Shown here: in pieces, positions 1-64,000 of the stretch
How positions within the stretch are numbered: the first letter of the stretch is position 1
How the letters are laid out: every line of letters begins with the position of its first letter
DNA from: Prauserella salsuginis
Lineage (GTDB): Bacteria > Actinomycetota > Actinomycetes > Mycobacteriales > Pseudonocardiaceae
Length of the DNA: 64,000 bases
Assembly (NCBI RefSeq): GCF_024648885.1
Contig: NZ_JANBBF010000016.1
Location: 124,001-188,000 of the forward strand
Direction: 5' to 3'
Position numbers and translations under genes: made by a program
Notes under the pieces: model-generated
Databases searched by the model: none
What the model saw: only the letters and a program-made list of their open reading frames with translations
What the model was told of the DNA's origin: nothing

Positions 1-169
1 CGGCCGCCATCGACGCGGCGTCGACGTGGTGGGCCTTGGGGATGACCAGCACGTGGGTGGGCGCCTGCGGGTTGATGTCGCGGAACGCCAGCACGGAGCC
101 GGTCTCGTGGACGATCGTGGCGGGCACGGACCGTTCGACGATGTTGCAGAACAGGCAGTCGGAACTCAC
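1..169 (-). CDS. HIT family protein, 3' part outside the window
   Basis: Reverse-strand gene cut by the left edge; the first 56 residues are visible from a GTG at 169. They begin MSSDCLFCNIVERSVPA, with the C5-x-x-C8 pair and the FRDINPQAPTHVLVIPK segment that precede the catalytic HxHxHxx motif in histidine-triad nucleotide-binding proteins. The triad itself lies outside the window. Family members hydrolyse AMP-linked small molecules such as adenosine phosphoramidates in the cytosol. The MOSC gene at 227-1006 is upstream on the same strand, 57 bases away, so the two may be co-transcribed. The family is clear from the N-terminus; the exact substrate is unknown. Confidence 0.85.
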   Translation of the reverse strand, partial: MSSDCLFCNIVERSVPATIVHETGSVLAFRDINPQAPTHVLVIPKAHHVDAASMAA

Positions 170-226
170 GCGGCACACTGTAGATCGCGCGACACGCGGC
201 GCGACAGCGCCGGAACAAGTACGTCG

Positions 227-1006
227 TCAGCCGGCGACCGGATGGTCGAGCGGATCCCCGGGGCGTACTGTGCCGCCGGTGACGACCTCGGCGTACATGC
301 CCATCTCGTTGTGCCCGAACTCGCGGTGCAGGCGCCGCGGCAGGTCAATGTCCCGTTCTGCGGTGTCCGGGTTGACCTGCGTCGCGGCGCAGCGCTTCGT
401 GGGGAGCACACCCCGCAGCCGGAGGCCGCCGACCGTGATCTCCTCACCGACGAGGTCGCGTTCGCTGAACGCGGGCAGTCCGTCGTAATAGATGTTCGCG
501 CGGAACCGCCGCGGATCGAGTTCCGTGCCGAGACGTTCGCCGAGGGCCCGCACCGAGGCGAGATTCACCAGCGAGACGGCATTCATCATCGAGTCGGATA
601 TCACCGAGACATCGGTGAATCGCCTGCCGTCGACGCGGGCGAGTGCTGGCGGAGTGGACAGGCCGAGCGCCTCGGCGAAGAATGTGGTCACGGCCGCAGC
701 GCCGTCGTCGGTGGTGAGGGTCGCCTCGAGCACGGTGCGACCGTCGCGGTCCGCCTGCAGGACACCCGTCTCCGGGTCGAAGCGGGTGCGGTACCCCGCG
801 AGCGACGCGTCGCGGGCGAGCATGAAGAACTGGGTCTTCGGCAGCGGCTCGGTCAAGCCGGGGGTGTAGTCGCCGTCGGGCCGGGCGAGCGCGAACGCCC
901 GGTCGTACGGCACGCCGCGACCGGGTTCGAGGGGGACCGACGGCAGCTCCTGCGGGCTCAGCCCCTTCACAGGATAGACGTACAGTCCGCGGATCTCGCC
1001 GGTCAT
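227..1006 (-). CDS. MOSC domain-containing protein
   Basis: 259 residues. An N-terminal MOSC beta-barrel domain (about 1-110) carries the signature YPVKGLSPQ near residue 11. The MOSC domain proper follows, with the conserved cysteine C206 in the context PTKRCAATQ. In mARC/YcbX-type proteins this Cys binds the sulfurated molybdenum cofactor, and these proteins reduce N-hydroxylated compounds. There is no fused ferredoxin domain, unlike YcbX, so an external electron donor would be needed. ATG start at 1006. It lies upstream of the HIT gene on the same strand and is divergent from the DrrAB exporter. Family assignment is firm; the substrate is not known. Confidence 0.88.
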
Positions 1007-1122
1007 GTCGCGTGCCCTTCTCGCGGCGGGTTCGGAATGTGCAGGGGCAATCTAACCGTTCCACGGAGTGTGGTTCGCGGGGGAACCGCCCACCCCATCC
1101 GGGTGCGGCGAAAGGGGAGGCA

Positions 1123-2100
1123 ATGACAGCATCGTCGGCACCGGCGATCGAGACGTCCGGCTTGGTCAAGGTTTTCGGCGCGACCCGCGCGGTCGACGGC
1201 ATCGATCTGACGGTGCCGGAGGCGGCCGTGTACGGGATTCTCGGGCCGAACGGCGCAGGCAAGACGACGTTCGTGCGCATGCTCGCGACCCTGCTGCGGC
1301 CGGACGGCGGCCACGGCACCGTGTTCGGGAGGGACATCGTCGGCGAGGCCGCGCTCGTCCGGAAGCAGGTAAGTCTCACGGGGCAGTACGCCTCGATCGA
1401 CGAGGACCTGACGGGCACCGAGAACCTGGTGTTGCTCGGCAGGCTGCTGGGGCACGGGAAGTCGGCGGCGCAGCGCCGGGCGGGGGAACTGCTCGACGCG
1501 TTCGGATTGGCCGCCGCCGCGGACCGGCAGGTGAAGCACTATTCCGGCGGCATGCGGCGGCGGATCGACATCGCCGCGAGCATCATCTCCACGCCGCGCC
1601 TGCTGTTTCTCGACGAACCGACGACCGGCCTGGATCCGCGCAGCCGCAACCAGGTGTGGGACATCGTGCGGGTCATCGTCGCCCAGGGCACCACCGTGCT
1701 GCTGACCACCCAGTACCTCGACGAGGCCGATCACCTGGCGGGCCGGATCGCCGTGATCGACCACGGCACGGTCATCGCGGAGGGCACGCCCGGCGAATTG
1801 AAGGCGTCCGTGGGAGCGGGATCGGTACGCGTGCGGCTGCGCAGCGGCGAGCAGCGGGTCCAGGCCGAACGCGTACTGGCCGCGGAACTGGGTACCGAGG
1901 TGCAGTTCGACGCCGATCCCGTGGCGCTGACCGCCCGGATCGCGGGCGGGGAGTCCGGCAGGGGAGCCGCCGAGCACGCCTCGCGCGCCCTCGCGCGGCT
2001 GGCGCAGGACGGCATCACCGTGGACGACTTCTCACTCGGCCAGCCCAGCCTCGACGAGGTGTTCCTGGCCCTGACGGACCGGAAGGGGAACCGGGCATGA
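1123..2100 (+). CDS. ABC transporter ATP-binding protein, DrrA family
   Basis: 325 residues from the ATG at 1123, which has GGGGAGG just upstream. Walker [10 protein letters not shown] is at 41-49, Q-loop Q88, signature YSGGMRRR at 140-147 and Walker [14 protein letters not shown] at 160-172. The usual H-switch histidine is replaced by glutamine ([10 protein letters not shown]197), as is usual in the DrrA drug-export family. A C-terminal domain of about 100 residues follows. It would energise the permease encoded next, whose ATG overlaps this stop codon. The substrate is probably a hydrophobic drug or lipid-like compound, but nothing in the neighbourhood identifies it. Confidence 0.93.
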
Positions 2101-2951
2101 CGAGCACGTCGAACGCGGAGCGCGCGGACGCCGGCGGTGACACGCCCGTCGCGGACAACCTCGGAGCGGTGCTGGCCACCGGTGAACCGCCGACCCCGCC
2201 GAGCGCGTGGTCGGCGTCGGTGACGTTCGCGTGGCGGGCGATGCTGAAGATCAAGCACGTGCCGGAGCAGCTGTTCGACGTCACCGCGTTCCCGGTGATC
2301 ATGACGCTGATGTTCACCTACCTGTTCGGTGGTGCATTGGCGGGCTCGCCGGAGGAATACCTGCAGTACCTGCTGCCGGGCGTGCTGGTGATGAGCGTCG
2401 CGATGATCACGATGTACACCGGCGTCGGGCTGAACGCCGACATCCAGAAGGGCGTGTTCGATCGGTTCCGCACGTTGCCGATCTGGCGGCCGTCAGCACT
2501 CGTGGGCGCGGTCATCGGCGACGTGTGCCGCTATTCACTGGCCTCCGTGGTGATCATTCTGCTGGGGCTGGCCCTCGGCTACCGGCCGGGCGGCGGGGTG
2601 CTCGGCGTGCTGGCTGGTGTCGGCCTGCTGCTGGTGTTCTCGTTCGCGTTCTCGTGGATCTGGACGCTGCTCGGCCTGCTGCTGCGGTCGGAACGCTCGG
2701 TGATGGGGGTCAGCGCCATGGTGCTGTTCCCGTTGTCGTTCCTGAGCAACGTGTTCGTCGACCCGCGGACGATGCCGTCGTGGCTGCAGGGGTTCGTGGA
2801 CGTCAACCCGATCGCGCACCTGGTTGCGGCGGTGCGCGGCGCGTTGAGCGGCGAGTGGGACGCCTCTGCGACGCTGTGGATGTTCGTCTCGGCCGGGATC
2901 ATCCTGGCGATCTTCGGCCCGCTGACCATGCGGATGTACAACCGCAAGTGA
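2097..2951 (+). CDS. ABC-2 type permease, DrrB family
   Basis: 284 residues; the ATG at 2097 overlaps the upstream stop as ATGA, indicating translational coupling. A hydrophilic N-terminal tail of about 45 residues precedes an ABC-2 membrane domain with about six predicted helices (for example [43 protein letters not shown]). The segment [19 protein letters not shown] is the cytoplasmic coupling region typical of DrrB/NodJ permeases. With the preceding ATPase it should form a 2+2 exporter in the plasma membrane. No resistance target or biosynthetic gene lies nearby, so the cargo is unknown. Confidence 0.92.
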
Positions 2952-3467
2952 CGCCGACCGCGCGTGACGCCGGGTGACAGTGACGCCGGGTGACGCTGCG
3001 ACACCGGGTGACGCTGCGGCGGGCTCCGCGCTCGCCGTGGCGTCGGTGTTCGGGAACCGGCCGTTTCCTCACCATGGGCCAGGTCGCCGGACGAGAGCGG
3101 CTCCGGTTCGTGGCAGGACGCTCTTGTCCGGCCGGAGCGGGCTCATTAAGGTCACACCATTGGTGCGGAGCGAGGCGATGCAGAGGTGCATTCATGATCT
3201 TCCCCTGTGACGGCAGCGCGAGACGATCCCACCCGAGTCTCTCGAGGTTGTGCTCACGCCCTCGGCCGGCGCTCACACTCCTGGCGGACGCAGCGACGAT
3301 GCGCAGGAACCATCCTATGTACCCGGTGACCGACGCCGTGTCCTGATCCGCCCGGACCGAGACGGCGCGCGAGTCGTCGAACATCCCTGCCGCTGAACAC
3401 TCGGACCCGACCCACGGCTACGACACGGGTCCCCAGACACAACGGTGTGTCGAAGGGTGTGTTTCCC
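2952..3467. other. Intergenic region upstream of lldP with short direct repeats
   Basis: About 515 bases without a convincing gene. The first 70 bases (2948-3019) hold overlapping copies of a GTGACGCCGGGTGAC-like unit. A promoter-like pair and a short palindrome sit at 3124-3165 (listed separately), and an inverted repeat ATGCA-GAGG-TGCAT is at 3178-3191. The remaining 280 bases up to lldP would make a long 5' leader; I see no known riboswitch in it. Confidence 0.5.
3124..3165 (+). promoter_or_regulatory. Candidate lldP promoter with palindrome at the start point
   Basis: TTGTCC (3124-3129), 17 bases, TAAGGT (3147-3152) fits an actinobacterial housekeeping promoter. Immediately downstream, at the expected transcription start, is CACCA-T-TGGTG (3155-3165), five-base arms with a one-base centre. 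A repressor bound there would block initiation. GntR-type lactate regulators (LldR) bind short TGGT/ACCA-type palindromes, so a lactate-responsive repressor is possible, but no such gene is adjacent. Confidence 0.4.
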
Positions 3468-5237
3468 ATGGACAACTTGGCCGTTCTGAGTCTCGTCGCG
3501 TTGGCGCCGCTTGCCGTCGTCGGGATTTTCCTCGTCGGTTTCCGATGGCCGGCGAAATACGCCATGCCCATCGGCTTCGTGACCGTCGTGGCCATCGCCG
3601 CGATGGTGTGGGAAGTTGAGTTCGCCGTCATCGCCGCGGCCAGTGTCGAAGGCCTGATCATCGCGGTCGGGATCCTGGCCATCGTGTTCGGCGCGCTGCT
3701 GCTGCTGGGAACGCTGAGCAAGAGCGGCGGCCTGGCCACGATCAGGTCGACGTTCACCGACATCAGTCCGGATCGTCGCGTCCAGGCGATCATCATCGGC
3801 TGGCTGTTCGGATCGTTCATCGAAGGCGCATCCGGGTTCGGCACCCCGGCCGCCGTCGTCGCGCCGTTGCTTTTCGCGCTCGGATTCCCCGCCATGGCCG
3901 CGGTGATGGTCGGACTGGTCATCCAGTCGACACCCGTGACGTTCGGTGCCGCAGGCACGCCGGTGATCACCGGCATCGGTGACGGACTCAGCGGCAGCGC
4001 GGCCGTCGACGAACGACTGCGGTTCCTCGGCCTCGAGATGCCGGAGTACGTCGCACGCATCGGTGTCGACGTGGCTTTCATGCACGCCATCATCGGCACG
4101 CTGATTCCGCTGTTCCTGGCCTGCATGGTGACCGGATTCTTCGGGGAGCGCCGCCGGTTCGGCGACGGTCTGGGGGTCTGGAAGTTCGCGTTGTTCTCGG
4201 CGTTCGCGATGACCGTGCCGTATGTCGTGTTCGCCATCGTGCTCGGTCCGGAGTTCCCGGCATTGCTGGGCGGCCTCACGGGCCTGGCGATCGTGGTGAC
4301 CACGGCCCGGCGCGGATTGTTCATGCCGGAGCAGGCGTGGGAGTTCCCCGGCCGCGAGCAATGGGACCCACGCTGGACGGGCACGTTGGAGCCGGAGACC
4401 GACGTCGCAGGCCGGCGCATCCACCCGCTGCTGGCGTGGACTCCCTACGTGTTGCTGGCCGTGCTGCTGGTGGTGTCGCGCACGGTGACTCCGGTCCAGG
4501 AGCTGCTGACGGGCGTCTCGCTGGATTTCGAGAACATCTTCGGCACCGAGATCAGTGAGAGCATCGAGCCGCTGTACCTGCCCGGTTTCCTGCTCATCGT
4601 GGTGTGCCTCGCGACCTACGGCCTGCACCGGATGCGCGCCCGCGAGATCGCCGGTTCCTGGCGGATCGCGGGCAAACAGATCTTCGGCGTGGCCGTCGCG
4701 CTGCTGTTCGCGGTGCCATTGGTGCGGGTGTTCATCAACTCCGAGATCAACCTGTCCGGCTACGAGAGCATGCCGTTGACCATCGCCGAGGGGGTCGCCT
4801 CGATCACGGGAGGGAACTGGCCGCTGTTGGCACCGGCGATCGGTGCGCTGGGAGCGTTCGTGGCCGGCTCGAACACCATCAGCAACATGATGTTCTCGCT
4901 GTTCCAGTTCTCGACCGCCGAGCAGGTCGGCCTGCCACCGGAGGGTGTGGTCGCCTCGCAGGCGGTCGGCGGTGCGGCCGGCAACATGATCACGGTGCAC
5001 AACGTCGTCGCCGCGTCCGCCACGGTCGGTCTGCTGGGCAGGGAAGGCGATGTGATCCGGAAGAACCTGCTTCCACTGGGCTACTACGTCGTCTTCGCGG
5101 GCGGCCTCGGGTACGTGTTCGCCTACGGCTTCGGGGTCAACCCGGGCACGATCCTGATCGCCCTCCTGGTCGCCGGGCTGGCGGTGACCGCGTGGCTGCT
5201 GCGCAGGCAGCGCCGGGAGCAGGACACGCGGGTCTAG
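3468..5237 (+). CDS. lldP: L-lactate permease (LctP family)
   Basis: 589 residues from the ATG at 3468, preceded by AAGGG at 10 bases; an in-frame alternative start 21 bases upstream has no good ribosome site. It is a polytopic membrane protein with about 13-14 hydrophobic segments. Family signatures include [15 protein letters not shown] (115-129), the [14 protein letters not shown] block near 470 and the [16 protein letters not shown] block near 510. LctP proteins import lactate (and glycolate) with protons. No lactate dehydrogenase gene (lldD or lutABC) adjoins it. The unusually long leader carries a promoter/operator-like arrangement. Downstream lies a transposase remnant on the opposite strand. 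Confidence 0.94.
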
Positions 5238-5238
5238 A

Positions 5239-5352
5239 TGTAGTGCCACGCCACATGTGGGATCGGTAGGCCGAGCCGATGTCCGACAGGGTCCGTTCGA
5301 TGGTGACGCCGTGTTTCGTGAACCCTGCGACGGCGGCTCGGTGCAGAACGCC
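5239..5352 (-). pseudogene. IS481-type transposase remnant
   Basis: Read on the reverse strand, these bases give an open segment of about 38 codons containing FTKHGVTIERTLSDIGSAYRS. IS481-family transposases have FFxxHGI-x-VERVLTDNGSAYRS around the second catalytic aspartate of the DDE core. Here TDNG has become SDIG: the Asp is kept but the Asn is lost. The match begins and ends abruptly, with no start codon, no upstream DDE domain and no visible inverted repeats. It abuts the lldP stop at 5237. Best read as a decayed fragment. Confidence 0.6.
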
Positions 5353-5357
5353 GACGT

Positions 5358-5789
5358 TCAGGTGGCGGGTGCGGTGTCGCGTTCGATGAAGACCTCGCGT
5401 GCCACGACGCTGGCGTTCACCGCGCGTGGGAATCCGCAGTAGCAGGCGGCGTGCAGGATGACCTCGGTGATCTCGTCCCGGCTGATGCCTACGTTCAGTG
5501 CTGCGCCGATGTGGACCTTGAGCTGCGGTTCGCAGCCGCCGAGCGCGATCAAGGAGCCGAGGGTGACGAGTTGGCGGCTCCGGGGATCCAAGCCCGGACG
5601 GTCGTAGATGTCGCCGAATCCGAATGCCGCGATGTGGTGTCCGAGCGCCGGGTTGATGTCGGCAAGCGAGTCGATCACGGCCTCGCCGGCGTGTCCGTCG
5701 ATTCGCGACAGGACTGACTGTCCGTGACGGCGGCGAGCGAGCTGCCCGGGGCTGTCGATGTCGTGTTGGCCAGCGGCCGTGTCGGTCAT
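5358..5789 (-). CDS. Carboxymuconolactone decarboxylase family protein
   Basis: 143 residues. The CMD fold is recognisable from DPRSRQLVTLGSLIALGGCEPQL, HIGAALNVGISRDEITEVI and HAACYCGFPRAVNA, the order seen in 4-carboxymuconolactone decarboxylases and related AhpD-fold proteins. The AhpD CxxC pair is absent (only CYC), so peroxidase-partner activity is less likely. The start overlaps the stop of the upstream MerR gene as ATGA, so the pair is one translationally coupled unit. MerR-CMD pairs are common in actinobacteria, often in redox or aromatic contexts; the reaction here is not established. Confidence 0.85.
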   Translation of the reverse strand: MTDTAAGQHDIDSPGQLARRRHGQSVLSRIDGHAGEAVIDSLADINPALGHHIAAFGFGDIYDRPGLDPRSRQLVTLGSLIALGGCEPQLKVHIGAALNVGISRDEITEVILHAACYCGFPRAVNASVVAREVFIERDTAPAT

Positions 5790-6250
5790 GGTCGAGGGCC
5801 TTCCCGATAGGTGGCGATCTTGTACTCGGTGGCGGCGAGAGCCAGTTGGAGCTGGGCGATCTGGGAGCGCAGGGTGTCGCGGTGCTCCAGCAACATGTCC
5901 ATGCGTTCATTGACCGTGTCCCGATCCGCGTCGACGAGGTCGACGTAGTGGCGCAGGTCGCTGATCGACATGCCTGAGGTCCGCATCCGGACGAGGAACA
6001 GGAGTCGGCGCACCGCGGCCGCGTCGTAGCGACGATGGCCCGCACCGTCGCGAGGTACGCAGACCAGGCCGATGCGCTCGTAATAGCGGAGGGTGTGGGG
6101 ATTCACCCCGAGGTGAGCGGCAGTCGTCGCGACGTCCCACGCGGTCGCGTCGTCATCGCGAGCGAGCTCACGCAACGCCTCGATCGAGACCCCGCCCGGC
6201 GGATCCACCGCCAGCCGAAGCGCCTCGCGCAACGTGTCGTCCGGTTCCAT
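5786..6250 (-). CDS. MerR family transcriptional regulator
   Basis: 154 residues from the ATG at 6250 (MEPDDTLRE). In-frame codons continue upstream to 6322 but with poor ribosome-site support. After a 40-residue N-terminal extension comes a MerR winged helix: TTAAHLGVNPHTLRYYERIGLV (about 41-63, signature HTLRYYE) and HRRYDAAAV. A dimerisation coiled coil (LLEHRDTLRSQIAQLQLALA, about 120-140) ends the protein. There are no metal-binding cysteines, so an organic or redox effector is more likely than a metal. It is coupled by ATGA overlap to the CMD-family gene, its probable target. Confidence 0.9.
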   Translation of the reverse strand: MEPDDTLREALRLAVDPPGGVSIEALRELARDDDATAWDVATTAAHLGVNPHTLRYYERIGLVCVPRDGAGHRRYDAAAVRRLLFLVRMRTSGMSISDLRHYVDLVDADRDTVNERMDMLLEHRDTLRSQIAQLQLALAATEYKIATYREGPRP

Positions 6251-6339
6251 GACCAGGACGCTAGAGGTGTGAGCGCACTCGAAGGCAAGCGCGCCATCGA
6301 GCCATGTCCGCGGTCGGTACATCCAGCGGGGAGAACGCG

Positions 6340-6402
6340 CGCGTCTGAACGCAGGACACGTGGGTTTTAACGCAGGACACGCGGGTCTGAGTGCAGAACA
6401 CG
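6340..6402. repeat. Three degenerate 21-bp direct repeats
   Basis: Three consecutive units end at 6360, 6381 and 6402. The core is (C/T)GGGTyTkAACGCAGGACACG; the third unit has AGTGCAGAACACG. They lie in the non-coding gap between the divergent-end MerR gene and the M20 peptidase stop codon. Period 21 bases is not typical of CRISPR and there are no spacers. Confidence 0.7.
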
Positions 6403-6457
6403 CGGGTCGCGCGGCGGCGCCGCGGCGGGGGAGCGGCCGTCGCGGCGCCGGGCGCGG

Positions 6458-7777
6458 TCAGGCGCTGCGGAAGAACCGGTCGAGGACTCGGGTGCCGAAC
6501 TTGAGCGCGTCCACCGGGACCCGCTCGTCGACGCCGTGGAACAGCGCCGAGAAGTCCAGATCGGCGGGAAGCTGCAGGGGAGCGAACCCGAAATTGCGGA
6601 TGCCGAGCCGCTGGAACGCCTTCGCGTCCGTACCCGCGGAAAGCATGTACGGCAGGGTCCGCGCGCCGGGGTCCTCTGCGGTGACGGCGGCGCTCATGGC
6701 GTCCACGAGCGCACCGTCGAACGTCGTCTCCACCGGCGGCAGTTCCATCCACTCGCGTTCCACGTCGGGGCCGAGCAGATCGTCGAGTTCGCGGTCGAAC
6801 GCCTCCAGCCTGCCGGGCAGGATGCGGCAGTCGACGGAGGCCTCGGCCACCGAAGGGATCACGTTGGCCTTGTAGCCGGCGGTGAGCATCGTCGGGTTGG
6901 CGGTGTCGCGGAGCGTCGCGCCGATCATGCGGGAGATGTTGCCGAGTTTGGCGACGCTGCCTTCGAGGTCGTCGTCGGGGAAATCCCATCCGGTGATCTC
7001 GGTGACGCCGTCCAGGAACTCCCGCACCGAGTCCGACACGACGAGCGGGAAACGGTGGTTGCCGAGTTTCGCCACGGCCTCGGAGAGCTTCGTGACGGCG
7101 TTGTCGCGGTGGATCATCGAGCCGTGGCCCGCCGTGCCGCGTACGCGCAGCGTCATCCAGCGGATCCCGCGCTGGGCCGTCTCGACCAGGTAGGCGCGCA
7201 CGTCGTCCTTGAGCGTGATCGAGAAGCCGCCGACCTCGCTGATCGCCTCGGTGGCACCCTCGAACAGCTCGGGCCGGTTCGACACGAGCCACTGCGCGCC
7301 GTACTTGCCGCCCGCCTCCTCGTCGGCGAGGAAGGCGAAGATCATGTCGCGGGGCGGGACGATGCCCTCGCGCTTGTAGTGCCGCGCCAGCGCGAGCGTC
7401 ATGCCCACCATGTCCTTCATGTCGACCGCGCCGCGGCCCCAGACGTAGCCGTCCTGCACCGCGCCGGAGAACGGGTGCACGGACCACTCGGCGGGGTCGG
7501 CGGGCACGACGTCGAGGTGGCCGTGCACGAGCAGCGCGCCGCGCGAGGGATCGGCGCCGGGCAGCCGTGCGACGACGTTGTGCCGGTTCGTCCCGCCGGA
7601 CTCGACGTAGCTGACCTCGTAGCCGACCTCGGTGAGTTTCTCGGCGACGTACTCGGCCGCCGCGCGTTCACCGACGACCGTGTCGGGGTCACCGGTGTTG
7701 GTCGTGTCGATGCGGATGAGCTCGCTGGTGAGAGTCACGGCCTCGTCGGCGGCCGCCTCGATGGGATTCTCGGTCAC
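6458..7777 (-). CDS. M20 family metallopeptidase/deacylase
   Basis: 439 residues with ATG at 7777. Zinc-site motifs of the M20 family are in place: LLVHGHLDVVPA (H85 or H87, with D89), WGRGAVDMKD (bridging D119), ADEEAGGKYG (catalytic E153/E154) and a C-terminal LFHGVDERVP histidine. The lid/dimerisation domain occupies about 190-300 (RGTAGHGSMI). It resembles the actinobacterial dipeptidase-like M20/M25/M40 group; substrates in this group are N-acyl amino acids or dipeptides. No signal peptide, so cytosolic. It appears monocistronic. Confidence 0.92.
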   Translation of the reverse strand: MTENPIEAAADEAVTLTSELIRIDTTNTGDPDTVVGERAAAEYVAEKLTEVGYEVSYVESGGTNRHNVVARLPGADPSRGALLVHGHLDVVPADPAEWSVHPFSGAVQDGYVWGRGAVDMKDMVGMTLALARHYKREGIVPPRDMIFAFLADEEAGGKYGAQWLVSNRPELFEGATEAISEVGGFSITLKDDVRAYLVETAQRGIRWMTLRVRGTAGHGSMIHRDNAVTKLSEAVAKLGNHRFPLVVSDSVREFLDGVTEITGWDFPDDDLEGSVAKLGNISRMIGATLRDTANPTMLTAGYKANVIPSVAEASVDCRILPGRLEAFDRELDDLLGPDVEREWMELPPVETTFDGALVDAMSAAVTAEDPGARTLPYMLSAGTDAKAFQRLGIRNFGFAPLQLPADLDFSALFHGVDERVPVDALKFGTRVLDRFFRSA

Positions 7778-7847
7778 AGGACCTTCCTATCACTGAGACC
7801 GTTGGTGCAGGTGAGACACGTGGGATCGCAAAGGTGGACCCCCCCTG

Positions 7848-7876
7848 TGCGCGGGGTCGCTCGTGTCCGCTACTCT
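7848..7876 (+). promoter_or_regulatory. Possible tRNA-Leu promoter
   Basis: TACTCT (7871-7876) lies 12 bases before the tRNA 5' end, a plausible -10. The -35 region at 17 bases upstream (GTGCGC) is weak. A short ACCCC...GGGGT inverted repeat overlaps this area. Confidence 0.3.
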
Positions 7877-7888
7877 ATTCGCCAGCAA

Positions 7889-7975
7889 GTCCGAGTGGCG
7901 GAATGGCAGACGCGCTAGCTTGAGGTGCTAGTGCCCGTAACGGGCGTGGGGGTTCAAGTCCCCCCTCGGACACCA
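7889..7975 (+). tRNA. tRNA-Leu (anticodon GAG)
   Basis: Type II tRNA with encoded CCA. The acceptor stem pairs GTCCGAG with CTCGGAC (7965-7971), followed by discriminator A and CCA at 7973-7975. The anticodon stem CTAGC/GCTAG encloses the loop TTGAGGT, giving anticodon GAG, which reads CUC and CUU leucine codons. The variable arm TGCCCG-TAA-CGGGCG and the T arm GGGGG-TTCAAGT-CCCCC are both intact. CUC is a common leucine codon in this GC-rich DNA. Confidence 0.97.
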
Positions 7976-7976
7976 C

Positions 7977-8012
7977 AACTGCCCACCCGGTTTTCCGGGT
8001 GGGCAGTTTTTT
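7977..8012 (+). terminator. Intrinsic terminator after tRNA-Leu
   Basis: Perfect inverted repeat AACTGCCCACCCGG-TTTT-CCGGGTGGGCAGTT followed by a T run: 14-bp stem, four-base loop. It starts one base after the CCA end. This is the strongest canonical terminator in the window. Confidence 0.93.
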
Positions 8013-8321
8013 ATGTTACCGGCGTCGGGGGTCGCGGCGCGGTGCTCACGGGTGGTGCGCGGCGCCCGGTACGGCTCGTGGTCGGGAGCTACGCGGCCGG
8101 TGACGGCGACAAGCCGGCGGGTGGGCGCTCACGGCGCCGCTCTGGCCGCTGCGGAACTGGGCCGGCGCAGGTCACCCACGGCAGCGGTCCGCGTTCGTTC
8201 GCATTTCCGGGTCCGATGCGGACGAACCCGGTGATCATCGAGCCGCATCGGGCCGGGTACCGTACCGCTCTCGCCAGGGGCGACGAGGGTTTCCTGCGTG
8301 ACAGGCCGGGTAGTCGACGTT
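8013..8321. other. Intergenic region between tRNA-Leu terminator and NSS promoter
   Basis: About 300 bases. Open frames here lack a ribosome site and family resemblance. I see no repeat, RNA gene or regulator motif in it. Confidence 0.5.
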
Positions 8322-8350
8322 TTGTTCCGGAGAGTCACGAGGAATAGAAT
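8322..8350 (+). promoter_or_regulatory. Candidate promoter of the NSS transporter operon
   Basis: TTGTTC (8322-8327), 17-base spacer, TAGAAT (8345-8350): a good sigma-70-like match, about 50 bases before the ATG at 8401. GAGGAGG stands just before the start codon. Confidence 0.5.
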
Positions 8351-8400
8351 TTGCCCGATATGCGTGGACCACGTTCCACGGCCGACACCGAGGAGGACGG

Positions 8401-9948
8401 ATGACCGACAACGCCGGCTCGGGGACGGGAGCGCAGGTCGAGGAGACCCGGCGTGGCGGATTCAGCAGCCGACGCGTGTTCATCCTCGCCGCAGTCGGGT
8501 CCGCGGTCGGGCTCGGCAACATCTGGCGGTTCCCCTACGTCGCCTACGAGAACGGCGGCGGCGCGTTCATCCTGCCGTACCTCGTGGCGCTGCTGACCGC
8601 GGGAATCCCGTTCCTGCTGCTCGACTACGGGCTGGGGCACCGCTTCCGTGGCTCGGCGCCGCTGTCGTTCGCCCGCGCCCGCAAGCGCATCGAGGGACTC
8701 GGCTGGTGGCAGGTTCTGATCTGCTTCTTCATCGCCGTCTACTACGCGGCCGTGCTCGCCTGGGCGCTGCGATACACGTTCTTCTCGGTCAACAAGGCCT
8801 GGGGTGACGATCCGGAGGCGTTCTTCTTCGAAGACTTCCTCCACCTCGGCGATCCTGGCGTGGCCATGGAGTTCACGCCCGGTGTGCTGGTGCCGCTGCT
8901 CGTGGTGTGGGTGGCCCTGATCGTGATCATGGCGCTGGGCGTGCAGCGGGGCATCGGCACCATCGCGATGATCTTCATCCCGATCCTGGTGATCGCGTTC
9001 CTCGCCCTCGTGGTGCAGGCGCTGATGCTGCCGGGTGCCGGCGGCGGGTTGAACGCGTTGTTCACTCCGGACTGGGCAGCGCTGCTCGAACCGGGGGTCT
9101 GGGCGGCCGCCTTCGGGCAGATCTTCTTCTCGCTGTCGATCGGCTTCGGCATCATGATCACCTACGCGTCCTACGTGAAGCGCAAGACCGACATGAGCGG
9201 TTCGGCGATGGTGGTCGGCTTCTCCAACTCCGGCTTCGAGCTGCTCGCCGGTATCGGGGTGTTCGCGGCACTGGGATTCATGGCCCAGGCCTCCGGAGTG
9301 GCCGTGGGCGAGGTCGCCTCGGACGGCATCGGCCTGGCCTTCGTCGCCTTCCCCGCCATCATCAGCGAAGCACCGGCAGGAGCGGTGCTCGGCGTGCTCT
9401 TCTTCGGCTCACTGGTGATCGCCGGGCTGACCTCGCTGATCAGTGTGCTCGAGGTCGTGATCTCCGGTGTGCGGGACAAGTTCGAGATGTCCCGCACGAC
9501 CGCGACGCTGGCCGTGGTGATCCCGACCGCTCTGGTGAGCCTGGTGCTCTTCTCGACGACGAGCGGGCTGTACGTGCTCGACATCGTGGACCACTTCATC
9601 AACCAGTTCGGCATCCTGGCGGTTGCCGTGATCAGCATGCTGGTGCTCGCCTGGGGTGTCCGCCTGCTTCCGGAACTGGCCAGGCATCTGAACCACCGCG
9701 GTTCGATCCCGTTGGGTCGACTGTGGAAGGTGCTGGTCGGTGTGGTGGCACCGGTGGCGTTGCTCTACGTGCTGATCCGGCAGCTCATCACCGACATCAG
9801 CGCGCCGTATGAGGACTATCCGGCGTGGATGCTGGCCACGTTCGGCTGGGGCGTCGTCGTCGGTGTGGTCATACTGGCCGCGCTGGCATCGCTGGCGCCG
9901 TGGAAGTCGCAGACGAGGCTGGACCTGACCGAGGAGGAGGTGCGCTGA
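8401..9948 (+). CDS. Sodium-dependent transporter, NSS/SNF family
   Basis: 515 residues with about 12 membrane segments. TM1 has the diagnostic VGSAVGLGNIWRFPYVAYENGGGAF, whose unwound GxGN region forms the Na+ and substrate sites, followed by the GIPFLLLDYGLGH block. TM6 (FFSLSIGFGIMITYASY) is also typical of this family. Bacterial members import amino acids such as tryptophan, methionine or alanine with sodium. The next gene encodes a MetS-like small protein overlapping the stop codon, which points to the MetPS-type methionine/alanine importer group. ATG start with a strong GGAGG and a good upstream promoter. Confidence 0.93.
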   Translation: MTDNAGSGTGAQVEETRRGGFSSRRVFILAAVGSAVGLGNIWRFPYVAYENGGGAFILPYLVALLTAGIPFLLLDYGLGHRFRGSAPLSFARARKRIEGLGWWQVLICFFIAVYYAAVLAWALRYTFFSVNKAWGDDPEAFFFEDFLHLGDPGVAMEFTPGVLVPLLVVWVALIVIMALGVQRGIGTIAMIFIPILVIAFLALVVQALMLPGAGGGLNALFTPDWAALLEPGVWAAAFGQIFFSLSIGFGIMITYASYVKRKTDMSGSAMVVGFSNSGFELLAGIGVFAALGFMAQASGVAVGEVASDGIGLAFVAFPAIISEAPAGAVLGVLFFGSLVIAGLTSLISVLEVVISGVRDKFEMSRTTATLAVVIPTALVSLVLFSTTSGLYVLDIVDHFINQFGILAVAVISMLVLAWGVRLLPELARHLNHRGSIPLGRLWKVLVGVVAPVALLYVLIRQLITDISAPYEDYPAWMLATFGWGVVVGVVILAALASLAPWKSQTRLDLTEEEVR

Positions 9949-10061
9949 TGGACGTCTCGGCCGTGGTGATGATGCTGGTCGCGATCCTGGTGATCTGGGG
10001 CGGTCTCGCGCTGGCGATCGTCAACCTGGTCCGGCGCAGTCCCGAGAACCGAGGGGAATAG
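9948..10061 (+). CDS. metS: MetS-like small subunit of the NSS transporter
   Basis: 37 residues: a single hydrophobic helix (VVMMLVAILVIWGGLALAIV, 5-24) then a basic tail NLVRRSPENRGE. This matches the small subunit that accompanies the NSS permease in Corynebacterium MetPS, where both are needed for methionine/alanine uptake. The start overlaps the permease stop (TGATG), indicating coupled translation and equimolar production. Easily missed by gene callers because of its size, but position and composition support it. Confidence 0.85.
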   Translation: MDVSAVVMMLVAILVIWGGLALAIVNLVRRSPENRGE

Positions 10062-10089
10062 CGCGCGGCGAGTCGGTGTTCAGTGGTCG

Positions 10090-10797
10090 TCAGCCACCTG
10101 CTGCGATCCTGCCCCCGTGAAGATCGGGGGACCCGGCGAACCAGGAGCGGGCCTGCGCTCGGAAGCGTGCCGGGGCGAGAGCGCCGGCGCCCTCCGGAAG
10201 TGCCGCGACGACCGGTACTCCGGTGACGCGGGGCAGATCGGTGAGGTTGCACTGCTCGGCGAGGCCGGGCCGCTCCGGAACGGCGCCGAGCACGAGTCCT
10301 GCCGGCTCGATGCCGCGGGAGCGGAGCTCGTTGACGGTGAGTTCGGTGTGGTTGAGCGTGCCGAGGCCGACTCGGGTCACGACCAACACCTCGACGTCGT
10401 GATCGCCGGTTAGGTCCGTCGCGAGGTCCGCCAGTGTGCCCCCGTAGGTGTCGAGGCGGACGAGGAGTCCGCCGCTGCCCTCGACGATCACGGAATCGTG
10501 ACGCGCCGCGAGTTCGCGGATGCGGGCGGCGTGCGCGTGGACCGGAGGGATGTCCACGCCACGCAGCCGGGCCGCCGTGTCGGGGGCGAGGGGGTCGTCG
10601 AGCCTGACGAACTCGGCGGTGGGACAGGCCGCCAGACACTGCACCACGGCGCAGTCGGGTTCGTCGGTGCCGGCGCCGGTCTGTGCGGGTTTGACGACGA
10701 TCGTGCCGGGGCCGGCGCGCACCGCGAGCGCCGCGGTGGCGACGGTTTTGCCGACGCCGGTGTCGGTCCCGGTGACGACGGTGATCACGTTCGGCAC
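10090..10797 (-). CDS. bioD: Dethiobiotin synthase
   Basis: 235 residues. It catalyses ATP-dependent carboxylation of 7,8-diaminopelargonate to dethiobiotin. P-loop GTDTGVGKT is at 9-17, the substrate-binding KPAQTG at about 36-41 and the VEGSGGLLVRL segment near 105-115. Last gene of the bioBAFD operon; its start lies inside the end of bioF (13-base overlap). Length is normal for the family. It ends 28 bases from the convergent metS. Confidence 0.96.
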   Translation of the reverse strand: MPNVITVVTGTDTGVGKTVATAALAVRAGPGTIVVKPAQTGAGTDEPDCAVVQCLAACPTAEFVRLDDPLAPDTAARLRGVDIPPVHAHAARIRELAARHDSVIVEGSGGLLVRLDTYGGTLADLATDLTGDHDVEVLVVTRVGLGTLNHTELTVNELRSRGIEPAGLVLGAVPERPGLAEQCNLTDLPRVTGVPVVAALPEGAGALAPARFRAQARSWFAGSPDLHGGRIAAGG

Positions 10798-11918
10798 CGG
10801 CGCACGGCGGCCGTCAGGACATCGAGGGCGTGAGCCCAGCTCTCGTCGTCGAGTCCGGTGTGGGTGGTGATCCGCAGCCGCGAGACGCCGTCCGGCACCG
10901 ACGGAGGGCGGAAGCAGCCGACGCGGACTCCGGCGGCGAGTGCGTCGGCCTGCGCGGCCAGGGCGGCCCCCGGCGACGGCATCGGGACCGACAGCACGGC
11001 ACCCGCCGACCGTGGCACGCCGAGCCGTTCGGCCAGTTCGCCGCCGCGCCGGTGGATCCCCGCCGGGCTGAGCCGCCGGTCCCGCAGTAACCGCAGGGCG
11101 GCCAGCGCCGCTGCCGTCGGCGCGGGGGCGAGGCCGGTGTCGAAGATGAACGGGCGGGCGCGGTTGACGAGGTGGTCGACCAGTTCCGCGGAGCCGAGCA
11201 CGGCACCGCCCATGGCGCCGAGGGATTTCGACAGCGTCGCGGTCATGATCACGTTCGGATGGCCGGCCAGGCCTGCGGTGCGGACGGCGCCACCTCCGTC
11301 CTCACCGATCACACCGAGTCCGTGCGCTTCGTCGACGAGAAGCAGCGCGCCGGCCGCCGCGCACACGTCGGCCAGATCCGCCAGCGGCGAGGCGTCGCCG
11401 AGGACCGAGAAGACCGATTCGGTCAACACCACGGTCCGCCGCCCACCGGCTTCCGCGAGCGCGTCGCGGACCGCGGTGACGTCGTTGTGCGGGACGACCG
11501 TGACCGCCGCTTTCGAGAGCCGCGCCGCGTCGATCAGTGACGCGTGGACGTGCTCGTCCGAGACGATCAGGGAATGCCGGTCCACCAGTGCCGTCACCGC
11601 GGCCAGGTTCGCGTGGTATCCGGTCGAGCAGACCAGCGCCGCTTCGTGGCCGGTGAACTCGCTCAGCGCCCGTTCCAGGTCGGCGTGCAGGGTGGTCGTG
11701 CCGGTGACGAGGCGCGAGGCACCCGCACCGGTACCCCATGTGAGGACGGCGTCGGAGGCGGCGCGGCACACGTCGGGGTGCTTGCTCAGTCCCAGATAGT
11801 CGTTGCTGGCGAGATCGATGGTGTCCTCGGCGGCCTGCCGTGGCCGCAGGGTGCGCTGCAACCCCGCCGTCTCACGCGTCGTCCGCTGCTCGGCCAGCCA
11901 CCCCGTCCACGCGGTCAT
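10785..11918 (-). CDS. bioF: 8-amino-7-oxononanoate synthase
   Basis: 377 residues from the ATG at 11918, which overlaps the bioA stop as ATGA. PLP-dependent condensation of pimeloyl-ACP (or -CoA) with alanine. The PLP lysine is K231 in [24 protein letters not shown] (about 193-205) holds the aspartate that contacts the pyridine nitrogen, and [12 protein letters not shown] is the N-terminal signature. Third gene in the biotin operon, overlapping bioD. No bioC/bioH pimeloyl-synthesis gene is in the window. Confidence 0.96.
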
Positions 11919-13180
11919 GCCGCCTCCGCCGCGGCGGCGATCCCGGCGCAGATGGTGGCGATGTCCTCGTCGGTGCACACGTAGGGCGGCATGGTGTAGA
12001 TCAGGTCGCGGAACGGACGCAGCCACACTCCCCGGGCGAGTGCCGCTTCGGCGGCTGCGGGCACGTCGACGTCGTGGTCGAGTTGGACCACCCCGACCGC
12101 GCCGAGGACCCGCACGTCGGCGCAGTCGATCCCGTGCAGGGCCTGCAACCCGGCGTTGATCCGCCGCACGTCGGCTGTCCAGTCGCGTTCGGTCAGCAGG
12201 TCCAGACTCGCGGTGGCGATCGCGCAGGCCAACGGATTGCCCATGAACGTCGGGCCGTGCATGAGCACCCCGGAATCGCTGGCGGAGACGCCGCGGGCGA
12301 CGTCCGCCGTGCACAACGTGGCGGCGAGGGACAGGTAGCCGCCGGTGAGGGCCTTCCCGACGCACATGACGTCCGGGGCCACACCGGCCGCGTCGGCGGC
12401 GAAGAAGGTGCCGGTACGGCCGAACCCGGTGGCGATCTCGTCGAAGATCAGCACCAGGCCGTGTTCGTCGGCCACCTCACGAAAGATCGACAGGCACTCG
12501 GCAGGGTAGGGGTGCATGCCTCCGGCGCCCTGCAGGAGCGGCTCCACGATCAGGCCTGCCAGCTCGTCCCGGTGCCGCGCCGCGAGCGCACGAAACCCCT
12601 CGGCCCACGCATCGACATCGCCGCCGAGCGGGGGAGGCCGCTCGCCGAACACCTGCTGCGGCAGAAGGCCCGACCACATCGAATGCATGCCGCCGGTCGG
12701 GTCACACACGCTCATGCAGTCGAACGTGTCGCCGTGGTATCCGCCGCGGACGGTCAGGAACCGGGAACGCTGCGGCCTGCCGCTGCCACGCTGGTACTGC
12801 AGCGCCATCTTCATCGCCACCTCGATGCTTACCGACCCGGAGTCGGCGAGGAACACCCGGTCGAGCTCGCCGGGCGCGAGGTCCACGAGGCGACGGGCGA
12901 GTGCGATCGCGGGGTCGTGGGTGAGTCCCCCGAACATCACGTGCGACATCCGGTCGAGCTGGCGGTGCGCGGCCTCGTCGAGCACGGGGTGCCGGTACCC
13001 GTGGATGGCCGACCACCAGGACGCCATCCCGTCGACCACGTCGCCGACGCCGTCGAGGGTGATGCGGCTGCCGGCCGCGCCCGTCACGAGCCGCACCGGA
13101 GCCGGACCGGTCATCGACGTGTACGGGTGCCACAGGTGCTCGCGATCGAACGCGAGCAGTTGTTCGGCCGGTGCCGTCAT
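11915..13180 (-). CDS. bioA: Adenosylmethionine-8-amino-7-oxononanoate aminotransferase
   Basis: 421 residues. A class III aminotransferase that makes 7,8-diaminopelargonate using S-adenosylmethionine as amino donor. N-terminal HLWHPYTSM (15-23) is the BioA-specific motif that separates it from other class III enzymes. [12 protein letters not shown] (246-257) is the cofactor-binding motif and K276 in [10 protein letters not shown] is the PLP lysine. The start overlaps the bioB stop by four bases (ATGA). Confidence 0.96.
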
Positions 13181-14250
13181 GCGTTGGGAAGGACGTCGGT
13201 GCCCGCACCACGGCGCCGGATCGCGGGGTCGGCCGGTTCGGGCTGGGCGGCCCGCTCGGCCAGGTCCTGTTCGGAGCCCAGTACGACGAAACCGTTGTCG
13301 CGGATCATGTCCAGGTCCGCACGGGCGTCCTGGCCCTCGGAGGTCAGGTAGTCGCCCAGGAACAGGGAGTTGGCGACGTGCAGCGCTATCGGCTGCAGCG
13401 ACCGCAGATGCATCTCGCGTCCGCCCGCGATGCGGACCTCCTTGTCCGGGCAGACGAATCGCGCGGCCGCGAGGATCTTCACGCAGCGGGCGGGGGACAG
13501 TTCCCAGGTGTTCTCGTGGGGCGTGCCCTCGAAGGGCATCAGGAAGTTCACCGGGATCGAGTCGGAGTCCAGCTCACGGAGGGCGACGAGTGCCTCGACG
13601 AGCTGCTCGTCGGACTCGCCGAGCCCCGCGATGAGCCCGGAGCACGGGGAGATCCCCGCGCTTTTCGCCTTCTGCACGGTGTCGACCCGGTCGTCGTAGG
13701 TGTGGGTCTGCACGATGTTGGCGTGGTTGCTCTTCGCGGTGTTGATGTTGTGGTTGTAGGCGTCGACCCCGGCCGCCTTGAGCTGCTCGGCCTGACCGTC
13801 CGCGAGTAGCCCGAGGCAGGCGCACACCTCGACGTCCGGATACTCCGATTTCAGCGACTCGACCATGTCGGTGACCTTGTCCACGTCCCGCGTGGACGGT
13901 CCGCGTCCCGAAGCGACCAGGCAGACCCGGCTCGCCCCACCGCGCAGTCCCGCACTCGCCTGCGCCAAGGTGTCCTCCTTGGACAGCCACGAGTACTTGA
14001 GGATCGGAGCGTCGGAACCCAGCGCCTGCGAGCAGTAGTTGCAGTTCTCGGGGCACAACCCGGACTTCAGGTTCACGAGGTAGTTCACCTTCACCGTGTT
14101 GCCGAAGTGGGCGCGGCGCAGCCGGCCGGCGGCGGCGACGACGTGCATCAGCTCGGCGTCGTCGGCGCGCAACACCGCGAGTGCGTCCTCCGGTGTGGCC
14201 GGCGTGCCGGCCAGGATCGCGTCGGCAAGCTGCTGGAACGTGTCGCTCAT
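13177..14250 (-). CDS. bioB: Biotin synthase
   Basis: 357 residues. Radical SAM enzyme inserting sulfur into dethiobiotin. The [4Fe-4S] motif is C66-PEN-C70-NY-C73 ([14 protein letters not shown]). Downstream, [15 protein letters not shown] and the GLGESDEQ segment are typical BioB sequence. First gene of bioBAFD, directly downstream of a double palindrome (14284-14313) that probably controls the whole operon. Confidence 0.97.
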
Positions 14251-14280
14251 CGCGTCTCCGGTATCGACCGTGGGGTACTG

Positions 14281-14316
14281 AACCTGAACAGTGTTCAGCT
14301 GAACGGTGTTCAGGTT
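14281..14316. promoter_or_regulatory. BioQ-like double operator of the biotin operon
   Basis: Two abutting perfect palindromes: CTGAAC-AGT-GTTCAG (14284-14298) and CTGAAC-GGT-GTTCAG (14299-14313). The flanks AACC/GGTT extend the symmetry so the whole 36 bases form one near-perfect palindrome. TGAAC-N3-GTTCA resembles the site described for the actinobacterial TetR regulator BioQ. It lies 31 bases upstream of the bioB ATG, where a repressor would block transcription. Confidence 0.8.
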
Positions 14317-14378
14317 AAACCGGTCGGCGCCGCGCGGTCAACGGAACGGGTCGTGCCGGCGGGGCGTGAACCGAAAGC

Positions 14379-14424
14379 GGCGGCCGGCGGCGAGGACGTG
14401 GATCACGCCTCGCCGCCGGCCGCC
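14379..14424 (-). terminator. Hairpin downstream of eutH
   Basis: Perfect 17-bp inverted repeat, arms 14379-14395 and 14408-14424, 12-base loop, 26 bases after the eutH stop codon on the reverse strand. There is no T-tract, so it is an I-shaped terminator of the kind common in GC-rich actinobacteria. It separates eutH from the biotin operator. Confidence 0.7.
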
Positions 14425-14449
14425 TCGAATCCCTCGGCCCGCCCGCGGG

Positions 14450-15676
14450 TTACGCGGCCGGGGTGGTGTCGGCCTCCTGCTGTTCCTCGGCGGCCAGGGC
14501 CTGCACGGCCGGCCTCGTGATGACGACCGCCAGTCCGATGGCCAGCAGCCCGCCCACCAGCTTGCCGATGAGCAGCGGTCCGATGAGGTTCGGCTGGAAG
14601 TTCGCCGTGAACGCCAGGTGGTCGCCCACGAGGAACGCGGCGCAGACGGCGAACGCGATGCACAGCACCTTGTCCTTCGGCGGCATGTCCCGGATCAGGC
14701 GGAACAGCGCCAGCACGTTGGCCACGGCGGCGAGGAGCCCGGCGGTGCCCTCGGTACTCATCCCGACGCGGCGGCCGAGTGCTCCCAGCGGCCGGGCGAG
14801 CCCCTTGCGCAGCACGTAGACCATCGGGAACGCGCCGGCCAGCATGATGCCGATGTTGCCGGCGACCTCGAGGGCCCGGTACTGGTCCTCGGAGTCGGCG
14901 ATGATCGGGTCGAAACCCCAGCTGCCCAACACGGCGGAGAACACGCCCGTGAAGTGCTCGATGATGCTCACCGCCAACACGAGTTTCAGCGCGGCGTCGA
15001 GGATCCGTCCGAACCAGATGAACAGGCGGATCATGAACTTCGGTGCGAACCACAACGCCGCCGCCAGCGCCGCGACGAACACCGCGAGCGGCAGCAGGTT
15101 GAGCAGCATCGAACCGGCGTCCAGCCCGGACAGCGCGGCGTCGGAGGCGCTGTCGGCGGAGACCTCACCGCGCACCGTCGTGGAGCTCGCGACCAGGATG
15201 GTCGTGGTGACCAGCACGCCGATGGGGATGGCGAGCACGCCCGACATCACGCCGAGTGCCATGTACCGGTGGTCCCGTTTGTCCAACATGGCCAGACCGA
15301 CGGGGATGGTGAAGATGATGGTGGCGCCTGCCATGTAGCCGACCACGGTCGCCATGATCCAGCCGCCGGTGCTGGCCGCGGTTTCCTGCGCCAGTTGGTA
15401 ACCGCCCATGTCCACGGCGATCAGGCTCGTCGCGGCGATCGCCGGATCGGCGCCGATGGCGTCGAACAACGGCCCGGCGACGGACTCGACGAGGGCGGAC
15501 AGGTACGGGATGGCGGCCATGATCCCGGCGACCGGGATGAAGATGGCGCCGATGGAGTGCAGGCCTTCCTTGAACTCCTTGCCGAGGCCGTGCTCGTCGT
15601 CCCGGATCGATGCCACGGCACCGATCACGACGAACCCCATCATGATGTAGATGATCAGGTTCCCGAAGGACTCCAC
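14450..15676 (-). CDS. eutH: Ethanolamine permease EutH
   Basis: 408 residues, polytopic (about 10-11 helices). Sequence blocks match EutH: SLIAVDMGGYQLAQE, the GATIIFTIPVGLAMLDKRD stretch, RALEVAGNIGIMLAGAFPM and the C-terminal IAFAVCAAFLVGDHLAF followed by IGKLVGG. EutH facilitates ethanolamine entry in enterobacteria. No EutBC ammonia-lyase or microcompartment genes are in the window, so ethanolamine may be handled by genes elsewhere, or the substrate may differ. Followed downstream by a hairpin terminator; the sugar-lactone oxidase gene is 29 bases upstream on the same strand, so the two are likely co-transcribed. Confidence 0.88.
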   Translation of the reverse strand: MESFGNLIIYIMMGFVVIGAVASIRDDEHGLGKEFKEGLHSIGAIFIPVAGIMAAIPYLSALVESVAGPLFDAIGADPAIAATSLIAVDMGGYQLAQETAASTGGWIMATVVGYMAGATIIFTIPVGLAMLDKRDHRYMALGVMSGVLAIPIGVLVTTTILVASSTTVRGEVSADSASDAALSGLDAGSMLLNLLPLAVFVAALAAALWFAPKFMIRLFIWFGRILDAALKLVLAVSIIEHFTGVFSAVLGSWGFDPIIADSEDQYRALEVAGNIGIMLAGAFPMVYVLRKGLARPLGALGRRVGMSTEGTAGLLAAVANVLALFRLIRDMPPKDKVLCIAFAVCAAFLVGDHLAFTANFQPNLIGPLLIGKLVGGLLAIGLAVVITRPAVQALAAEEQQEADTTPAA

Positions 15677-15705
15677 GTGTCCTCCTCCTTCCGGTGGGGG
15701 ACGGG

Positions 15706-16974
15706 TCAGCGCAGGAGCGGACGCAGGTGGTCGTTCAGGAACACACCGTCAGGATCGAACTCGCGACGCACGGCGAGGAACGTGTCGAACTCGGGGAACA
15801 GCTCCTCGAGCCGATCGCGGGTCATGAAGTGGATCTTGCCCCAGTGCGGGCGTGCCTGGTACTGCTGCAGCCGCTGGTCGACGGCGCGCAGGAACGGCCA
15901 GTAGTCCGTGCCGGGAGCGCCGGACACGGAGATCACCATGGTGTCGCGCCGGTAGTTCGGTGACAGGTACGCGTCGTCGGCCGCGGTCCAGCGCACCTCG
16001 ATGGGGTAGAGCTGGTCGGGGAACTCGTCGAGCATGAGCCGGCGGATCTTGTTGAGCGCCTCCAGGCCGTACTCGGCGGGCACCATGTACTCCATCTCGT
16101 GGAACGGCTCGTCGTATCCGCCCGGGTAGACCCGGTAGGCGCGGTCGGTGCGGTTGCCCACGTCGTCGGAGACGAGCCCGTCCGGCTCGGTGACCTCGAC
16201 CTCGTCGTAGATCTTGACGTAGCAGTGGTTGTGCATCGGCTGGTCGGGAGGTGCCGGCAGCTGGTAAAGGTCCACCGAGTGGTCCGCGGGGCACCAGAAG
16301 AACGAGAAGTGCCGGTGATTGGCGATCAGCTCGTCCCAGGATTCCTCGATCTCCTGCCACGGCCGGTAGCTGATCTCCTCGGCGATGTAGTACTTGGGGG
16401 AGACCTCGAGTTCCACCTCGAGCATCACGCCGAGCGTGCCGAGCGCGACCTGTGCGGCGCGCAGCTCGCGCATCCGGTCCTCGCCGATCTCGACGACCTC
16501 GCCGCGGCCGTCGACCAGGCGCACCCGGCGCATCGCGGCCGACATGTTCGGCAGTTCGATGCCGGAGCCGTGGGTGGCCGTCGCGAGCGCCCCGGCGATG
16601 ACCTGCTTGTCGATGTCTCCCTGGTTGGACAGCGAGAGCCCGGCGTTCCACAGCGGCTCACCGAGCTTGCCGACCGTGGTGCCCGCCAGCGCCGAGGCCC
16701 GCAACCGCTGCGGATCGGTCGCCGTCACGCCGCTGAGCTGCGTGAGGTCGAGCATGAGCCCACCGGTCGGCACGATCGGCGTGAACGAATGGCCCGTTCC
16801 GGCGACGCGCACGTTCATGCCCTGTCGGATCGCGTACCGGACGGCCTCGACGACCTCGGCTTCGTCCCGGGGTTGGGCGTACATGGACGCGGTGACGGTG
16901 TGGTTGCCCGCCCAGTTGGTCCAGACCCGGTCGTAGCTGGTGGGTGCGGACAGCGATGGCTCGGTCACGTGCAT
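15706..16974 (-). CDS. FAD-linked oxidase, D-arabinono-1,4-lactone oxidase family
   Basis: 422 residues. The N-terminal FAD-binding (VAO/PCMH) domain contains VAGTGHSFTP (57-66), where family members contact or covalently attach FAD, and GALATATHGSG. The C-terminal ALO domain ends with the conserved HWGK motif (377-380) and the FDPDGVFLND tail. Relatives oxidise L-gulono- or D-arabinono-1,4-lactone, or polyols (alditol oxidase). It probably shares a transcript with eutH and is divergent from a GntR regulator. A role on an amino-alcohol or polyol rather than a sugar lactone is possible but unproven. Confidence 0.9.
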   Translation of the reverse strand: MHVTEPSLSAPTSYDRVWTNWAGNHTVTASMYAQPRDEAEVVEAVRYAIRQGMNVRVAGTGHSFTPIVPTGGLMLDLTQLSGVTATDPQRLRASALAGTTVGKLGEPLWNAGLSLSNQGDIDKQVIAGALATATHGSGIELPNMSAAMRRVRLVDGRGEVVEIGEDRMRELRAAQVALGTLGVMLEVELEVSPKYYIAEEISYRPWQEIEESWDELIANHRHFSFFWCPADHSVDLYQLPAPPDQPMHNHCYVKIYDEVEVTEPDGLVSDDVGNRTDRAYRVYPGGYDEPFHEMEYMVPAEYGLEALNKIRRLMLDEFPDQLYPIEVRWTAADDAYLSPNYRRDTMVISVSGAPGTDYWPFLRAVDQRLQQYQARPHWGKIHFMTRDRLEELFPEFDTFLAVRREFDPDGVFLNDHLRPLLR

Positions 16975-17461
16975 GCTCCGATCTTGTGCAGCGGATCTCG
17001 GTCAGCGTCTCGGCCGCGTTTCCACGCAGCAGGGCGGCGTGACAGTGCGGCCGGCAGCGGCCCCGCAGGTTCGGGACCGCTCAGGACGCGTCGATCACGA
17101 CGTGCCGCGTCCGGGGAGCGGATGTCGGGCGGTCCTCGTGGAGCCCTGGGGCGGCTCCGGGGACGGACGCGGCCATCGGCCCGGTTCCGGTGGCCCGACT
17201 GTGTCGTCGTCATGGGACCTGCTCCCGAAGGCTCGTCGACGGAGTCGGCGGATCGGATTCTGCGGTGAACCCTGCCGGCGGCACCCCGAGTGGACGGCGG
17301 CGCAGGAAACATAAAACACTTAAATTTAAATGACAAGTCTGTGTGAAGCCGGGTGACACGGGGTCGCCGAATCGGTGCCGTACCGTGACAGTCGAGCGAT
17401 TCGTTCCCGTCCGCACGTCGAACCCGCCTGGACTAGCTTGGTGAGCAGAGGAAACACAACG
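16975..17461. other. Divergent intergenic region with an AT-rich island
   Basis: About 490 bases between the oxidase and the GntR gene. Most is GC-rich without features. At 17308-17338 there is a run of about 30 AT-rich bases including the perfect palindrome TTAAATTTAA (17320-17329) flanked by ACTT...AAGT arms. In this GC background it is the natural candidate for the gntR promoter/operator, about 125 bases before the GTG start. Confidence 0.5.
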
Positions 17462-18208
17462 GTGTCGAGCTTCGCCGCGTACCTGCGGTTGGACGCCACC
17501 GAAGGTCCCGGCCTTCCGCAGAACGTGGCCCGGCAACTGGAGACGGCGGTCGCCGTCGGGCTGCTCAGCCACGGAGACCGGCTGCCACCGGAGTCGGAAC
17601 TCGCGGCCGAACTGGGGATCTCCACCGGGACGCTCCGCCAGGCACTCGAGACCCTGCGGCAGCGCGGGGTCATCGAGACTCGCCGTGGCCGCGGCGGTGG
17701 CAGCTTCGTACGGACCGCCTCGCAGCCGCCGCCCGAAGCCGTGAAGAAGCGGCTGCGCGAACGCAGTGCCGACTCGCTACGTGATCTCGGTGACGCGTGC
17801 GCGGCCGTCGTCGGCGGTGCCGCGCATCTCGCCGCCCAGCGCGCCGTCGGTGAGGACGTGGAGCACCTGCGGTCGCTGGCCGAACAGTTCCGTCTCGCCG
17901 AGACCGCCGACGAACGACGTCGGGCCGACAGCCGTTTCCACATCGAGATCGGCGTGATCGCCCATTCGGCGCGGCTCACGCAGGCCATCGTCCATCTGCA
18001 CGACGAGTTGGCATCGCTGTTCTGGATGGTCGGCGGGGAGGCCGGTCATCACCCGGTGACGGAGAGTGCGCACGCCGCACTCATCACGGCCGTTGACGGT
18101 GCCGACGCCGACGCGGCGCGTGACGTGGTGATGCGCAACGTCGAAGGCCGGGTCCAGCACCTGCTCGACCTGCACCTGGACCTGGCGGTGCGGGGTGAAC
18201 CAGGATGA
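17462..18208 (+). CDS. GntR/FadR-type transcriptional regulator
   Basis: 248 residues from the GTG at 17462, chosen because AGAGGA lies about nine bases upstream. The winged helix spans about 18-85, with GDRLPPESELAAELGISTGTL and the wing RRGRGGGSFV. A helical FCD effector domain follows (about 100-240), with D-x3-H (DSRFH) and ESAHAAL supplying the usual metal/ligand residues. FadR-group regulators respond to carboxylates and related metabolites. It is divergent from the oxidase-eutH unit and 31 bases upstream of the Cache protein, so it likely controls one or both. Confidence 0.9.
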   Translation: MSSFAAYLRLDATEGPGLPQNVARQLETAVAVGLLSHGDRLPPESELAAELGISTGTLRQALETLRQRGVIETRRGRGGGSFVRTASQPPPEAVKKRLRERSADSLRDLGDACAAVVGGAAHLAAQRAVGEDVEHLRSLAEQFRLAETADERRRADSRFHIEIGVIAHSARLTQAIVHLHDELASLFWMVGGEAGHHPVTESAHAALITAVDGADADAARDVVMRNVEGRVQHLLDLHLDLAVRGEPG

Positions 18209-18239
18209 CGGCTACGCGCGGGCGAGAAGGTGAAGGATC

Positions 18240-18953
18240 GTGAACGAGGGAGACCTGGCGTCGTTGCGCCGTTCCGCGGAATGCATCCGGGAGCGCATCG
18301 ATCGTGTGCTGGCCGATCTCGCCGAGACGGCGAGCGATGTGATCCGGACACTCGCGACGGCGGAGCGGCCGCTGCGGCGCGCCGCGCTCACACACGTCCA
18401 GCCGGCGCTGCTGGCGGTGATCGACCGGCACCGTGGATTCGTCCAGGGCGTGGGGCTCGCGCTCGACGACGGCCACCTCGCCGACGCGGCACGCTGGATG
18501 GAATGGTGGCGCAGCGAGGACGGGGAGCCGGCCGAGTTCGTCAGTCACAACCTCGACCCCGCGCACAACTACTTCTACGACTACCCCGGCAAGGAGTGGT
18601 TCGCGCTGCCGCGCGCGACGCGACGGGCGGCGGTCACGGGCCCGTTCGTCGACTTCGGCGGAACCAACGAGCACACCATCACGTTGGCCGTGCCGGTGGC
18701 CCATTCCGACGGCTACGTCGACGTGCTGGGCGCCGATGTGGCGGTCGAGGGTGTCGAACGGCTGCTGATCGAATCGTTGCGATCGGCTCCCCAGGACATG
18801 GTGCTCGTCAACGAGCATGACCGGGTCGTGGCATCGACCAGTGCCCGATGGTGGAGTGGAACCCTGTTGCAGCGTGCGCCCGGCGACGGGTGGTCGCAAG
18901 CGGTCGACGTCGGCGGCCACGTGAGCTGGCGGCTCCTGACAGCTCACCGGTGA
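18240..18953 (+). CDS. Free-standing Cache (PDC) sensor-domain protein
   Basis: 237 residues from the GTG at 18240, with GAAGGA upstream. The N-terminal half is helical. Then comes a PDC/Cache-like pocket: FYDYPGKEWFALPRATRRA, the GPFVDFGGTNEHTIT strand and VAHSDGYVDVLGADVAVEGVE, in the order seen in extracellular sensor domains of chemoreceptors and kinases. Unusually there is no signal peptide, no transmembrane segment and no output domain, so it would be a soluble cytosolic ligand binder. It follows the GntR gene closely and could act as a ligand-binding accessory in the eutH locus. Function unknown. Confidence 0.75.
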   Translation: MNEGDLASLRRSAECIRERIDRVLADLAETASDVIRTLATAERPLRRAALTHVQPALLAVIDRHRGFVQGVGLALDDGHLADAARWMEWWRSEDGEPAEFVSHNLDPAHNYFYDYPGKEWFALPRATRRAAVTGPFVDFGGTNEHTITLAVPVAHSDGYVDVLGADVAVEGVERLLIESLRSAPQDMVLVNEHDRVVASTSARWWSGTLLQRAPGDGWSQAVDVGGHVSWRLLTAHR

Positions 18954-18985
18954 CGGCGAGCTCACCGGTGCCGCGGCCGTGCGGA

Positions 18986-19075
18986 CCCGGGACCACGCTG
19001 CCCGGGACCACGCTGCCCGGGACCACGCTGCCCGGGACCACGCTGCCCGGGACCACGCTGCCCGGGACCACGTTC
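18986..19075. repeat. Six tandem 15-bp repeats
   Basis: Five perfect copies of CCCGGGACCACGCTG followed by one ending in CGTTC. They lie in the gap between the Cache gene and the convergent DUF305 gene. No ribosome site or family similarity supports translation. Every unit contains a CCCGGG palindrome. Confidence 0.95.
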
Positions 19076-19119
19076 CCGGGCAGCGCGGGCGCGTCGGTCG
19101 TGCTCGCGCGCTGCCCGGG
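19075..19119. terminator. Hairpin between the convergent Cache and DUF305 genes
   Basis: Perfect inverted repeat CCCGGGCAGCGCG (19075-19087) / CGCGCTGCCCGGG (19107-19119) with a 19-base loop, directly after the 15-bp array and 12 bases from the DUF305 stop. It would work for both strands; no T-tract. Confidence 0.65.
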
Positions 19120-19131
19120 ACGCTCGTGGGA

Positions 19132-19770
19132 CTAGTCGAGCAGGCCGCGCATCTCGGTGATCTCGGCTCGCTGGGTGTCGATGATGTTCCGGGCCAGTTC
19201 CCCGGCTTCCGGATTGATCCCGTTCGCGAGGTGCTTCTTGGCCATCCGGACCGCTCCCTCGTGGTGGGCGATCATCATGTCCAGGAACGACCGATCGAAG
19301 GCCGCGCCGCTGGACTGTTCGAGCTGTCGCATCTGGTCACCGGTCATCATGCCGGACATGCCGCCGTGGTCGTCGGATTCGTGGTCGCCTGACTCGTGGC
19401 CCCCGGATTCGTGGTCCACTCCGGACTCGGGCGCGTTCCACGCGGCGAGGAATCCGCGCAGCGTGGTGATCTCCGGGGCCTGCGCCTGTTCGATCTTCGC
19501 CGCGAGCCGGCGCAGCTCCGGACTGGCTGCCCGATCGTCGGCCAGCTTCGACATCTCGATCGCCTGCTGGTGGTGCGGGATCATGCCCCGGGCGAAGGTG
19601 ATGTCGGCGTCGTTGTGCTCGGCCGACGCCTGCGTGCCGGACTCCGACGTGGTCGGGTCGGCCGGCGCGGAACTCGGGGTGCTTCCGGAGGTGTCCGCTC
19701 CGGTGCAGCCGGTCAGGACGAGGGCAGCGGTCAGTGCCGCGGCGGTGGCCGCCACGTTGGTGCTTTTCAT
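19132..19770 (-). CDS. DUF305 domain lipoprotein
   Basis: 212 residues. A lipoprotein signal peptide ends at LTGC (lipobox Cys22). DUF305 follows with [18 protein letters not shown] and [18 protein letters not shown], the paired His-rich helices of the family. A His/Asp/Glu-rich insert (three HES units near 120-135) separates them and is encoded by 15-bp near-repeats. DUF305 proteins are exported and often linked to copper handling; His/Met clusters here fit a metal-binding role, but no copper gene is adjacent. The upstream DUF6153 gene is 69 bases away on the same strand, a pairing often seen in actinobacteria. Confidence 0.92.
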
Positions 19771-19839
19771 GATGATGTGGGCTCCTGTGCGGATGAGATG
19801 TGATCGGTCCGGCTGCGGCGCTGGTGCGCCGAGCGGTGA

Positions 19840-20292
19840 TCAGGTCCGCAGCACACAGAGCTGAGCGAGCCGGCGGGAGACCGGCGGCGGCCGCTGCACC
19901 GGCATCCGGCCGAAGGGTGACGGTGATCGCCTCGCTGGCGCCGCCGGCCGGACTCTGCCGAGCACCGACCGGGCGGCCGGCACGATGAGTCCGGCCGCGG
20001 CCAGTACCGCCAGGCAGAGATGGAGCAGCAGGTCGTGCTGACTTTCGTGATCGGCGGGCGGGGCGTGCTCGGTCTGCGGCTGGACCTCCTGCGTGACCGC
20101 GGCGCGCGGTTCGTTCGCCCTGTGCCCCGCGACCTCGTGCCCCGCGATCTCGTGCCCGGCGGTGGTGCTGGCGGCTCCTGCCGCAGCCGGTGAGGCGGGC
20201 GGGGTGACGAGCGCATGCATGCCCACGACGCCGAACAGAACGCACAGGGTCAGCAGCATCAGAAGCCACCACCGTGATCGCCCGTTCCGCAT
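19840..20292 (-). CDS. DUF6153 family membrane protein
   Basis: 150 residues from the ATG at 20292. Two hydrophobic segments: WWLLMLLTLCVLFGVVGMHAL (about 8-28) and LLLHLCLAVLAAAGLIVPAA (about 88-107), separated by a loop with the repeated GHEIAGHEVAGH histidine motif. The basic C-terminal tail resembles the small actinobacterial proteins annotated DUF6153. It is followed by the DUF305 lipoprotein, so the two probably form one exported or membrane metal-related unit. Function unknown. Confidence 0.75.
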   Translation of the reverse strand: MRNGRSRWWLLMLLTLCVLFGVVGMHALVTPPASPAAAGAASTTAGHEIAGHEVAGHRANEPRAAVTQEVQPQTEHAPPADHESQHDLLLHLCLAVLAAAGLIVPAARSVLGRVRPAAPARRSPSPFGRMPVQRPPPVSRRLAQLCVLRT

Positions 20293-20477
20293 TGACGTCA
20301 CCTTACCCGGCCGGGGTATCGGCCGTGTGTGGTGTCGGCCGCCGACGCGGGGCGGGGAAGGGGCAGGGGCAGGGGGCGAGTCCTGACTCACCGTCCGTGG
20401 GCGGCGGGTCGGACCTGCCGCGCCGGCGGAGGACGGGCGGGCCGTCCGCGACGGGCATGCGGCCGGGCCCCACCCGG

Positions 20478-21410
20478 CTACGCGCCGGTGCCGTCCGGGG
20501 CGAGGACGATGTCGAATCGCGCCGCGGTCCACGGGCGCCCGCCCAGATCGCGGCCGTCCGGCGGGGGAGTGTCCGCCTGCTGTTCCTCGAAGCGCTTGAC
20601 CAGCGAGTCCTTGACCCCGAACACCGAGTCGCCGATCTCCAGCTGGGGGTCGCCGTCGACGAAGATGTGCGTGACGAGCGTGCGCAGGCCCTCGGCGGTC
20701 ACCATGAAGTGCAGATGCGCGGCGCGGACCGGGGATCGGCCCGCGGCCTCGAGCAACCGCCCGACCGGGCCGTCGTGCGGGATCGGGTACGGCGTCGGCG
20801 TCAGACACCAGAACCGGAAACTCCCGTCCGACTCGGAGAAAAGGTGCCCCCGGCCTGCGACGCGGTCGTCGTCGTACTGCACGTCGTAGAAGCCGTCCTC
20901 GTCGGCCTCCCACACCTCGATGCGGGCGCCGGGCACGGGGTTGCCGTCGGTGTCGCGTACGGTCCCTTCGACCCAGCAGGGTTGTCCGGGTGCGCCACCC
21001 GCGATGTCGCCGCCGTTGCCCACCAGGGGCGCGCCGGAGACGAAGAACGGGCCGAACACGGTCGCCTCGGTCGCGTCGCGGTAGGCCTCGTTGTTCACGG
21101 CGATGGTCTGCATCGACGCTCCGAGCACATCGGACAGCAGGATGAACTCCTGGCGTTTGTCGTCGGTGATGTGGCCCGTGGCGGTGAGGAAGTCGATCGC
21201 CTGTTTCCACTCGTCCTCGGTGAGCCGGACGTCGCGGATGAAGGCGTGCAGGTGCCGGGTCAGCGACTCCAGCACCGCGCGCAGCCGGGCGTCGCCCGCG
21301 CCCGCGAACGAGGCGACGACCTCCTCGGTCAGCCGCTCCTCGATCCGGCGCTGCGCTTCGGACCCGGCGGGACCGGCGGAGGCCGTGGACGAGTCGTCGG
21401 TGGTGGTCAT
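20478..21410 (-). CDS. Intradiol ring-cleavage dioxygenase, hydroxyquinol 1,2-dioxygenase type
   Basis: 310 residues from the ATG at 21410 (GGAG upstream). An N-terminal helical dimerisation domain is followed by the intradiol beta-sandwich. The Fe(III) ligands are all present with canonical spacing: Y175 in GFYDVQ, Y208 in [10 protein letters not shown], and H232/H234 in AAHLHF. Sequence features fit hydroxyquinol rather than catechol dioxygenases; the product would be maleylacetate. It lies 64 bases downstream of the FAD phenol hydroxylase, which could supply hydroxyquinol. No maleylacetate reductase is in the window. Confidence 0.9.
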
Positions 21411-21474
21411 GCGTCGGCTCCTTCTCGGGTCGGACGAGGGCGGCTCGGGAGAGTCCGCGGCCGTGTCGGGTGGG

Positions 21475-23295
21475 TCATGCTGCCGGTGAGCCGTCGGTGC
21501 GGTCGAGGATCCGGCGCAACACGCCGAGCAGTTCGCGTTCGGGGTCGTCGACGAGGTGGTGGCTTCGCCACCCGACATGCTTGTCGGGCCGCACCAGGAC
21601 GGCCCCGTCCTCGGCCACGCCGCACCGTTCGGCCCAGTCGAAGTACAGATCGGTCACCTCGCGGCCGGGCCCGATCACGACCGGCCGGACGGCTACGCCG
21701 AGCTCCGCGGCCGCCTTCTGCGCCGCCGCGGCCCACGGCTCGCCCGTGACGCCGGTCAGCAGGGTGAACCCCTCGTAGGCGGCCAGGTCGTGGGTCGATC
21801 GGCGGCGGTTGCTGTCGCCCACCCAGACGTGGGGCAGGCGGGCGCCGGGATGGGTCGAGGGGTCGTAGTACAGCTCAGGGTCGCGGGTCGGCTCGGGCCG
21901 TGGGGTGCCGTCACCGACAACCGCGGCCGACTCGGACGCGTCGTAGTGCTGGCCCAGTTCCACGCCGTGCGCGTTGAACTCGTAGTTCTTCAACGCCATG
22001 GCCTCGCGCACGGCGGCACGTTTCGCAGCTCCTGCGGGCGTATCGTCCTTACGCTCCTCCAGCCGTTCCTGCATCTGCTCCGCGTCGGTGGCCGTGTCGA
22101 GGCCGAGTGCGGTGAACAGCGCGCCGAACTCGCGGGCGGACGTGTTGGCACGCGTCACGATCTGCCTGGCCACGGGTGCGCGTTCGGTGGTGTAGGTCTC
22201 GAGCAGGCCCGCACCGGCGTGCCCCTGCAACACCGCGGCGATCTTCCACGCGAGGTTGTAGGAGTCCTGGACCGACGTGTTGGAGCCGAGGCCGTTGCTC
22301 GGCGGATGCTTGTGGACGGCGTCCCCGGCGCAGAACACGCGGCCGTGCTGGAGGCCCGTCGCGTACTGCTCGTTGTTGCCCCACAGTGAGACGCCGGTGA
22401 TCTCGACGTCGAGGTCCGGGGCGCCCACGAGATTGCGCACGATCCCGGCGGCGTCCTCGTCGGTCACCTCGGGCGGTCCCTGGTCGATGTCGAAGCCCCA
22501 CACGACGAGCCATTCGTTCCACGGGCGCACCATGCGCACGAGGCCCGCACCGATACCGCCGATGTCCGCGCCGGGCTGGATCACCCAGTACAGCACCGAC
22601 GGGCGGTGACCGCAGAGGGCGGAGAGGTCGGCCTTGAACGTGATGTTCATCGACCCCGCGATGTCCATCCGCCCTTCGTAAGGCAGTCCGATGTCGGCGG
22701 CGACCTGCGACCGCGCGCCGTCGGCACCGATCAGATACCGCGCGCGGATCGTGTACTCGGTGCCGGCGAACCGGTCGAGCACCCGCACGTTCACGCCGTC
22801 GGCGTCCTGGGTGTGTCCGAGGTACTCGGTGCTGAACCGGGTCTGTGTGCCGCGCACCGTGGCGTTTCGCACGAGGATCGGCTCGAGGTAGGTCTGCGGG
22901 ATGTCGCAGGGCATCGACGGTGACGCCAGTTCGTAGTCGGCCCGGCGTGCCGGATGATTGCCCCAGGTGAGGATGCGCCCGATCTCCTCACCGGCGATCG
23001 CCGTGCAGAACACCGTGTCGCCCATCAGGTGGTGCGGTGTGGCGTCGGCGAGCACCTGGTCCTCGATGCCCATGTCGCGGAAGATCTCCATCGTCCGCTG
23101 GTTGGTGATGTGCGCCCGCGGCGTGTTCGCCGTCCAGCGGTACTTGGTGATCATCGTGTTGCGGACCCCGAGGGTCGAGAGAAACAGCGCTGCGGACGCG
23201 CCCGCGGGGCCCGAGCCGACGATCAGCACATCCGTCTCGATCACGGCCGTGGTCGGTTGAGTGGTCTCGGCGAGCCCGTCGTCGAACGTCACCAT
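21475..23295 (-). CDS. FAD-dependent aromatic monooxygenase (phenol/resorcinol hydroxylase type)
   Basis: 606 residues from the ATG at 23295. The class A flavoprotein fold shows GSGPAG (27-32), the [11 protein letters not shown] motif and [19 protein letters not shown] (FAD ribityl/pyrophosphate site). A C-terminal thioredoxin-like domain starts around 480, as in 2,4-dichlorophenol 6-monooxygenase and phenol hydroxylases. With the adjacent hydroxyquinol dioxygenase the likely reaction is ortho-hydroxylation of resorcinol or another phenol with NAD(P)H and O2. Two AraC regulators lie upstream on the same strand. Confidence 0.9.
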
Positions 23296-23425
23296 GGCTG
23301 CTGGCCTCCGTCGTCGGCGTCCGGCCTCGTCGCCGGACCGTGGCCGACACCCTGCCAACGGACGGCCACGGGTAGGCCGGCGGCGGCGTCGATGGCGGAA
23401 ACGAGCAAAACCACCGGGCCGTGGC

Positions 23426-24352
23426 TCAGTCGCGGGCGGCCTCCCGACGGTCGCGCAGGGGAGTGGTGCCGAAGCGCGCGCGGTAGCTGCGGGAGAAGTG
23501 TGCCTGGGAGGCGAACCCGTGACACGCGGCGAGCTCGGCGAGGGACCTGCCACGGGTCGCCGGGTCGGTGACGGCGGCCCGTGCCGCGTCGAGCCGGGCG
23601 GCGAGCACTGTTCGGGGGACGCTGTCGCCCGCCGCGGCGAACAGCCGGGACAGCTGCCGCTCCGACACGCCGACAGCGCGGGCGATACGACCCGCGGACA
23701 GTTCCGGGTCCGCCAGGTGCGCGGCGATGTACGCGTGCGCCGCCGCGAGATGGCCGCCGTCGGCCGGCTCCGATCCCACGACCGCCGGCAACAGCTCGAC
23801 GACGCGCGACTCGAGCGCGTCCCAGTCGGTCTCGCCGCGGAGCCCGCCCGCCACGAGCGAGGCGAGCGCACGGCCGTGCGGCGAGCCGATGCCGATCGTG
23901 CGGGGCCGCGCGAGCCCGGAGCGGCCGGTCGCCTCGCGCAGCACACCGCGGGGCACCGCGAGGACGAGCTCGGTGAGCCCGCGGGAGAAGTCGCGGCGGA
24001 ACGGCTGGTCGGCGTCGCACACGAGCGCCTGTCCCGGTGACAGCACCACACGGCCCTCCCGGTGGTGGAACGCTCCTTGTCCGGACAGCGCGAAGTAAAC
24101 GACGACGCCGTCGCCGGGAGACGTCGCGATCTGCCCGGGGCCGCGTTCGACGACGTGCGGTGAGCCCGTGACCTTCGCCAGCCGCAGCCGGGAGAGGCTG
24201 AGGTTGAGCTCGGTCCCGGTGAACGGCCGCTGACCCAGCGGCCGGGCGCGGAGCCCGACGAGGGAGCGCACGTTGTGCTCCTCCCACGCCGCCAGTCTGC
24301 GGCGCTCGGGGACGTCGCCGGTGTGGAAGCGGGTCAGGCCGTGCACGGTCAC
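23426..24352 (-). CDS. AraC family transcriptional regulator (first of two)
   Basis: 308 residues from the GTG at 24352, with GGAGGA five bases upstream. N-terminal cupin-like effector domain (about 1-185); C-terminal double HTH (about 205-300) with LSAGRIARAVGVSERQLSRLF and ELAACHGFASQAHFSRSYRARFG, the conserved second recognition helix. Same strand as, and 130 bases upstream of, the phenol hydroxylase-dioxygenase pair, its likely targets. It may respond to the aromatic substrate. Confidence 0.9.
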   Translation of the reverse strand: MTVHGLTRFHTGDVPERRRLAAWEEHNVRSLVGLRARPLGQRPFTGTELNLSLSRLRLAKVTGSPHVVERGPGQIATSPGDGVVVYFALSGQGAFHHREGRVVLSPGQALVCDADQPFRRDFSRGLTELVLAVPRGVLREATGRSGLARPRTIGIGSPHGRALASLVAGGLRGETDWDALESRVVELLPAVVGSEPADGGHLAAAHAYIAAHLADPELSAGRIARAVGVSERQLSRLFAAAGDSVPRTVLAARLDAARAAVTDPATRGRSLAELAACHGFASQAHFSRSYRARFGTTPLRDRREAARD

Positions 24353-24440
24353 GGGCGTCCTCCGGTCACGGGAGCGGGTACGGATCGGGCTCTCATCGGC
24401 CGACCGCGGCGGCGGTGGCGGTGGTGGTCCACGGTGCGCT

Positions 24441-25427
24441 TCATGCCGCGCCGGATGGTTCGGCGAGCGCCTGCCTGCGGAACTGGGCGGGCGTGAGGCC
24501 GGTCTCGCGTTTGAAGACCTGCCCGAAGTGCGACGGCCCCGCGAACCCCCAGCGGGCGCCGACGGACGACGCGGCCAGCTGTGCGAGCGCTGGGTCGGCC
24601 AGGTCGAGCCGGCAACGTTCCACGCGCCGTCTGCGGATGTACCGCGCCACGGTCGTGCCGGTCGATTCGAACAACGCGTGGAGCGCGCGCGGCGACAGGA
24701 AGTGGGCGGCCGCGATCCGGCCAGGGCCGAGATCGGCATCGGACAGGTGCGCGTCGATGTAGCCGAGGACGCGCTCGAGCTGGTGCTCGTCGGGCGAGCT
24801 CGGCCGAGTGTGCCGGCCGAGCTCGCTGAGCAGCATGGTGCCGACGAGGGTCATCAGCGAGTGCACCGTCGTGTGCCCGTGGACACCGAGCGCCTCAAGG
24901 TTGCGGTTGACGCCCAGAATCGTGCTCCAGACGGCGTCGTTGAGGCCGGGAGCACAGGTCATCGGCCGGGCGGTGAGCTCGGCGAGACGATCGGCGTCGT
25001 GCGGCGCGATCGCCGTCTTCGGGAACCGGATGCACGTCGAGCGGTAGCCCTCGCCAACGGTGAGGGCGGCGGGCCTGCTGGAGTCGTAGAGCGCGAACAG
25101 TCCGGGTTCGAGAGCGGCGACCCGCTCGTCCTGCTCGATGCGGATCCGCCCGTCGAGTTGCAGGGTGAGCACGTAGAAACCGGTGTCGGCCTCGCTGATC
25201 GTGGTGTGGTCGCGGTAGGCGGCATGCGGTTCCGAGGTCATGTCGATGAAACTGACCCCGTGCAGGTATCGCTCCCTGACCGTGCCGGTGAACCGGTCGG
25301 GCCGGGGGCAGTCGAACTCGAAACTGAGCACGCTGCGCCGGACGGCGTCCTTCCAGGACGGGAACGTGACCGGGTGTTGCGACGGCCCTGTCACGGTGAA
25401 CTGCTCCGTGAGCGACGTAAGTGACAT
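24441..25427 (-). CDS. AraC family transcriptional regulator (second of two)
   Basis: About 328 residues from the ATG at 25427, which has GGAG nine bases upstream; in-frame ATGs at 25436 and 25457 are alternatives. The N-terminal part resembles the AraC-binding-like domain (FxxYDSSRPAALTV, about 130-150). C-terminal HTH pair: DLGPGRIAAAHFLSPRALHAL and RWGFAGPSHFGQVFKRETG. It is divergent from the dioxygenase/two-component monooxygenase operon at 25626-29944 and probably activates it. Together with the other AraC gene it gives this locus two related regulators with different effector domains. Confidence 0.9.
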   Translation of the reverse strand: MSLTSLTEQFTVTGPSQHPVTFPSWKDAVRRSVLSFEFDCPRPDRFTGTVRERYLHGVSFIDMTSEPHAAYRDHTTISEADTGFYVLTLQLDGRIRIEQDERVAALEPGLFALYDSSRPAALTVGEGYRSTCIRFPKTAIAPHDADRLAELTARPMTCAPGLNDAVWSTILGVNRNLEALGVHGHTTVHSLMTLVGTMLLSELGRHTRPSSPDEHQLERVLGYIDAHLSDADLGPGRIAAAHFLSPRALHALFESTGTTVARYIRRRRVERCRLDLADPALAQLAASSVGARWGFAGPSHFGQVFKRETGLTPAQFRRQALAEPSGAA

Positions 25428-25552
25428 CGTTGTCATCTCCACAGCTGACGACTGCACGTCGTTCGGGACACAGTACCCAGCGGGCCGTGTCGCACACCAT
25501 CACCGAGTTTCGGGCGGGAGGTGGTGCGCGGGTTCGACATCGTCGTGCGCTC

Positions 25553-25560
25553 TGACGTCA
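25553..25560. promoter_or_regulatory. Palindrome TGACGTCA in the divergent AraC/dioxygenase gap
   Basis: Perfect 8-bp palindrome about 65 bases before the dioxygenase start, in the roughly 200-base gap between divergent genes. Position suits regulator binding but the motif is short. Confidence 0.25.
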
Positions 25561-25625
25561 CACACCGGCAGGCGGCGTTCCTACAGTTCGCCTCAACGGA
25601 TTTCTCAGTGTGGAGGAGCCAGGCG

Positions 25626-26579
25626 ATGACATACGTGACAGGGTCGCACCACGTGACGCTCTCCGTGGCGGACGCCCAGGAAGACGTCGATTTCCACGTC
25701 AAGGTCCTCGGCATGCGCTTCATCAAGCGCACCGTGCTGTTCGACGGCTCCCTGCCCGTCTACCACCTGTACTACTCGAACGCCGCGGGTGATCCCTCCA
25801 GCGTGGTGACGACGTTCCCGTGGGCGCAGGCCGGCTTGTACGGCACCCGTGGCACCAACCAGGCGCGGGAGGTGCTGCTGTCGGTGCCGGACCATTCCCT
25901 GGACTTCTGGTACGACCGGCTCGCCGCCCACGACATCGAGGTGGCGAACGTCGAACGGTTCGGCAAGCGCAGGCTCGCCTTCCGGCACCCCTCGGGCATC
26001 GAGTACGTGTTCGTCGGCAACAACGGGGACGAGCGGATCGGCAATCCCGGGTACGGGGTGCCGCAGGAACACGCGATCCACGGCATCCACGGTGTGGGCG
26101 TGCACATGGCCACACCGGACCGCATGGTCGAGTTCGCGGGCGAGTCCTTCTTCGCCACCGGCGGCCTCACCGAGGAGGGCTCGGTGCTCGGGATGCAGAT
26201 CGGCGACGCGAAGCACGGCAACCACCTGGAGATCACGGTGAACCGGCGCGACGACCAGGGAACCTGGGGTTATGGTGCCGGCACCTACCACCACTTCGCG
26301 TGGAACCTCGACACGCTCGACAACCAGGATGCGGTGAAGTTCGCCGTCGAAGGACGGGGCTACACCGATATCTCGGAGCTCAAGGACCGCAAGTACTTCA
26401 AGAGCGTGTACGTCCGTACGCCCAGCGGGGCCCTGTTCGAGCTCGCCGTCACGCACGCCGACGGCGGCTGGACGTGCGACGAGTCGCCGCACGAGCTGGG
26501 CAGCCGGTTCCAGCTGCCCGAGCAGTTCGAGCACCGCCGTGAGGAACTGCTCGGCCGACTCGAACCGATCGACATCTGA
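25626..26579 (+). CDS. VOC-family ring-cleaving dioxygenase
   Basis: 317 residues from the ATG at 25626, with GTGGAGGAG upstream. Two vicinal-oxygen-chelate modules: the first starts GSHHVTLSVADAQEDVDFHVKVLG, the second GIHGVGVHMATPDRMVEFAGE. Metal ligands expected in the second module appear as H in GIHGVGV, H in GTYHHFAWN and E in GALFELAV. Related enzymes open hydroquinone or catechol-like rings (extradiol, Fe(II)). It heads a tightly coupled five-gene operon with a hydrolase, a two-component flavin monooxygenase, its reductase and an esterase. The substrate is likely a diphenol, not defined by sequence. Confidence 0.88.
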   Translation: MTYVTGSHHVTLSVADAQEDVDFHVKVLGMRFIKRTVLFDGSLPVYHLYYSNAAGDPSSVVTTFPWAQAGLYGTRGTNQAREVLLSVPDHSLDFWYDRLAAHDIEVANVERFGKRRLAFRHPSGIEYVFVGNNGDERIGNPGYGVPQEHAIHGIHGVGVHMATPDRMVEFAGESFFATGGLTEEGSVLGMQIGDAKHGNHLEITVNRRDDQGTWGYGAGTYHHFAWNLDTLDNQDAVKFAVEGRGYTDISELKDRKYFKSVYVRTPSGALFELAVTHADGGWTCDESPHELGSRFQLPEQFEHRREELLGRLEPIDI

Positions 26580-26599
26580 ACACCGGTGAGGTGGCTGAC

Positions 26600-27625
26600 A
26601 TGACGGCACCGCATGTGGCGGGCGGCCACGAGTTGACCGTCCGCCGTGGACAGTTCTGGGTTCCCGGCGAGCGCGTCGCGACCGACTACGGCACCGTGCA
26701 GCGCGCACCGATGTTCGTCTCCTGGGAGGCGCCGCCGGAGAGCGTCCACCCCGTCCCGCTGGTGCTGGTGCACGGCGGGGGCGGCCAGGGCACCGACTGG
26801 ACCGGAACGCCGGACGGCAGGCCTGGCTGGGCGACGCGCTTGGTCGAGGCGGGGTTCGCGGTCTACGTCGTCGACCGCTGCGGACACGGACGCTCGCCGT
26901 ACCACCCCGACGTGGTGGCACCGATGGGCGCGCAGCTGCCGTACGAGGCCGCGCGGGCCCTGTTCCTGCCCGAAGAATCGCGGGCGGCCCAGACGCAGTG
27001 GATCTGCGAGCGCGACGTCGGCTCCGATCACCTCGACCAGCTCGTGTGCCCGATGGGACCGTTGCCGGCGGATCTGGCCGAATCGCAGCGGTTGGACGCC
27101 GACCGGCTGGCCAGGCTTCTCGATATCGTGGGCGAGGCGGTGCTGGTGACTCACTCGGCCGGCGGACCGGTCGGCTGGCTCACCGCGGCCGCGCGGCCCG
27201 GGCGGGTCCGCGGCATCGCCGCCATCGAACCGGTCGGCCCGCCGTATGCGGAGATCCCGGGGCTCGGCACGCTCACCTGGGGACTCACGAGTGCGGAGAT
27301 GCCCTGCGACCCGCCGGCCGGCTTCCCCGAGGAGGTTGCGGGACGGCGGATCCCGGGGCTGGCGGACAAGCCCGTGGCCGTGGTGACCGGCGGCGCCTCG
27401 GCGTTCGCCGACTTCGCTCCGCAGGTCGTGGACTTCCTGAACGGTGCGGGAGCCGCCGCGCGACGTATGCACCTGCCTGACCTCGGCATCACCGGCAACG
27501 GCCACGGACTGATCTTCGAGGCCAACTCGGACGAGACCGTCAAGCCGGTCATCGATTGGATTCTGACCACCGTCGCGCCGCAGCAGCAGCAGGCCGCGGA
27601 ACGGACCAAAGGACGGACATCATGA
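26600..27625 (+). CDS. Alpha/beta hydrolase
   Basis: 341 residues from the ATG at 26600, spaced eight bases from GAGG; a GTG at 26591 is an alternative. Alpha/beta-hydrolase features: LVLVHGGGGQGTDW (oxyanion-hole HG), VDRCGHGRSP, nucleophile S186 in VTHSAGGPVG and a C-terminal GNGHG histidine. A long lid insertion lies between 100 and 165. In this operon it could cleave an ester or the ring-fission product, as meta-cleavage hydrolases do. The stop overlaps the next ATG (ATGA). Confidence 0.85.
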   Translation: MTAPHVAGGHELTVRRGQFWVPGERVATDYGTVQRAPMFVSWEAPPESVHPVPLVLVHGGGGQGTDWTGTPDGRPGWATRLVEAGFAVYVVDRCGHGRSPYHPDVVAPMGAQLPYEAARALFLPEESRAAQTQWICERDVGSDHLDQLVCPMGPLPADLAESQRLDADRLARLLDIVGEAVLVTHSAGGPVGWLTAAARPGRVRGIAAIEPVGPPYAEIPGLGTLTWGLTSAEMPCDPPAGFPEEVAGRRIPGLADKPVAVVTGGASAFADFAPQVVDFLNGAGAAARRMHLPDLGITGNGHGLIFEANSDETVKPVIDWILTTVAPQQQQAAERTKGRTS

Positions 27626-28800
27626 ACAACCTGCACGTCAGTGAGCACTTCGACGCGCTCATGGAGCGCCTCGACAGCATCACCCCGGTCTTGGAGGAGA
27701 ACGCTGACCAGGGCGAGGAACTGGGCCGGCTGTCCGACGAGGCGGCGAAGGCGCTGTGGGAGAGCGGGGTCTTCAAGGTCGGCGTCCCCCGCGAACTCGA
27801 CGGCTACGAGTTCTCCCCGCGGCAGGTGATCGACACGATCGCGAAGGTGTCCTACGCCGACGCCTCGGCGGGATGGGCGTTCATGGCGCTGCAGATGATC
27901 ACCGGGACGACCGCGGCGTACCTGGGGCAGGAGGCGATCGCCGAGCTGTTCCCGGACACGGCAGACGACCGGTACGCGCTCATCGCCGGCCAGGGCACCA
28001 AACTCGGGACCGCGGTGAAGACCGACGGTGGGTACCGCATCAGCGGGCATTGGCATTTCGCGTCGGGGATCTCGATGGCGACCCACATCCACACCGCCGC
28101 GCTGTGTGAGGAGACCGGTGAGGCGCTGATCTTCACGCTGCCCAAGGAGCAGGCGACCGTGATCGACAACTGGGACGTCATGGGCCTGCGCGGGACCAGC
28201 AGTCACGACTACGTCTGCGAGAACCTTTTCGTCCCGGAGAGTCACGTCTATGACATCGCGACCACGGACACCCGCCACGGCGGCGCGATCTACCGGATGG
28301 GACTGGCCAACATGTCCGGCATCTGCCACACCGGGTGGGCGCTCGGGGTCGGCAGGCGGATGCTCGACGAGATGCGGGCACTGGCGGCCAAGAAGAGCGG
28401 TGCTCCGAACGCGTCGGTGGACACCCAGCAGTTCTACGCGGAATACGCCCAGGCCGAGGCGAAACTGCGTTCGGCGTGGGCGTGGGCGATGGACGTCTGG
28501 GCCGCCAACGAGGCCACATTGGACGCCGGTGAGGTCCTGACCACCGAGCAGGAGACGCTCACGCGGCTGATGCTCAACAACACGACGTGGTCGGTGCACG
28601 CGGTGGGGCAGACCGTCTACAAGTGGGCGGCCACCGCGGCGCTGCGACGGGGCGTGCTGCAGCGGTTCTTCCGCGATCTCCATGCGGGTACCCAGCACGT
28701 CACCTCGGGCCCGGTGGTGCTGCAGAACTGCGGGAAACTCCTGAGCGGCCTGGCGCCGAACGCGCGGTGGGTGTTCCTGGAGCTGCAGGAGGCATCGTGA
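27622..28800 (+). CDS. Acyl-CoA dehydrogenase-fold flavin monooxygenase, oxygenase component
   Basis: 392 residues, ATG overlapping the previous stop. The fold is acyl-CoA dehydrogenase-like (KVSYADASAGWAFMALQ, SGHWHFASGISMATH, WDVMGLRGTSSHDY, LHAGTQHVTSGPVV), as in group D two-component monooxygenases such as HsaA and the p-hydroxyphenylacetate hydroxylase oxygenase. The catalytic base Glu of acyl-CoA dehydrogenases is not evident. A flavin reductase is encoded immediately downstream, which strongly supports an FMNH2/FADH2-dependent hydroxylase of a phenolic compound. Substrate unknown. Confidence 0.88.
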   Translation: MNNLHVSEHFDALMERLDSITPVLEENADQGEELGRLSDEAAKALWESGVFKVGVPRELDGYEFSPRQVIDTIAKVSYADASAGWAFMALQMITGTTAAYLGQEAIAELFPDTADDRYALIAGQGTKLGTAVKTDGGYRISGHWHFASGISMATHIHTAALCEETGEALIFTLPKEQATVIDNWDVMGLRGTSSHDYVCENLFVPESHVYDIATTDTRHGGAIYRMGLANMSGICHTGWALGVGRRMLDEMRALAAKKSGAPNASVDTQQFYAEYAQAEAKLRSAWAWAMDVWAANEATLDAGEVLTTEQETLTRLMLNNTTWSVHAVGQTVYKWAATAALRRGVLQRFFRDLHAGTQHVTSGPVVLQNCGKLLSGLAPNARWVFLELQEAS

Positions 28801-29309
28801 TGACCGAGCGCGACGAGGACCTGGCCCAGCGGTTCGCGGCCGCGTTCCGTGCCCATCCCGCCGGGGTCGCGATCATCACGGCCGATGACGGCGCGGGACC
28901 GGCCGGACTCACGGCGACATCGGTCATCTCGCTCAGTGCCCGTCCCGCGGTGCTGGCCTTCTCGTTGTCGGCGCAGTCGTCGGCGTCCCCGCGCATCGAG
29001 GCGGCGGGGACGGTGGTGGTGCATCTGCTGGGCGCCGGGGAGGTCGAGTTGGCGAAGCGGTTCGCAACGGGTGGTATCGACCGATTCGCACCGCCCTGCC
29101 GGTGGCATCGGCTGCCGACCGGTGAACCCGTCCTCTCGACCGTGGGCACGTGGCTGCGGGGCCGGATCGCCGACCGGGTCCCGGCCGGCGGATCGACACT
29201 CGTCGTGGTCGACGTCGAGGAGGCCGATCCGGGCACGGCGGCGGAGGTGCCGCTCGTGTACCGCGACCGCACCTGGTACGCGCTCGACGAACGGGCGGTG
29301 ACGACGTGA
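28800..29309 (+). CDS. Flavin reductase (two-component monooxygenase partner)
   Basis: 169 residues; the ATG overlaps the upstream stop (TGATG). Flavin-reductase-like split-barrel domain with PAGVAIITADDGAGPAGLTATS and SARPAVLAFSLSAQSSAS, typical of HpaC/HsaB enzymes that supply reduced flavin by diffusion. Its placement directly after the oxygenase component fits that role. The next gene starts inside its last codons (GTGA). Confidence 0.9.
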   Translation: MTERDEDLAQRFAAAFRAHPAGVAIITADDGAGPAGLTATSVISLSARPAVLAFSLSAQSSASPRIEAAGTVVVHLLGAGEVELAKRFATGGIDRFAPPCRWHRLPTGEPVLSTVGTWLRGRIADRVPAGGSTLVVVDVEEADPGTAAEVPLVYRDRTWYALDERAVTT

Positions 29310-29944
29310 GCCCGCCGCTGCAGGAGTGGGGCGTTCCGGCCGACCGGGCCGAACTGGCCGTGCTCGCCGTACACGGCCGGGGCCAGGATCCCGCGTTCAT
29401 GCGGGACACGTCGATGCGATTCGGCCAGGTGCCGGTCCGGTTCTTCGCCCCGGAAGCCGACGGCAACACGTGGTACCCGCTGTCGTTCCTCGAACCCGTC
29501 GAACGCAACGAACCCGCGCTCGGGCGGTCGTTACGTGTACTGGAGGACAGTCTCGTCGGGATCGCCCGGGCCGGGTTCGATGCGCGGCGTGTGGTGCTCT
29601 GGGGCTTCTCCCAGGGTGCGTGCCTGTTGTCACACCTGATCCTCACCGCGCCGCGGCCGGTGGCCGGTCTCGTCCTGCTGACCGGTGGTTACCTCGGCAC
29701 GGAACCGCCGCTGGTGCAGGGGGAGCGGTTCCTGCGTGGCGTGCCGGCCGTGGTGCGGAGTGTCGAGAACGACCCGTGGGTGCCGCGAGACCGCGTCGAG
29801 GCGACGGCGGACGTGTTGCGCCGGGCGGGTGCCGCGGTCGACGTGCGCATCGATCCGGGCGATGAGCACATCATCACCGACGAGGCGTGCCGGTCGGCCA
29901 CTGACCTGCTGGCCGGGGCCGCCGCGCGCACATCGCAGGTGTGA
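29306..29944 (+). CDS. Phospholipase/carboxylesterase-type alpha/beta hydrolase
   Basis: 212 residues from a GTG that overlaps the reductase stop. Short esterase of the YpfH/carboxylesterase group: LAVHGRGQDPAFM near 20, nucleophile S102 in WGFSQGACL, then DPWVPRDRVE (Asp) and DEHIITDE (His). No lid domain and no signal peptide. Being the last gene of the operon it may release a phenol from an ester for the upstream monooxygenase; this is inference from position only. Confidence 0.87.
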   Translation: MSPPLQEWGVPADRAELAVLAVHGRGQDPAFMRDTSMRFGQVPVRFFAPEADGNTWYPLSFLEPVERNEPALGRSLRVLEDSLVGIARAGFDARRVVLWGFSQGACLLSHLILTAPRPVAGLVLLTGGYLGTEPPLVQGERFLRGVPAVVRSVENDPWVPRDRVEATADVLRRAGAAVDVRIDPGDEHIITDEACRSATDLLAGAAARTSQV

Positions 29945-30538
29945 CCCGGCTTCCTGCCACATCTGCGCCGGGACCACGATGGGCGCGGTCCGGGAGGCAG
30001 TCGTCCCGCGGCGAGATGGATGACTGCCCCCAGGGTCGGGGCACGATCGGGTGAGAATCGCTGCGGGCGGCAGCAGGCGGGACGGCGTTCCGGTCCCCGA
30101 GACGGGTGCGGGAAGGGGAGACCCGCCGACCCCGCAGGCGGCTGATCGCCGGGATGCGCAGGCGAAACCGGTATCGGACGGCCGAGCTCGTGGTGAGCGT
30201 GGGCGCGACGGCCGCCCCACCCGTCCACACCACTGGGCGGGCGTTATCGTGGCGCGACAACACGGTGATCAACCCGTGACAACGACGTCGTCGGCGGTCG
30301 AATCGGCCGATCCGGTGGCATAGCGCAGAAAACGGCCATGGCGTCGTCCGCGTCGTCGCGCGACGGCGTCCTGTGGTGCGGTCGCACGCGGTCGCCGGTG
30401 CATCCGGGGCCGTCGCAGTTCCCGCGTCGTCACCGTTCCCGTGGTTTCGCCTCGCGGCAGTGAGCGGCGGACCGATCCATGGCGTGCCCGCACCGCAGGC
30501 CGATCCGTCAATCCCGCCCGGCAGGAGGTATCCGCACC
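29945..30538. other. Intergenic region after the aromatic operon
   Basis: About 590 bases without a supported gene. A short inverted repeat CCCGGC/GCCGGG (29945-29972) right after the esterase stop may terminate the operon. I searched by eye for cobalamin, TPP, SAM and ydaO-type conserved boxes and saw none. The last 20 bases hold the AGGAGG of the methyltransferase gene. Confidence 0.5.
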
Positions 30539-31330
30539 GTGCTCGAAGCGAAGCGTCACAAGGTAGGAAGGGTGGCCCGCGAGGTCTACCGCGCCATGCG
30601 TGACCAGGCGCGCACCCAGGACGTCGAACGACTCGAAGCCGAGGTGGCGGAACTTCGCAAGGATGTCAGGCGTGTGCTGGACCGGGTGGTGGAGTTCGAG
30701 ATCCGGTCGCGGCGCGACACCGTCTACGCGGGGGATCAGGAGGCGGCGCTCGAGAGCCACCATTTCGCCAGGGAGAACATGATCGGGGCGGAGCACTTCC
30801 GGACCCCGGCCGAGACGCTGCGCCACGCCGTGTCGCTGGCTCCGACCGGTGGTATGGCGCTCGAGTTCGGCGTGGCCACCGGCAACACGCTCCGGCTGAT
30901 CACGACGATCCGGGACGACAAGCAGGTCTTCGGGTTCGACTCGTTCCAGGGGCTTCCGGAACCGTGGCTGGTCGGGATCCAGGCGGGCACGTTCGCGCGT
31001 GAGGACCTGCCGGAGGTGCCCGGCGCGGACCTGGTGGTCGGCTGGTTCGAGGACACGCTGCCCGATTTCCTCGACCAGCATCCCGGTCCGGTGGACTTCC
31101 TGCACGTCGACAGCGACCTCTACAGCTCGGCGAAGACGGTCCTCGATCTGGTCGGTCCCCGGCTGCGGCCCGGCAGCATCGTCGCGTTCGACGAGTACTT
31201 CAACTACCCGGGCTGGCAGGAGCACGAGCACCGGGCCTGGCAGGAGTACGTCGAACGTACGGGCACCGAGTTCACCTACGAGGCCTACACGTACGCGAAC
31301 CGTCAGGTGGTCGTGCGGATCACCGGCTGA
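30539..31330 (+). CDS. TylF/MycF-like SAM methyltransferase with N-terminal coiled coil
   Basis: 263 residues from the GTG at 30539, ten bases after AGGAGG. Residues about 22-60 form a heptad-rich helix (VERLEAEVAELRKDVRRVL). The class I methyltransferase follows: ALEFGVATGNT (107-117, SAM glycine motif), FGFDSFQGLPE and FLHVDSDLYSS (187-197, metal/SAM acidic motif) as in TylF-type O-methyltransferases. The enzyme class often modifies sugars of macrolides or glycans. No biosynthetic cluster adjoins it; the coiled coil suggests oligomerisation or anchoring to a partner. Confidence 0.85.
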   Translation: MLEAKRHKVGRVAREVYRAMRDQARTQDVERLEAEVAELRKDVRRVLDRVVEFEIRSRRDTVYAGDQEAALESHHFARENMIGAEHFRTPAETLRHAVSLAPTGGMALEFGVATGNTLRLITTIRDDKQVFGFDSFQGLPEPWLVGIQAGTFAREDLPEVPGADLVVGWFEDTLPDFLDQHPGPVDFLHVDSDLYSSAKTVLDLVGPRLRPGSIVAFDEYFNYPGWQEHEHRAWQEYVERTGTEFTYEAYTYANRQVVVRITG

Positions 31331-31495
31331 ATCGCCGCGCGGCCCGTCGCGCCCCGTGCCGCGCCGTTCCCCGTGATGCGGCCGGGGCTCGATTCCACGG
31401 CCGTGCGGAGGGACGGGCCGCGGCCGGACGCGGGGCTCGCCGGGCCCGGGGAGCTCGGGTTGCAGGATTCGGGCGTTCAGCCGGGGTCGGGCGGG

Positions 31496-31975
31496 TCACC
31501 GCGCCGTTCCGGGTGCTGCGGCCGTGACATCGAGCGCGCGGACCTCGGCGAGGCTGTCGGCCAGGGTGCGGCTGCCGAGTACATTGAGGACGGCCTCTTC
31601 GGTGTCGGCACTGAGCCGGCTGAAGAACTCCGCCGTGTTCGCGGTCACCTCGCAGGACGCGGCGGTGTCGGGGCGGCACGCCCACAGCGGCTTGTCGCCG
31701 ATCGAACACCGGTAGATCTCGGCGAGGGTGATCTCCTCGGCGGGTTTGGCGAGCCGGGCTCCGCCGGCGCGGCCCTTCGTCGATTCGACGAGGCCGCCGT
31801 GGACCAGGGGTACCAGGAGTTTGCGGACCAGGCTCGCGTTCGTCGCGAGGACCTCGGCGAGCTGGGCCGAACTCGACGTCGGCGGATCGGCGGGATCCTG
31901 CTCGGCGGTGACGGCGAGGTAGAGCAGCGCCTTGAGCGCGCTCGAGAATCTGATGTCCAGCACGTGCTCGTTCAC
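31496..31975 (-). CDS. Rrf2 family transcriptional regulator
   Basis: 159 residues from the GTG at 31975; GGAGG is only a few bases upstream, so the in-frame GTG 12 bases downstream is an alternative start. Winged helix: SSAQLAEVLATNASLVRKLLVPL and the wing STKGRAGGARLAKPAEEITL. Three cysteines, C90, C100 and C108 (spacing C-x9-C-x7-C), occupy the region that binds an iron-sulfur cluster in IscR and NsrR, though the spacing is not identical. It is divergent from an Old Yellow Enzyme and likely regulates it in response to redox or electrophile stress. Confidence 0.88.
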   Translation of the reverse strand: MNEHVLDIRFSSALKALLYLAVTAEQDPADPPTSSSAQLAEVLATNASLVRKLLVPLVHGGLVESTKGRAGGARLAKPAEEITLAEIYRCSIGDKPLWACRPDTAASCEVTANTAEFFSRLSADTEEAVLNVLGSRTLADSLAEVRALDVTAAAPGTAR

Positions 31976-32042
31976 CGCCCTCCGTGTCGCGGCTCCAGCG
32001 TACCGGTGCCGAGCTGCCGAGCCATTCCCGCGCGCCGAATGG

Positions 32043-32080
32043 TATGTAACACAGTTGCAGTTCCGGTGCGGATATGTATG
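32043..32080. promoter_or_regulatory. TATGTA repeats between Rrf2 and OYE genes
   Basis: GGTATGTAAC (near 32041-32050) and GATATGTATG (near 32071-32080) place two TATGTA copies 30 bases apart in the 206-base divergent gap. This is the only AT-rich part of the gap and the likely regulator or promoter site. Confidence 0.3.
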
Positions 32081-32181
32081 TTTGACGGGAGCAATTTTTG
32101 TCCCGGGGCTCGGGTTGCGGCGCCGTCGCCGACGACGCGTCCGGCCCCGACAGTGCACCGTCGAAACGCAGTAGGAGCAGC

Positions 32182-33300
32182 ATGTCCACACGCGCGGCAC
32201 AGGTCCTCGCCCGCCCGTTCACCCTGGGATCGGCGGAGCTGCCGAATCGGATCGTCATGGCACCGATGACGCGGGCGTTCTCGCCGTACGGAGTCCCGAA
32301 CGAGGATGTCGCGGCGTACTACAGCAGGCGGGCCGCGGCCGGCACCGGGTTGATCATCACCGAGGGCACGTACATCGATCACCCGTCGGCGGGCGACATC
32401 GGCAAGGCGCCGCGGTTCCACGGCGAGGACTCCCTCGCCGGTTGGCAGCGCGTCGTGGACGCCGTGCACGCCGAGGGCGGCACGATCATGCCGCAGCTGT
32501 GGCACGTGGGGATCCAGCGAGTCGCCGGGAAACCGCCGTATCCGGAGGCGCCGTCGGTCGGCCCGTCCGGGGTGGCGCTCGACGGTACCGAGCGTGCGGG
32601 GGAGACGCTGACCTCGTCGGACGTCGACCGCATCATCGAGGCGTTCGCCGAGGCGGCCGCGCAGGCCGAGCGGATCGGCTTCGACGGCGTCGAACTGCAC
32701 GGCGCCCACGGCTACCTGATCGACCAGTTCCTGTGGGAGCGCACCAACCGGCGAACCGACGCCTACGGCGGTGACGCGGTTTCGCGGACGAAGTTCGCCG
32801 CCGACATCGCGGCGGCCGTGCGCGAGCGCGTGTCGCCCGAGTTCCCGGTGCTGTTCCGGTTCTCGCAGTGGAAGGCCGACAACTACGACGCGAAGCTCGC
32901 GACGACGCCGGACGAACTGCAGGCGCTGCTCGGCCCGATCTCCTCGGCCGGCGTGACCGCGTTCCACGCATCCGGCCGTCGTTACTGGGAGCCGGAGTTC
33001 CCCGAGTACGACTCGGCGCTCAACATCGGCGGCTGGGCCCGCAAGGTCACGGGCAAGCCGGTCATCACCGTCGGTTCCGTCGGTCTCGACGCCGTCTTCA
33101 GTCCGGAGACGTTCCAGGGTGCGGGCGCCGGCGTGCAGAGCATCGAGGGACTGATCGAACGTTTCGAACGCGACGAGTTCGACCTGGTGGCCGTCGGCCG
33201 GGCACTGCTCGCGGACCCGGAGTGGGCACGCAAGGTGCTCACGGGTCGCGAATCCGAACTCGTCCCGTTCACCAAGGACTCCGTCCAGACGCTCCACTGA
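32182..33300 (+). CDS. Old Yellow Enzyme family NADH:flavin oxidoreductase
   Basis: 372 residues from the ATG at 32182 (AGGAG upstream). FMN-binding TIM barrel with IVMAPMTRAFS at the N-terminus and the substrate-binding pair H173/H176 in ELHGAHGYLIDQFLW. The H/H pair (instead of H/N) occurs in many bacterial OYEs. The EFPVLFRFSQWK strand and VGRALLADPEW complete the FMN site. It reduces activated C=C bonds of electrophiles such as enals or N-ethylmaleimide. It sits opposite the Rrf2 gene. Confidence 0.93.
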   Translation: MSTRAAQVLARPFTLGSAELPNRIVMAPMTRAFSPYGVPNEDVAAYYSRRAAAGTGLIITEGTYIDHPSAGDIGKAPRFHGEDSLAGWQRVVDAVHAEGGTIMPQLWHVGIQRVAGKPPYPEAPSVGPSGVALDGTERAGETLTSSDVDRIIEAFAEAAAQAERIGFDGVELHGAHGYLIDQFLWERTNRRTDAYGGDAVSRTKFAADIAAAVRERVSPEFPVLFRFSQWKADNYDAKLATTPDELQALLGPISSAGVTAFHASGRRYWEPEFPEYDSALNIGGWARKVTGKPVITVGSVGLDAVFSPETFQGAGAGVQSIEGLIERFERDEFDLVAVGRALLADPEWARKVLTGRESELVPFTKDSVQTLH

Positions 33301-33343
33301 CGGCGGGTCGCGGCGCGCGGAGCCGATGCGGTCTCGCTCGGTA

Positions 33344-33394
33344 CCTCACAGCGCGGCCGGCGAATCATCGCGTCGGCGGCTCAGCGCTGTGAGG
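33344..33394. terminator. Possible bidirectional hairpin between OYE and MHS transporter
   Basis: Perfect 11-bp inverted repeat CCTCACAGCGC (33344-33354) / GCGCTGTGAGG (33384-33394). The right arm overlaps the last codons of the transporter gene. The 29-base loop is long, so efficiency is uncertain. Confidence 0.4.
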
Positions 33395-34727
33395 TCGTGG
33401 CGGCCTCCGCGGCCGAGGTGGTGTAGAGGTCCCGCTGGAAGCGTTCCCGGATGGAGGCCACGGCGACGAACGTGACCGCGGCGGTGGCGATGATGTACAG
33501 CGCCACCGACCACGAACTGCCGGTCGCCGCGAGCAGTGCGGTCGTGATGAACGGCGCGAGCCCGCCCGCGAACACGGACGCGAACTGGTAGCCGAGTGAG
33601 GCGCCGGAATAGCGCACGTCCGCGGGGAACATCTCCGCATAGAGCGTCGCCTGTGGTCCGTACATGGTCGCGTGGATCGTGAAGGCGACCAGCAGGGCGA
33701 GGAACACCAGCGGTACCGATCCGGTGTCGACGAGCCAGAACATCGGGAAGGCGAACGCCGCCATCAACACGGTGCCGGTGAGGTACAGCTTCTTGCGGGT
33801 GCCCATGCGGTCGGTCAGCGCGCCGAAGAACGGCATGGTGACCACCTGCGTCAGACCCGCGATCATCACGCACCACAGGATCGTCGCCTGGGACATGCCG
33901 ATGTGTGTGGTGGCGTAGTTGAGCATGCCGCTGATGAGGAAGTAGAAGGTGGCGTTCACGACGAAGAACGCGCCGGCCGCCTGCAGGATCTGCCGCCAGT
34001 GCGAGCGGACTGCGTCCACCAGGGGCGCTTTCCGCAACCCGGCTTCGTGTTTGGCGGTGGCGGTCTGTTGCTGCAGTTCGCGGAACACGGGCGTGTCCTC
34101 GATCTTCAGCTGGACATAGCAGCCGATCAGCACCAGCAGGAGGCCGGAGAGGAACGGGATGCGCCATCCCCAGCTGGTGAACTGCTCCTCGGTCAGCGCG
34201 GTGGTCAGCAACACGAAGAACAGGTTGCCCGCGACGGCGCCGAGAACCGCGCCGGTCTGCACCAGGCTCCCGTAGAACCCGCGGCGTGCGACCGGTGCGT
34301 GCTCGGTGAGCAGCAGCGCGGCCCCGCCCCACTGCGCGCCGACGCCCAACCCCTGAATCAGGCGCGCGACGACGAGGAGGATCGGAGCCCAGACGCCGAT
34401 CGTGGCGTAGTCGGGCAGCACGCCGATGGCGAAGGTCGCCACGCCCATCAGCAGCATCGCGGCGACGAGCGGCGGTTTCCTGCCGAATCGGTCTCCGACG
34501 TGGCCCGCGATGATGCCGCCGAGGGGACGTGCGACGAACCCGACGGCGAAGGTGGCGAACGAGGCCAGCGTGCCGGCCACCGGACTGGCAGCGGGAAAGA
34601 ACAACGGCCCGAGCACCAGTGCCGCCGCCGTGGCGTAGATCAGGAAGTCGAACCATTCGAGGGCGGTGGCGAATACCGCCGCTGCGGCGAGTCGCCCCAT
34701 CTTGGTGGTGTGATCCGACGGGTTCAT
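33381..34727 (-). CDS. MFS transporter, metabolite:H+ symporter (MHS) family
   Basis: 448 residues from the ATG at 34727, nine bases after GGAGG. Twelve predicted helices. MHS signatures: ATALEWFDFLIYATAAAL in TM1 and GHVGDRFGRKPPL between TM2 and TM3, RLIQGLGVGAQWGGAALLL, and VRYSGASLGYQFASVFAGG. Family members (ShiA, ProP, KgtP) take up carboxylates, betaines or aromatic acids with protons. The promoter region carries the same palindrome as the divergent TetR-controlled dehydratase operon, so it probably imports that pathway's substrate. Confidence 0.92.
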   Translation of the reverse strand: MNPSDHTTKMGRLAAAAVFATALEWFDFLIYATAAALVLGPLFFPAASPVAGTLASFATFAVGFVARPLGGIIAGHVGDRFGRKPPLVAAMLLMGVATFAIGVLPDYATIGVWAPILLVVARLIQGLGVGAQWGGAALLLTEHAPVARRGFYGSLVQTGAVLGAVAGNLFFVLLTTALTEEQFTSWGWRIPFLSGLLLVLIGCYVQLKIEDTPVFRELQQQTATAKHEAGLRKAPLVDAVRSHWRQILQAAGAFFVVNATFYFLISGMLNYATTHIGMSQATILWCVMIAGLTQVVTMPFFGALTDRMGTRKKLYLTGTVLMAAFAFPMFWLVDTGSVPLVFLALLVAFTIHATMYGPQATLYAEMFPADVRYSGASLGYQFASVFAGGLAPFITTALLAATGSSWSVALYIIATAAVTFVAVASIRERFQRDLYTTSAAEAATTSQR

Positions 34728-34794
34728 GCGCGTCCACCTCCGGGTCGCGTCATTGCGTCCGTGGTGCCGGGACGGGAGAGTTTTGTGGGAACGA

Positions 34795-34812
34795 CAAGAA
34801 CGATCGTTCGTG
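34795..34812. promoter_or_regulatory. Operator-like palindrome upstream of the MHS transporter
   Basis: CAAGAACGATCGTTCGTG. The core GAACGATCGTTC (34798-34809) is a perfect 12-bp palindrome. It agrees with the site at 35596-35613 at 14 of 18 positions and lies about 70 bases before the transporter start, so the TetR protein encoded next to it is the likely ligand. Confidence 0.65.
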
Positions 34813-34897
34813 CACGTTAGCGAAGCGGTGTGTCCGCGGCAAGAGGTACCGGAGTGACGTACCGGAGTGGGGCGGCGGAGTGGGGCGGCGGACCTGA

Positions 34898-35518
34898 TCA
34901 GCGGGGTAGCGGCCCCTCGAGTAGTGCGAGGGCGTAGCGGGCGTACTGCTCTGCCAGTTGGCCGCGACTCAGCGCGCCGTCGCGGCGGTACCACGACGCG
35001 ATCGCCGCGACGGCGCTGAGGATCGCGCGCGCGGCGTCGCGTGCGTACGGCGTCCGGAACGCACCGTCGGCGGCACCCTGGTCGATGATCCGTTCGAACG
35101 TCGCCTGGGTGGCATCGCGATGCGACACGAGCGCGGTCCTGTCGTCGGGCTCGAGGTAGCGCACCTCGTTCGTGGCCACGAGCGTCGCGACCTGGTGATC
35201 GACGACGAAGCCCACGTGGGCGCGGACCGCCTCGCGCAGCTGCGACGGCGCGTCGTCCCCCGCCTCCTCGACCGCACGCAGCACGCGGTGCTGCAACTCG
35301 TCGTTGGCGTGCCGGAGCACCGCGGCCAGGAGTTTCGACTTCGAGGGGAAGTAGTTGTACAGGTTCGACAGGCTCGTTCCCGCCCCCTTTGCGACATCGC
35401 GCATGGAGGCTCCGTTGAAGCCCCTGGTGCCGAATGCCTCCAGTGCGGCGTTGAGGATCACGGCCTCGTTGCGGCGACCCGTGTCACGGACGAGAGCTTC
35501 GGGCGAACGAGCATTCAT
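34898..35518 (-). CDS. TetR family transcriptional regulator
   Basis: 206 residues with ATG at 35518. N-terminal HTH: AVILNAALEAFGTRGFNGASM and DVAKGAGTSLSNLYNYFPSK. The C-terminal ligand domain resembles regulators of acyl-CoA metabolism (KstR2/FadR-like TetRs). It is flanked by the MHS transporter downstream on the same strand and by the divergent MaoC-SCP2 operon; matching palindromes precede both. It is the best candidate for the repressor of this regulon, perhaps relieved by the acyl-CoA made by the ligase at 37339-38982. Confidence 0.92.
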   Translation of the reverse strand: MNARSPEALVRDTGRRNEAVILNAALEAFGTRGFNGASMRDVAKGAGTSLSNLYNYFPSKSKLLAAVLRHANDELQHRVLRAVEEAGDDAPSQLREAVRAHVGFVVDHQVATLVATNEVRYLEPDDRTALVSHRDATQATFERIIDQGAADGAFRTPYARDAARAILSAVAAIASWYRRDGALSRGQLAEQYARYALALLEGPLPR

Positions 35519-35582
35519 ACACGTACCGTAGCCGACTGAAACGGGGCACGAGTGGCGCGTTGACAGCAGGCATCGGAGGCTG

Positions 35583-35613
35583 GTTGTCTCGACAACAAGA
35601 ACAGTTGTTCATG
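35583..35613. promoter_or_regulatory. Two adjoining palindromes upstream of the MaoC-SCP2 operon
   Basis: GTTGTC-TC-GACAAC (35583-35596) is directly followed by CAAGAACAGTTGTTCATG (35596-35613), whose core GAACA-GT-TGTTC is symmetric. The second site copies the one at 34795-34812. They sit 19-49 bases before the ATG at 35632, positioned to repress. Confidence 0.65.
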
Positions 35614-35631
35614 TCGGCGAAAAGGTGGTCG

Positions 35632-36522
35632 ATGGACGACACCGATAGCGGCCCCTACTTCGAGGACTTCGACGTGGGACGGGTGTTCACCGGCGCCGCG
35701 CGTACCTTCTCCGCGGACGTCGTCGCGGCGTTCGCGGAGATCAGCGGTGACCGGGCCGCACTGCACACCGAGTACGGCCGCACGCGAGACGGGCGACCGT
35801 TGGTCCACGGGCCGCTCGTCCTGGCCTCGTTCTTCGGCTGGCATCACGATCTCGGGCTGTCGACGCACGTGGAGGCGGCGTTCGGCACCGAATGGGACTT
35901 CGTGGCTCCGATCCACGTCGGCGACACGGTCACCTACGAGATGACTGTGACCCGGGCGCGTCGCACATCGGGACTGCGGTCCGGGGTGATCGGGCGGCAC
36001 GTGACGGTGCGGAACCAGCACGATCAGGTGGTGCAGGAGGGGCGAACCTCCGCGCTCGTCACCGCACGGCATGCCGTCGACGACGGCGAGACCCGGCTCG
36101 GTCGATCGTTTCCGACGACGGCGTGGGCGCACGCGCTCGCGGAGCGACTGGAGGCCGCAGCGGCGTTCACGACGGCGACCGGCGAATGGGACGGCACGAT
36201 CGGGCTCCGCTTCGGCGACGACACCGTGCTCTTCCGGGTGTACCGGGGCCGCGTGCTGGAGTGCGGAACGCGCACGCCGCACGCACCGACGTTCGTCCTC
36301 GGGGCGACCGATCTGACCTGGACGCGGCTGATCACCGGACCCGTCAACGATTTCACCGGACGGACGATGCGCGGCGAGTTCTCGGTGTGCGGCAGCGGGT
36401 ACGAGTATCTGCGGCTGACCTCGGCGCTGGTGGCACTGGTGGACGAGGCTCGGGAGCTGGCACGGATCGGCAGTGCGGCGCCCGCGAACCCGGTGCGGGC
36501 CCGAGCGGTGGGTGAGGTGTGA
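35632..36522 (+). CDS. MaoC-like dehydratase fused to an SCP2-like sterol-carrier domain
   Basis: 296 residues from the ATG at 35632 (AAGG six bases upstream); an ATG at 35611 lies inside the operator-like palindrome and is less likely. Residues 8-145 are a MaoC hot-dog domain with the D40-x4-H45 pair (ISGDRAALHTE) and GRPLVHGPLV. Residues about 165-280 look like SCP2: GTIGLRFGDDTVLF, FVLGATDLTWTRLITG and MRGEFSVCGSGYEYLRL. MaoC enzymes hydrate enoyl-CoAs; SCP2 binds acyl-CoA or sterols. The operon also encodes a hydrolase and an acyl-CoA ligase. The fusion order MaoC then SCP2 is unusual in bacteria. Confidence 0.82.
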   Translation: MDDTDSGPYFEDFDVGRVFTGAARTFSADVVAAFAEISGDRAALHTEYGRTRDGRPLVHGPLVLASFFGWHHDLGLSTHVEAAFGTEWDFVAPIHVGDTVTYEMTVTRARRTSGLRSGVIGRHVTVRNQHDQVVQEGRTSALVTARHAVDDGETRLGRSFPTTAWAHALAERLEAAAAFTTATGEWDGTIGLRFGDDTVLFRVYRGRVLECGTRTPHAPTFVLGATDLTWTRLITGPVNDFTGRTMRGEFSVCGSGYEYLRLTSALVALVDEARELARIGSAAPANPVRARAVGEV

Positions 36523-37352
36523 TGAAGGCCGAGTATCTCGACATCGGCGGTACGCGGTCTTTCGTGCTCGAGGAAGGGCAGGGGCGAGGGGTCCTCTGTC
36601 TGCACACTGCCGGGCAGAACGGCGTGCAGTGGCGGGACACGCAGTCCGCGCTCGCCGCCCGCGGCTATCGGGTGATCGTCGCGGATCTGCCCGGTCACGG
36701 GCGGTCGGAACCCGCGGCCGGCGGTCCGGTCCGTGATCTCGCCGAATACGCGACGTGGTGTGAGGAGCTCATCGACCTGCTCGACCTGGACCGGCCCTTC
36801 GTCGTCGGCTGTTCGATCGGTGGTGGAATCGCGCTGCAGTTGGCGGCACGGCGGGGCGGGCGTCTCGGCGGCGCCGTTGTCATGGCGGCGCACGGCGGGT
36901 CGGACGTGCCTGGAATGAGCGTGCGGGGTCTGGGCAGGGAACTGGTCGACGCCGCGGCGCCGAGCCGTTCCGACCGGACCTACTTCGGTACCCGTGCGGT
37001 CGTCGGACGGAGCGTGCCCGCCGCACGGGCCGAGCTCATCGCGCGCATGCACCGCCGGGAGGATCCCCAGGTGTCGACCAGTGACCTGATCGGCTGGGCG
37101 ACGCACGACGTACGCGCGGCGCTGCCCACGATCGCCTGCCCGGTGCACCTGGTGGTTGGCGATGACGACCTGTGGGTCGATGTGCGCGACGTCCGCAGCA
37201 CGGCCGCGGCGATCTCCGACGCACAGTGCAGTGTGCTCGAGGGCGTCGGTCATTACCCGATGGAGGAACTTGAGGACTTCGCGGTCCTGCTGCAGGAATG
37301 GCTCGACGACCTGGCCCTGCGATCCATCGGGAGGCAGCGTGAACACACCTGA
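36522..37352 (+). CDS. Alpha/beta hydrolase
   Basis: 276 residues; the ATG overlaps the MaoC-SCP2 stop (TGATG), GAGG upstream. HTAGQNGVQW forms the oxyanion region, ADLPGHGRSEP follows, nucleophile S98 is in VGCSIGGGIA, Asp in VVGDDDLWV and His in EGVGHYPMEE. It resembles 3-oxoadipate enol-lactonase and meta-cleavage hydrolases, but the context (acyl-CoA ligase, MaoC) could equally mean a thioesterase or lactonase step. The following ligase gene begins inside its last codons. Confidence 0.87.
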   Translation: MKAEYLDIGGTRSFVLEEGQGRGVLCLHTAGQNGVQWRDTQSALAARGYRVIVADLPGHGRSEPAAGGPVRDLAEYATWCEELIDLLDLDRPFVVGCSIGGGIALQLAARRGGRLGGAVVMAAHGGSDVPGMSVRGLGRELVDAAAPSRSDRTYFGTRAVVGRSVPAARAELIARMHRREDPQVSTSDLIGWATHDVRAALPTIACPVHLVVGDDDLWVDVRDVRSTAAAISDAQCSVLEGVGHYPMEELEDFAVLLQEWLDDLALRSIGRQREHT

Positions 37353-38982
37353 GTCCGCGACGTTGACGGAGCTGCTCGCGGCCGGCGATCCGGCGTCCGT
37401 CGCGATCATCGACGGCGGGCCGGAACCGCGTCGCGTGACCCGTGAACAGTTGTGGCGCCGTGTCCTCGTGGTCCGGGACGAGCTCGAGGCCCGCGGAGTG
37501 GACGAAGGTGACTGTGTCGGCGTGTGGTTGCCGAACTGGTCCGACGCCCTGGTCTGGCAGTTCGCCGCCGCGGGACTGGGCGCGCACGTCATCGGGATCA
37601 ACACCCGCTACGGCATTGCCGAGGTGGCCCACGTCCTCGACCACGCGCGGCCGAAGGTGCTGGCGGTGGCTCACGACTTCCTGGGACTCGACCTCGTCGG
37701 CACGCTCTGCGGCGCCGCGGAGCGGAGCGGTGTCCCGGTCCCGTCCGTGGCGGTGATCGCCGGGCCCGGCGGAGATGCGGTGTCGGGCACTGATCTCGCT
37801 GAGTACGACATCGGTGCAGGTGCGTGGACCCCGATGGGAGAGGCCGGGCCTGTGGAGCCGTCCGGCACCCTGCGGCACCTGCCGGACGCCCTGGCCGTCG
37901 CGTTCACGACGTCCGGTTCGACGGGCATGCCGAAACTCGCGGCGCACCGCGGCGGCGCGGTCGCCGAACACGCGCGGAACGTCGCCGCGGCGGGCGGATG
38001 GGACGCCGCCTCGGTGAGTCTCGTGGTCCTGCCGCTGTCCGGTGTGTTCGGGTACGTCCCCGCGATCACGGCCATCGGCTCCGGCGGTGCGGCGCTGCTC
38101 GAGCCACGGTTCGACCCGGACCTCGTGCTGCGGCACATGGCCGAATTCGACGTCACCCACCTCGCCTGCGCGGACGACGTCGTGGGCAGGCTCGCGGCCG
38201 CCTGGTGGGCACACCCGATCGAGCTGCCCCGGTGGCGCCGGATGCTGATGGCCGACTTCTACGGCGACTCGCACCGGCTGTCGGCGTGGGCCGAGGACGA
38301 GACGCATACGTCGGCGATGGGTGTTTACGGATCCAGCGAGGTGTTCGCCCTGGCCGCGTTCTGGGACCGCCGCGACACGGTGCCGGCGCGCTGGCGGGGT
38401 GGTGGCAGGCCGGTGTCCGAGCGGTTCACGGTCCGTGCGGTCGATCCGGTGACCGGCGAACCGCCTTCCGAGGGTGAGCCGGGTGAGCTGCAGTTCCGTG
38501 GCTATCCCGTCGTCGACGCCTACCTCGGTGACGACGACGGCGTGATCCGCGCCCGCTCGTTCACCGACGACGGCTGGTTCCGCAGCGGAGACCTGGGTGT
38601 CGTGCACGCCGACGGGAGTTTCGATTACCTGTGCCGCATGGGCGATTCGCTCCGCCTGAAGGGTTTTCTCGTCGAGCCCGCGGAGATCGAAGCGCGACTC
38701 GCCGAGCACGCGAGTGTCGCCCGCGCCAAGGTCGTCGGCGTGCCGCTCGCCGGCGAGACGCACACGGTCGCGTTCGTCGAACCGGATCCCGACGGCGGTG
38801 CCGTCGCCGACCCGGACGCGTTGCGGGCGTGGTGCGAGGAGACGCTCGCTGCGTTCAAGGTGCCCCACGACGTGCGGGTGATCGACGACATGCCGATGAC
38901 GGCGGGGACGAACGGGTCCAAGATTCGCACGGCTGCGCTGCGGGAGCTGGCCGAGCGGATCGTGGCCGGTGACGGCCGGTGA
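37339..38982 (+). CDS. Class I adenylate-forming acyl/aryl-CoA ligase
   Basis: 547 residues from the GTG at 37339, preceded by GGGAGG and overlapping the hydrolase by 14 bases. ANL-superfamily motifs: TTSGSTGMPKLAAH (phosphate loop), GVYGSSEVF, the DDGWFRSGDLG motif, SLRLKGFLVEPAEIE hinge and the catalytic lysine in NGSKIRTAA near the C-terminus. It would activate a carboxylic acid with ATP and CoA. It closes the TetR-controlled operon, ending at a shared hairpin with the convergent LLM gene. Confidence 0.9.
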   Translation: MNTPESATLTELLAAGDPASVAIIDGGPEPRRVTREQLWRRVLVVRDELEARGVDEGDCVGVWLPNWSDALVWQFAAAGLGAHVIGINTRYGIAEVAHVLDHARPKVLAVAHDFLGLDLVGTLCGAAERSGVPVPSVAVIAGPGGDAVSGTDLAEYDIGAGAWTPMGEAGPVEPSGTLRHLPDALAVAFTTSGSTGMPKLAAHRGGAVAEHARNVAAAGGWDAASVSLVVLPLSGVFGYVPAITAIGSGGAALLEPRFDPDLVLRHMAEFDVTHLACADDVVGRLAAAWWAHPIELPRWRRMLMADFYGDSHRLSAWAEDETHTSAMGVYGSSEVFALAAFWDRRDTVPARWRGGGRPVSERFTVRAVDPVTGEPPSEGEPGELQFRGYPVVDAYLGDDDGVIRARSFTDDGWFRSGDLGVVHADGSFDYLCRMGDSLRLKGFLVEPAEIEARLAEHASVARAKVVGVPLAGETHTVAFVEPDPDGGAVADPDALRAWCEETLAAFKVPHDVRVIDDMPMTAGTNGSKIRTAALRELAERIVAGDGR

Positions 38983-39000
38983 ACGCAGCCGGCCGTCACC
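38968..39000. terminator. Bidirectional terminator between acyl-CoA ligase and LLM genes
   Basis: Perfect 12-bp inverted repeat GGTGACGGCCGG (38968-38979) / CCGGCCGTCACC (38989-39000); the nine-base loop contains the ligase stop codon TGA. Confidence 0.75.
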
Positions 39001-39012
39001 CGCCTGCGGCGA

Positions 39013-40191
39013 TCAGGACCGCTCCGCCTTCTCCTGCTCGTAACGCTCGGTCATCGTCGCCACGGCCTGGAGCTGTGCGGCGGCGTAGTCCTCGCGGGTG
39101 CTGCGGGCGCGCTGCTTCGCGGCGAGCGTCTGGTCCGCGTGCGAGACGGACCCGCCCTGGAAGTGCGGCATCACGTGCTGGGCGATGAGTTCGTAGGAGC
39201 GTTTCGTCGCGGCCGGGTTGGCCCATTCGTGGGCGAGCAGCAGCATGCAGCCGAACCCGCCCGACTGGTCCCACAGCCGCTGCACCTGGGCGCGGGCGTC
39301 GTCGACGGTGCCGATCGCGCCGACACCGGCCTCGTTGATGAAGTCGATCATCTCCCGTAGGCGGTTCCCTTCGACGGCCATCTGCGGGAACGCGGCCGTC
39401 TTCTGGAAGTAGTCGAACCACGTCTCGATGCCGTACTCGACGTCGCGGTAGGCCTGCTCGCGGGTCTCTGCCACGTGCATCAGCCCCACGAGACGCCAGT
39501 CCCGCCGGGAGACCGGCTGCCCGTAGTGGGCCGCCCGCTCCTCGACGACGCCCCAGTGGTGGGCGAGCGCGTCGAATCCGTCCTGCGTCATCGTGGCGCC
39601 GATCGACAGCAGCCCGGCTCCGTACCTGCCGGCAAGCCGGGGGCCCGTCGGGGAGGCGACCGCCGCGACGGCGATGTCGAAGCACGGCTCGGTGTAGGGC
39701 CGCAGGTGCAGCCGCGCGTCGACCAGGTTGTGCGTCCTGGTCTGCTCGGTGACGGCCTCGCCGCGGAGCAGTCGCATGATGATGTCGAGGTCGACCTCCA
39801 TGAGCTCACGCGTGTCCGTCGGCGTGAGCCCCAACATCATCGAGTCGCTCGGCAGCGACCCGGGACCACAGCCGAGCATCGTCCGGCCGCGCGTCAGGTG
39901 GTCGAGCAGCACCATGCGCTCGGCAACCCACAGCGGATTGTGGTACGCGATCGAGGTCACGCCGGTGCCCAGCTTGATCCGCCGCGTTCGTTCGGCGGCC
40001 GCGGCCATGAAGATCTCCGGTGACGCGATCAACTCGGTGCCCGCCGAGTGGTGTTCACCGATCCACGCCTCGTCGTACCCGCAGGCGTCCAGATGTTCGA
40101 CGAGTTCGAGGTCGCGCTGCAGTGCCAGCGTCGGGTTCTCGCCTGCGGGATGGAACGGGGCGAGAAAAGTGCCGAAGCGCAATCGGTCCAT
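39013..40191 (-). CDS. LLM class flavin-dependent oxidoreductase
   Basis: 392 residues from the ATG at 40191 (AAGGAG six bases upstream). Luciferase-like TIM barrel: LRFGTFLAPFHPAGENPT at the N-terminus, YDEAWIGEHHSAGTE, KLGTGVTSIAYHNPLWVAER and GRTMLGCGPGSLPSD. The HNPLWVAER pattern is typical of FMNH2-dependent monooxygenases of the limonene/alkane group rather than F420 enzymes. It lies between an acyl-CoA ligase operon and the divergent alkane hydroxylase, consistent with hydrocarbon or terpenoid oxidation, but the substrate is not evident. Confidence 0.88.
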   Translation of the reverse strand: MDRLRFGTFLAPFHPAGENPTLALQRDLELVEHLDACGYDEAWIGEHHSAGTELIASPEIFMAAAAERTRRIKLGTGVTSIAYHNPLWVAERMVLLDHLTRGRTMLGCGPGSLPSDSMMLGLTPTDTRELMEVDLDIIMRLLRGEAVTEQTRTHNLVDARLHLRPYTEPCFDIAVAAVASPTGPRLAGRYGAGLLSIGATMTQDGFDALAHHWGVVEERAAHYGQPVSRRDWRLVGLMHVAETREQAYRDVEYGIETWFDYFQKTAAFPQMAVEGNRLREMIDFINEAGVGAIGTVDDARAQVQRLWDQSGGFGCMLLLAHEWANPAATKRSYELIAQHVMPHFQGGSVSHADQTLAAKQRARSTREDYAAAQLQAVATMTERYEQEKAERS

Positions 40192-40330
40192 GGGGCTCTC
40201 CTTGAGCTCGTGGTGCTCACGGCGGTCCCTCCGAACGTAAGCCGGATCACATCCGGTGGTTGTCCAGATATTCGACACCTCGGCCGCCCCGACTTCCCGC
40301 CCGTACGGGTGATGTACGAGGGGGTCACGG

Positions 40331-40368
40331 TTGTCCATTCAGGTTTACAACCCTTAGTCTCATGTAAA
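40331..40368 (+). promoter_or_regulatory. alkB promoter with overlapping inverted repeat
   Basis: TTGTCC (40331-40336), 18 bases, TAGTCT (40355-40360). The inverted repeat TTTACA (40344-40349) ... TGTAAA (40363-40368) straddles the -10, so a bound regulator would block polymerase. The likely binder is the TetR protein encoded after alkB. Confidence 0.45.
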
Positions 40369-40389
40369 GCCACGTCGAGGAGGTCTGTG

Positions 40390-41937
40390 ATGAGCGCGAA
40401 GGCAACGGTGCCCGCCGGCTCGACGGAGCGGTGGACCGACCGCAAGCGGTACCTGTGGTTGATCGGTCTGGTCGTGCCGTCTCTGGTGTTCCTGGCGATC
40501 GGCCTGCATGCGGCGACCGGCTGGGGCGTGTGGCTGTGGCTGGGGCCCGTCGTGATCCTGATCGTCGTCCCGGTGCTCGATCTCGTGGCCGGGCTGGACC
40601 GGAGCAACCCGCCGGACGAGGTGATCGAACAGCTCGAGAACGACCGGTACTACCGGTGGATCACGTACGCGTTCCTGCCGATCCAGTACGCGGGATTCGT
40701 CGTCGCGCTGTGGATGATCATGCGTGGCGGGCTGTCCACCGTGGACAGTGTGGGGCTGGCGATCACGGTCGGCTGTGTCGGCGGCATCGGTATCAACACC
40801 GCGCACGAACTGGGCCACAAGAAGGAGAGCCACGAGCGGTGGCTGTCGAAGATCGCGCTCGCCCAGAGCTTCTACGGGCACTTCTACATCGAGCACAACC
40901 GCGGGCACCACGTGCGGGTGGCGACGCCCGAGGACCCTGCGAGCAGCCGGGTGGGGGAGAGCTTCTACCGGTTCTGGCCCCGCACCGTCGCCGGCTCGCT
41001 GCGTTCGGCCTGGCGACTCGAGCGCAAGCGCTACGCCAGGCGCGACCGGCATCCGTACCGGATCGGCAACGATGTGCTCAATGCCTGGCTCATGTCGGCC
41101 GTGCTGTGGGCGCTGCTGATCGCCTGGCTGGGCATCGGTGTGCTGCCGTACCTGCTGATCCAGGCAGTGGTCGGGTTCTCGCTGCTGGAAGTCGTGAACT
41201 ACATGGAGCACTACGGCATGCTGCGGCAGCAGCGGGGCACACCCGGCCGGCGCCGGTACGAGCGCGTCGACCCCAGCCACAGCTGGAACTCCAACAACAT
41301 CGCGACGAACGTGCTGCTCTACCACCTGCAGCGGCACAGCGACCACCACGCCAACCCGACCCGCCGCTATCAGACCCTGCGGGACTTCGCCGAGTCGCCG
41401 GTGCTGCCCACCGGGTACGCGGGAATGATCGTGCTCGCCCTGGTGCCGCCGCTGTGGCGGCGTGTGATGGACCCTCGGGTCCTCGAGCATTTCGACGGCG
41501 ACATCTCCCGCGCCAACATCCAGCCGAGCAAGCGGGCGAAGGTCCTCGCCCGGTACGGGCACGCCACCACGCCGGAGGCGCCCGAGGAGATCACTACGCC
41601 GGAGGCGCTGAAGGAGGCCACGGCGCCGGAGGCGCCCGAGGCCACGGCGCCCGAGGCCACGGCGCCCGAGGCCACCGTGCCCAAGGCCACCGTGCCCGAG
41701 GGGGCCACGACGCCGGGGACCGCGAACGAGGCAGGGGGCGCCGACTTCCGTGGCGACGCGACCGGTGGGGGAATGTGTCCCGGCTGCGGGTACGTCTACG
41801 ACGAGCGGACGGGGGACCCGCGGGAGGGCTTTCCGGCGGGGACGCCGTGGTCGGCGATCCCTGACTCGTGGTGCTGCCCGGACTGTGGGGTCCGGGAGAA
41901 GGTCGACTTCGTCGTCGCGGGGACGGCGCGGGCGTGA
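40390..41937 (+). CDS. alkB: Alkane 1-monooxygenase with C-terminal rubredoxin
   Basis: 515 residues. The AlkB membrane domain (1-390) has about six helices and all histidine boxes of the diiron site: HELGH (139-143), EHNRGHH (168-174), NYMEHYG (270-276) and LQRHSDHHA (313-321). A linker of about 55 residues (392-446) rich in TPEA/APEA units leads to a rubredoxin domain whose Fe ligands are C463, C466, C496 and C499. AlkB-rubredoxin fusions in actinobacteria hydroxylate medium/long-chain n-alkanes; the fused rubredoxin delivers electrons. Part of the linker is encoded by 15-bp repeats (41638-41697). A TetR gene follows. Confidence 0.95.
   Translation: MSAKATVPAGSTERWTDRKRYLWLIGLVVPSLVFLAIGLHAATGWGVWLWLGPVVILIVVPVLDLVAGLDRSNPPDEVIEQLENDRYYRWITYAFLPIQYAGFVVALWMIMRGGLSTVDSVGLAITVGCVGGIGINTAHELGHKKESHERWLSKIALAQSFYGHFYIEHNRGHHVRVATPEDPASSRVGESFYRFWPRTVAGSLRSAWRLERKRYARRDRHPYRIGNDVLNAWLMSAVLWALLIAWLGIGVLPYLLIQAVVGFSLLEVVNYMEHYGMLRQQRGTPGRRRYERVDPSHSWNSNNIATNVLLYHLQRHSDHHANPTRRYQTLRDFAESPVLPTGYAGMIVLALVPPLWRRVMDPRVLEHFDGDISRANIQPSKRAKVLARYGHATTPEAPEEITTPEALKEATAPEAPEATAPEATAPEATVPKATVPEGATTPGTANEAGGADFRGDATGGGMCPGCGYVYDERTGDPREGFPAGTPWSAIPDSWCCPDCGVREKVDFVVAGTARA
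41638..41697. repeat. 15-bp tandem repeats inside the alkB linker
   Basis: Four units of GAGGCCACGGCGCCC or close variants (third and fourth: CACCGTGCCC), each encoding EATAP or EATVP. In-frame period of five codons within the AlkB-rubredoxin hinge. Confidence 0.85.
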
Positions 41938-41987
41938 CGCGGTTCGCGGCGGACCTGACCGGGGAGCGTCCGCCTAGAATGGTGATC

Positions 41988-42617
41988 ATGGGTGACACTC
42001 TCGCGGCCGCGACGGCGGTCGGCGGTCAGTATCGGCAACCGATCGTCGTCGCGGCCATCGAGATCACGGCGCGTGAGGGCTGGGCGGCCGTCACGATGGC
42101 CAGGTTGGCCGAGAGTGTCGGTGTCAGCCGTCAGACGGTGTACAACGAGGTCGGGTCGAAGACGGCGCTGGCCGAGGTCATGGTCGGCCACGAGCTCGAC
42201 CGGTTCCTCGCCCTGGTCCGCGGTGCGTTCGACCGCCACCCGCGCGACCTCCCGGGCGCGGTCTACGACGCAGTCAGGGGCGTGCTTGCTCTCGCCGCCG
42301 ACAACGTGCTGCTGCGTGCCGTCGCGTCGGCCACCCACGGCGCCGACACCGAGCTGTTGCCGCTGCTGACGACGCGGGCCGACGCGCTGATCACCGATGC
42401 GACGACCCTCCTGTCCGAGCGCGTGCGGTCGTATCCGTCGGGCGTGTCCGATGAGCAGGTCGACGTGGTCGTCGACGTGGTCGTGCGCGCCGTCCTGAGT
42501 CATGTCATGCAACCGTCGGACACGCCGGAGCGCACTGCCGACGGCCTGGCGTGGCTGGTCCGGAGGGTCCTCGACGACGGTGCCTCGGGGCCCCCGCTGC
42601 GGTACGGCGGGCGCTGA
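41988..42617 (+). CDS. TetR family regulator of the alkane hydroxylase locus
   Basis: 209 residues from the ATG at 41988. TAGAAT at 41975-41980 is seven bases before this ATG, the usual geometry of a leaderless actinobacterial mRNA; a GTG at 41934 overlapping the alkB stop and an ATG at 41979 are alternatives for coupled translation. HTH: AAVTMARLAESVGVSRQTVYNEVGSK. TetR genes directly after alkB-rubredoxin genes (AlkX/AlkU type) repress the alkane operon and respond to fatty acids. The inverted repeat over the alkB promoter is a possible site. Confidence 0.87.
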   Translation: MGDTLAAATAVGGQYRQPIVVAAIEITAREGWAAVTMARLAESVGVSRQTVYNEVGSKTALAEVMVGHELDRFLALVRGAFDRHPRDLPGAVYDAVRGVLALAADNVLLRAVASATHGADTELLPLLTTRADALITDATTLLSERVRSYPSGVSDEQVDVVVDVVVRAVLSHVMQPSDTPERTADGLAWLVRRVLDDGASGPPLRYGGR

Positions 42618-42625
42618 CCCGCGCG

Positions 42626-43312
42626 CTACCTGACCCAGCGGTAGCGGTGTTCGGGGCGGCCCGCCGAGCCGTAACGCATGCGCAGTTCGGCCCGGCCGTC
42701 GGCGCACAGGTATTCGAGATACCGGCGCGCGGTGACACGGGCGATCCCGGCGCGTTCGGCGACCTCGACGGCCGACAGGTCCGATCCCGCCGCGCGCAGT
42801 GTCTCGGCCACCAACCTGGCAGTCTCGGCGGTGAGGCCCTTCGGTAGCTCTTGTCGGGTGGTGGGCCGTTGGACCCCGAACACGCTGTCCACGTCACGCT
42901 GCGTGACCTGATCGACGCCGCTGAGCTTGTCCCTCGTGGCGGCGAAACGTTCCAGCTGTTCGCGCAGCGCGTCGAGGTCGAACGGCTTGATCAGGTAGTA
43001 GACGGCGCCGCCGTGCATGGCCCTGCGGACACTGTCGACGTCGCGCAGCGCGCTGATGACGAGCACGTCCGCGGGCGCAGTGCCGCCGGCCCCGCTCGTG
43101 GTCCGCAGCTGCCTGAGAACGTCGATGCCCGACATGTCGGGCAGGTAGAGGTCGAGCAGCACCAGATCCGGCCGGTGCGCCTCCACCGCCTCCAGCGCCG
43201 CCGCGCCGGTGTGCACGACCGCCGTGACGGCGAACCCGCGCATCGACGCGACACAGTCCGCGTGGTTGCGGGCCACGCGCGCGTCGTCGTCGACAACGAG
43301 CACCGACAGCAC
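42626..43312 (-). CDS. CitB/DcuR-type response regulator
   Basis: 228 residues from the GTG at 43312. Receiver domain with acidic pocket D9/D10, phosphoacceptor D54 in LLDLYLPDMSG, S87 and K109 in YLIKPFD. The C-terminal half has an HTH: DLSAVEVAERAGIARVTARRYLEYL. This arrangement (receiver plus CitB-type HTH) pairs with CitA/DcuS-type kinases, and such a kinase gene lies 62 bases upstream on the same strand. Target is probably the divergent CitMHS transporter gene. Confidence 0.93.
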   Translation of the reverse strand: MLSVLVVDDDARVARNHADCVASMRGFAVTAVVHTGAAALEAVEAHRPDLVLLDLYLPDMSGIDVLRQLRTTSGAGGTAPADVLVISALRDVDSVRRAMHGGAVYYLIKPFDLDALREQLERFAATRDKLSGVDQVTQRDVDSVFGVQRPTTRQELPKGLTAETARLVAETLRAAGSDLSAVEVAERAGIARVTARRYLEYLCADGRAELRMRYGSAGRPEHRYRWVR

Positions 43313-43374
43313 CAGGGCACCTCTCGTGGATCTCGGCGGGTCCGGGGCGCGGCGTCCGGCCGGGGCCGGACGCG

Positions 43375-44997
43375 CTATCGCGCATCTTCCCGTACGGGCA
43401 GGAACGCGCTGAACACGGTCTCCTCGGCGGAGTCGACGTCGACCCAGCCGCCCCACCGGGTGCATGCCTGGCGCACGAGTGCCAGGCCGAGTCCCCGAGG
43501 GGCGTATCCACCCGGTGTGCGGTCCTTGGTGCTCACGCCCGCGGTGAACACGTCGTCCCCGAGCGCGGGGTCGATGCCGGGCCCGGAGTCGGTGACCCGT
43601 ACTTCCAGCAGGCGGTGGTCGTCGTCGTGCAGGCGGACGAGCAGTTCGACCCAGCCGGCGCTGCCGACGGCGTCGAGCGCGTTGTCGACGAGGTTGCCGA
43701 CGACGAGCAGCGCGTCGTCTCGCAGGCGCTGCGGCAGGTCTGCGGGCACGTCACTGAGCGCAGCGAGCTCGAAGTCGACGCCCTGCTCGGCGGCCTGTGC
43801 GGATTTCGCCAGCACGAGCGCGGCGAGCGCGGTGTCGGCGACGTGCTCCGACACCCGGGTCGAGGCCTCGGTCGTCGTGGCCGAGAGCTCGGCCAGATAC
43901 TGCCTGGCCTCCGGGACGGCACCCAGGTCGAGCATTCCGCTCACCGTGTGGATCCGGTTGGCGAACTCGTGGGTCTGCGCCCGAAGTCCGCCGACCATGG
44001 TGCGCACACCGTCGAGTTCACCGCCGAGCCGGACAAGTTCGGTGTGGTCGCGCAGGGTGACGAGCCTGCCCGTGCCCTGATCGCCGATGCGCACGGCCCG
44101 GTGCTCGCACACCAGGAGGCGGTCGCCGACGGGCAGGAACAGCTCGCCGGTCGTGTCCTCCGTGCCCGCCAGCATCGCACGCAGCCGTGGGTGCAGGCCC
44201 AGGTCGGCCGGGCTGCGGCCGACACAGTCGTCGGGCAGATCGAGCATCGTGCGTGCCGAGTCGTTGGCGAGCAGCACCGCTCCGTCGGAGTCGGCCGCGA
44301 GTACGCCCTCGGAGATGGCGTAGAGGAGGGCTTCCCTGCTTTCGAGGAGCTCGGTGATCTCCCGCGGTTCGAGCCCGTGCGTCTTCGCCCGGATCCGGCG
44401 CGAGATGAGCCACGCACCGCCCGCGCCGACGACGAGCGCGAGCAGCAGCCCCGCGCCGATCGTGGGCAGTGTGCTGGTGGCCGCGAGCGACACCCGCGAG
44501 GACAGCACGCCGACCGACACGTAGCCGACGACGTCTCCCGCCCGGGATTCCACGGGCACCCGGGTGCGCAGGGTCAGCCCGGCGGGACCCCATTCGGTCC
44601 CCGTCCAGGTGTTGCCTGCGAGCACGTGTGCGGGGTCGGTGTGCGGCCGCCCGCCGATCTGGGCCGGGTCCGGATGGGAGTGGCGGATGCCGTCTGCGTC
44701 GACGATCACGACGTAGCGCACCTCCGCGGCGCGACGGATGCGCTCGGCGAGCGGCGCGATGTCGCCGCGATGCCGGGGGTCGGCGAGGTAGTCCCGCACG
44801 CTCGGCAGCTCGGCGACGGACTGGGCGAGCGTCAATGCACGTTCGGTGTACTCGTCGCGCACCTCGCGATACTGATTGACCGTCCACAGTGTACCGGCAG
44901 CGAGCAGGGCTCCGAGCAGCAGAATCGTGATCGAGAGGAACAGGTACCCCGTCAGCGACAGCCTGGGACGGCCGCACCGGATGCGGCGGGCCGTCAC
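43375..44997 (-). CDS. CitA/DcuS-type sensor histidine kinase
   Basis: 540 residues from the GTG at 44997, eight bases after GGAG; an upstream in-frame GTG at 45066 is possible. TM1 (about 17-38), extracytoplasmic sensor domain (about 40-172), TM2 (about 177-197), a cytoplasmic PAS (about 213-310), the phospho-accepting H343 in RAQTHEFANRIH, and an HATPase_c with NLVDNALDA, DSGPGID (470-476) and RGLGLALV. The HEFxN H-box is diagnostic of kinases sensing citrate or C4-dicarboxylates. It is divergent from the CitMHS transporter at 45195. Confidence 0.93.
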   Translation of the reverse strand: MTARRIRCGRPRLSLTGYLFLSITILLLGALLAAGTLWTVNQYREVRDEYTERALTLAQSVAELPSVRDYLADPRHRGDIAPLAERIRRAAEVRYVVIVDADGIRHSHPDPAQIGGRPHTDPAHVLAGNTWTGTEWGPAGLTLRTRVPVESRAGDVVGYVSVGVLSSRVSLAATSTLPTIGAGLLLALVVGAGGAWLISRRIRAKTHGLEPREITELLESREALLYAISEGVLAADSDGAVLLANDSARTMLDLPDDCVGRSPADLGLHPRLRAMLAGTEDTTGELFLPVGDRLLVCEHRAVRIGDQGTGRLVTLRDHTELVRLGGELDGVRTMVGGLRAQTHEFANRIHTVSGMLDLGAVPEARQYLAELSATTTEASTRVSEHVADTALAALVLAKSAQAAEQGVDFELAALSDVPADLPQRLRDDALLVVGNLVDNALDAVGSAGWVELLVRLHDDDHRLLEVRVTDSGPGIDPALGDDVFTAGVSTKDRTPGGYAPRGLGLALVRQACTRWGGWVDVDSAEETVFSAFLPVREDAR

Positions 44998-45194
44998 GAC
45001 GCCGGCTCCGCGACGGCCGCCGGTGATGCGGGTGAGACCAATACGACCATTACCGATCCAATGCACACAACGCTCGTGGGCGCGGCCACGCCCGGTTCAT
45101 GATGTCGCAAATCGCCGTACATCCGGGTGAAACACCCTCCCCGGAGCGTGCCGGCGGGCGAACTCGGTGACCAACGGAGGCAGGAGAAGCGCCC

Positions 45195-46616
45195 ATGCTC
45201 AGTATCGTCGGCTTCGGGGTGATCGCAGCGATATCGACGCTGCTGATCCTCGGCCGGATCGCTCCCGTCGTAGGACTGACCGTCATTCCGACGGTCGGGG
45301 CCTTCCTGGCGGGGTTCAACGCCGAGGAGATCGGCGAGTTCTTCGAATCGGGGCTCGCCTCGGTGTTGAACGTGGCCGTGATGCTGGTGTTCGCCATCCT
45401 GTTCTTCGGCATCATGAACGACGTCCGCCTGTTCAACCCGATGATCAACCTGATGGTGCGGATCAGCCGGGGGAATGTCGTCGGCGTCGCCATGGTCACG
45501 GTGATCATCGGGGTGGTCTGCCACCTCGACGGTTCCGGTGCCACGTCGTACCTGATCGCGATTCCCGCGCTGCTCCCGCTGTACAAGCGGCTCGGGATGA
45601 GCCCGTACCTGCTGATGCTGCTGCTCAGCACCAGCATGGCGATCCTGAACATGCTGCCGTGGGGCGGTCCGGTGGGCCGCGCCGCCGCGTCCACCGGCCA
45701 CGACCCGATCGAGCTGTGGCAGGGTCTGATCCCGCTGCAGATCGTGGGCATCGTCATGTTGCTCGGCATGGCCGCGCTGCTCGGACTGCGGGAGAACCGG
45801 CGGATCGCCGCGCGGGCCGTCGCGATGACGGAGCCGGAACCGGTCCTGGCGGGCGCCCGATCGACCGGCACCGGTGGCAGCTCCGCGGGTTCCGGCGACT
45901 CCGCCGTTCCGGACAAGCCGACGAGCGGCTCCGGTGACTCGTCGACCGGCGCGGACGACTCCGTGGCCGGCGACGGGCACTCCGAGGCGGTGGCGGGCAA
46001 GCCGTACCGGCCCTGGTTCAACGGACCGCTCGTCGTGACGCTGCTGGGTGTCCTGGTGGCGGACGTGCTGCCCGCGGGTCTGGTCTTCATGTTGGGCCTG
46101 AGCGCCGCGCTCGTGGTGAACTACCCGAGGGTGTCCGACCAGATGGAGCGCATCCGCGCCCACGGCGGTGGTGCCCTCGGTACCGGAGCGATCATCCTCG
46201 CCGCCGGCTGTTTCCTCGGCGTGCTGGAGGAGTCGGGCATGCTGCGGTCGCTGGCGACCGACCTGATCAACCTGCTGCCGGACTCGGTCGTGCCGCTGTT
46301 GCACCTGATCGTCGGTGTACTCGGGATGCCGCTCGAACTGGCGCTGAGCACGGACGCGCATTACTTCGCGCTGTTGCCGCTCGTGCACGACGCGGCGGCC
46401 CAACTGGGTGTCGGTTCGCTCACGGTGGTGTACGCCGTACTCATCGGCAACGTGATCGGGACGTACATCAGCCCGTTCAACGCCTCGGTGTGGCTCGGCA
46501 TCGGACTCGCCGGCGTCGACATGGGCAAGCACATCCGCTACTCGTTCCTGCCGATGTGGGCCTTCAGCATCGCGATGCTCGCGGTCGCCGTTCCGCTCGG
46601 GATCGTCGCGTTGTAG
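45195..46616 (+). CDS. CitMHS family citrate/tricarboxylate:H+ symporter
   Basis: 473 residues, about 12 helices in two halves. CitMHS hallmarks include ILFFGIMNDVRLFNPMI, VVCHLDGSGATSYLIAIPALLPLYKRL, NMLPWGGPVGRAAA and ELALSTDAHYFALLPLV. These transporters import divalent-metal-citrate complexes. The central cytoplasmic loop (about 215-275) is a Gly/Ser/Asp-rich low-complexity stretch with repeated GSGDS units. It is controlled most likely by the divergent CitA/CitB-type pair. It ends four bases from the convergent hydrolase gene. Confidence 0.93.
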   Translation: MLSIVGFGVIAAISTLLILGRIAPVVGLTVIPTVGAFLAGFNAEEIGEFFESGLASVLNVAVMLVFAILFFGIMNDVRLFNPMINLMVRISRGNVVGVAMVTVIIGVVCHLDGSGATSYLIAIPALLPLYKRLGMSPYLLMLLLSTSMAILNMLPWGGPVGRAAASTGHDPIELWQGLIPLQIVGIVMLLGMAALLGLRENRRIAARAVAMTEPEPVLAGARSTGTGGSSAGSGDSAVPDKPTSGSGDSSTGADDSVAGDGHSEAVAGKPYRPWFNGPLVVTLLGVLVADVLPAGLVFMLGLSAALVVNYPRVSDQMERIRAHGGGALGTGAIILAAGCFLGVLEESGMLRSLATDLINLLPDSVVPLLHLIVGVLGMPLELALSTDAHYFALLPLVHDAAAQLGVGSLTVVYAVLIGNVIGTYISPFNASVWLGIGLAGVDMGKHIRYSFLPMWAFSIAMLAVAVPLGIVAL

Positions 46617-46620
46617 GTCG

Positions 46621-47538
46621 TCAGGCCAGGGCTTCGACGGCATCACGGACCGCCGCACCGATGGCGAGGTCGACGTCGTGCTGGATCCTGGCGGTGCGTT
46701 CGGAGGTCGTGAGCGCGGCGACCGCGACCCGGGACGTGCCGTACTCGACGACGCCGATCTCGTGGCGCAACGTCAGGAACGAGCCGGTCTTGCCCGCGAT
46801 CCGGATGTCGTCGGCCTGGAGGTCGGCGCCGATGCGAGGGCTGGTGAGCTGCCGGGACATGGCCTCGCGCACGGTCGCGGTGGCGGCCGGCTCGGCGATG
46901 TCGCCGGTCCAGATGCGGCACAGGAGGTCGACGAGTGCGGCGGCGGATCCCACGGTCGCGCGGTGCACGTCGAGCGAGTCGATCACGTGACCGCCCCTCG
47001 GGCGGGCGCCTTCCACGGCGAGGCGGCGCCCGAGCGTGAAATCGGGTCCGGCGACCCGGGTCGCGGCCTCGTACATCAACTGCATCGGGTGGCGGACGTG
47101 GATCGCGTCCACGCCCCACTGGCGCAGCCGGGAGGTGACCTCGGGTGGTGGAACGAGCTCGAACAGCGCGTCCGCGGCGGCGTTGTCGCTGACGGTGATC
47201 ATCTGGAGCAGCAGGTCGTCGATCGCGCACGTCGCGGGATGCCGGAACGCCGACAGTCCCGTGGGGCCGTGGCTGCGTTCCGCGGGCTCGAGGGTCACCA
47301 TCGTGCCGCCGGCCAGCTCGCCCTGCGCGATCCGGTCGGCGACCACGAGGGCCAGCGGCACCTTGGCCACGGAGGCGAGCGGCCAGGGCCGGCCGGGGTC
47401 GACGCAGAGCTGGCGGCCGGTGTCGATGTTGCGGGCGACGAATCCTCCGTGGACACGGAGGTCGCGCCAGCGGTTGCAGATGTGGTCGGCCAGTTGGAGG
47501 AGCTCGGCCGAATCGCCCGACATCGGCGGTGTGGTCAC
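46621..47538 (-). CDS. Beta-lactamase-fold serine hydrolase, cytosolic
   Basis: 305 residues. Class A/DD-peptidase fold motifs: S56-x-x-K59 (ASVAKVPL), SDN at 117-119 (VSDNAAADA) and K250-T-G (AGKTGSF). There is no signal peptide, and the omega-loop deacylating glutamate (ExxLN/EPE motif) is not seen, so ordinary beta-lactam hydrolysis is unlikely. The start overlaps the stop of the LysR gene (ATGA). Possibly an esterase, amidase or ligand-binding relative acting with the LysR/beta-lactamase locus. Confidence 0.85.
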   Translation of the reverse strand: MTTPPMSGDSAELLQLADHICNRWRDLRVHGGFVARNIDTGRQLCVDPGRPWPLASVAKVPLALVVADRIAQGELAGGTMVTLEPAERSHGPTGLSAFRHPATCAIDDLLLQMITVSDNAAADALFELVPPPEVTSRLRQWGVDAIHVRHPMQLMYEAATRVAGPDFTLGRRLAVEGARPRGGHVIDSLDVHRATVGSAAALVDLLCRIWTGDIAEPAATATVREAMSRQLTSPRIGADLQADDIRIAGKTGSFLTLRHEIGVVEYGTSRVAVAALTTSERTARIQHDVDLAIGAAVRDAVEALA

Positions 47539-48551
47539 GTCCGCTCCTTCGATCGCAGTGGCGCGCGGCCGGGTGCCACAGCGCCGGGTGAGCCGGAGTC
47601 GGGCGCCCCGGAATTGGGTGAGCCGGAATTGGGTGAGCCGGAGTCAGGTGAGTCGGAGTCGGGTGAGTCGGAAGGACTCGGCACCGGGGTGTCCGGTTCG
47701 GCGGAGACGGCGGCGCCGAGCAGGTCCAGAGCGTGCGTCCGCAGTGGACCACGGGCGAGCGCGGCCGGCAGGGGATCGCGTTCGGCGAGCCGGTATCCCC
47801 GCAGCATCGGGGGATCGGCCAACGGTGCCCACGACAGACCGTGCCGACGAGCCTCGGCCGCGGTGCAGAACAGGTGCGCCCGGCCGGCCAGCGCCTCGGC
47901 GAACGCGATGTGGGGTGGCTTCGCCCGCAGCAGCGCGGGCGACAGGCCGGCGGCGTCGGCCGCGGCGTGGAGCCGTTCGCCCTGCGGGGGCTCCAGATCG
48001 TGCGGCAGTACGAGGACGGGACGTGCGGCGGCCCCGCGCCGAGGCCGCAGCCCGCTCAACCGGACGGGACGGTCGCTCCCGCCGGGTGCGGACGCGGCAC
48101 CGAGCCGCACCGTCCACCGTGCCGACGCGGGCTCGCAGCGGACGATCGTCCAGGAGCTGTCGGCGGGTGGCTCACCTCCGTTGTCGCATGTGAGGTCGAC
48201 GGCCAGCTGCGCGTCGTCGAGCAGCCGCAGCAGCCGGGCGAGCGCGGCGGGATCCGACTCGGAGGGAGCAGCCAGCGTGACGATCGCCGGGTCGGCGTCG
48301 CGGATGGTGCGCACGAGATGATCGGCCTGCTCGACGAGATGGCGGGCACGTGGCAGCAGCGCCACGCCGTCCGGTGTCAACGCGATCTGCCTGCGTGATC
48401 GGTCGACGAGTTCGACGCCCAGTTCGCGCTCCAACGTGCGAAGGCGACGGCTCAGCAGCGGCTGGTCCAGACCGAGTCGCAGCGCTGCCTCCGACACGCT
48501 GAGTTCCTCGGCGACGGCGACGAAACCGCGCAGATGCAGCACCAGATCCAC
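47535..48551 (-). CDS. LysR family regulator with repetitive C-terminal tail
   Basis: 338 residues from the GTG at 48551. N-terminal HTH: GFVAVAEELSVSEAALRLGL and LSRRLRTLERELGVELVDR. The effector domain runs to about residue 285. The last 45 residues are a Ser/Pro/Asp tail with repeated DSGSP/NSGSP units, encoded by six 15-bp repeats. It is divergent from the twin-arginine beta-lactamase gene and coupled to the cytosolic hydrolase gene. This arrangement recalls AmpR/BlaA systems in which a LysR controls a divergent beta-lactamase. Confidence 0.9.
   Translation of the reverse strand: MDLVLHLRGFVAVAEELSVSEAALRLGLDQPLLSRRLRTLERELGVELVDRSRRQIALTPDGVALLPRARHLVEQADHLVRTIRDADPAIVTLAAPSESDPAALARLLRLLDDAQLAVDLTCDNGGEPPADSSWTIVRCEPASARWTVRLGAASAPGGSDRPVRLSGLRPRRGAAARPVLVLPHDLEPPQGERLHAAADAAGLSPALLRAKPPHIAFAEALAGRAHLFCTAAEARRHGLSWAPLADPPMLRGYRLAERDPLPAALARGPLRTHALDLLGAAVSAEPDTPVPSPSDSPDSDSPDSGSPNSGSPNSGAPDSGSPGAVAPGRAPLRSKERT
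47586..47675. repeat. Six 15-bp tandem repeats in the lysR 3' end
   Basis: Units of GGGTGAGCCGGAGTC and variants (GGGCGCCCCGGAATT, GGGTGAGCCGGAATT, AGGTGAGTCGGAGTC). Read on the reverse strand they encode the DSGSP/NSGSP tail of the regulator. Confidence 0.9.
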
Positions 48552-48683
48552 AGTGCACAGTATCGCGTACGGGCGGAGTCGTGTCGTATGTCGCGCCGAC
48601 ATGGGCTCATGCGTGTGCGTCCTTGGACGGGCGGGCCGTCTCGGTGCCATCGTTCGCTCCGAACGAACAGGGAGGAGATGCGG

Positions 48684-49604
48684 GTGGACAGCAGGGAAGG
48701 GCTGAGCAGGCGCGCCGTGCTCGCGGGAGCGGCGGCCGGAGCGGTGACGGTCGGCCTGCCGGCCGCGGCGGCGGCCGGCAGCGCGCCGCAGCGGAGTGCG
48801 GGTGGCGAGGGACGCGTGGACGAGGAGTTCACCGAGCTGGAACGCACGTACCGGCGGCGCCTCGGCGTCGTCGCGATCAATGTGCGCACGGGTGCGACGC
48901 TGGAACATCGGCCCGACGAGAGGTTTCCGATCTGCTCGGTGTTCAAGGTGCTGCTGGCCGCGCGGATCCTGCGCGACTTCCCGTCGAGCGTGCGGGACCG
49001 AAGGCTCACCTGGACCGCCGACGACCTGGTGATCAACTCGCCGGTCACCGAGGTCACCATCCGAAATGGTCTGACGGTCTCGCAGCTCGTCGAGGCGGCG
49101 GTGACGGTCAGCGACAACACGGCCACGAACCTCCTCATGCGCGAGTTCGGCGGCCCCGCCGGCGTCACCGGGTTCGCGCGGTCGGTCGGCGACCCGGTCA
49201 CCCGGATCGACCGGTGGGAACCGGAGATGAGCACCGGTGCGCCCGGCGACGAGCGGGACACCACCTCGCCGCGGGCGATCGCGCGGACGTTCGGAACACT
49301 CGTGCTGGGCAGCGCGCTGCCCAGGGCGGACCGGCGGCTGCTGACCACGTGGATGCTGGCGAACCGGACCGCCGGTCCGGTGTTCGGTTCCGGCGTGCCG
49401 GCGGGCTGGAAACTGGCGGACAAGACCGGATCGGGCTGGTACGGCGTGCGCAACGACGTCGGCATCACGTGGACACCCGACGGCGTCCCGCTGGTCGTCG
49501 CGGCGTTCACCCGGGGCACGCACTACGAGGACGACACCCTCAGCGAACCGATCGCCGCCGTCGCCGAGTCCGCGTGCCGGCGCCTCACCGGTGGGGACGT
49601 CTAG
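48684..49604 (+). CDS. bla: Class A beta-lactamase, Tat-exported
   Basis: 306 residues from the GTG at 48684, eight bases after GGAGG; the ATG at 48678 is too close to the ribosome site. Twin-arginine signal SRRAVLAGAAAGAV (8-21) with cleavage near AAAAAG. Catalytic set complete: S85-x-x-K88 (CSVFKVLL), SDN 143-145, omega-loop E179 in DRWEPEM, and KTG 247-249 (ADKTGSGWYG). Should hydrolyse penicillins or cephalosporins outside the membrane. Expression is probably controlled by the divergent LysR regulator. Tat export of class A enzymes is common in actinobacteria. Confidence 0.95.
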   Translation: MDSREGLSRRAVLAGAAAGAVTVGLPAAAAAGSAPQRSAGGEGRVDEEFTELERTYRRRLGVVAINVRTGATLEHRPDERFPICSVFKVLLAARILRDFPSSVRDRRLTWTADDLVINSPVTEVTIRNGLTVSQLVEAAVTVSDNTATNLLMREFGGPAGVTGFARSVGDPVTRIDRWEPEMSTGAPGDERDTTSPRAIARTFGTLVLGSALPRADRRLLTTWMLANRTAGPVFGSGVPAGWKLADKTGSGWYGVRNDVGITWTPDGVPLVVAAFTRGTHYEDDTLSEPIAAVAESACRRLTGGDV

Positions 49605-49617
49605 CGACCGTGGCGTG

Positions 49618-49662
49618 CCGCGGGGCGGGTCTCCGGAACGGTCCCGCAGAACCGCCCCGCGG
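49618..49662. terminator. Bidirectional hairpin between bla and the molybdenum hydroxylase operon
   Basis: Perfect 11-bp inverted repeat CCGCGGGGCGG (49618-49628) / CCGCCCCGCGG (49652-49662), 23-base loop, in the 70-base gap between convergent genes. No T-tract. Confidence 0.6.
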
Positions 49663-49674
49663 CGGGCGGACGTC

Positions 49675-51858
49675 TCAAACGTCGAGCAGATCCTCCAGCC
49701 GGATGGGGATTCGTCGCACGCGGACCCCGGTGGCGTTGTGGACGGCGTTGGCCACGGCCGCCGCCATCCCGACGAGGCCGATCTCGCCGAGCCCACGGGC
49801 GCCGAGATCGCTGAGCAAGGTGTCGGGATGCTCGACGAACCGCACGTCCACGTCGGGGATGTCGGCGTTGACGGGAAGGAGGTAGTCGGCGAGGTCGCGA
49901 GTGGCGACCCTGCCGTCGGCGTCGAACTCGATGCCCTCGTGGAGCGCTGCGGACACACCCCAGATCATCCCGCCCATGAGCTGGCTCCGCGCCGCCTGCG
50001 GGTTGATGATCCGGCCCGCGTCGAACACGCCCAGCAGCCGCGACACGCGGATCTCCCTGGTCAACCGGTGCACTCGCACCTCGCAGAACTGGGCTCCCCA
50101 CGAGCCGAACGAGTGTTTCGTCGTCTCCTCCCCGGGGGCGGTGGTGCCGGTGGTGCCCAGTGTGTCGCGACCGGTCGACCGCAGCACCTCGCCGAACGTC
50201 ATCGGTGCGCGGTCCGCGCCGTCGAGGGCGTACACCCTGCCGTGGGCGTAGCCGACCTCGCGATCACGGAACGGGCCGTCGGGTGACGCGGCGAGCGTGA
50301 GCAGCTGCTCGATCACCGTGCTCGCGGCCACCATCGTCGCCGAACCCGCGCTCGCGGTCGCCGTGGAACCGCCGGACAGGCCGCCCGGCGGAAGTCGTGA
50401 GTCGCCGAGCAGCGGGGTGACGCGGTCCCGATCGACGTCGAGCGACTCGGCAGCCACGATCCCCAGCACGCCCAGCAGGCCGGTACCGGGGTCGGCCCCG
50501 GAGGCCGCGACCGTGGCGGTGTCGTCGGCATGCAGTGTCACACCGACCGTTGCCGGGAATCGCAGACCCGGGAACATCGCCGTCGCGGTTCCCATACCGA
50601 CCAGCCAGTCGCCGTCGACCCGGCCGCCGGGTGATCGCTGGGCCCAGCCGAACCGGGCCGCCCCGATCTCGAAGCACTCGTCGAGGTGTTTGCCGGACCA
50701 CTGCAGGTCCTTGCCGGGAGGGGCGGCCGAATTGTTGCGCGTGCGCAGCGCGATCGGATCCATCCCGAGCGACGCTGCCAATTCGTCGATCGCGCTCTCG
50801 AGGGCGAACGATCCCGGACCTTCACCCGGCGCGCGCATGAAGGTCGCGGGCGGGATGTTGAGCGGCACCGCCTTCTGACTGATCTCGAGGTTCTCGGTGC
50901 GGTACCACTCACGCGACGTGCCGTGCGAGGTCGGTTCGACGAAGCCGAGGTCCGGCGTGGTCGACGACCACGAGTCGTGCCGCACGGCGACCAGCGCGCC
51001 GTTCCCGCGTGCGCCGAGGGTGATGCGCTGCACGGTCGCGGGCCGGTTGGCGGTGGCGGTGAAGACCTGCTCGCGGGTGAGCGCCGCTCTGACCGGCCTG
51101 CCGAGCTCCCGTGCCGCGGCAGCGGCGAGCACGGCAGGCATCGACGTGGCCTTTCCGCCGAACGCGCCGCCCACGACGGGATTGACGACCCGCACCGCAT
51201 CGGCGGGCAGTCCGAGGCCACCGGCGAGGTCGGAGGCCACGAGGTGGGAGGCCTGGTTTCCGGTGTACACGGTCAGCTCGCCGCCCGCCCACACCGCTAC
51301 GGCGGAGTGAGGTTCCATCGCCGCGTGGTTCTGCGCTGCGGTCTCGTACGTCGCGTCGATCGTCACATCGCTCGCCTCGAGCGCGTCCTCGATCGAGGCG
51401 ACCCCGTCGGCCAGTACGGAGAGCGAGGGCGGGGCCTCACTCGCGGCGGGCTGCGCGTCGACGGCCGACGCGAGTCCGTCGGCGAACGAGGTGGCCGCCG
51501 GCCGCTCGTCGTAGGTGACCTCGACGAGCCCCGCGGCGTCCCGCGCCTGCTCGAAGGTCTCCGCGACGACGAAACCGATCGGCTGGCCGTGGAACGTCAC
51601 GTTCGTGTCCTGCAGCGGAAGCCACATCGGACCGAGTAACGGCGAGTTGACCGGATGTAACGTGAGAGGCTCGAACGGCGTGTACACGCCGAGCACGCCC
51701 GGTGCCGAGCGGACAGCGCCGACGTCCATCGACGCCACCTCGCCATGGGCGACCGTACTGAGCAGCAGAAAGCCGTGGGCGGCACCGTCGATGACGTTGT
51801 CGAGCGCGTACGTGGCGCTCCCGGTGACCTTGAGCGGGGCGTCCGGCCTGGCGATCAT
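49675..51858 (-). CDS. Xanthine dehydrogenase-family molybdopterin-binding subunit
   Basis: 727 residues from the ATG at 51858, which overlaps the FAD-subunit stop (ATGA). N-terminal hammerhead domain (KVTGSATYALDNVIDGAAHG) and a molybdopterin domain with VVNPVVGGAFGGKATSM, TFMRAPGEGPGSFALE and the C-terminal GARGLGEIGLVGMAAA, whose Glu is the catalytic base. The subunit order and features resemble PaoC (YagR), the periplasmic aldehyde oxidoreductase of E. coli. Here no signal peptide is seen on any subunit. Substrate likely an aromatic aldehyde or N-heterocycle. No MocA/PaoD-like maturation gene is in the window. Confidence 0.92.
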   Translation of the reverse strand: MIARPDAPLKVTGSATYALDNVIDGAAHGFLLLSTVAHGEVASMDVGAVRSAPGVLGVYTPFEPLTLHPVNSPLLGPMWLPLQDTNVTFHGQPIGFVVAETFEQARDAAGLVEVTYDERPAATSFADGLASAVDAQPAASEAPPSLSVLADGVASIEDALEASDVTIDATYETAAQNHAAMEPHSAVAVWAGGELTVYTGNQASHLVASDLAGGLGLPADAVRVVNPVVGGAFGGKATSMPAVLAAAAARELGRPVRAALTREQVFTATANRPATVQRITLGARGNGALVAVRHDSWSSTTPDLGFVEPTSHGTSREWYRTENLEISQKAVPLNIPPATFMRAPGEGPGSFALESAIDELAASLGMDPIALRTRNNSAAPPGKDLQWSGKHLDECFEIGAARFGWAQRSPGGRVDGDWLVGMGTATAMFPGLRFPATVGVTLHADDTATVAASGADPGTGLLGVLGIVAAESLDVDRDRVTPLLGDSRLPPGGLSGGSTATASAGSATMVAASTVIEQLLTLAASPDGPFRDREVGYAHGRVYALDGADRAPMTFGEVLRSTGRDTLGTTGTTAPGEETTKHSFGSWGAQFCEVRVHRLTREIRVSRLLGVFDAGRIINPQAARSQLMGGMIWGVSAALHEGIEFDADGRVATRDLADYLLPVNADIPDVDVRFVEHPDTLLSDLGARGLGEIGLVGMAAAVANAVHNATGVRVRRIPIRLEDLLDV

Positions 51859-52817
51859 CGCTCGCCTCCTCCGGTCAGGTCGAGCAGGGCGCGGACGAGG
51901 GTCCGTTTCAGCAGCGGCACCTTGAATCCGTTGTGTGCCAGCGGTTCCGCGCCGTGGGCGGCGATCTCGGCTGCCGCCGCGAACGACGATTCGGTGGCCG
52001 GTTCGCCGCGTAGCGCGGCCTCGACCCCGGGAAGGCGCCACGGGATCGTGCCGACCCCGCCCGCGGCGATTCGCGCCTCCGCGACGACGCCGCCGGTGAC
52101 CTCGAGCGTCGCCGCGACCGAACACAGTGCGAACTCGTAGGAACGGCGGTCGCGGATCTTGACGTAGGTCGAGTTGGCCGCGTGCTCGGGATGCGGGACG
52201 AGGACGTCCGTGATCAGCTCGCCGGACCGCAGATCGTTCTCGATGTCCGGGGTGTCGCCCGGGGTGCGGTAGAAATCGGTCAGCGGGAGGGCGCGTGTAC
52301 CGTCCGGGCCGGTGATCCGGAGCTCGGCGTCCAGCGCGACGAGGGCGACGGCCAGATCGCTGGCGTGCGTGGCGGCGCAGTGCCGGCTCGCGCCGAGGAC
52401 GGCGTGCATGCGGTTGGTTCCGCCGATCGCACCGCATCCGCTGCCGGGACTGCGTTTGTTGCACGGCATCGTGGTGTCGCGGAAATAGCCGCACCGGGTG
52501 CGCTGCATCAAATTTCCGCCGATGGTGGCCATGTTGCGCAGCTGTTGTGACGCGCTGAGCGTCAGGGCGCGGGTGATGGCCGGCGGCACGCCGGGGTGCG
52601 CGGCGACGTCACTCATGCGTTCGAGGGCTCCGATGCGCAAGCCGTCCTCGGTGCTGATCCCGCGGAGCGGGAGGGCCGTGATGTCGGCGACGCGCGGCGG
52701 TGTGACGACGTCGAGTTTCATGAGGTCGACGAGGGTCGTGCCACCGGCCAGAAAGGTGTGTCCGCTCGCGACGGCCTCGTCGACGGTCGCCGGCACGGTG
52801 AGCTCAAACGGTCGCAT
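51855..52817 (-). CDS. FAD-binding subunit with extra iron-sulfur cluster motif (PaoB-like)
   Basis: 320 residues. CO-dehydrogenase-type FAD domain: FLAGGTTLVDLMKLDV near 23-38 and NMATIGGNLMQRTRC near 95-109. Cysteines C109, C119, C128 and C147 lie in TRCGYFRDTTMPCNKRSPGS and ASRHCAAT; this insertion corresponds to the [4Fe-4S] site described for PaoB but absent from ordinary XDH FAD subunits. It overlaps both neighbours (14 bases with the 2Fe-2S gene, ATGA with the large subunit). Confidence 0.92.
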   Translation of the reverse strand: MRPFELTVPATVDEAVASGHTFLAGGTTLVDLMKLDVVTPPRVADITALPLRGISTEDGLRIGALERMSDVAAHPGVPPAITRALTLSASQQLRNMATIGGNLMQRTRCGYFRDTTMPCNKRSPGSGCGAIGGTNRMHAVLGASRHCAATHASDLAVALVALDAELRITGPDGTRALPLTDFYRTPGDTPDIENDLRSGELITDVLVPHPEHAANSTYVKIRDRRSYEFALCSVAATLEVTGGVVAEARIAAGGVGTIPWRLPGVEAALRGEPATESSFAAAAEIAAHGAEPLAHNGFKVPLLKRTLVRALLDLTGGGER

Positions 52818-53277
52818 CGGTTCGCCTTTCCTCGGCGCCGGCCCGGCGGACGGCGGCGACGATGTTCGGGTAGGCCGAGCAGCGGCAGAGGTTTCCCGAC
52901 ATGAACTCGCGAACCTCGTCGGGGTCGTCGATACCCTGCGCAGCGGCGGCGACGGCCGACATGATCTGCCCGGGTGTGCAGAACCCGCACTGCAGGGCGT
53001 CCTGATCGGCGAACGCCTGCTGCACCGGGTGGAGGCCGTCGGAAGTGGACAGTCCTTCCACGGTGGTGACGGGGTCTCTCACGGTGGCGGCCAGGGTGAG
53101 ACAGGACAGCGCCGTCCTTCCTCCGATGTGGACGGTGCAGGCGCCGCACTGGCCGCGGTCGCAGCCCTTCTTCGGGCCGGTGATGCCGAGGTGTTCGCGT
53201 AAGGCGTCCAGGAGGGTGACGCCGGGGGCGATGTCGAGGTGTTCGGTGGTGCCGTTGATCTGGAGTGCGATGTCCAT
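52804..53277 (-). CDS. 2Fe-2S subunit of the molybdenum hydroxylase
   Basis: 157 residues. Plant-type [2Fe-2S] ligands C39, C44, C47 and C59 (KKGCDRGQCGACTVH) and a second cluster set C97, C100, C131 and C133 (LQCGFCTPGQ, NLCRCSAYPN), the standard pair in XDH-family small subunits. It lacks the Tat signal found on E. coli PaoA, so the complex should be cytosolic. First gene of the operon, just downstream of two palindromic operator candidates. Confidence 0.94.
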   Translation of the reverse strand: MDIALQINGTTEHLDIAPGVTLLDALREHLGITGPKKGCDRGQCGACTVHIGGRTALSCLTLAATVRDPVTTVEGLSTSDGLHPVQQAFADQDALQCGFCTPGQIMSAVAAAAQGIDDPDEVREFMSGNLCRCSAYPNIVAAVRRAGAEERRTDATV

Positions 53278-53331
53278 GGGATCCGTTCCGCGCAGTTCGG
53301 ATGCGCTTCGAGGGCGGAAGGGAGAAACGGA

Positions 53332-53385
53332 AGCGGATAGGTATCCGGTCGCGACGCCGACGACACTAGCGGATACCTATCCGCT
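53332..53385. promoter_or_regulatory. Two operator palindromes in the molybdenum hydroxylase/TetR gap
   Basis: AGCGGATA-GG-TATCCGGT (53332-53349) and AGCGGATA-CC-TATCCGCT (53368-53385). The arms match over 6-8 bases and the two sites start 36 bases apart. They fill the 167-base gap between divergent genes and are probably bound by the TetR protein encoded at 53445. Confidence 0.7.
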
Positions 53386-53444
53386 CGGCAACGGGTACGC
53401 TACGCGGGTCAGTGAATCGGGGGCGAGCGAGTGCGGGAGGGGCG

Positions 53445-54023
53445 ATGTCCACCGGGTCGGTGAGCGGCCGGCGCGCTGACGCCCGCCGCAATCACGAGGT
53501 GATCCTCGCTGCGGCGGCCGCATCGCTGACGAGGACCGGCGAGGTGTCGTTCAACGCGATCGCGAAGCAGGCGGGCGTGGGTGTCGGCACCGTCTACCGG
53601 CACTTCCCGACTCCCGCATCGCTGATCCTCGCGGTGTACGAACGCGAAGTGGACCACATCGTCGAAGCAGTGCCGGCGCTGCTCGCCGAGCGGGAACCCG
53701 AGGTGGCGTTCCGGACGTGGATCATGGACCACCTCGCGCACTACATGATGACCAAACGCGGGCTGGCCGAGGCGCTGCGGCGGGTCAGCGCGACTGCCGA
53801 GGAATCCGGCTCGCTTCCTGCCAGTGCGTTCGACCGGATGCGCTGCGCGCTGTCGGATCTGCTGCGTGCGAACGTCGACGCGGGCAAGGTGCGGGCGGAC
53901 ACCGAGGTCGAAACCGTCATCCGCTGCCTTTTCGGACTGTTCCACCTCGACCCGCAGGGCGACTGGAAGACCGAGGTCGCGAAGCTGACCGACGTGGTGT
54001 GGCGCGGCATCCGCGCGGACTGA
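53445..54023 (+). CDS. TetR family regulator of the molybdenum hydroxylase operon
   Basis: 192 residues from the ATG at 53445, four bases after GGGAGG. HTH: TGEVSFNAIAKQAGVGVGTVYRHFPT. The C-terminal domain is all-helical as usual for TetR ligand domains. It is divergent from the 2Fe-2S subunit gene with two near-identical palindromes between them, the standard autoregulated arrangement. Confidence 0.92.
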   Translation: MSTGSVSGRRADARRNHEVILAAAAASLTRTGEVSFNAIAKQAGVGVGTVYRHFPTPASLILAVYEREVDHIVEAVPALLAEREPEVAFRTWIMDHLAHYMMTKRGLAEALRRVSATAEESGSLPASAFDRMRCALSDLLRANVDAGKVRADTEVETVIRCLFGLFHLDPQGDWKTEVAKLTDVVWRGIRAD

Positions 54024-54105
54024 GGAGCCGCGGCGGTCGACACCCCGCCGGGCATGAAGGCGTTGCGCGGCCGGGGATCGCGCCGTGGTGCTAGCGTGCA
54101 TCGGT

Positions 54106-55251
54106 ATGTCCCACGCTGACCCGTCGTCACCACGTCGGATCTATCTCGTCGGCCCCACCGGGCTGCCCAACTTCGGTGACGAGCTGGTCGCCGCGACCTG
54201 GCTCCGATACCTGGCTCGCACCGAGCCGGACGCGGAGGTGTGGCTCGACTGTCACACGCCCGGCACGGCTCAGGTGATGCTCGCCGGACTGCACCCCAAT
54301 CTGCGTTGTACGAACACGCTGTGGCGGCTCGCGGTCGAGGCCCCGGATCCCGAACCGTGGGCGGTCGTGGCCTGGGTCCGCAAGGTCATCCACGACCCCG
54401 GGTTGGCGCCGCGTTGCCGGCCCGGGGTGGAGTTGCTCGCGACGGCGGACGTGATCCACCTGATCGGCGGCGGGTACGTCAACGCGCTGTGGCCGCAGCA
54501 CGCGGGGCTCCTCGCGGGTGCCATCGCCGGGAGCGTGCGTTCGGGCGCTCGCCTCGCCATGACCGGGCAGGGGTTCCTCCCGGCCGCACCCGACGTCGCG
54601 GAGCTGCTGTACTCGCTCGCCGCCCGGTTCGACGTCGTGGACGTGCGCGACCGCGACTCCGCCGAACTGCTCGCGGTGGCCGCGCCCGCCGGGTTCACGT
54701 GTGACGACGTGTTCCTCGACGTGCCGGAGACCGGGTTCCAGGACTACACGCGCGCGGTCATGGTGTGCGTGCAATCGGACATCGGCGAACTCGGTCCTCC
54801 CGCGCTCGCGGGCCGGGTGAAGGGGATTCTGCGCAGTTGGGACGTCGAACCGGGTGACGTGACGTTCGTCGAAGCGATTCCGCGGGTCGACCGTGCCGTG
54901 TACGACCTGCTCGCGGCCGATCTGCCCGGCGCGTCGTTCATGCCGTTCTCGGACCTGTGGCGCGACGGTGTTCCCGCGCTCGAGGGGCAGCTGTGGATCT
55001 CGACCCGATTCCACCTGCACCTGATCGCCGCGGCGGCCGGTGCGCGTGGCGTCGCGATGAGCGTGTCGCCGGACTACTACGACACGAAGCACCGCAGCCT
55101 GATCGAACTCGGCAGTGGCTGGACGATCCTCGACGCTGCGGGAACCGACGTGCCCGATGTGCCGGAGAAGGGCGGATATCCGGCCGACACGGTGGCGGAG
55201 CTGCGGGGCCGTAAGGCCGCGGTGGCCGAGCGGATCTACGCACGGTCCTGA
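54106..55251 (+). CDS. Polysaccharide pyruvyltransferase family protein
   Basis: 381 residues from the ATG at 54106; an in-frame ATG-less extension to 54085 exists. TAGCGT is eight bases before the ATG, again suggesting a leaderless transcript. RIYLVGPTGLPNFGDELVAA resembles the N-terminus of CsaB/WcaK pyruvyltransferases (G-x-NxGDE), followed by DVIHLIGGGYVNALW and a C-terminal QLWISTRFHLHLIAAAAG, matching the family's STRxHxxIfA motif. These enzymes add ketal pyruvate to surface glycans from PEP. No glycan-synthesis genes are nearby, so the acceptor is unknown. Confidence 0.82.
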   Translation: MSHADPSSPRRIYLVGPTGLPNFGDELVAATWLRYLARTEPDAEVWLDCHTPGTAQVMLAGLHPNLRCTNTLWRLAVEAPDPEPWAVVAWVRKVIHDPGLAPRCRPGVELLATADVIHLIGGGYVNALWPQHAGLLAGAIAGSVRSGARLAMTGQGFLPAAPDVAELLYSLAARFDVVDVRDRDSAELLAVAAPAGFTCDDVFLDVPETGFQDYTRAVMVCVQSDIGELGPPALAGRVKGILRSWDVEPGDVTFVEAIPRVDRAVYDLLAADLPGASFMPFSDLWRDGVPALEGQLWISTRFHLHLIAAAAGARGVAMSVSPDYYDTKHRSLIELGSGWTILDAAGTDVPDVPEKGGYPADTVAELRGRKAAVAERIYARS

Positions 55252-55670
55252 GCGCGCCGCGAGTGCGGCCGCCGCGCTGCCCGAAGATCCGCCTCGCGTG
55301 TGGTCGGAGCGCACCCAGGGTAATCCCGGAGTGCGCCGCGGCGCGTTCGGTGGCTCAGCGACGCCGTGACCGCGGGTGACGATCGCGCTGCGGTCGGCGA
55401 TGTCGACCTTGCGGCTCACGTCGGGCGGCGGCGCGTCGACGGTCGCTGTTTCCGCAGGTAGGACCGCAATTTTTGGTCTCGTGCACCCCTTGACGCGCGA
55501 TGGGGTGCGGCGCATGCTGAAAGCACGCAGTTTAGTAATGCAGAACTCGTTGCGAATGACACAACCGGCATCGGTAGCCGGTAGGCAACTGCGTGAAGGC
55601 AACGAGGCGGCGGGCATTCGCCCACTTCTCGGAATACATCGAACGGGCCGGAAAGACCGAGGGGGCCCTC
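55252..55670. other. Leader/intergenic region of the one-carbon operon
   Basis: About 420 bases. A promoter-like TTGACG (55490-55495), 17 bases, CATGCT (55513-55518) is present, leaving a leader of about 150 bases. The stretch 55526-55560 is notably less GC-rich. A small hairpin GACC...GGTC lies at 55462-55478. I see no known riboswitch consensus. Confidence 0.4.
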
Positions 55671-56894
55671 ATGACGGATGTGCTCAACACCGCCGCCCGG
55701 CCGGACATCGCGGGGGAGCCCCACGCGATCGTCGAACGGCCCGCGGTGATGCTCTACACGCGACTGCGAAAGTCGCCTTACTTCTGGAAATCCCGGGCCT
55801 GTGGCGCGGCGTGCTACAGCGTGTACAACCACACCTACCACCCGCGTCACTACGGTGACCCGGTCGGTGAGTACTGGGCGCTGCTCGACGGTGTGACGAT
55901 CTGGGACGTCGGTGTCGAACGGCAGCTCGAGATCTCGGGCCCGGACGCGTTCGACTTCACGAACATGCTCGTGCCACGGGATCTGACCAAGTGCGAGGTC
56001 GGGCAGTGCAAGTACGTGTTCATCACCGCGCCCGACGGCGGGATCGTCAACGACCCGGTCCTGCTGCGGCTCGAGGAGAACCGTTTCTGGTTGTCACTGG
56101 CCGATTCCGACGTCGGACTCTGGACGATGGGTCTGGCCCACGCGGGTGGATGGAACGTCCACATCGCGGAGGCCGACGTGGCACCGCTGCAGGTGCAGGG
56201 ACCACGGTCGAAGGAAGTGCTGCGCGACCTGTTCGGCGACGGGGTGCTGGACGTGCCCTACTACCGCATGCGTGAGTTCACCGTGGACGGAATGCGCGTC
56301 GTCGTCAGCCGCACGGGCTACTCCGGCGAGGTCGGCTACGAGCTGTACCTGCGCGACGCGTCGCGTGACGCGGAGCGGTTGTGGGACGCCGTCTGGCAGG
56401 CGGGCCAGCCCTACGGCATGCGCCCGATCGGACCGTGCCACATGCGCCGCATCGAAGCGGGCATGCTCGCCTACGGCTGCGACATCACGCTCGACACGAA
56501 TCCGCTTGAGGTCGGCTACGACTACCGGTGGATGGTCGACCTCGATCAGGAGGCCGACTTCATCGGCAAGGAGGCCCTCACGCGGGCACGGTCGGAAGGG
56601 ATCTCACGTCTCATGGTGGGCGTGGAGATCTCCGGCGAACCGCTCGGCACCTACAACGACGGGTCGATGATCGAGCCGTTCGACGTCTACGCCGGGTCGG
56701 ACACTCCGGTCGGCCGGGTCACCAGCGCGTGCCGGTCGCCACGGCTGGAACGCAACATCGGGCTGGCGATGGTGCCGATCGGGCTCAGCGAACTCGGCAC
56801 GCCCCTGCAGATCCACACACCGTCCGGCATGCGTGAGGGAACGGTCGTCGAGAAGCCGTTCATCGATCCGCGGAAGGAGACCCCGAAGCGATGA
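55671..56894 (+). CDS. GcvT/DmdA-like aminomethyltransferase family protein
   Basis: 407 residues from the ATG at 55671 (GAGGGGG upstream; an in-frame ATG-like extension to 55593 lacks a ribosome site). Tetrahydrofolate-dependent GcvT fold: WDVGVERQLEISGPDA, KCEVGQCKYVFITAPDGGIV-NDPV, FWLSLADSDVGLW, SRTGYSGEVGYELYL. The GG-x-x-ND block and the SLADSD strand are closer to DMSP demethylase DmdA than to the glycine-cleavage T protein. It probably transfers a methyl group from an S- or N-methyl compound to THF. First gene of the operon, coupled to the MTHFR gene by ATGA overlap. Confidence 0.85.
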   Translation: MTDVLNTAARPDIAGEPHAIVERPAVMLYTRLRKSPYFWKSRACGAACYSVYNHTYHPRHYGDPVGEYWALLDGVTIWDVGVERQLEISGPDAFDFTNMLVPRDLTKCEVGQCKYVFITAPDGGIVNDPVLLRLEENRFWLSLADSDVGLWTMGLAHAGGWNVHIAEADVAPLQVQGPRSKEVLRDLFGDGVLDVPYYRMREFTVDGMRVVVSRTGYSGEVGYELYLRDASRDAERLWDAVWQAGQPYGMRPIGPCHMRRIEAGMLAYGCDITLDTNPLEVGYDYRWMVDLDQEADFIGKEALTRARSEGISRLMVGVEISGEPLGTYNDGSMIEPFDVYAGSDTPVGRVTSACRSPRLERNIGLAMVPIGLSELGTPLQIHTPSGMREGTVVEKPFIDPRKETPKR

Positions 56895-57793
56895 GGCGCA
56901 GGCGGGAGTCCGGGAACGCGCCGGTGCCGACAGCGGCACCGGCGGGTGTCCTGGCGCGCCCGCGCTTCGAGGTGCTGCCACTGCGCGGGGTGCTCGAGGA
57001 GACCGGCACGCTGCCGGAGCACACGGTCGTCACCGTGACGGCCTCCCCGCGCCGCGGCACCGAGGCGACCGTCGAGCTGTGCGAGAAGCTCGCGGCGCAG
57101 CGACTCCGGCCCGTGCCGCACCTGGCCGCCCGGCAGCTGACCGGGCGCGGCGAGCTGATCGACGTGCTCGACCGGCTCGCCGGTGCCGGCGTGGACGACG
57201 TGTTCGTCGTCGGCGGCGACACGCCGGAACCGGCGGGGCCGTACCCGGACGGCGCCGCGCTGCTGCGGGAGATGGCCGATCTCGGCCGGCTGCCCGCCGA
57301 AGTCGGTGTGCCGTCGTACCCGGAGGGGCATCCTTCGATCGACGACGCGACGCTGTGGGCGTCCCTGCGGTCCAAACAGGACCTGGCGACGTACACGGTC
57401 ACCCAGTTGTGCTTCGACCTGGCCGCGATCCGGGAGTTCCTGCGGCAGGCCGGTGAGCACGGCATCACCCTGCCGGTCGTCATCGGCGTGGCGGGTGCCG
57501 TCGACGTCACGACGCTGGCGCGGGTCGGCAGCCGGATCGGGGTCGGCGACTCGCTGCGGTTCTTGACGTCTCACCGGTCCATCGTCGGACGGTTGCTCCG
57601 TCCCCGCCGCGGACGGGACGCCGTGTTGCGCGGCGTGGTCGACCTGGCCGCCCGGCCCGGCGAACCCACTCCTGCGGGGGTGCACTGCTACACGTTCAAC
57701 AAGGTGCGGGCGACCGCCCGCATGATCGCCGACCTGTCCGCCGCGACCGGCGGTACGGGTGGGCCGGCGTCCGGCCCAGGAGGGGAGGGGTGA
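56891..57793 (+). CDS. Methylenetetrahydrofolate reductase-like protein
   Basis: 300 residues, ATG overlapping the previous stop. MTHFR-type TIM barrel: FEVLPLRGVLEE, the VVTVTASPRRGTEATVE region, HLAARQLTGRGELIDVL and DDVFVVGGDTPEPAG. The ending has FNKVRATARM. In this operon it could run in the oxidative direction, turning 5-methyl-THF made by the demethylase into 5,10-methylene-THF. It is shorter and more divergent than MetF, typical of the actinobacterial catabolic variants. Cofactor should be FAD. Confidence 0.85.
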   Translation: MRRRRESGNAPVPTAAPAGVLARPRFEVLPLRGVLEETGTLPEHTVVTVTASPRRGTEATVELCEKLAAQRLRPVPHLAARQLTGRGELIDVLDRLAGAGVDDVFVVGGDTPEPAGPYPDGAALLREMADLGRLPAEVGVPSYPEGHPSIDDATLWASLRSKQDLATYTVTQLCFDLAAIREFLRQAGEHGITLPVVIGVAGAVDVTTLARVGSRIGVGDSLRFLTSHRSIVGRLLRPRRGRDAVLRGVVDLAARPGEPTPAGVHCYTFNKVRATARMIADLSAATGGTGGPASGPGGEG

Positions 57794-57796
57794 GTC

Positions 57797-59497
57797 ATGC
57801 CGTCGATGCCGTCGGACCTGGAGATTTCCCGGGCGACGTTGCGGAAGCCACTGTCGGACGTGGCCGGGGACATGGGGATAGAACCGCGGCTGTTCGAGCC
57901 GTACGGGCATGCCGCCGGCAAGATCGCGCTGGAGGCGATCGACGAGTTCGCGACCAGGCCGCGGGCGAAGTACGTCGTGGTCACGTCGATCACGCCGACC
58001 CCGCTCGGCGAGGGGAAGACGACCACCACGGTCGGCCTGGGGCAGGCGTTCGCCCACATCGGCAAACGTGGCGTGATCGCCGTCCGGCAGGCGTCGATGG
58101 GGCCGACGTTCGGCATCAAGGGCGGCGCCGCGGGCGGCGGCTACTCCCAGGTCGTGCCGATGGAGGCCGTGAACCTGCACCTGACGGGTGATCTGCACGC
58201 CGTGACGTCGGCGCACAACCTCCTCGCCGCGATGGTCGACAACCATCTGCACAAGGGCAACGCGCTCGACATCGATCCGCTGGCGGTCGCGTGGCGCCGG
58301 GTGCTCGACGTCAACGACCGCGACCTACGGCAGATCGTGACCGGCCTCGGCGGCCGCCAGGACGGGATACCGCGGCAGACGGGGTTCGACATCACGGCGG
58401 CCAGCGAGGTGATGGCGGTCCTCGCGCTGGCCTCGTCGTTGCCGGACCTGCGCGCACGGCTCGGCCGGATGGTCGTCGCCTACGACCGGCGGGGCGAGCC
58501 GGTGACCGCCGAGGACGTACGCGGCGCCGGTGCGATGTGCGTGCAGCTGCGTGATGCGCTGAAGCCGAACCTGCTGCAGACGACGGAACAGACGCCCGCC
58601 CTCGTCCACTGCGGGCCGTTCGGCAACATCGCCCACGGCAACTCGTCGGTCGTGGCCGACCTGATCGGGATTCGCTGCGGCGACTATCTCGTCACGGAGG
58701 CCGGCTTCGGCGCCGACATGGGCGCGGAACGGTTCTTCAACATCAAGTGCCGCGCCTCCGAACTCACGCCCGACGCGGCGGTGGTGGTCGCGACGGTCCG
58801 CGGACTGAAGGCACACACGGGGCGCTACCACGTCGTCGCGGGCAAGCCGTTGCCGGAGGAGATGCTCGCCGAGAACCCCGACGACGTGCGGGACGGTGCG
58901 ACGAACCTGCGCAAGCAGATCGCGAACGTGCGCGCGCACGGCGTGACGCCTGTCGTGGCCGTCAACGCGTTCCCAGGGGACTACGACAGTGAGAAGCAGG
59001 CCATTGTGGACGTCGCCGCGGAGGAAGGGGCGCGTGCCGCGATCACCACGCACGCCACCGAAGGCGGCAAGGGGGCCGCAGAACTCGCCGAGGCCGTCGC
59101 GGAGGCGTGCGCCGAGCCCGCCGGGTTCTCCTACCTGTATCCCGACGACGCCTCGCTGACCGAGAAGATCGAGACGCTCGCCCGCCGGATGTACGGCGCC
59201 GACGGTATCGAGCTCAGCACCACCGCCCGCAGGCAGCTGGACGAGTGCGAGCGGCACGGATTCGGCCACCTGCCCGTGTGCGTGGCGAAGACGCACCTGT
59301 CGCTCTCGGCCGACCCGTCGCGCAAGGGCGCACCCGTCGGCTGGACGCTGCCGGTGCGCGAGGTGCGCCTGTCCGCGGGCGCGGGTTTCGTCTACCCGAT
59401 CTGCGGGGACATGCGCACCATGCCCGGTCTGTCGTCGCAGCCGGCGGCGGAGAACATCGACATCGACGAGGCGGGCCAGGTCGTGGGGCTGTCCTGA
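57797..59497 (+). CDS. fhs: Formate-tetrahydrofolate ligase
   Basis: 566 residues; GGAGGGGAGGGG precedes the ATG. ATP-binding loop PTPLGEGKTTTTVG (67-80), then GVIAVRQASMGPTFGIKGGA, EAGFGADMGAERFFNIKCR and the KAHTGRYHVVAGK region. It interconverts 10-formyl-THF + ADP + Pi and formate + THF + ATP. In a demethylation operon it would release formate from excess C1 units with ATP gain and free THF. Length is normal for the family. Confidence 0.97.
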   Translation: MPSMPSDLEISRATLRKPLSDVAGDMGIEPRLFEPYGHAAGKIALEAIDEFATRPRAKYVVVTSITPTPLGEGKTTTTVGLGQAFAHIGKRGVIAVRQASMGPTFGIKGGAAGGGYSQVVPMEAVNLHLTGDLHAVTSAHNLLAAMVDNHLHKGNALDIDPLAVAWRRVLDVNDRDLRQIVTGLGGRQDGIPRQTGFDITAASEVMAVLALASSLPDLRARLGRMVVAYDRRGEPVTAEDVRGAGAMCVQLRDALKPNLLQTTEQTPALVHCGPFGNIAHGNSSVVADLIGIRCGDYLVTEAGFGADMGAERFFNIKCRASELTPDAAVVVATVRGLKAHTGRYHVVAGKPLPEEMLAENPDDVRDGATNLRKQIANVRAHGVTPVVAVNAFPGDYDSEKQAIVDVAAEEGARAAITTHATEGGKGAAELAEAVAEACAEPAGFSYLYPDDASLTEKIETLARRMYGADGIELSTTARRQLDECERHGFGHLPVCVAKTHLSLSADPSRKGAPVGWTLPVREVRLSAGAGFVYPICGDMRTMPGLSSQPAAENIDIDEAGQVVGLS

Positions 59498-59509
59498 GGA
59501 GTGATCGAG

Positions 59510-62026
59510 ATGACCGAGATTCCCGAACGCGCCGACGTGGTCGTTGTCGGAGCCGGCATCGTGGGCAATTCGGTGTGCCACCACCTCGCCGAACTGGGGT
59601 GGCGGAACATCGTGCTGATCGAGAAAGGGCCGCTGCCCGATCCCGGCGGGTCGACGGGGCACGCGTCGAACTTCATCTTCCCCGTCGACCACTCCCGCGA
59701 GATCACCGCGCTGACGACGGATTCCATGCGCCAGTACGAGAAACTGGGCACGCTGATCACCTGCGGCGGTGTCGAGGTGGCGCGGGAGCCGGAGCGGGTC
59801 GAGGAGCTGAAACGGCGGATGGCCTCGGCGCGCGCCTGGGGTGTGGACTCCGAGTTGATCGAACCGCGCCGTGTCGCGGAACTCGTGCCGTTCGTGGACC
59901 CGGACATTCTGCTCGCCGGGTTCTGGACCCCGTCGGTGGCCGTCGTCGACCCGTTGCGGGCCGGCGCGCTCATGCGGGAACAGGCCATCGCCGACGGCGC
60001 GCTGACCGTGTCGGCGAACACGGCGGTCACCGGCATCCGCACGGACCGAGGACGGGTGCAGGCCGTGTGCACCGATGCCGGGGACGTCGAGACACCGGTC
60101 GTGGTCGTCGCGTGCGGCGTGTGGAGCCCGCGGATCGCGCGACTGGCGGGTGCGCAGATCCCACTGACACCGGCGGTGCACCAGATGATGGACGTCGGTC
60201 CGATCCCGGAGCTCGAATCGACCGGAACGGCCATCGCCTATCCGATCGTGCGCGACATGGACGCGCTCATGTACGAACGGCAGAGCGGCGCAGACCTCGA
60301 GATCGGGTCGTACGCGCACCGGCCGATCCTGCACGAGCCCGACGAGATCCCGTCGCTGGAGGCGGCGGCCCTCTCGCCCACGCAACTGCCGTTCACCTCC
60401 GACGACTTCGACCCGCAACTGGAGCAGGCACTCGAACTGTTCGGCAGCATCCTCGACCGGCCCGACGCCGGCGTGCGGCACGCCATCAACGGCCTGCTGT
60501 CCCTCACCCCAGACGGTGCGCCCGTGCTGGGCCCGTCGCCGGAGGTGAACGGGCTGTGGTCGGCCGCGGCCGTGTGGATCAAGGAGGGGCCGGGCGTCGG
60601 CCGGATGGTGGCCGAATGGCTCACCCACGGCGACTGCGAGTTCGACATGCACGGCGCCGACATCGCCCGCTTCTACCCGCACCAGCGCACGCGTGAGCAC
60701 GTGCGTGCCCGCGCGAACGAGGGCTTCAACAAGACGTACGGCATCGTGCATCCACGCGAGCAGTGGGAATCCGCCCGTGGCAGGAAGCTCTCGCCGTTCC
60801 ACGCGCGCGAACGCGAGGCCGGCGCCGTGTTCTTCGAGGTCGGTGGCTGGGAACGGCCGCACTGGTACGAGTCCAACCGCGGCCTGCTCGACGAGTTCGG
60901 CGACCGGATCCACGAACGTCCCCACGAGTGGGACGCCCGGTGGTGGTCGCCGATCGTGGAGGCCGAGCACCTGGCCCTGCGGCAGCGGGCCGCCATGATC
61001 GACCTGACGGCCTTCGCCCAGTTCGACGTACGCGGGCCAGGGGCACTCGACTACCTGCAGCGCATGACCATGGCCCAACTCGACCGGCCCGTCGGCAGGC
61101 TCTGCTACACGCCGGTGCTGACACCGGGCGGCGGGTTCCGCAGTGACCTCACGGTCGTGCGTCTCGGCGAGCACCACTTCCGCGTCATCACCGGCGGTGC
61201 GGACGGCGCACGCGATCGGTACTGGTTCGAGAGCCACCTTCCCGCCGACGGCTCGGCGTCACTGGTGGACGTGACCTCGGCCGTGTGCACCCTCGGCCTG
61301 TGGGGGCCGAAGGCGAGGGACGTCCTCGCCGCGGCGACCGAGGACGACGTGTCCGGCGAGGCACTGCCGTTCGGCACGGCACGGTGGATCGCCGTCGACG
61401 GGATTCCCGTGCTCGCCCTTCGGGTGTCCTATGTGGGCGATCTCGGCTGGGAGCTGCACGCGCCGTTCGAACACGGCCAGGCGCTGTGGGACGCGATCGC
61501 CGAGGCGGGCAGCCCGCACGGCATCGTGCCGGCGGGCATCGGCGTCTACGGCACGACGGGACGGCTCGAGAAGGGCTACCGGCTCATGGGTGCCGAGCTC
61601 GACGGCGAGTACGACCCGGTCGAGGCCGGACTCGCGCTGCCGAAGGTCAAGGCGGCCGACTTCATCGGCAAGGACGCCTACCTGGCCGCACGCGAGGGCA
61701 CCCCCGCGGCGACCCTGTGCACCCTCACGGTCGACGATCACACCAGCGCGGACGGCATCGCGCGGTACCCGCAGGGCGGCGAGCCGATCGTGACGCAGGG
61801 CGGGGAACGCATCGTGGACCGCAAGGGCCGGGGTTCGTTCGTCACGAGCGCCGGGCCCGCACCGTCGCTGGACGGCTATCTGCTCATGGCCTACCTGCCG
61901 CCCGAGTTCGCCGTCGAAGGAACGTCGCTGCAGGTCGAGTACATGGCCGAGCGGTACCCGGTCACGGTGGCACGGGTGGGCAGGACGCCGCTGTTCGACC
62001 CGGAGGACACGCGCATGAAGGCGTGA
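59510..62026 (+). CDS. Dimethylglycine/sarcosine dehydrogenase-like flavoprotein with GcvT domain
   Basis: 838 residues from the ATG at 59510, eight bases after GAGGAG (a GTG at 59501 sits within that site). N-terminal DAO-type FAD domain with VVVGAGIVGNSVCHHL (12-27) and H51 in GGSTGHASN, the position of the covalent FAD-histidine in dimethylglycine oxidase. A FAO_M segment follows, then a GcvT module from about 420 (FAQFDVRGPGALDYL, YTPVLTPGGGFRSDLTV) and the GcvT C-domain. These enzymes oxidise N-methyl groups and transfer the carbon to THF as methylene-THF. ETF genes downstream argue for a dehydrogenase rather than an oxidase. Confidence 0.9.
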   Translation: MTEIPERADVVVVGAGIVGNSVCHHLAELGWRNIVLIEKGPLPDPGGSTGHASNFIFPVDHSREITALTTDSMRQYEKLGTLITCGGVEVAREPERVEELKRRMASARAWGVDSELIEPRRVAELVPFVDPDILLAGFWTPSVAVVDPLRAGALMREQAIADGALTVSANTAVTGIRTDRGRVQAVCTDAGDVETPVVVVACGVWSPRIARLAGAQIPLTPAVHQMMDVGPIPELESTGTAIAYPIVRDMDALMYERQSGADLEIGSYAHRPILHEPDEIPSLEAAALSPTQLPFTSDDFDPQLEQALELFGSILDRPDAGVRHAINGLLSLTPDGAPVLGPSPEVNGLWSAAAVWIKEGPGVGRMVAEWLTHGDCEFDMHGADIARFYPHQRTREHVRARANEGFNKTYGIVHPREQWESARGRKLSPFHAREREAGAVFFEVGGWERPHWYESNRGLLDEFGDRIHERPHEWDARWWSPIVEAEHLALRQRAAMIDLTAFAQFDVRGPGALDYLQRMTMAQLDRPVGRLCYTPVLTPGGGFRSDLTVVRLGEHHFRVITGGADGARDRYWFESHLPADGSASLVDVTSAVCTLGLWGPKARDVLAAATEDDVSGEALPFGTARWIAVDGIPVLALRVSYVGDLGWELHAPFEHGQALWDAIAEAGSPHGIVPAGIGVYGTTGRLEKGYRLMGAELDGEYDPVEAGLALPKVKAADFIGKDAYLAAREGTPAATLCTLTVDDHTSADGIARYPQGGEPIVTQGGERIVDRKGRGSFVTSAGPAPSLDGYLLMAYLPPEFAVEGTSLQVEYMAERYPVTVARVGRTPLFDPEDTRMKA

Positions 62027-62074
62027 ACCGGCCCGAGACACCGAAGCCGAACCCGCCGGAAGGAGGCGGACGTC

Positions 62075-62869
62075 GTGGACATCGTGGTCTGCATCAAACG
62101 GGTGCCCGCGTTCGGAGCGCAGGTACCGCTGACCGACGACGGGAGCGCCGTCGACACGCGGCACCTCGGCTTCACCATCGGCCCCCACGAGGAGTGCGCG
62201 GTCGAGGAGGCCGTGCGTCTCACCGCGAAGTACGGGGGCCGCGTCACGGTCCTGACGGTGGGGCCGCAGGACGCGGGCGAACAGCTTCGGTACGCGTTGG
62301 CGATGGGAGCCCATCAGGGTGTGCTCGTCGACACGGGCACGACCGAGCTCGATCCGGAGGCGACGGCGACGGCCGTCCTCGCGGGACTGGCGGACGAGCC
62401 GGACCCGGACCTGCTGCTGTTCGGCGACGCCTCGGCCGACGCGGGTCATGGGCAGGTCGGCGTCCGGGTCGCGCTGGCGCGCGGCCTACCCGTCGTCGGC
62501 GGCATCACCGGTCTCGACGCCGAGAACGGGAGCACCGACGGGAACGGTGACGCAGCGGGGAACGGTGCGGTGTCGCTGCGGGCGAGCCGCGACACCCCCG
62601 ACGGAACCGAGGTGTTCCGACTGCCGGTGCCCGCGGTCGTGGCGGTCAAGGAGGGTTTGAACCTGCCCCGGTACCCGACGTTGCCGGGCCGGCTCAAGGC
62701 GAAGAAGGCGGCGTTGCGCACAGTGGCGTGCGACCCCGAACCGGGCGGTCTGCACACCGTCGGCCTGCGCAGGCCCGCGGACGACCGGGCCGGTGCGATT
62801 CCGCTGGGACGCGGGGCCGACGCGGCGCCGGCGGTCGTCGACGTGTTGGCCGAGTTGGGGAAGGTGTGA
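62075..62869 (+). CDS. etfB: Electron transfer flavoprotein subunit beta
   Basis: 264 residues from the GTG at 62075 (AAGGAGG upstream). Typical N-terminus DIVVCIKRVPAFGAQVPL, GPHEECAVEEAVRLTAK, and the domain III region PVPAVVAVKEGLNLPRYP plus LPGRLKAKKA, with the AMP/FAD contact loop. A Gly/Asn/Asp-rich insertion near 150-165 is longer than usual. It accepts electrons from the preceding dehydrogenase. Its stop overlaps the possible GTG of etfA. Confidence 0.93.
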   Translation: MDIVVCIKRVPAFGAQVPLTDDGSAVDTRHLGFTIGPHEECAVEEAVRLTAKYGGRVTVLTVGPQDAGEQLRYALAMGAHQGVLVDTGTTELDPEATATAVLAGLADEPDPDLLLFGDASADAGHGQVGVRVALARGLPVVGGITGLDAENGSTDGNGDAAGNGAVSLRASRDTPDGTEVFRLPVPAVVAVKEGLNLPRYPTLPGRLKAKKAALRTVACDPEPGGLHTVGLRRPADDRAGAIPLGRGADAAPAVVDVLAELGKV

Positions 62870-62874
62870 CGACG

Positions 62875-63936
62875 ATGCAACTGGTCGTGGTGGCCGATGC
62901 GGCCGTGGTTCCCGAGCTGCCCGCGGTGGCGCGGTCGGTGGCCGGCAGGGACGAAGCGGTCGAGGCGGTGACGTTCGCCGGCGTCGAGGTCCCCGCGGGG
63001 GATCTGGCCCGCGAACTCGGCGGGCACGGTGTCGCGAGGCTTCACGTGGTACGGCACGAGCTGCTCGACGATTATGCGCCCGAGGCGTGGGGGAGTGCGC
63101 TGGCGACCCTGATCGACCGGCTCGGGCCGTCCGGGGTGCTGGCGCCCGCGACGCACCGCGGAACCGAGATCCTCACGCACGCGGCCGCCCGTGCGGGACT
63201 GCCGCTGGCGACAAACTGTGTGCGCCTCACGGCCGACGACGCTTCGGGTCACGGCGGTGCCGGCGACGGGACGTGGCGGCTGACCCGGACGCGTAGTGGT
63301 GGTGTGCTCCTGGAGGATGCCGAGCTGACGGCGCCGGTGAGGCTGGCGACGGTGGCTGCGGCCGTCGAAACCCCACAGGTACCGCTCCAGGCTGCCGACT
63401 GTGAGGTCGTCGAATCCGCAGTGGACGTTCCGCCGGAACTGGCCCGTACGCGGGTGGCCGAACGCGTCGCGAGTGAGACCGGACTGTCGCTGTCGACCGC
63501 TCCGGTCGTCGTCTCGGGCGGCCGGGGTGTCGGCGGTGCCGACGGGTTCGTCGTCCTGGAGGAACTGGCCGAGCGACTCGGCGGTGTCGTCGGCTGTTCG
63601 CGGGTGGCCACCAACAACGGCTGGCGGCCGCACCGGGATCAGGTGGGGCTCACCGGCACGAAGATCGCGGCCGACCTCTACATCGCCTGCGGTATCAGCG
63701 GCGCCACGCAGCACTGGGTGGGCTGCATGGACTCGGCGGTGATCCTGGCGATCAACACCGACCCCGAGGCGCCGATGATGCAGCGAGCCACCTACGCCGT
63801 CGAAGGCGACGTGCACGAGGTGGTGCCCGCCGTGCTCGCCGAGATCCGGCGGCGGGGCGGCGCCGCAGCGGCAGCCGGGTCGGACCGGTCCGCGGCCGAG
63901 GAGTCCGAGCCGGCCGCGGCACCGCCGGTGGGCTAG
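62875..63936 (+). CDS. etfA: Electron transfer flavoprotein subunit alpha
   Basis: 353 residues from the ATG at 62875, ten bases after GGGGAAGG (a GTG at 62866 is too close to it). The C-terminal FAD-binding domain is conserved: VVVSGGRGVGGADGF, VVGCSRVATNNGWRP, QVGLTGTKIAADLYIACGIS and GATQHWVGCMDSAVILAINTD. The usual SGAIQH is SGATQH here. With EtfB it should pass electrons to the quinone pool through an ETF-quinone oxidoreductase, which is not within the window. Alanine/acidic-rich C-terminal tail of about 25 residues. Confidence 0.93.
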   Translation: MQLVVVADAAVVPELPAVARSVAGRDEAVEAVTFAGVEVPAGDLARELGGHGVARLHVVRHELLDDYAPEAWGSALATLIDRLGPSGVLAPATHRGTEILTHAAARAGLPLATNCVRLTADDASGHGGAGDGTWRLTRTRSGGVLLEDAELTAPVRLATVAAAVETPQVPLQAADCEVVESAVDVPPELARTRVAERVASETGLSLSTAPVVVSGGRGVGGADGFVVLEELAERLGGVVGCSRVATNNGWRPHRDQVGLTGTKIAADLYIACGISGATQHWVGCMDSAVILAINTDPEAPMMQRATYAVEGDVHEVVPAVLAEIRRRGGAAAAAGSDRSAAEESEPAAAPPVG

Positions 63937-64000
63937 GAGCTGTTTAGGAACGAGGGGTGCTGTAGGTAAGAGGAGAGGTCTCCGGTAGATGGATCAACGA
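63937..64000 (+). mobile_element. Possible left edge of an insertion sequence or next gene
   Basis: The last 64 bases change in character: TGTTTAGGAACGAGG, GGTAAGAGGAGAGG, then ATGGATCAACGA at 63989-64000 (MDQR...). The sequence resembles the terminal and leader region of actinobacterial insertion sequences, but only four codons are visible and no inverted repeat can be tested. It may instead be the start of an ordinary gene. Confidence 0.25.

Follow-up and report, generated by a model that had tools for sequence, protein, structure and literature searches.

The TetR repressor KstR2 of mycobacteria and rhodococci is described as controlling catabolic genes, its 14-bp palindrome being present in three intergenic regions close to its own gene (PMC3068626). 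In the Rhodococcus qsd system as described, divergent genes encode a TetR repressor together with a lactonase and a fatty acyl-CoA ligase (PMC6262395). A further TetR protein, PaaR of Thermus thermophilus, is described as recognizing the consensus CNAACGNNCGTTNG, responding to phenylacetyl-CoA as its effector and controlling an operon with a CoA ligase. Among enzymes, peroxisomal MFE-2 consists of SDR, hydratase-2 and SCP2-like domains. Here we analyze a 64-kb window (the whole stretch of DNA examined) from a soil actinobacterium, in which a gene set that is apparently switched by one repressor probably, as read from its sequence, imports an organic acid and degrades the CoA ester.

Results

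A tetR gene lies between a transporter gene and a divergent operon of three enzyme genes, with the following features:

33381–34727, minus strand: MHS-like MFS transporter (acid/H+ symporter-like), start ATG 34727 behind GGAGGTGG
34798–34809: candidate operator core GAACGATCGTTC, before the transporter, within 34795–34812
34814–34842, minus strand: inferred transporter promoter, −35 TTGCCG (34842–34837), 17 bp, −10 TAACGT (34819–34814), operator directly downstream
34898–35518, minus strand: tetR repressor gene, 206 aa, Pfam TetR_N 3.8e-15 and TetR_C_24 4.5e-29
35505–35516, minus strand: decayed operator GAATGCTCGTTC over the tetR start codon, ATGAAC-NNN-CGTTC in relatives
35560–35589, plus strand: inferred operon promoter, −35 TTGACA (35560–35565), 18 bp, −10 TTGTCT (35584–35589)
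35583–35596: second inverted repeat GTTGTC-TC-GACAAC (GTTGTCTCGACAAC), overlapping the inferred −10, not conserved
35599–35610: candidate operator core GAACAGTTGTTC, before the operon, within 35596–35613
35632–36522, plus strand: MaoC (hot-dog hydratase)–SCP2-fold fusion, 296 aa, dyad D40/H45, Pfam MaoC_dehydratas 3.1e-6
36522–37352, plus strand: alpha/beta hydrolase, 276 aa, gene start overlapping the MaoC stop
37339–38982, plus strand: acyl-CoA ligase (AMP-forming), 547 aa, GTG start, overlapping the hydrolase gene, Pfam AMP-binding 6.5e-40 and AMP-binding_C

The preliminary description had claimed two matching 18-base sites, a tetR gene between them and a second palindrome abutting the operon site. 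Both sites are in place, CAAGAACGATCGTTCGTG at 34795–34812 before the transporter and CAAGAACAGTTGTTCATG at 35596–35613 before the operon, with 14 of 18 positions equal; the tetR gene (34898–35518, minus strand) lies between them, and the second palindrome (35583–35596) has one base in common with the operon site. The transporter gene itself (33381–34727) falls outside the interval 34795–38982 of that description. The MaoC gene most likely begins at ATG 35632, behind AAGGTGG; TTG 35560 and an ATG within the palindrome were set aside for it on this sequence reading. Within the 64-kb window GAACN4GTTC occurs in two places only, the transporter site and the operon site. When the two intergenic stretches were simulated with a first-order Markov model, at least one stretch carried the site in 220 of 20,000 runs, and both did in 1 of 20,000.

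Conservation was followed across 12 genera of Pseudonocardiaceae with 62 loci in all; these loci are related, so that the counts are not independent. The palindrome that had been expected upstream of the orthologues in relatives was indeed found there, before the operon in 55 of 62 loci, at tetR in 51 of 52 and before the transporter in 39 of 40. Near the gene starts GAACN4GTTC occurs 144 times in 35,016 bp as against 40 times in 1,066,628 bp elsewhere in the loci, a ~110-fold greater density, and each of seven control patterns gave 0–1 near sites in the same loci. Transporter-side sites are the identical 12-mer GAACGATCGTTC in 36 of 39 cases. All five genes are together in 42 of the 62 loci; tetR was not detected in the fetched stretch of 10, and L170, L188, L192, L195 and L212 among these still have the operon site. 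Most relatives carry a third site within the first tetR codons (44 of 51 aligned tetR genes). The Arg4 codon in this site is CGT in 47 of 47 genes, compared with 23 of 867 in the remainder of the same genes, which indicates that the site is kept at the DNA level and offers a clean case of such selection on a coding start. The tetR-start site has decayed in all three Prauserella loci, including that of the window. A palindrome at its own and its target promoters, conserved with tetR, is the arrangement predicted for a local TetR repressor.

Promoter-like boxes accompany these sites. A loose TTG-N15-19-TANNNT test before the transporter operator was fitted in 39 of 39 loci, and TTGAC stands at most 45 bp before the operon operator in 53 of 55; among these 55 site-bearing loci the TTGAC box was not found in L208 and L212. 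A regulatory role for the second palindrome was not supported by this comparison: arms of 6 bp were present in 2 of 55 loci, with differing sequences, as against arms of at least 6 in 15 of 1,100 simulated stretches, and as a second operator it was rejected for want of conservation. The observed rate is slightly above background, both cases being Prauserella, and within this genus the repeat may act as an operator.

Which protein would recognize these sites? The pattern GAACN4GTTC serves as an SOS box in Gram-positive bacteria too, as described for B. subtilis (PMC4234289), and for this reason we considered that the palindromes could be LexA boxes and the genes part of a DNA-damage response. 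The window sites do share the core, and the operon site shares its inner A..T pair with the box before one of the two lexA genes of the window's genome. By eye, however, that lexA box reads TCGAACAGATGTTTGA, whereas the window sites read CAAGAAC..GTTCNTG without the TCG/TGA flanks; moreover, the inner pair is G..C in most relatives, the sites track tetR, the transporter and the catabolic operon, with one embedded in tetR, and the two CGAACANNTGTTCG places in the genome adjoin ORFs not recognized as SOS genes. We rejected the LexA reading because of the flanks, the inner pair and the gene content, and regard it as extremely improbable. The TetR protein itself has an HTH (TetR_N) and a ligand domain, both above Pfam gathering scores, which places it in the family. 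It falls below the NCBIfam equivalog cut-offs for FasR (56.4 versus 330 bits), KstR (36.1 versus 280) and FadR (44.9 versus 200), and Mce3R and KstR2 are among its closest relatives of solved structure.

The preliminary description had also called the system self-contained. This part has to be given up, since many relatives have a dehydrogenase and a thiolase in or near the cluster and homologues are located elsewhere in the window's genome. Among the fetched stretches of the 62 loci, thiolase genes accompany the cluster in 24, dehydrogenase genes in 18 and SnoaL genes in 15, and the window's genome (G000) has a CaiB-like/SDR/thiolase/dehydrogenase stretch at another location. GAACN4GTTC was not found in that stretch, which is at most a candidate for co-regulation with the cluster. 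This genome lacks an orthologue of the L044-type dehydrogenase (best match 48%), but the Amycolatopsis-type dehydrogenase has a 71% match. The sequence GAACGNNCGTTC occurs in 14 places in the genome, the window's included; 11 of the 13 others (L119–L128, L030) were judged by ORF position and by eye, and apart from a possible exception at C5:83666 they do not stand convincingly before a related catabolic gene. A third CAAGAACN4GTTC place (C10, inside L003) adjoins ABC-transporter-like ORFs by eye and was taken as chance.

The transporter matches positions 2–399 of the 400 in the TIGR00883 metabolite/H+ symporter profile with 411.1 bits and was filed as MHS-like because the cut-off is 443.45; the shikimate transporter model gave 357.8 bits (cut-off 538), and Pfam Sugar_tr/MFS_1 was matched. 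Of 390 Pseudonocardiaceae genomes, 59 encode the MaoC–SCP2 fusion, for which a confident AlphaFold model (mean pLDDT 88.1) with Foldseek matches to 1q6w and 2cx7 provides support. In this model the SCP2 half resembles 2cx7 (TM 0.77 by target length, E 8.9e-8), as predicted for an SCP2 fold; it has no Pfam match, and its sequence matches to SCP2 structures are weak (E 0.016 and 0.057). All 14 of the aligned proteins share the dyad D40/H45, which was assigned by the Asp/His motif of R-specific enoyl-CoA hydratase (hydratase 2/MaoC) and, with the MaoC domain, predicts such an activity in the window. The strict motif is present in 49 of 62 loci, plus one variant, and the catalytic Asp/His pair is missing in 12 of 62, so hydration may not be required everywhere.

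The ligase, whose P-loop is present in 53 of 54 cases, falls below the NCBIfam PRK06164 cut-off (512.5 versus 677 bits). The hydrolase has GxSxGG in 57 of 57 homologues; PcaDC and PcaD are its nearest named models, and its nearest solved structures are esterases and meta-cleavage-product hydrolases. Since most of the enzymes score under the curated thresholds of the NCBIfam models that fit them best, no exact function was assigned.

The hydrolase bears on two alternative readings. One is that the cluster forms the lower arm of phenol/catechol ortho-cleavage, in which the hydrolase would open an enol-lactone, the ligase, replacing a CoA transferase, would make a 3-oxoadipyl-type CoA ester, and a thiolase would cleave it. 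PcaDC/PcaD being the best named models agrees with this, as do an HpaB/phenol-hydroxylase-like gene and catA that adjoin the cluster in 5 of the 62 Pseudonocardiaceae loci and recur next to it in a second family (L242), CatA and CatB above curated cut-offs in L048, and an HpaB homologue (68%) in the window's genome. However, the linkage concerns a minority of loci, and no GAACN4GTTC stands directly before HpaB/CatA in the linked loci. The hydrolase is far under the 3-oxoadipate enol-lactonase (PcaD) cut-off (76.1 versus 255.85 bits), the L044 thiolase is below that of PcaF (353.3 versus 597), no catA match lies near HpaB in the window's genome, and the route needs neither dehydrogenase nor MaoC. 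We consider this reading unlikely. Slightly less likely still is a lactone-catabolism regulon like qsd, where TetR would sense a lactone, the hydrolase open it and the ligase activate the released acid. The hydrolase here resembles enol-lactonases and esterases, and a TetR gene is likewise paired divergently with lactonase and fatty acyl-CoA ligase genes in qsd as described (PMC6262395). Against this, the qsd ligand is homoserine lactone, the likeness is one of described layout, and the cluster has a symporter-like gene here and beta-oxidation genes in relatives. The qsd lactonase presumably belongs to a different family from the hydrolase.

A third alternative accepts the palindromes as real TetR sites and takes the operon as biosynthetic, making an acyl precursor or modifying a lipid; the folds of MaoC, SDR and ligase proteins serve fatty-acid and polyketide synthesis too. 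The regulon nevertheless includes an importer-like gene, relatives add a dehydrogenase and a thiolase, and the conserved neighbours, by eye, hold no recognizable carrier-protein or ketosynthase cluster. It strikes us as very unlikely.

Discussion

We think it likely that the locus is a local TetR catabolic regulon for CoA-dependent breakdown of an acid, with its sites just downstream of −10-like boxes. Of the regulon first proposed, one TetR, two matching sites, an MHS-like importer, a CoA ligase and a MaoC–SCP2 fusion are supported, its self-containment is not, and neither is a regulatory role for the second palindrome. In the mechanism that we infer, a TetR dimer on the GAACN4GTTC operators would, when substrate is absent, block the transporter promoter and the maoC–hydrolase–ligase promoter, and the extra site over the tetR start codon would add autorepression in most relatives. 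As acid enters, the ligase would form its CoA ester, and, by analogy with TetR relatives, the ester or a later CoA intermediate may release TetR. The MHS-like permease would then import the acid and the ligase activate it for a beta-oxidation-like route. For the acyl-CoA dehydrogenase step, many relatives have a gene inside or close to the cluster, and the window's genome would perhaps draw on the separate CaiB-like/SDR/thiolase/dehydrogenase stretch. MaoC would then perform (R)-type hydration while the SCP2 half holds the acyl-CoA, with SDR oxidation and thiolysis after; the alpha/beta hydrolase would most likely open a lactone or ester, or cut a C–C or thioester bond.

The linkage to phenol-hydroxylase-like and catechol-dioxygenase genes in a few genera suggests that the acid is aromatic-derived. 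More speculatively, we hypothesize a so far undescribed Pseudonocardiaceae pathway. It would import an acid of aromatic origin, perhaps a ring-cleavage, lactone or dicarboxylic one, hydrolyse it, activate it with CoA by means of the ligase and degrade it through a split MFE-2-like module (SDR and MaoC–SCP2, together with a protein like CaiB/2-methylfumaryl-CoA isomerase); the controlling TetR would have an operator in its own first five codons. Among open-licence PMC articles, the gene set retrieved no title or abstract opening describing this cluster, and the operator sequences GAACGATCGTTC, GAACGNNCGTTC, GAACGTTCGTTC and GAACNNNNGTTC matched only an unrelated GAACGTTCGTTC paper and a C. difficile LexA paper. 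For an orphan acid-catabolism cluster this yields an operator, a regulator and a list of genes that can be put to the test; with an operator that is sharp and conserved and a ligand that is probably a CoA ester, the TetR provides a route to the substrate through a reporter screen.

How does this locus compare with the systems already described? As in peroxisomal MFE-2, a single chain carries a hydratase and, after it, an SCP2 domain, and the gene immediately upstream of the fusion gene in L239 is SDR-like; the SDR here is a protein of its own, and the comparison concerns domain order. The qsd/QsdR system as described shares a TetR, a hydrolase and an acyl-CoA ligase in divergent arrangement, whereas the MaoC–SCP2 and MHS-like genes found here have no counterpart in that description (PMC6262395). 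The described KstR2 regulon likewise unites a TetR, palindromes near its own gene and catabolic genes, and KstR2 is among the nearest structures; its motif is, however, AnCAAGnnCTTGnT as opposed to GAACN4GTTC and it is tied to cholesterol catabolism, and no equivalence is claimed. For PaaR as described, although the outer bases differ and the five genes here come without paa oxygenase genes, the consensus CNAACGNNCGTTNG and the family operator at this locus have the common core AACGNNCGTT.

Putative operators of the TetR cluster

The preliminary description proposed a TetR regulon joined by matching palindromes, and both 18-base palindromes lie where it placed them, at 34795-34812 before the transporter and at 35596-35613 before the operon, with 14 of 18 positions equal. 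Across the 64-kb window the motif GAACN4GTTC has just these two occurrences, and CAAGAACN4GTTC is found at three places in the whole 5.64-Mb genome, two of them being the window sites. When the intergenic stretches were simulated (first-order Markov, 20,000 runs), 220 runs produced a site in one stretch or more, and 1 run in both. The palindrome observation is right and goes beyond chance. The genes concerned are as follows.

33381-34727, MHS-like transporter (TIGR00883, 411.1 bits, below the cut-off of 443.45)
34898-35518, tetR
35632-36522, MaoC fusion gene
36522-37352, alpha/beta hydrolase
37339-38982, AMP-forming ligase

Successive coding regions overlap in the last three genes, pointing to a single operon. 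For the MaoC gene the most probable start is the ATG at 35632, behind AAGGTGG, and with this start the operator would sit in the promoter or leader, outside the gene.

Elsewhere in this genome, GAACGTCCGTTC lies on contig C5 at 83666 (position 1509 of the fetched stretch L030), within the 3' end of a single-domain MaoC gene and ~130 bp before an SDR-like gene, inside a thiolase-MaoC-SDR run; it is possibly a further regulon site, or chance.

Conservation in relatives

At E ≤1e-40 the fusion was found in 59 of 390 Pseudonocardiaceae genomes and 12 of 46 genera. Its profile was matched in 24 of 397 genomes of an order-wide sample (E 1e-30) and in 5 of 394 of a class-wide one, the window's genome counted; matches outside the family covered the profile partially in all except one genome (G535). 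The family search gave 63 places, of which 62 loci were analysed after one duplicate was dropped, and transporter, tetR, MaoC, hydrolase and ligase genes occur together in 42. The palindrome recurs near the starts (-250 to +60) of the orthologous operon (55/62 loci), tetR (51/52) and transporter (39/40), counts that are not independent since the loci are related and partly near-identical; yet the most divergent of their MaoC proteins is 40% identical to that of the window. Near starts, 144 sites fall in 35,016 bp, whereas 40 fall in 1,066,628 bp elsewhere, and for each of seven control patterns the near-start count was 0 or 1. This conservation strongly supports reading the sequences as a putative local TetR regulon. 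The seven loci with no operon site are L178, L179, L194, L211 and L218-L220, and tetR was undetected in five of these stretches. Conversely, L170, L188, L192, L195 and L212 have the operon site with tetR undetected in the stretch, so the regulator would be encoded elsewhere there or the link would be looser.

Predicted promoters and the tetR start

How might a repressor act at these sites? Aligned on the operator, 53 of 55 operon-side loci (exceptions L208 and L212) carry TTGAC within 45 bases upstream, usually followed after ~18 bases by a -10-like box whose end is a few bases short of the operator. For the transporter, a loose TTG-N15-19-TANNNT pair, a permissive test, fits 39/39 loci. The predicted window promoters are TTGACA-18-TTGTCT for the operon and TTGCCG-17-TAACGT for the transporter, and a repressor bound at these operators would cover the start region.

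A second palindrome, GTTGTC-TC-GACAAC (35583-35596), had been noted abutting the operon site, and it overlaps the putative operon -10 box. Its arms are not kept in relatives: 6-bp arms occur at this place in 2 of 55 loci, the window and L034, both Prauserella, with unlike sequences, and simulations gave arms of at least 6 bp there in 15 of 1,100. We regard it as probable chance, a genus-specific role being possible. The L034 repeat, TTACCT-TCT-AGGTAA, stands 20 bases before the operon operator.

Most relatives have a third site, over the tetR start codon (ATG AAC NNN CGT TC, peptide M-N-x-R-S), intact in 44 of 51 aligned genes, the seven exceptions including L174 and L183, whose BLAST match began inside the gene. 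N2 and R4 are present in 47 of 49 genes with a usable start, and residue 3 is variable. The R4 codon is CGT in 47/47, versus 23/867 arginine codons across the remainder of the same genes; the palindrome is thus kept as DNA, beyond the peptide alone. The three Prauserella loci have AAT as the Asn codon and a broken third palindrome, leaving the two sites seen originally.

Encoded proteins and candidate pathway

Pfam detects the MaoC half alone in the fusion protein, and a sequence search with the C-terminal half gave two weak SCP2-like structures (1wfr, E 0.016; 2cx7, E 0.057). An AlphaFold model (14-sequence alignment; mean pLDDT 88.1) matched, by Foldseek, MaoC proteins first (1q6w, 4ffu), then 2cx7, sterol carrier protein 2 (E 8.9e-8, TM 0.77 by target), and 1wfr. 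The MaoC-SCP2 label given earlier is thus borne out by predicted-structure matches covering both halves. The hydratase dyad, D40 and H45, is invariant across the 14 aligned proteins; over the 62 loci the strict motif is found in 49, a variant (GGDDHPLH, L202) in 1 and neither in 12. In L038 the dyad is lost and the in-cluster acyl-CoA dehydrogenase ORF (7275-7985) is just 236 aa; decay or a shift in function may be under way in this cluster.

Companion genes in the relatives' stretches encode thiolase (24/62), acyl-CoA dehydrogenase (18/62) and a SnoaL_4 protein (15/62). In L206 thiolase and dehydrogenase flank a CaiB-family protein that reaches 392 bits against 2-methylfumaryl-CoA isomerase (cut-off 725), and a group of proteins alike by eye occurs in 5 loci of 4 genera. 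A separate stretch of the window's genome has co-directional genes for a thiolase (66%), a dehydrogenase (71% to that of Amycolatopsis) and two products recognised by eye, an SDR and a CaiB-like protein; GAACN4GTTC is absent from 18 kb there. In L239, of another family, an SDR-like gene is directly upstream of the MaoC-SCP2 gene, with no GAACN4GTTC in the stretch. Together, cluster and companion genes would supply the components of a beta-oxidation-type route that uses an (R)-hydratase. In 5/62 loci, and in L242 of another family, the cluster has HpaB-like and CatA genes as neighbours; with no site immediately upstream of them, they could be linked to it through the pathway but not through this TetR. 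L242 has an MctC/ActP-like symporter nearby, and no MHS match. The proposed import and CoA activation of an acid is plausible but incomplete, and the set is not self-contained: relatives add dehydrogenase, thiolase and SnoaL_4 genes. The cluster is probably a local TetR regulon for CoA-dependent acid catabolism. A search of open-licence PMC papers (titles and abstract starts) found no description of the cluster.

Several neighbouring features were also observed.

31496-33300, Rrf2-type regulator divergent to an old-yellow-enzyme-family gene, adjoining the transporter; order kept in L034 and L035
39013-40191 (-), luciferase-like monooxygenase, downstream of the ligase and convergent
40390-41937 (+), AlkB-like alkane hydroxylase (by eye), with a rubredoxin-like CPGCG...CPDCG C-terminus behind a repetitive T/A/P/E-rich linker
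42626-45066 (-), sensor kinase (Cache, PAS, HATPase) and response regulator, <4 kb from the cluster

The monooxygenase shows 99% identity to its L034 counterpart and 94% to the one in L035, far better kept than the operon (79-83% in L034), and no GAACN4GTTC lies near its gene. The kinase-regulator layout recalls the DcuS/CitA carboxylate sensors.

Comparison with known regulators

The TetR protein falls below every NCBIfam equivalog cut-off, and in sequence the solved structures closest to it are Mce3R, 2ibd, 3vpr, 3him and KstR2. An SOS-box (LexA) reading of the palindromes was rejected on flanks, inner pair and gene content; the genome has two lexA-family genes (contig C2, 871679; contig C3, 814382), both above the family cut-off. 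A survey of mycobacterial TetR regulators places most of them no more than 200 bp from divergent genes and describes them as palindrome-binding (PMC4482099), a layout by which the present gene arrangement appears ordinary. Thermus PaaR has the published consensus CNAACGNNCGTTNG and the effector phenylacetyl-CoA (PMC6651687, PMC9493321). That consensus and the commonest cluster sites have the core AACGNNCGTT in common, although the window's operon site, with inner AGTT, deviates from it. By analogy with PaaR, its core and its CoA-ester effector, the ligand of the window's TetR is likely a CoA ester.
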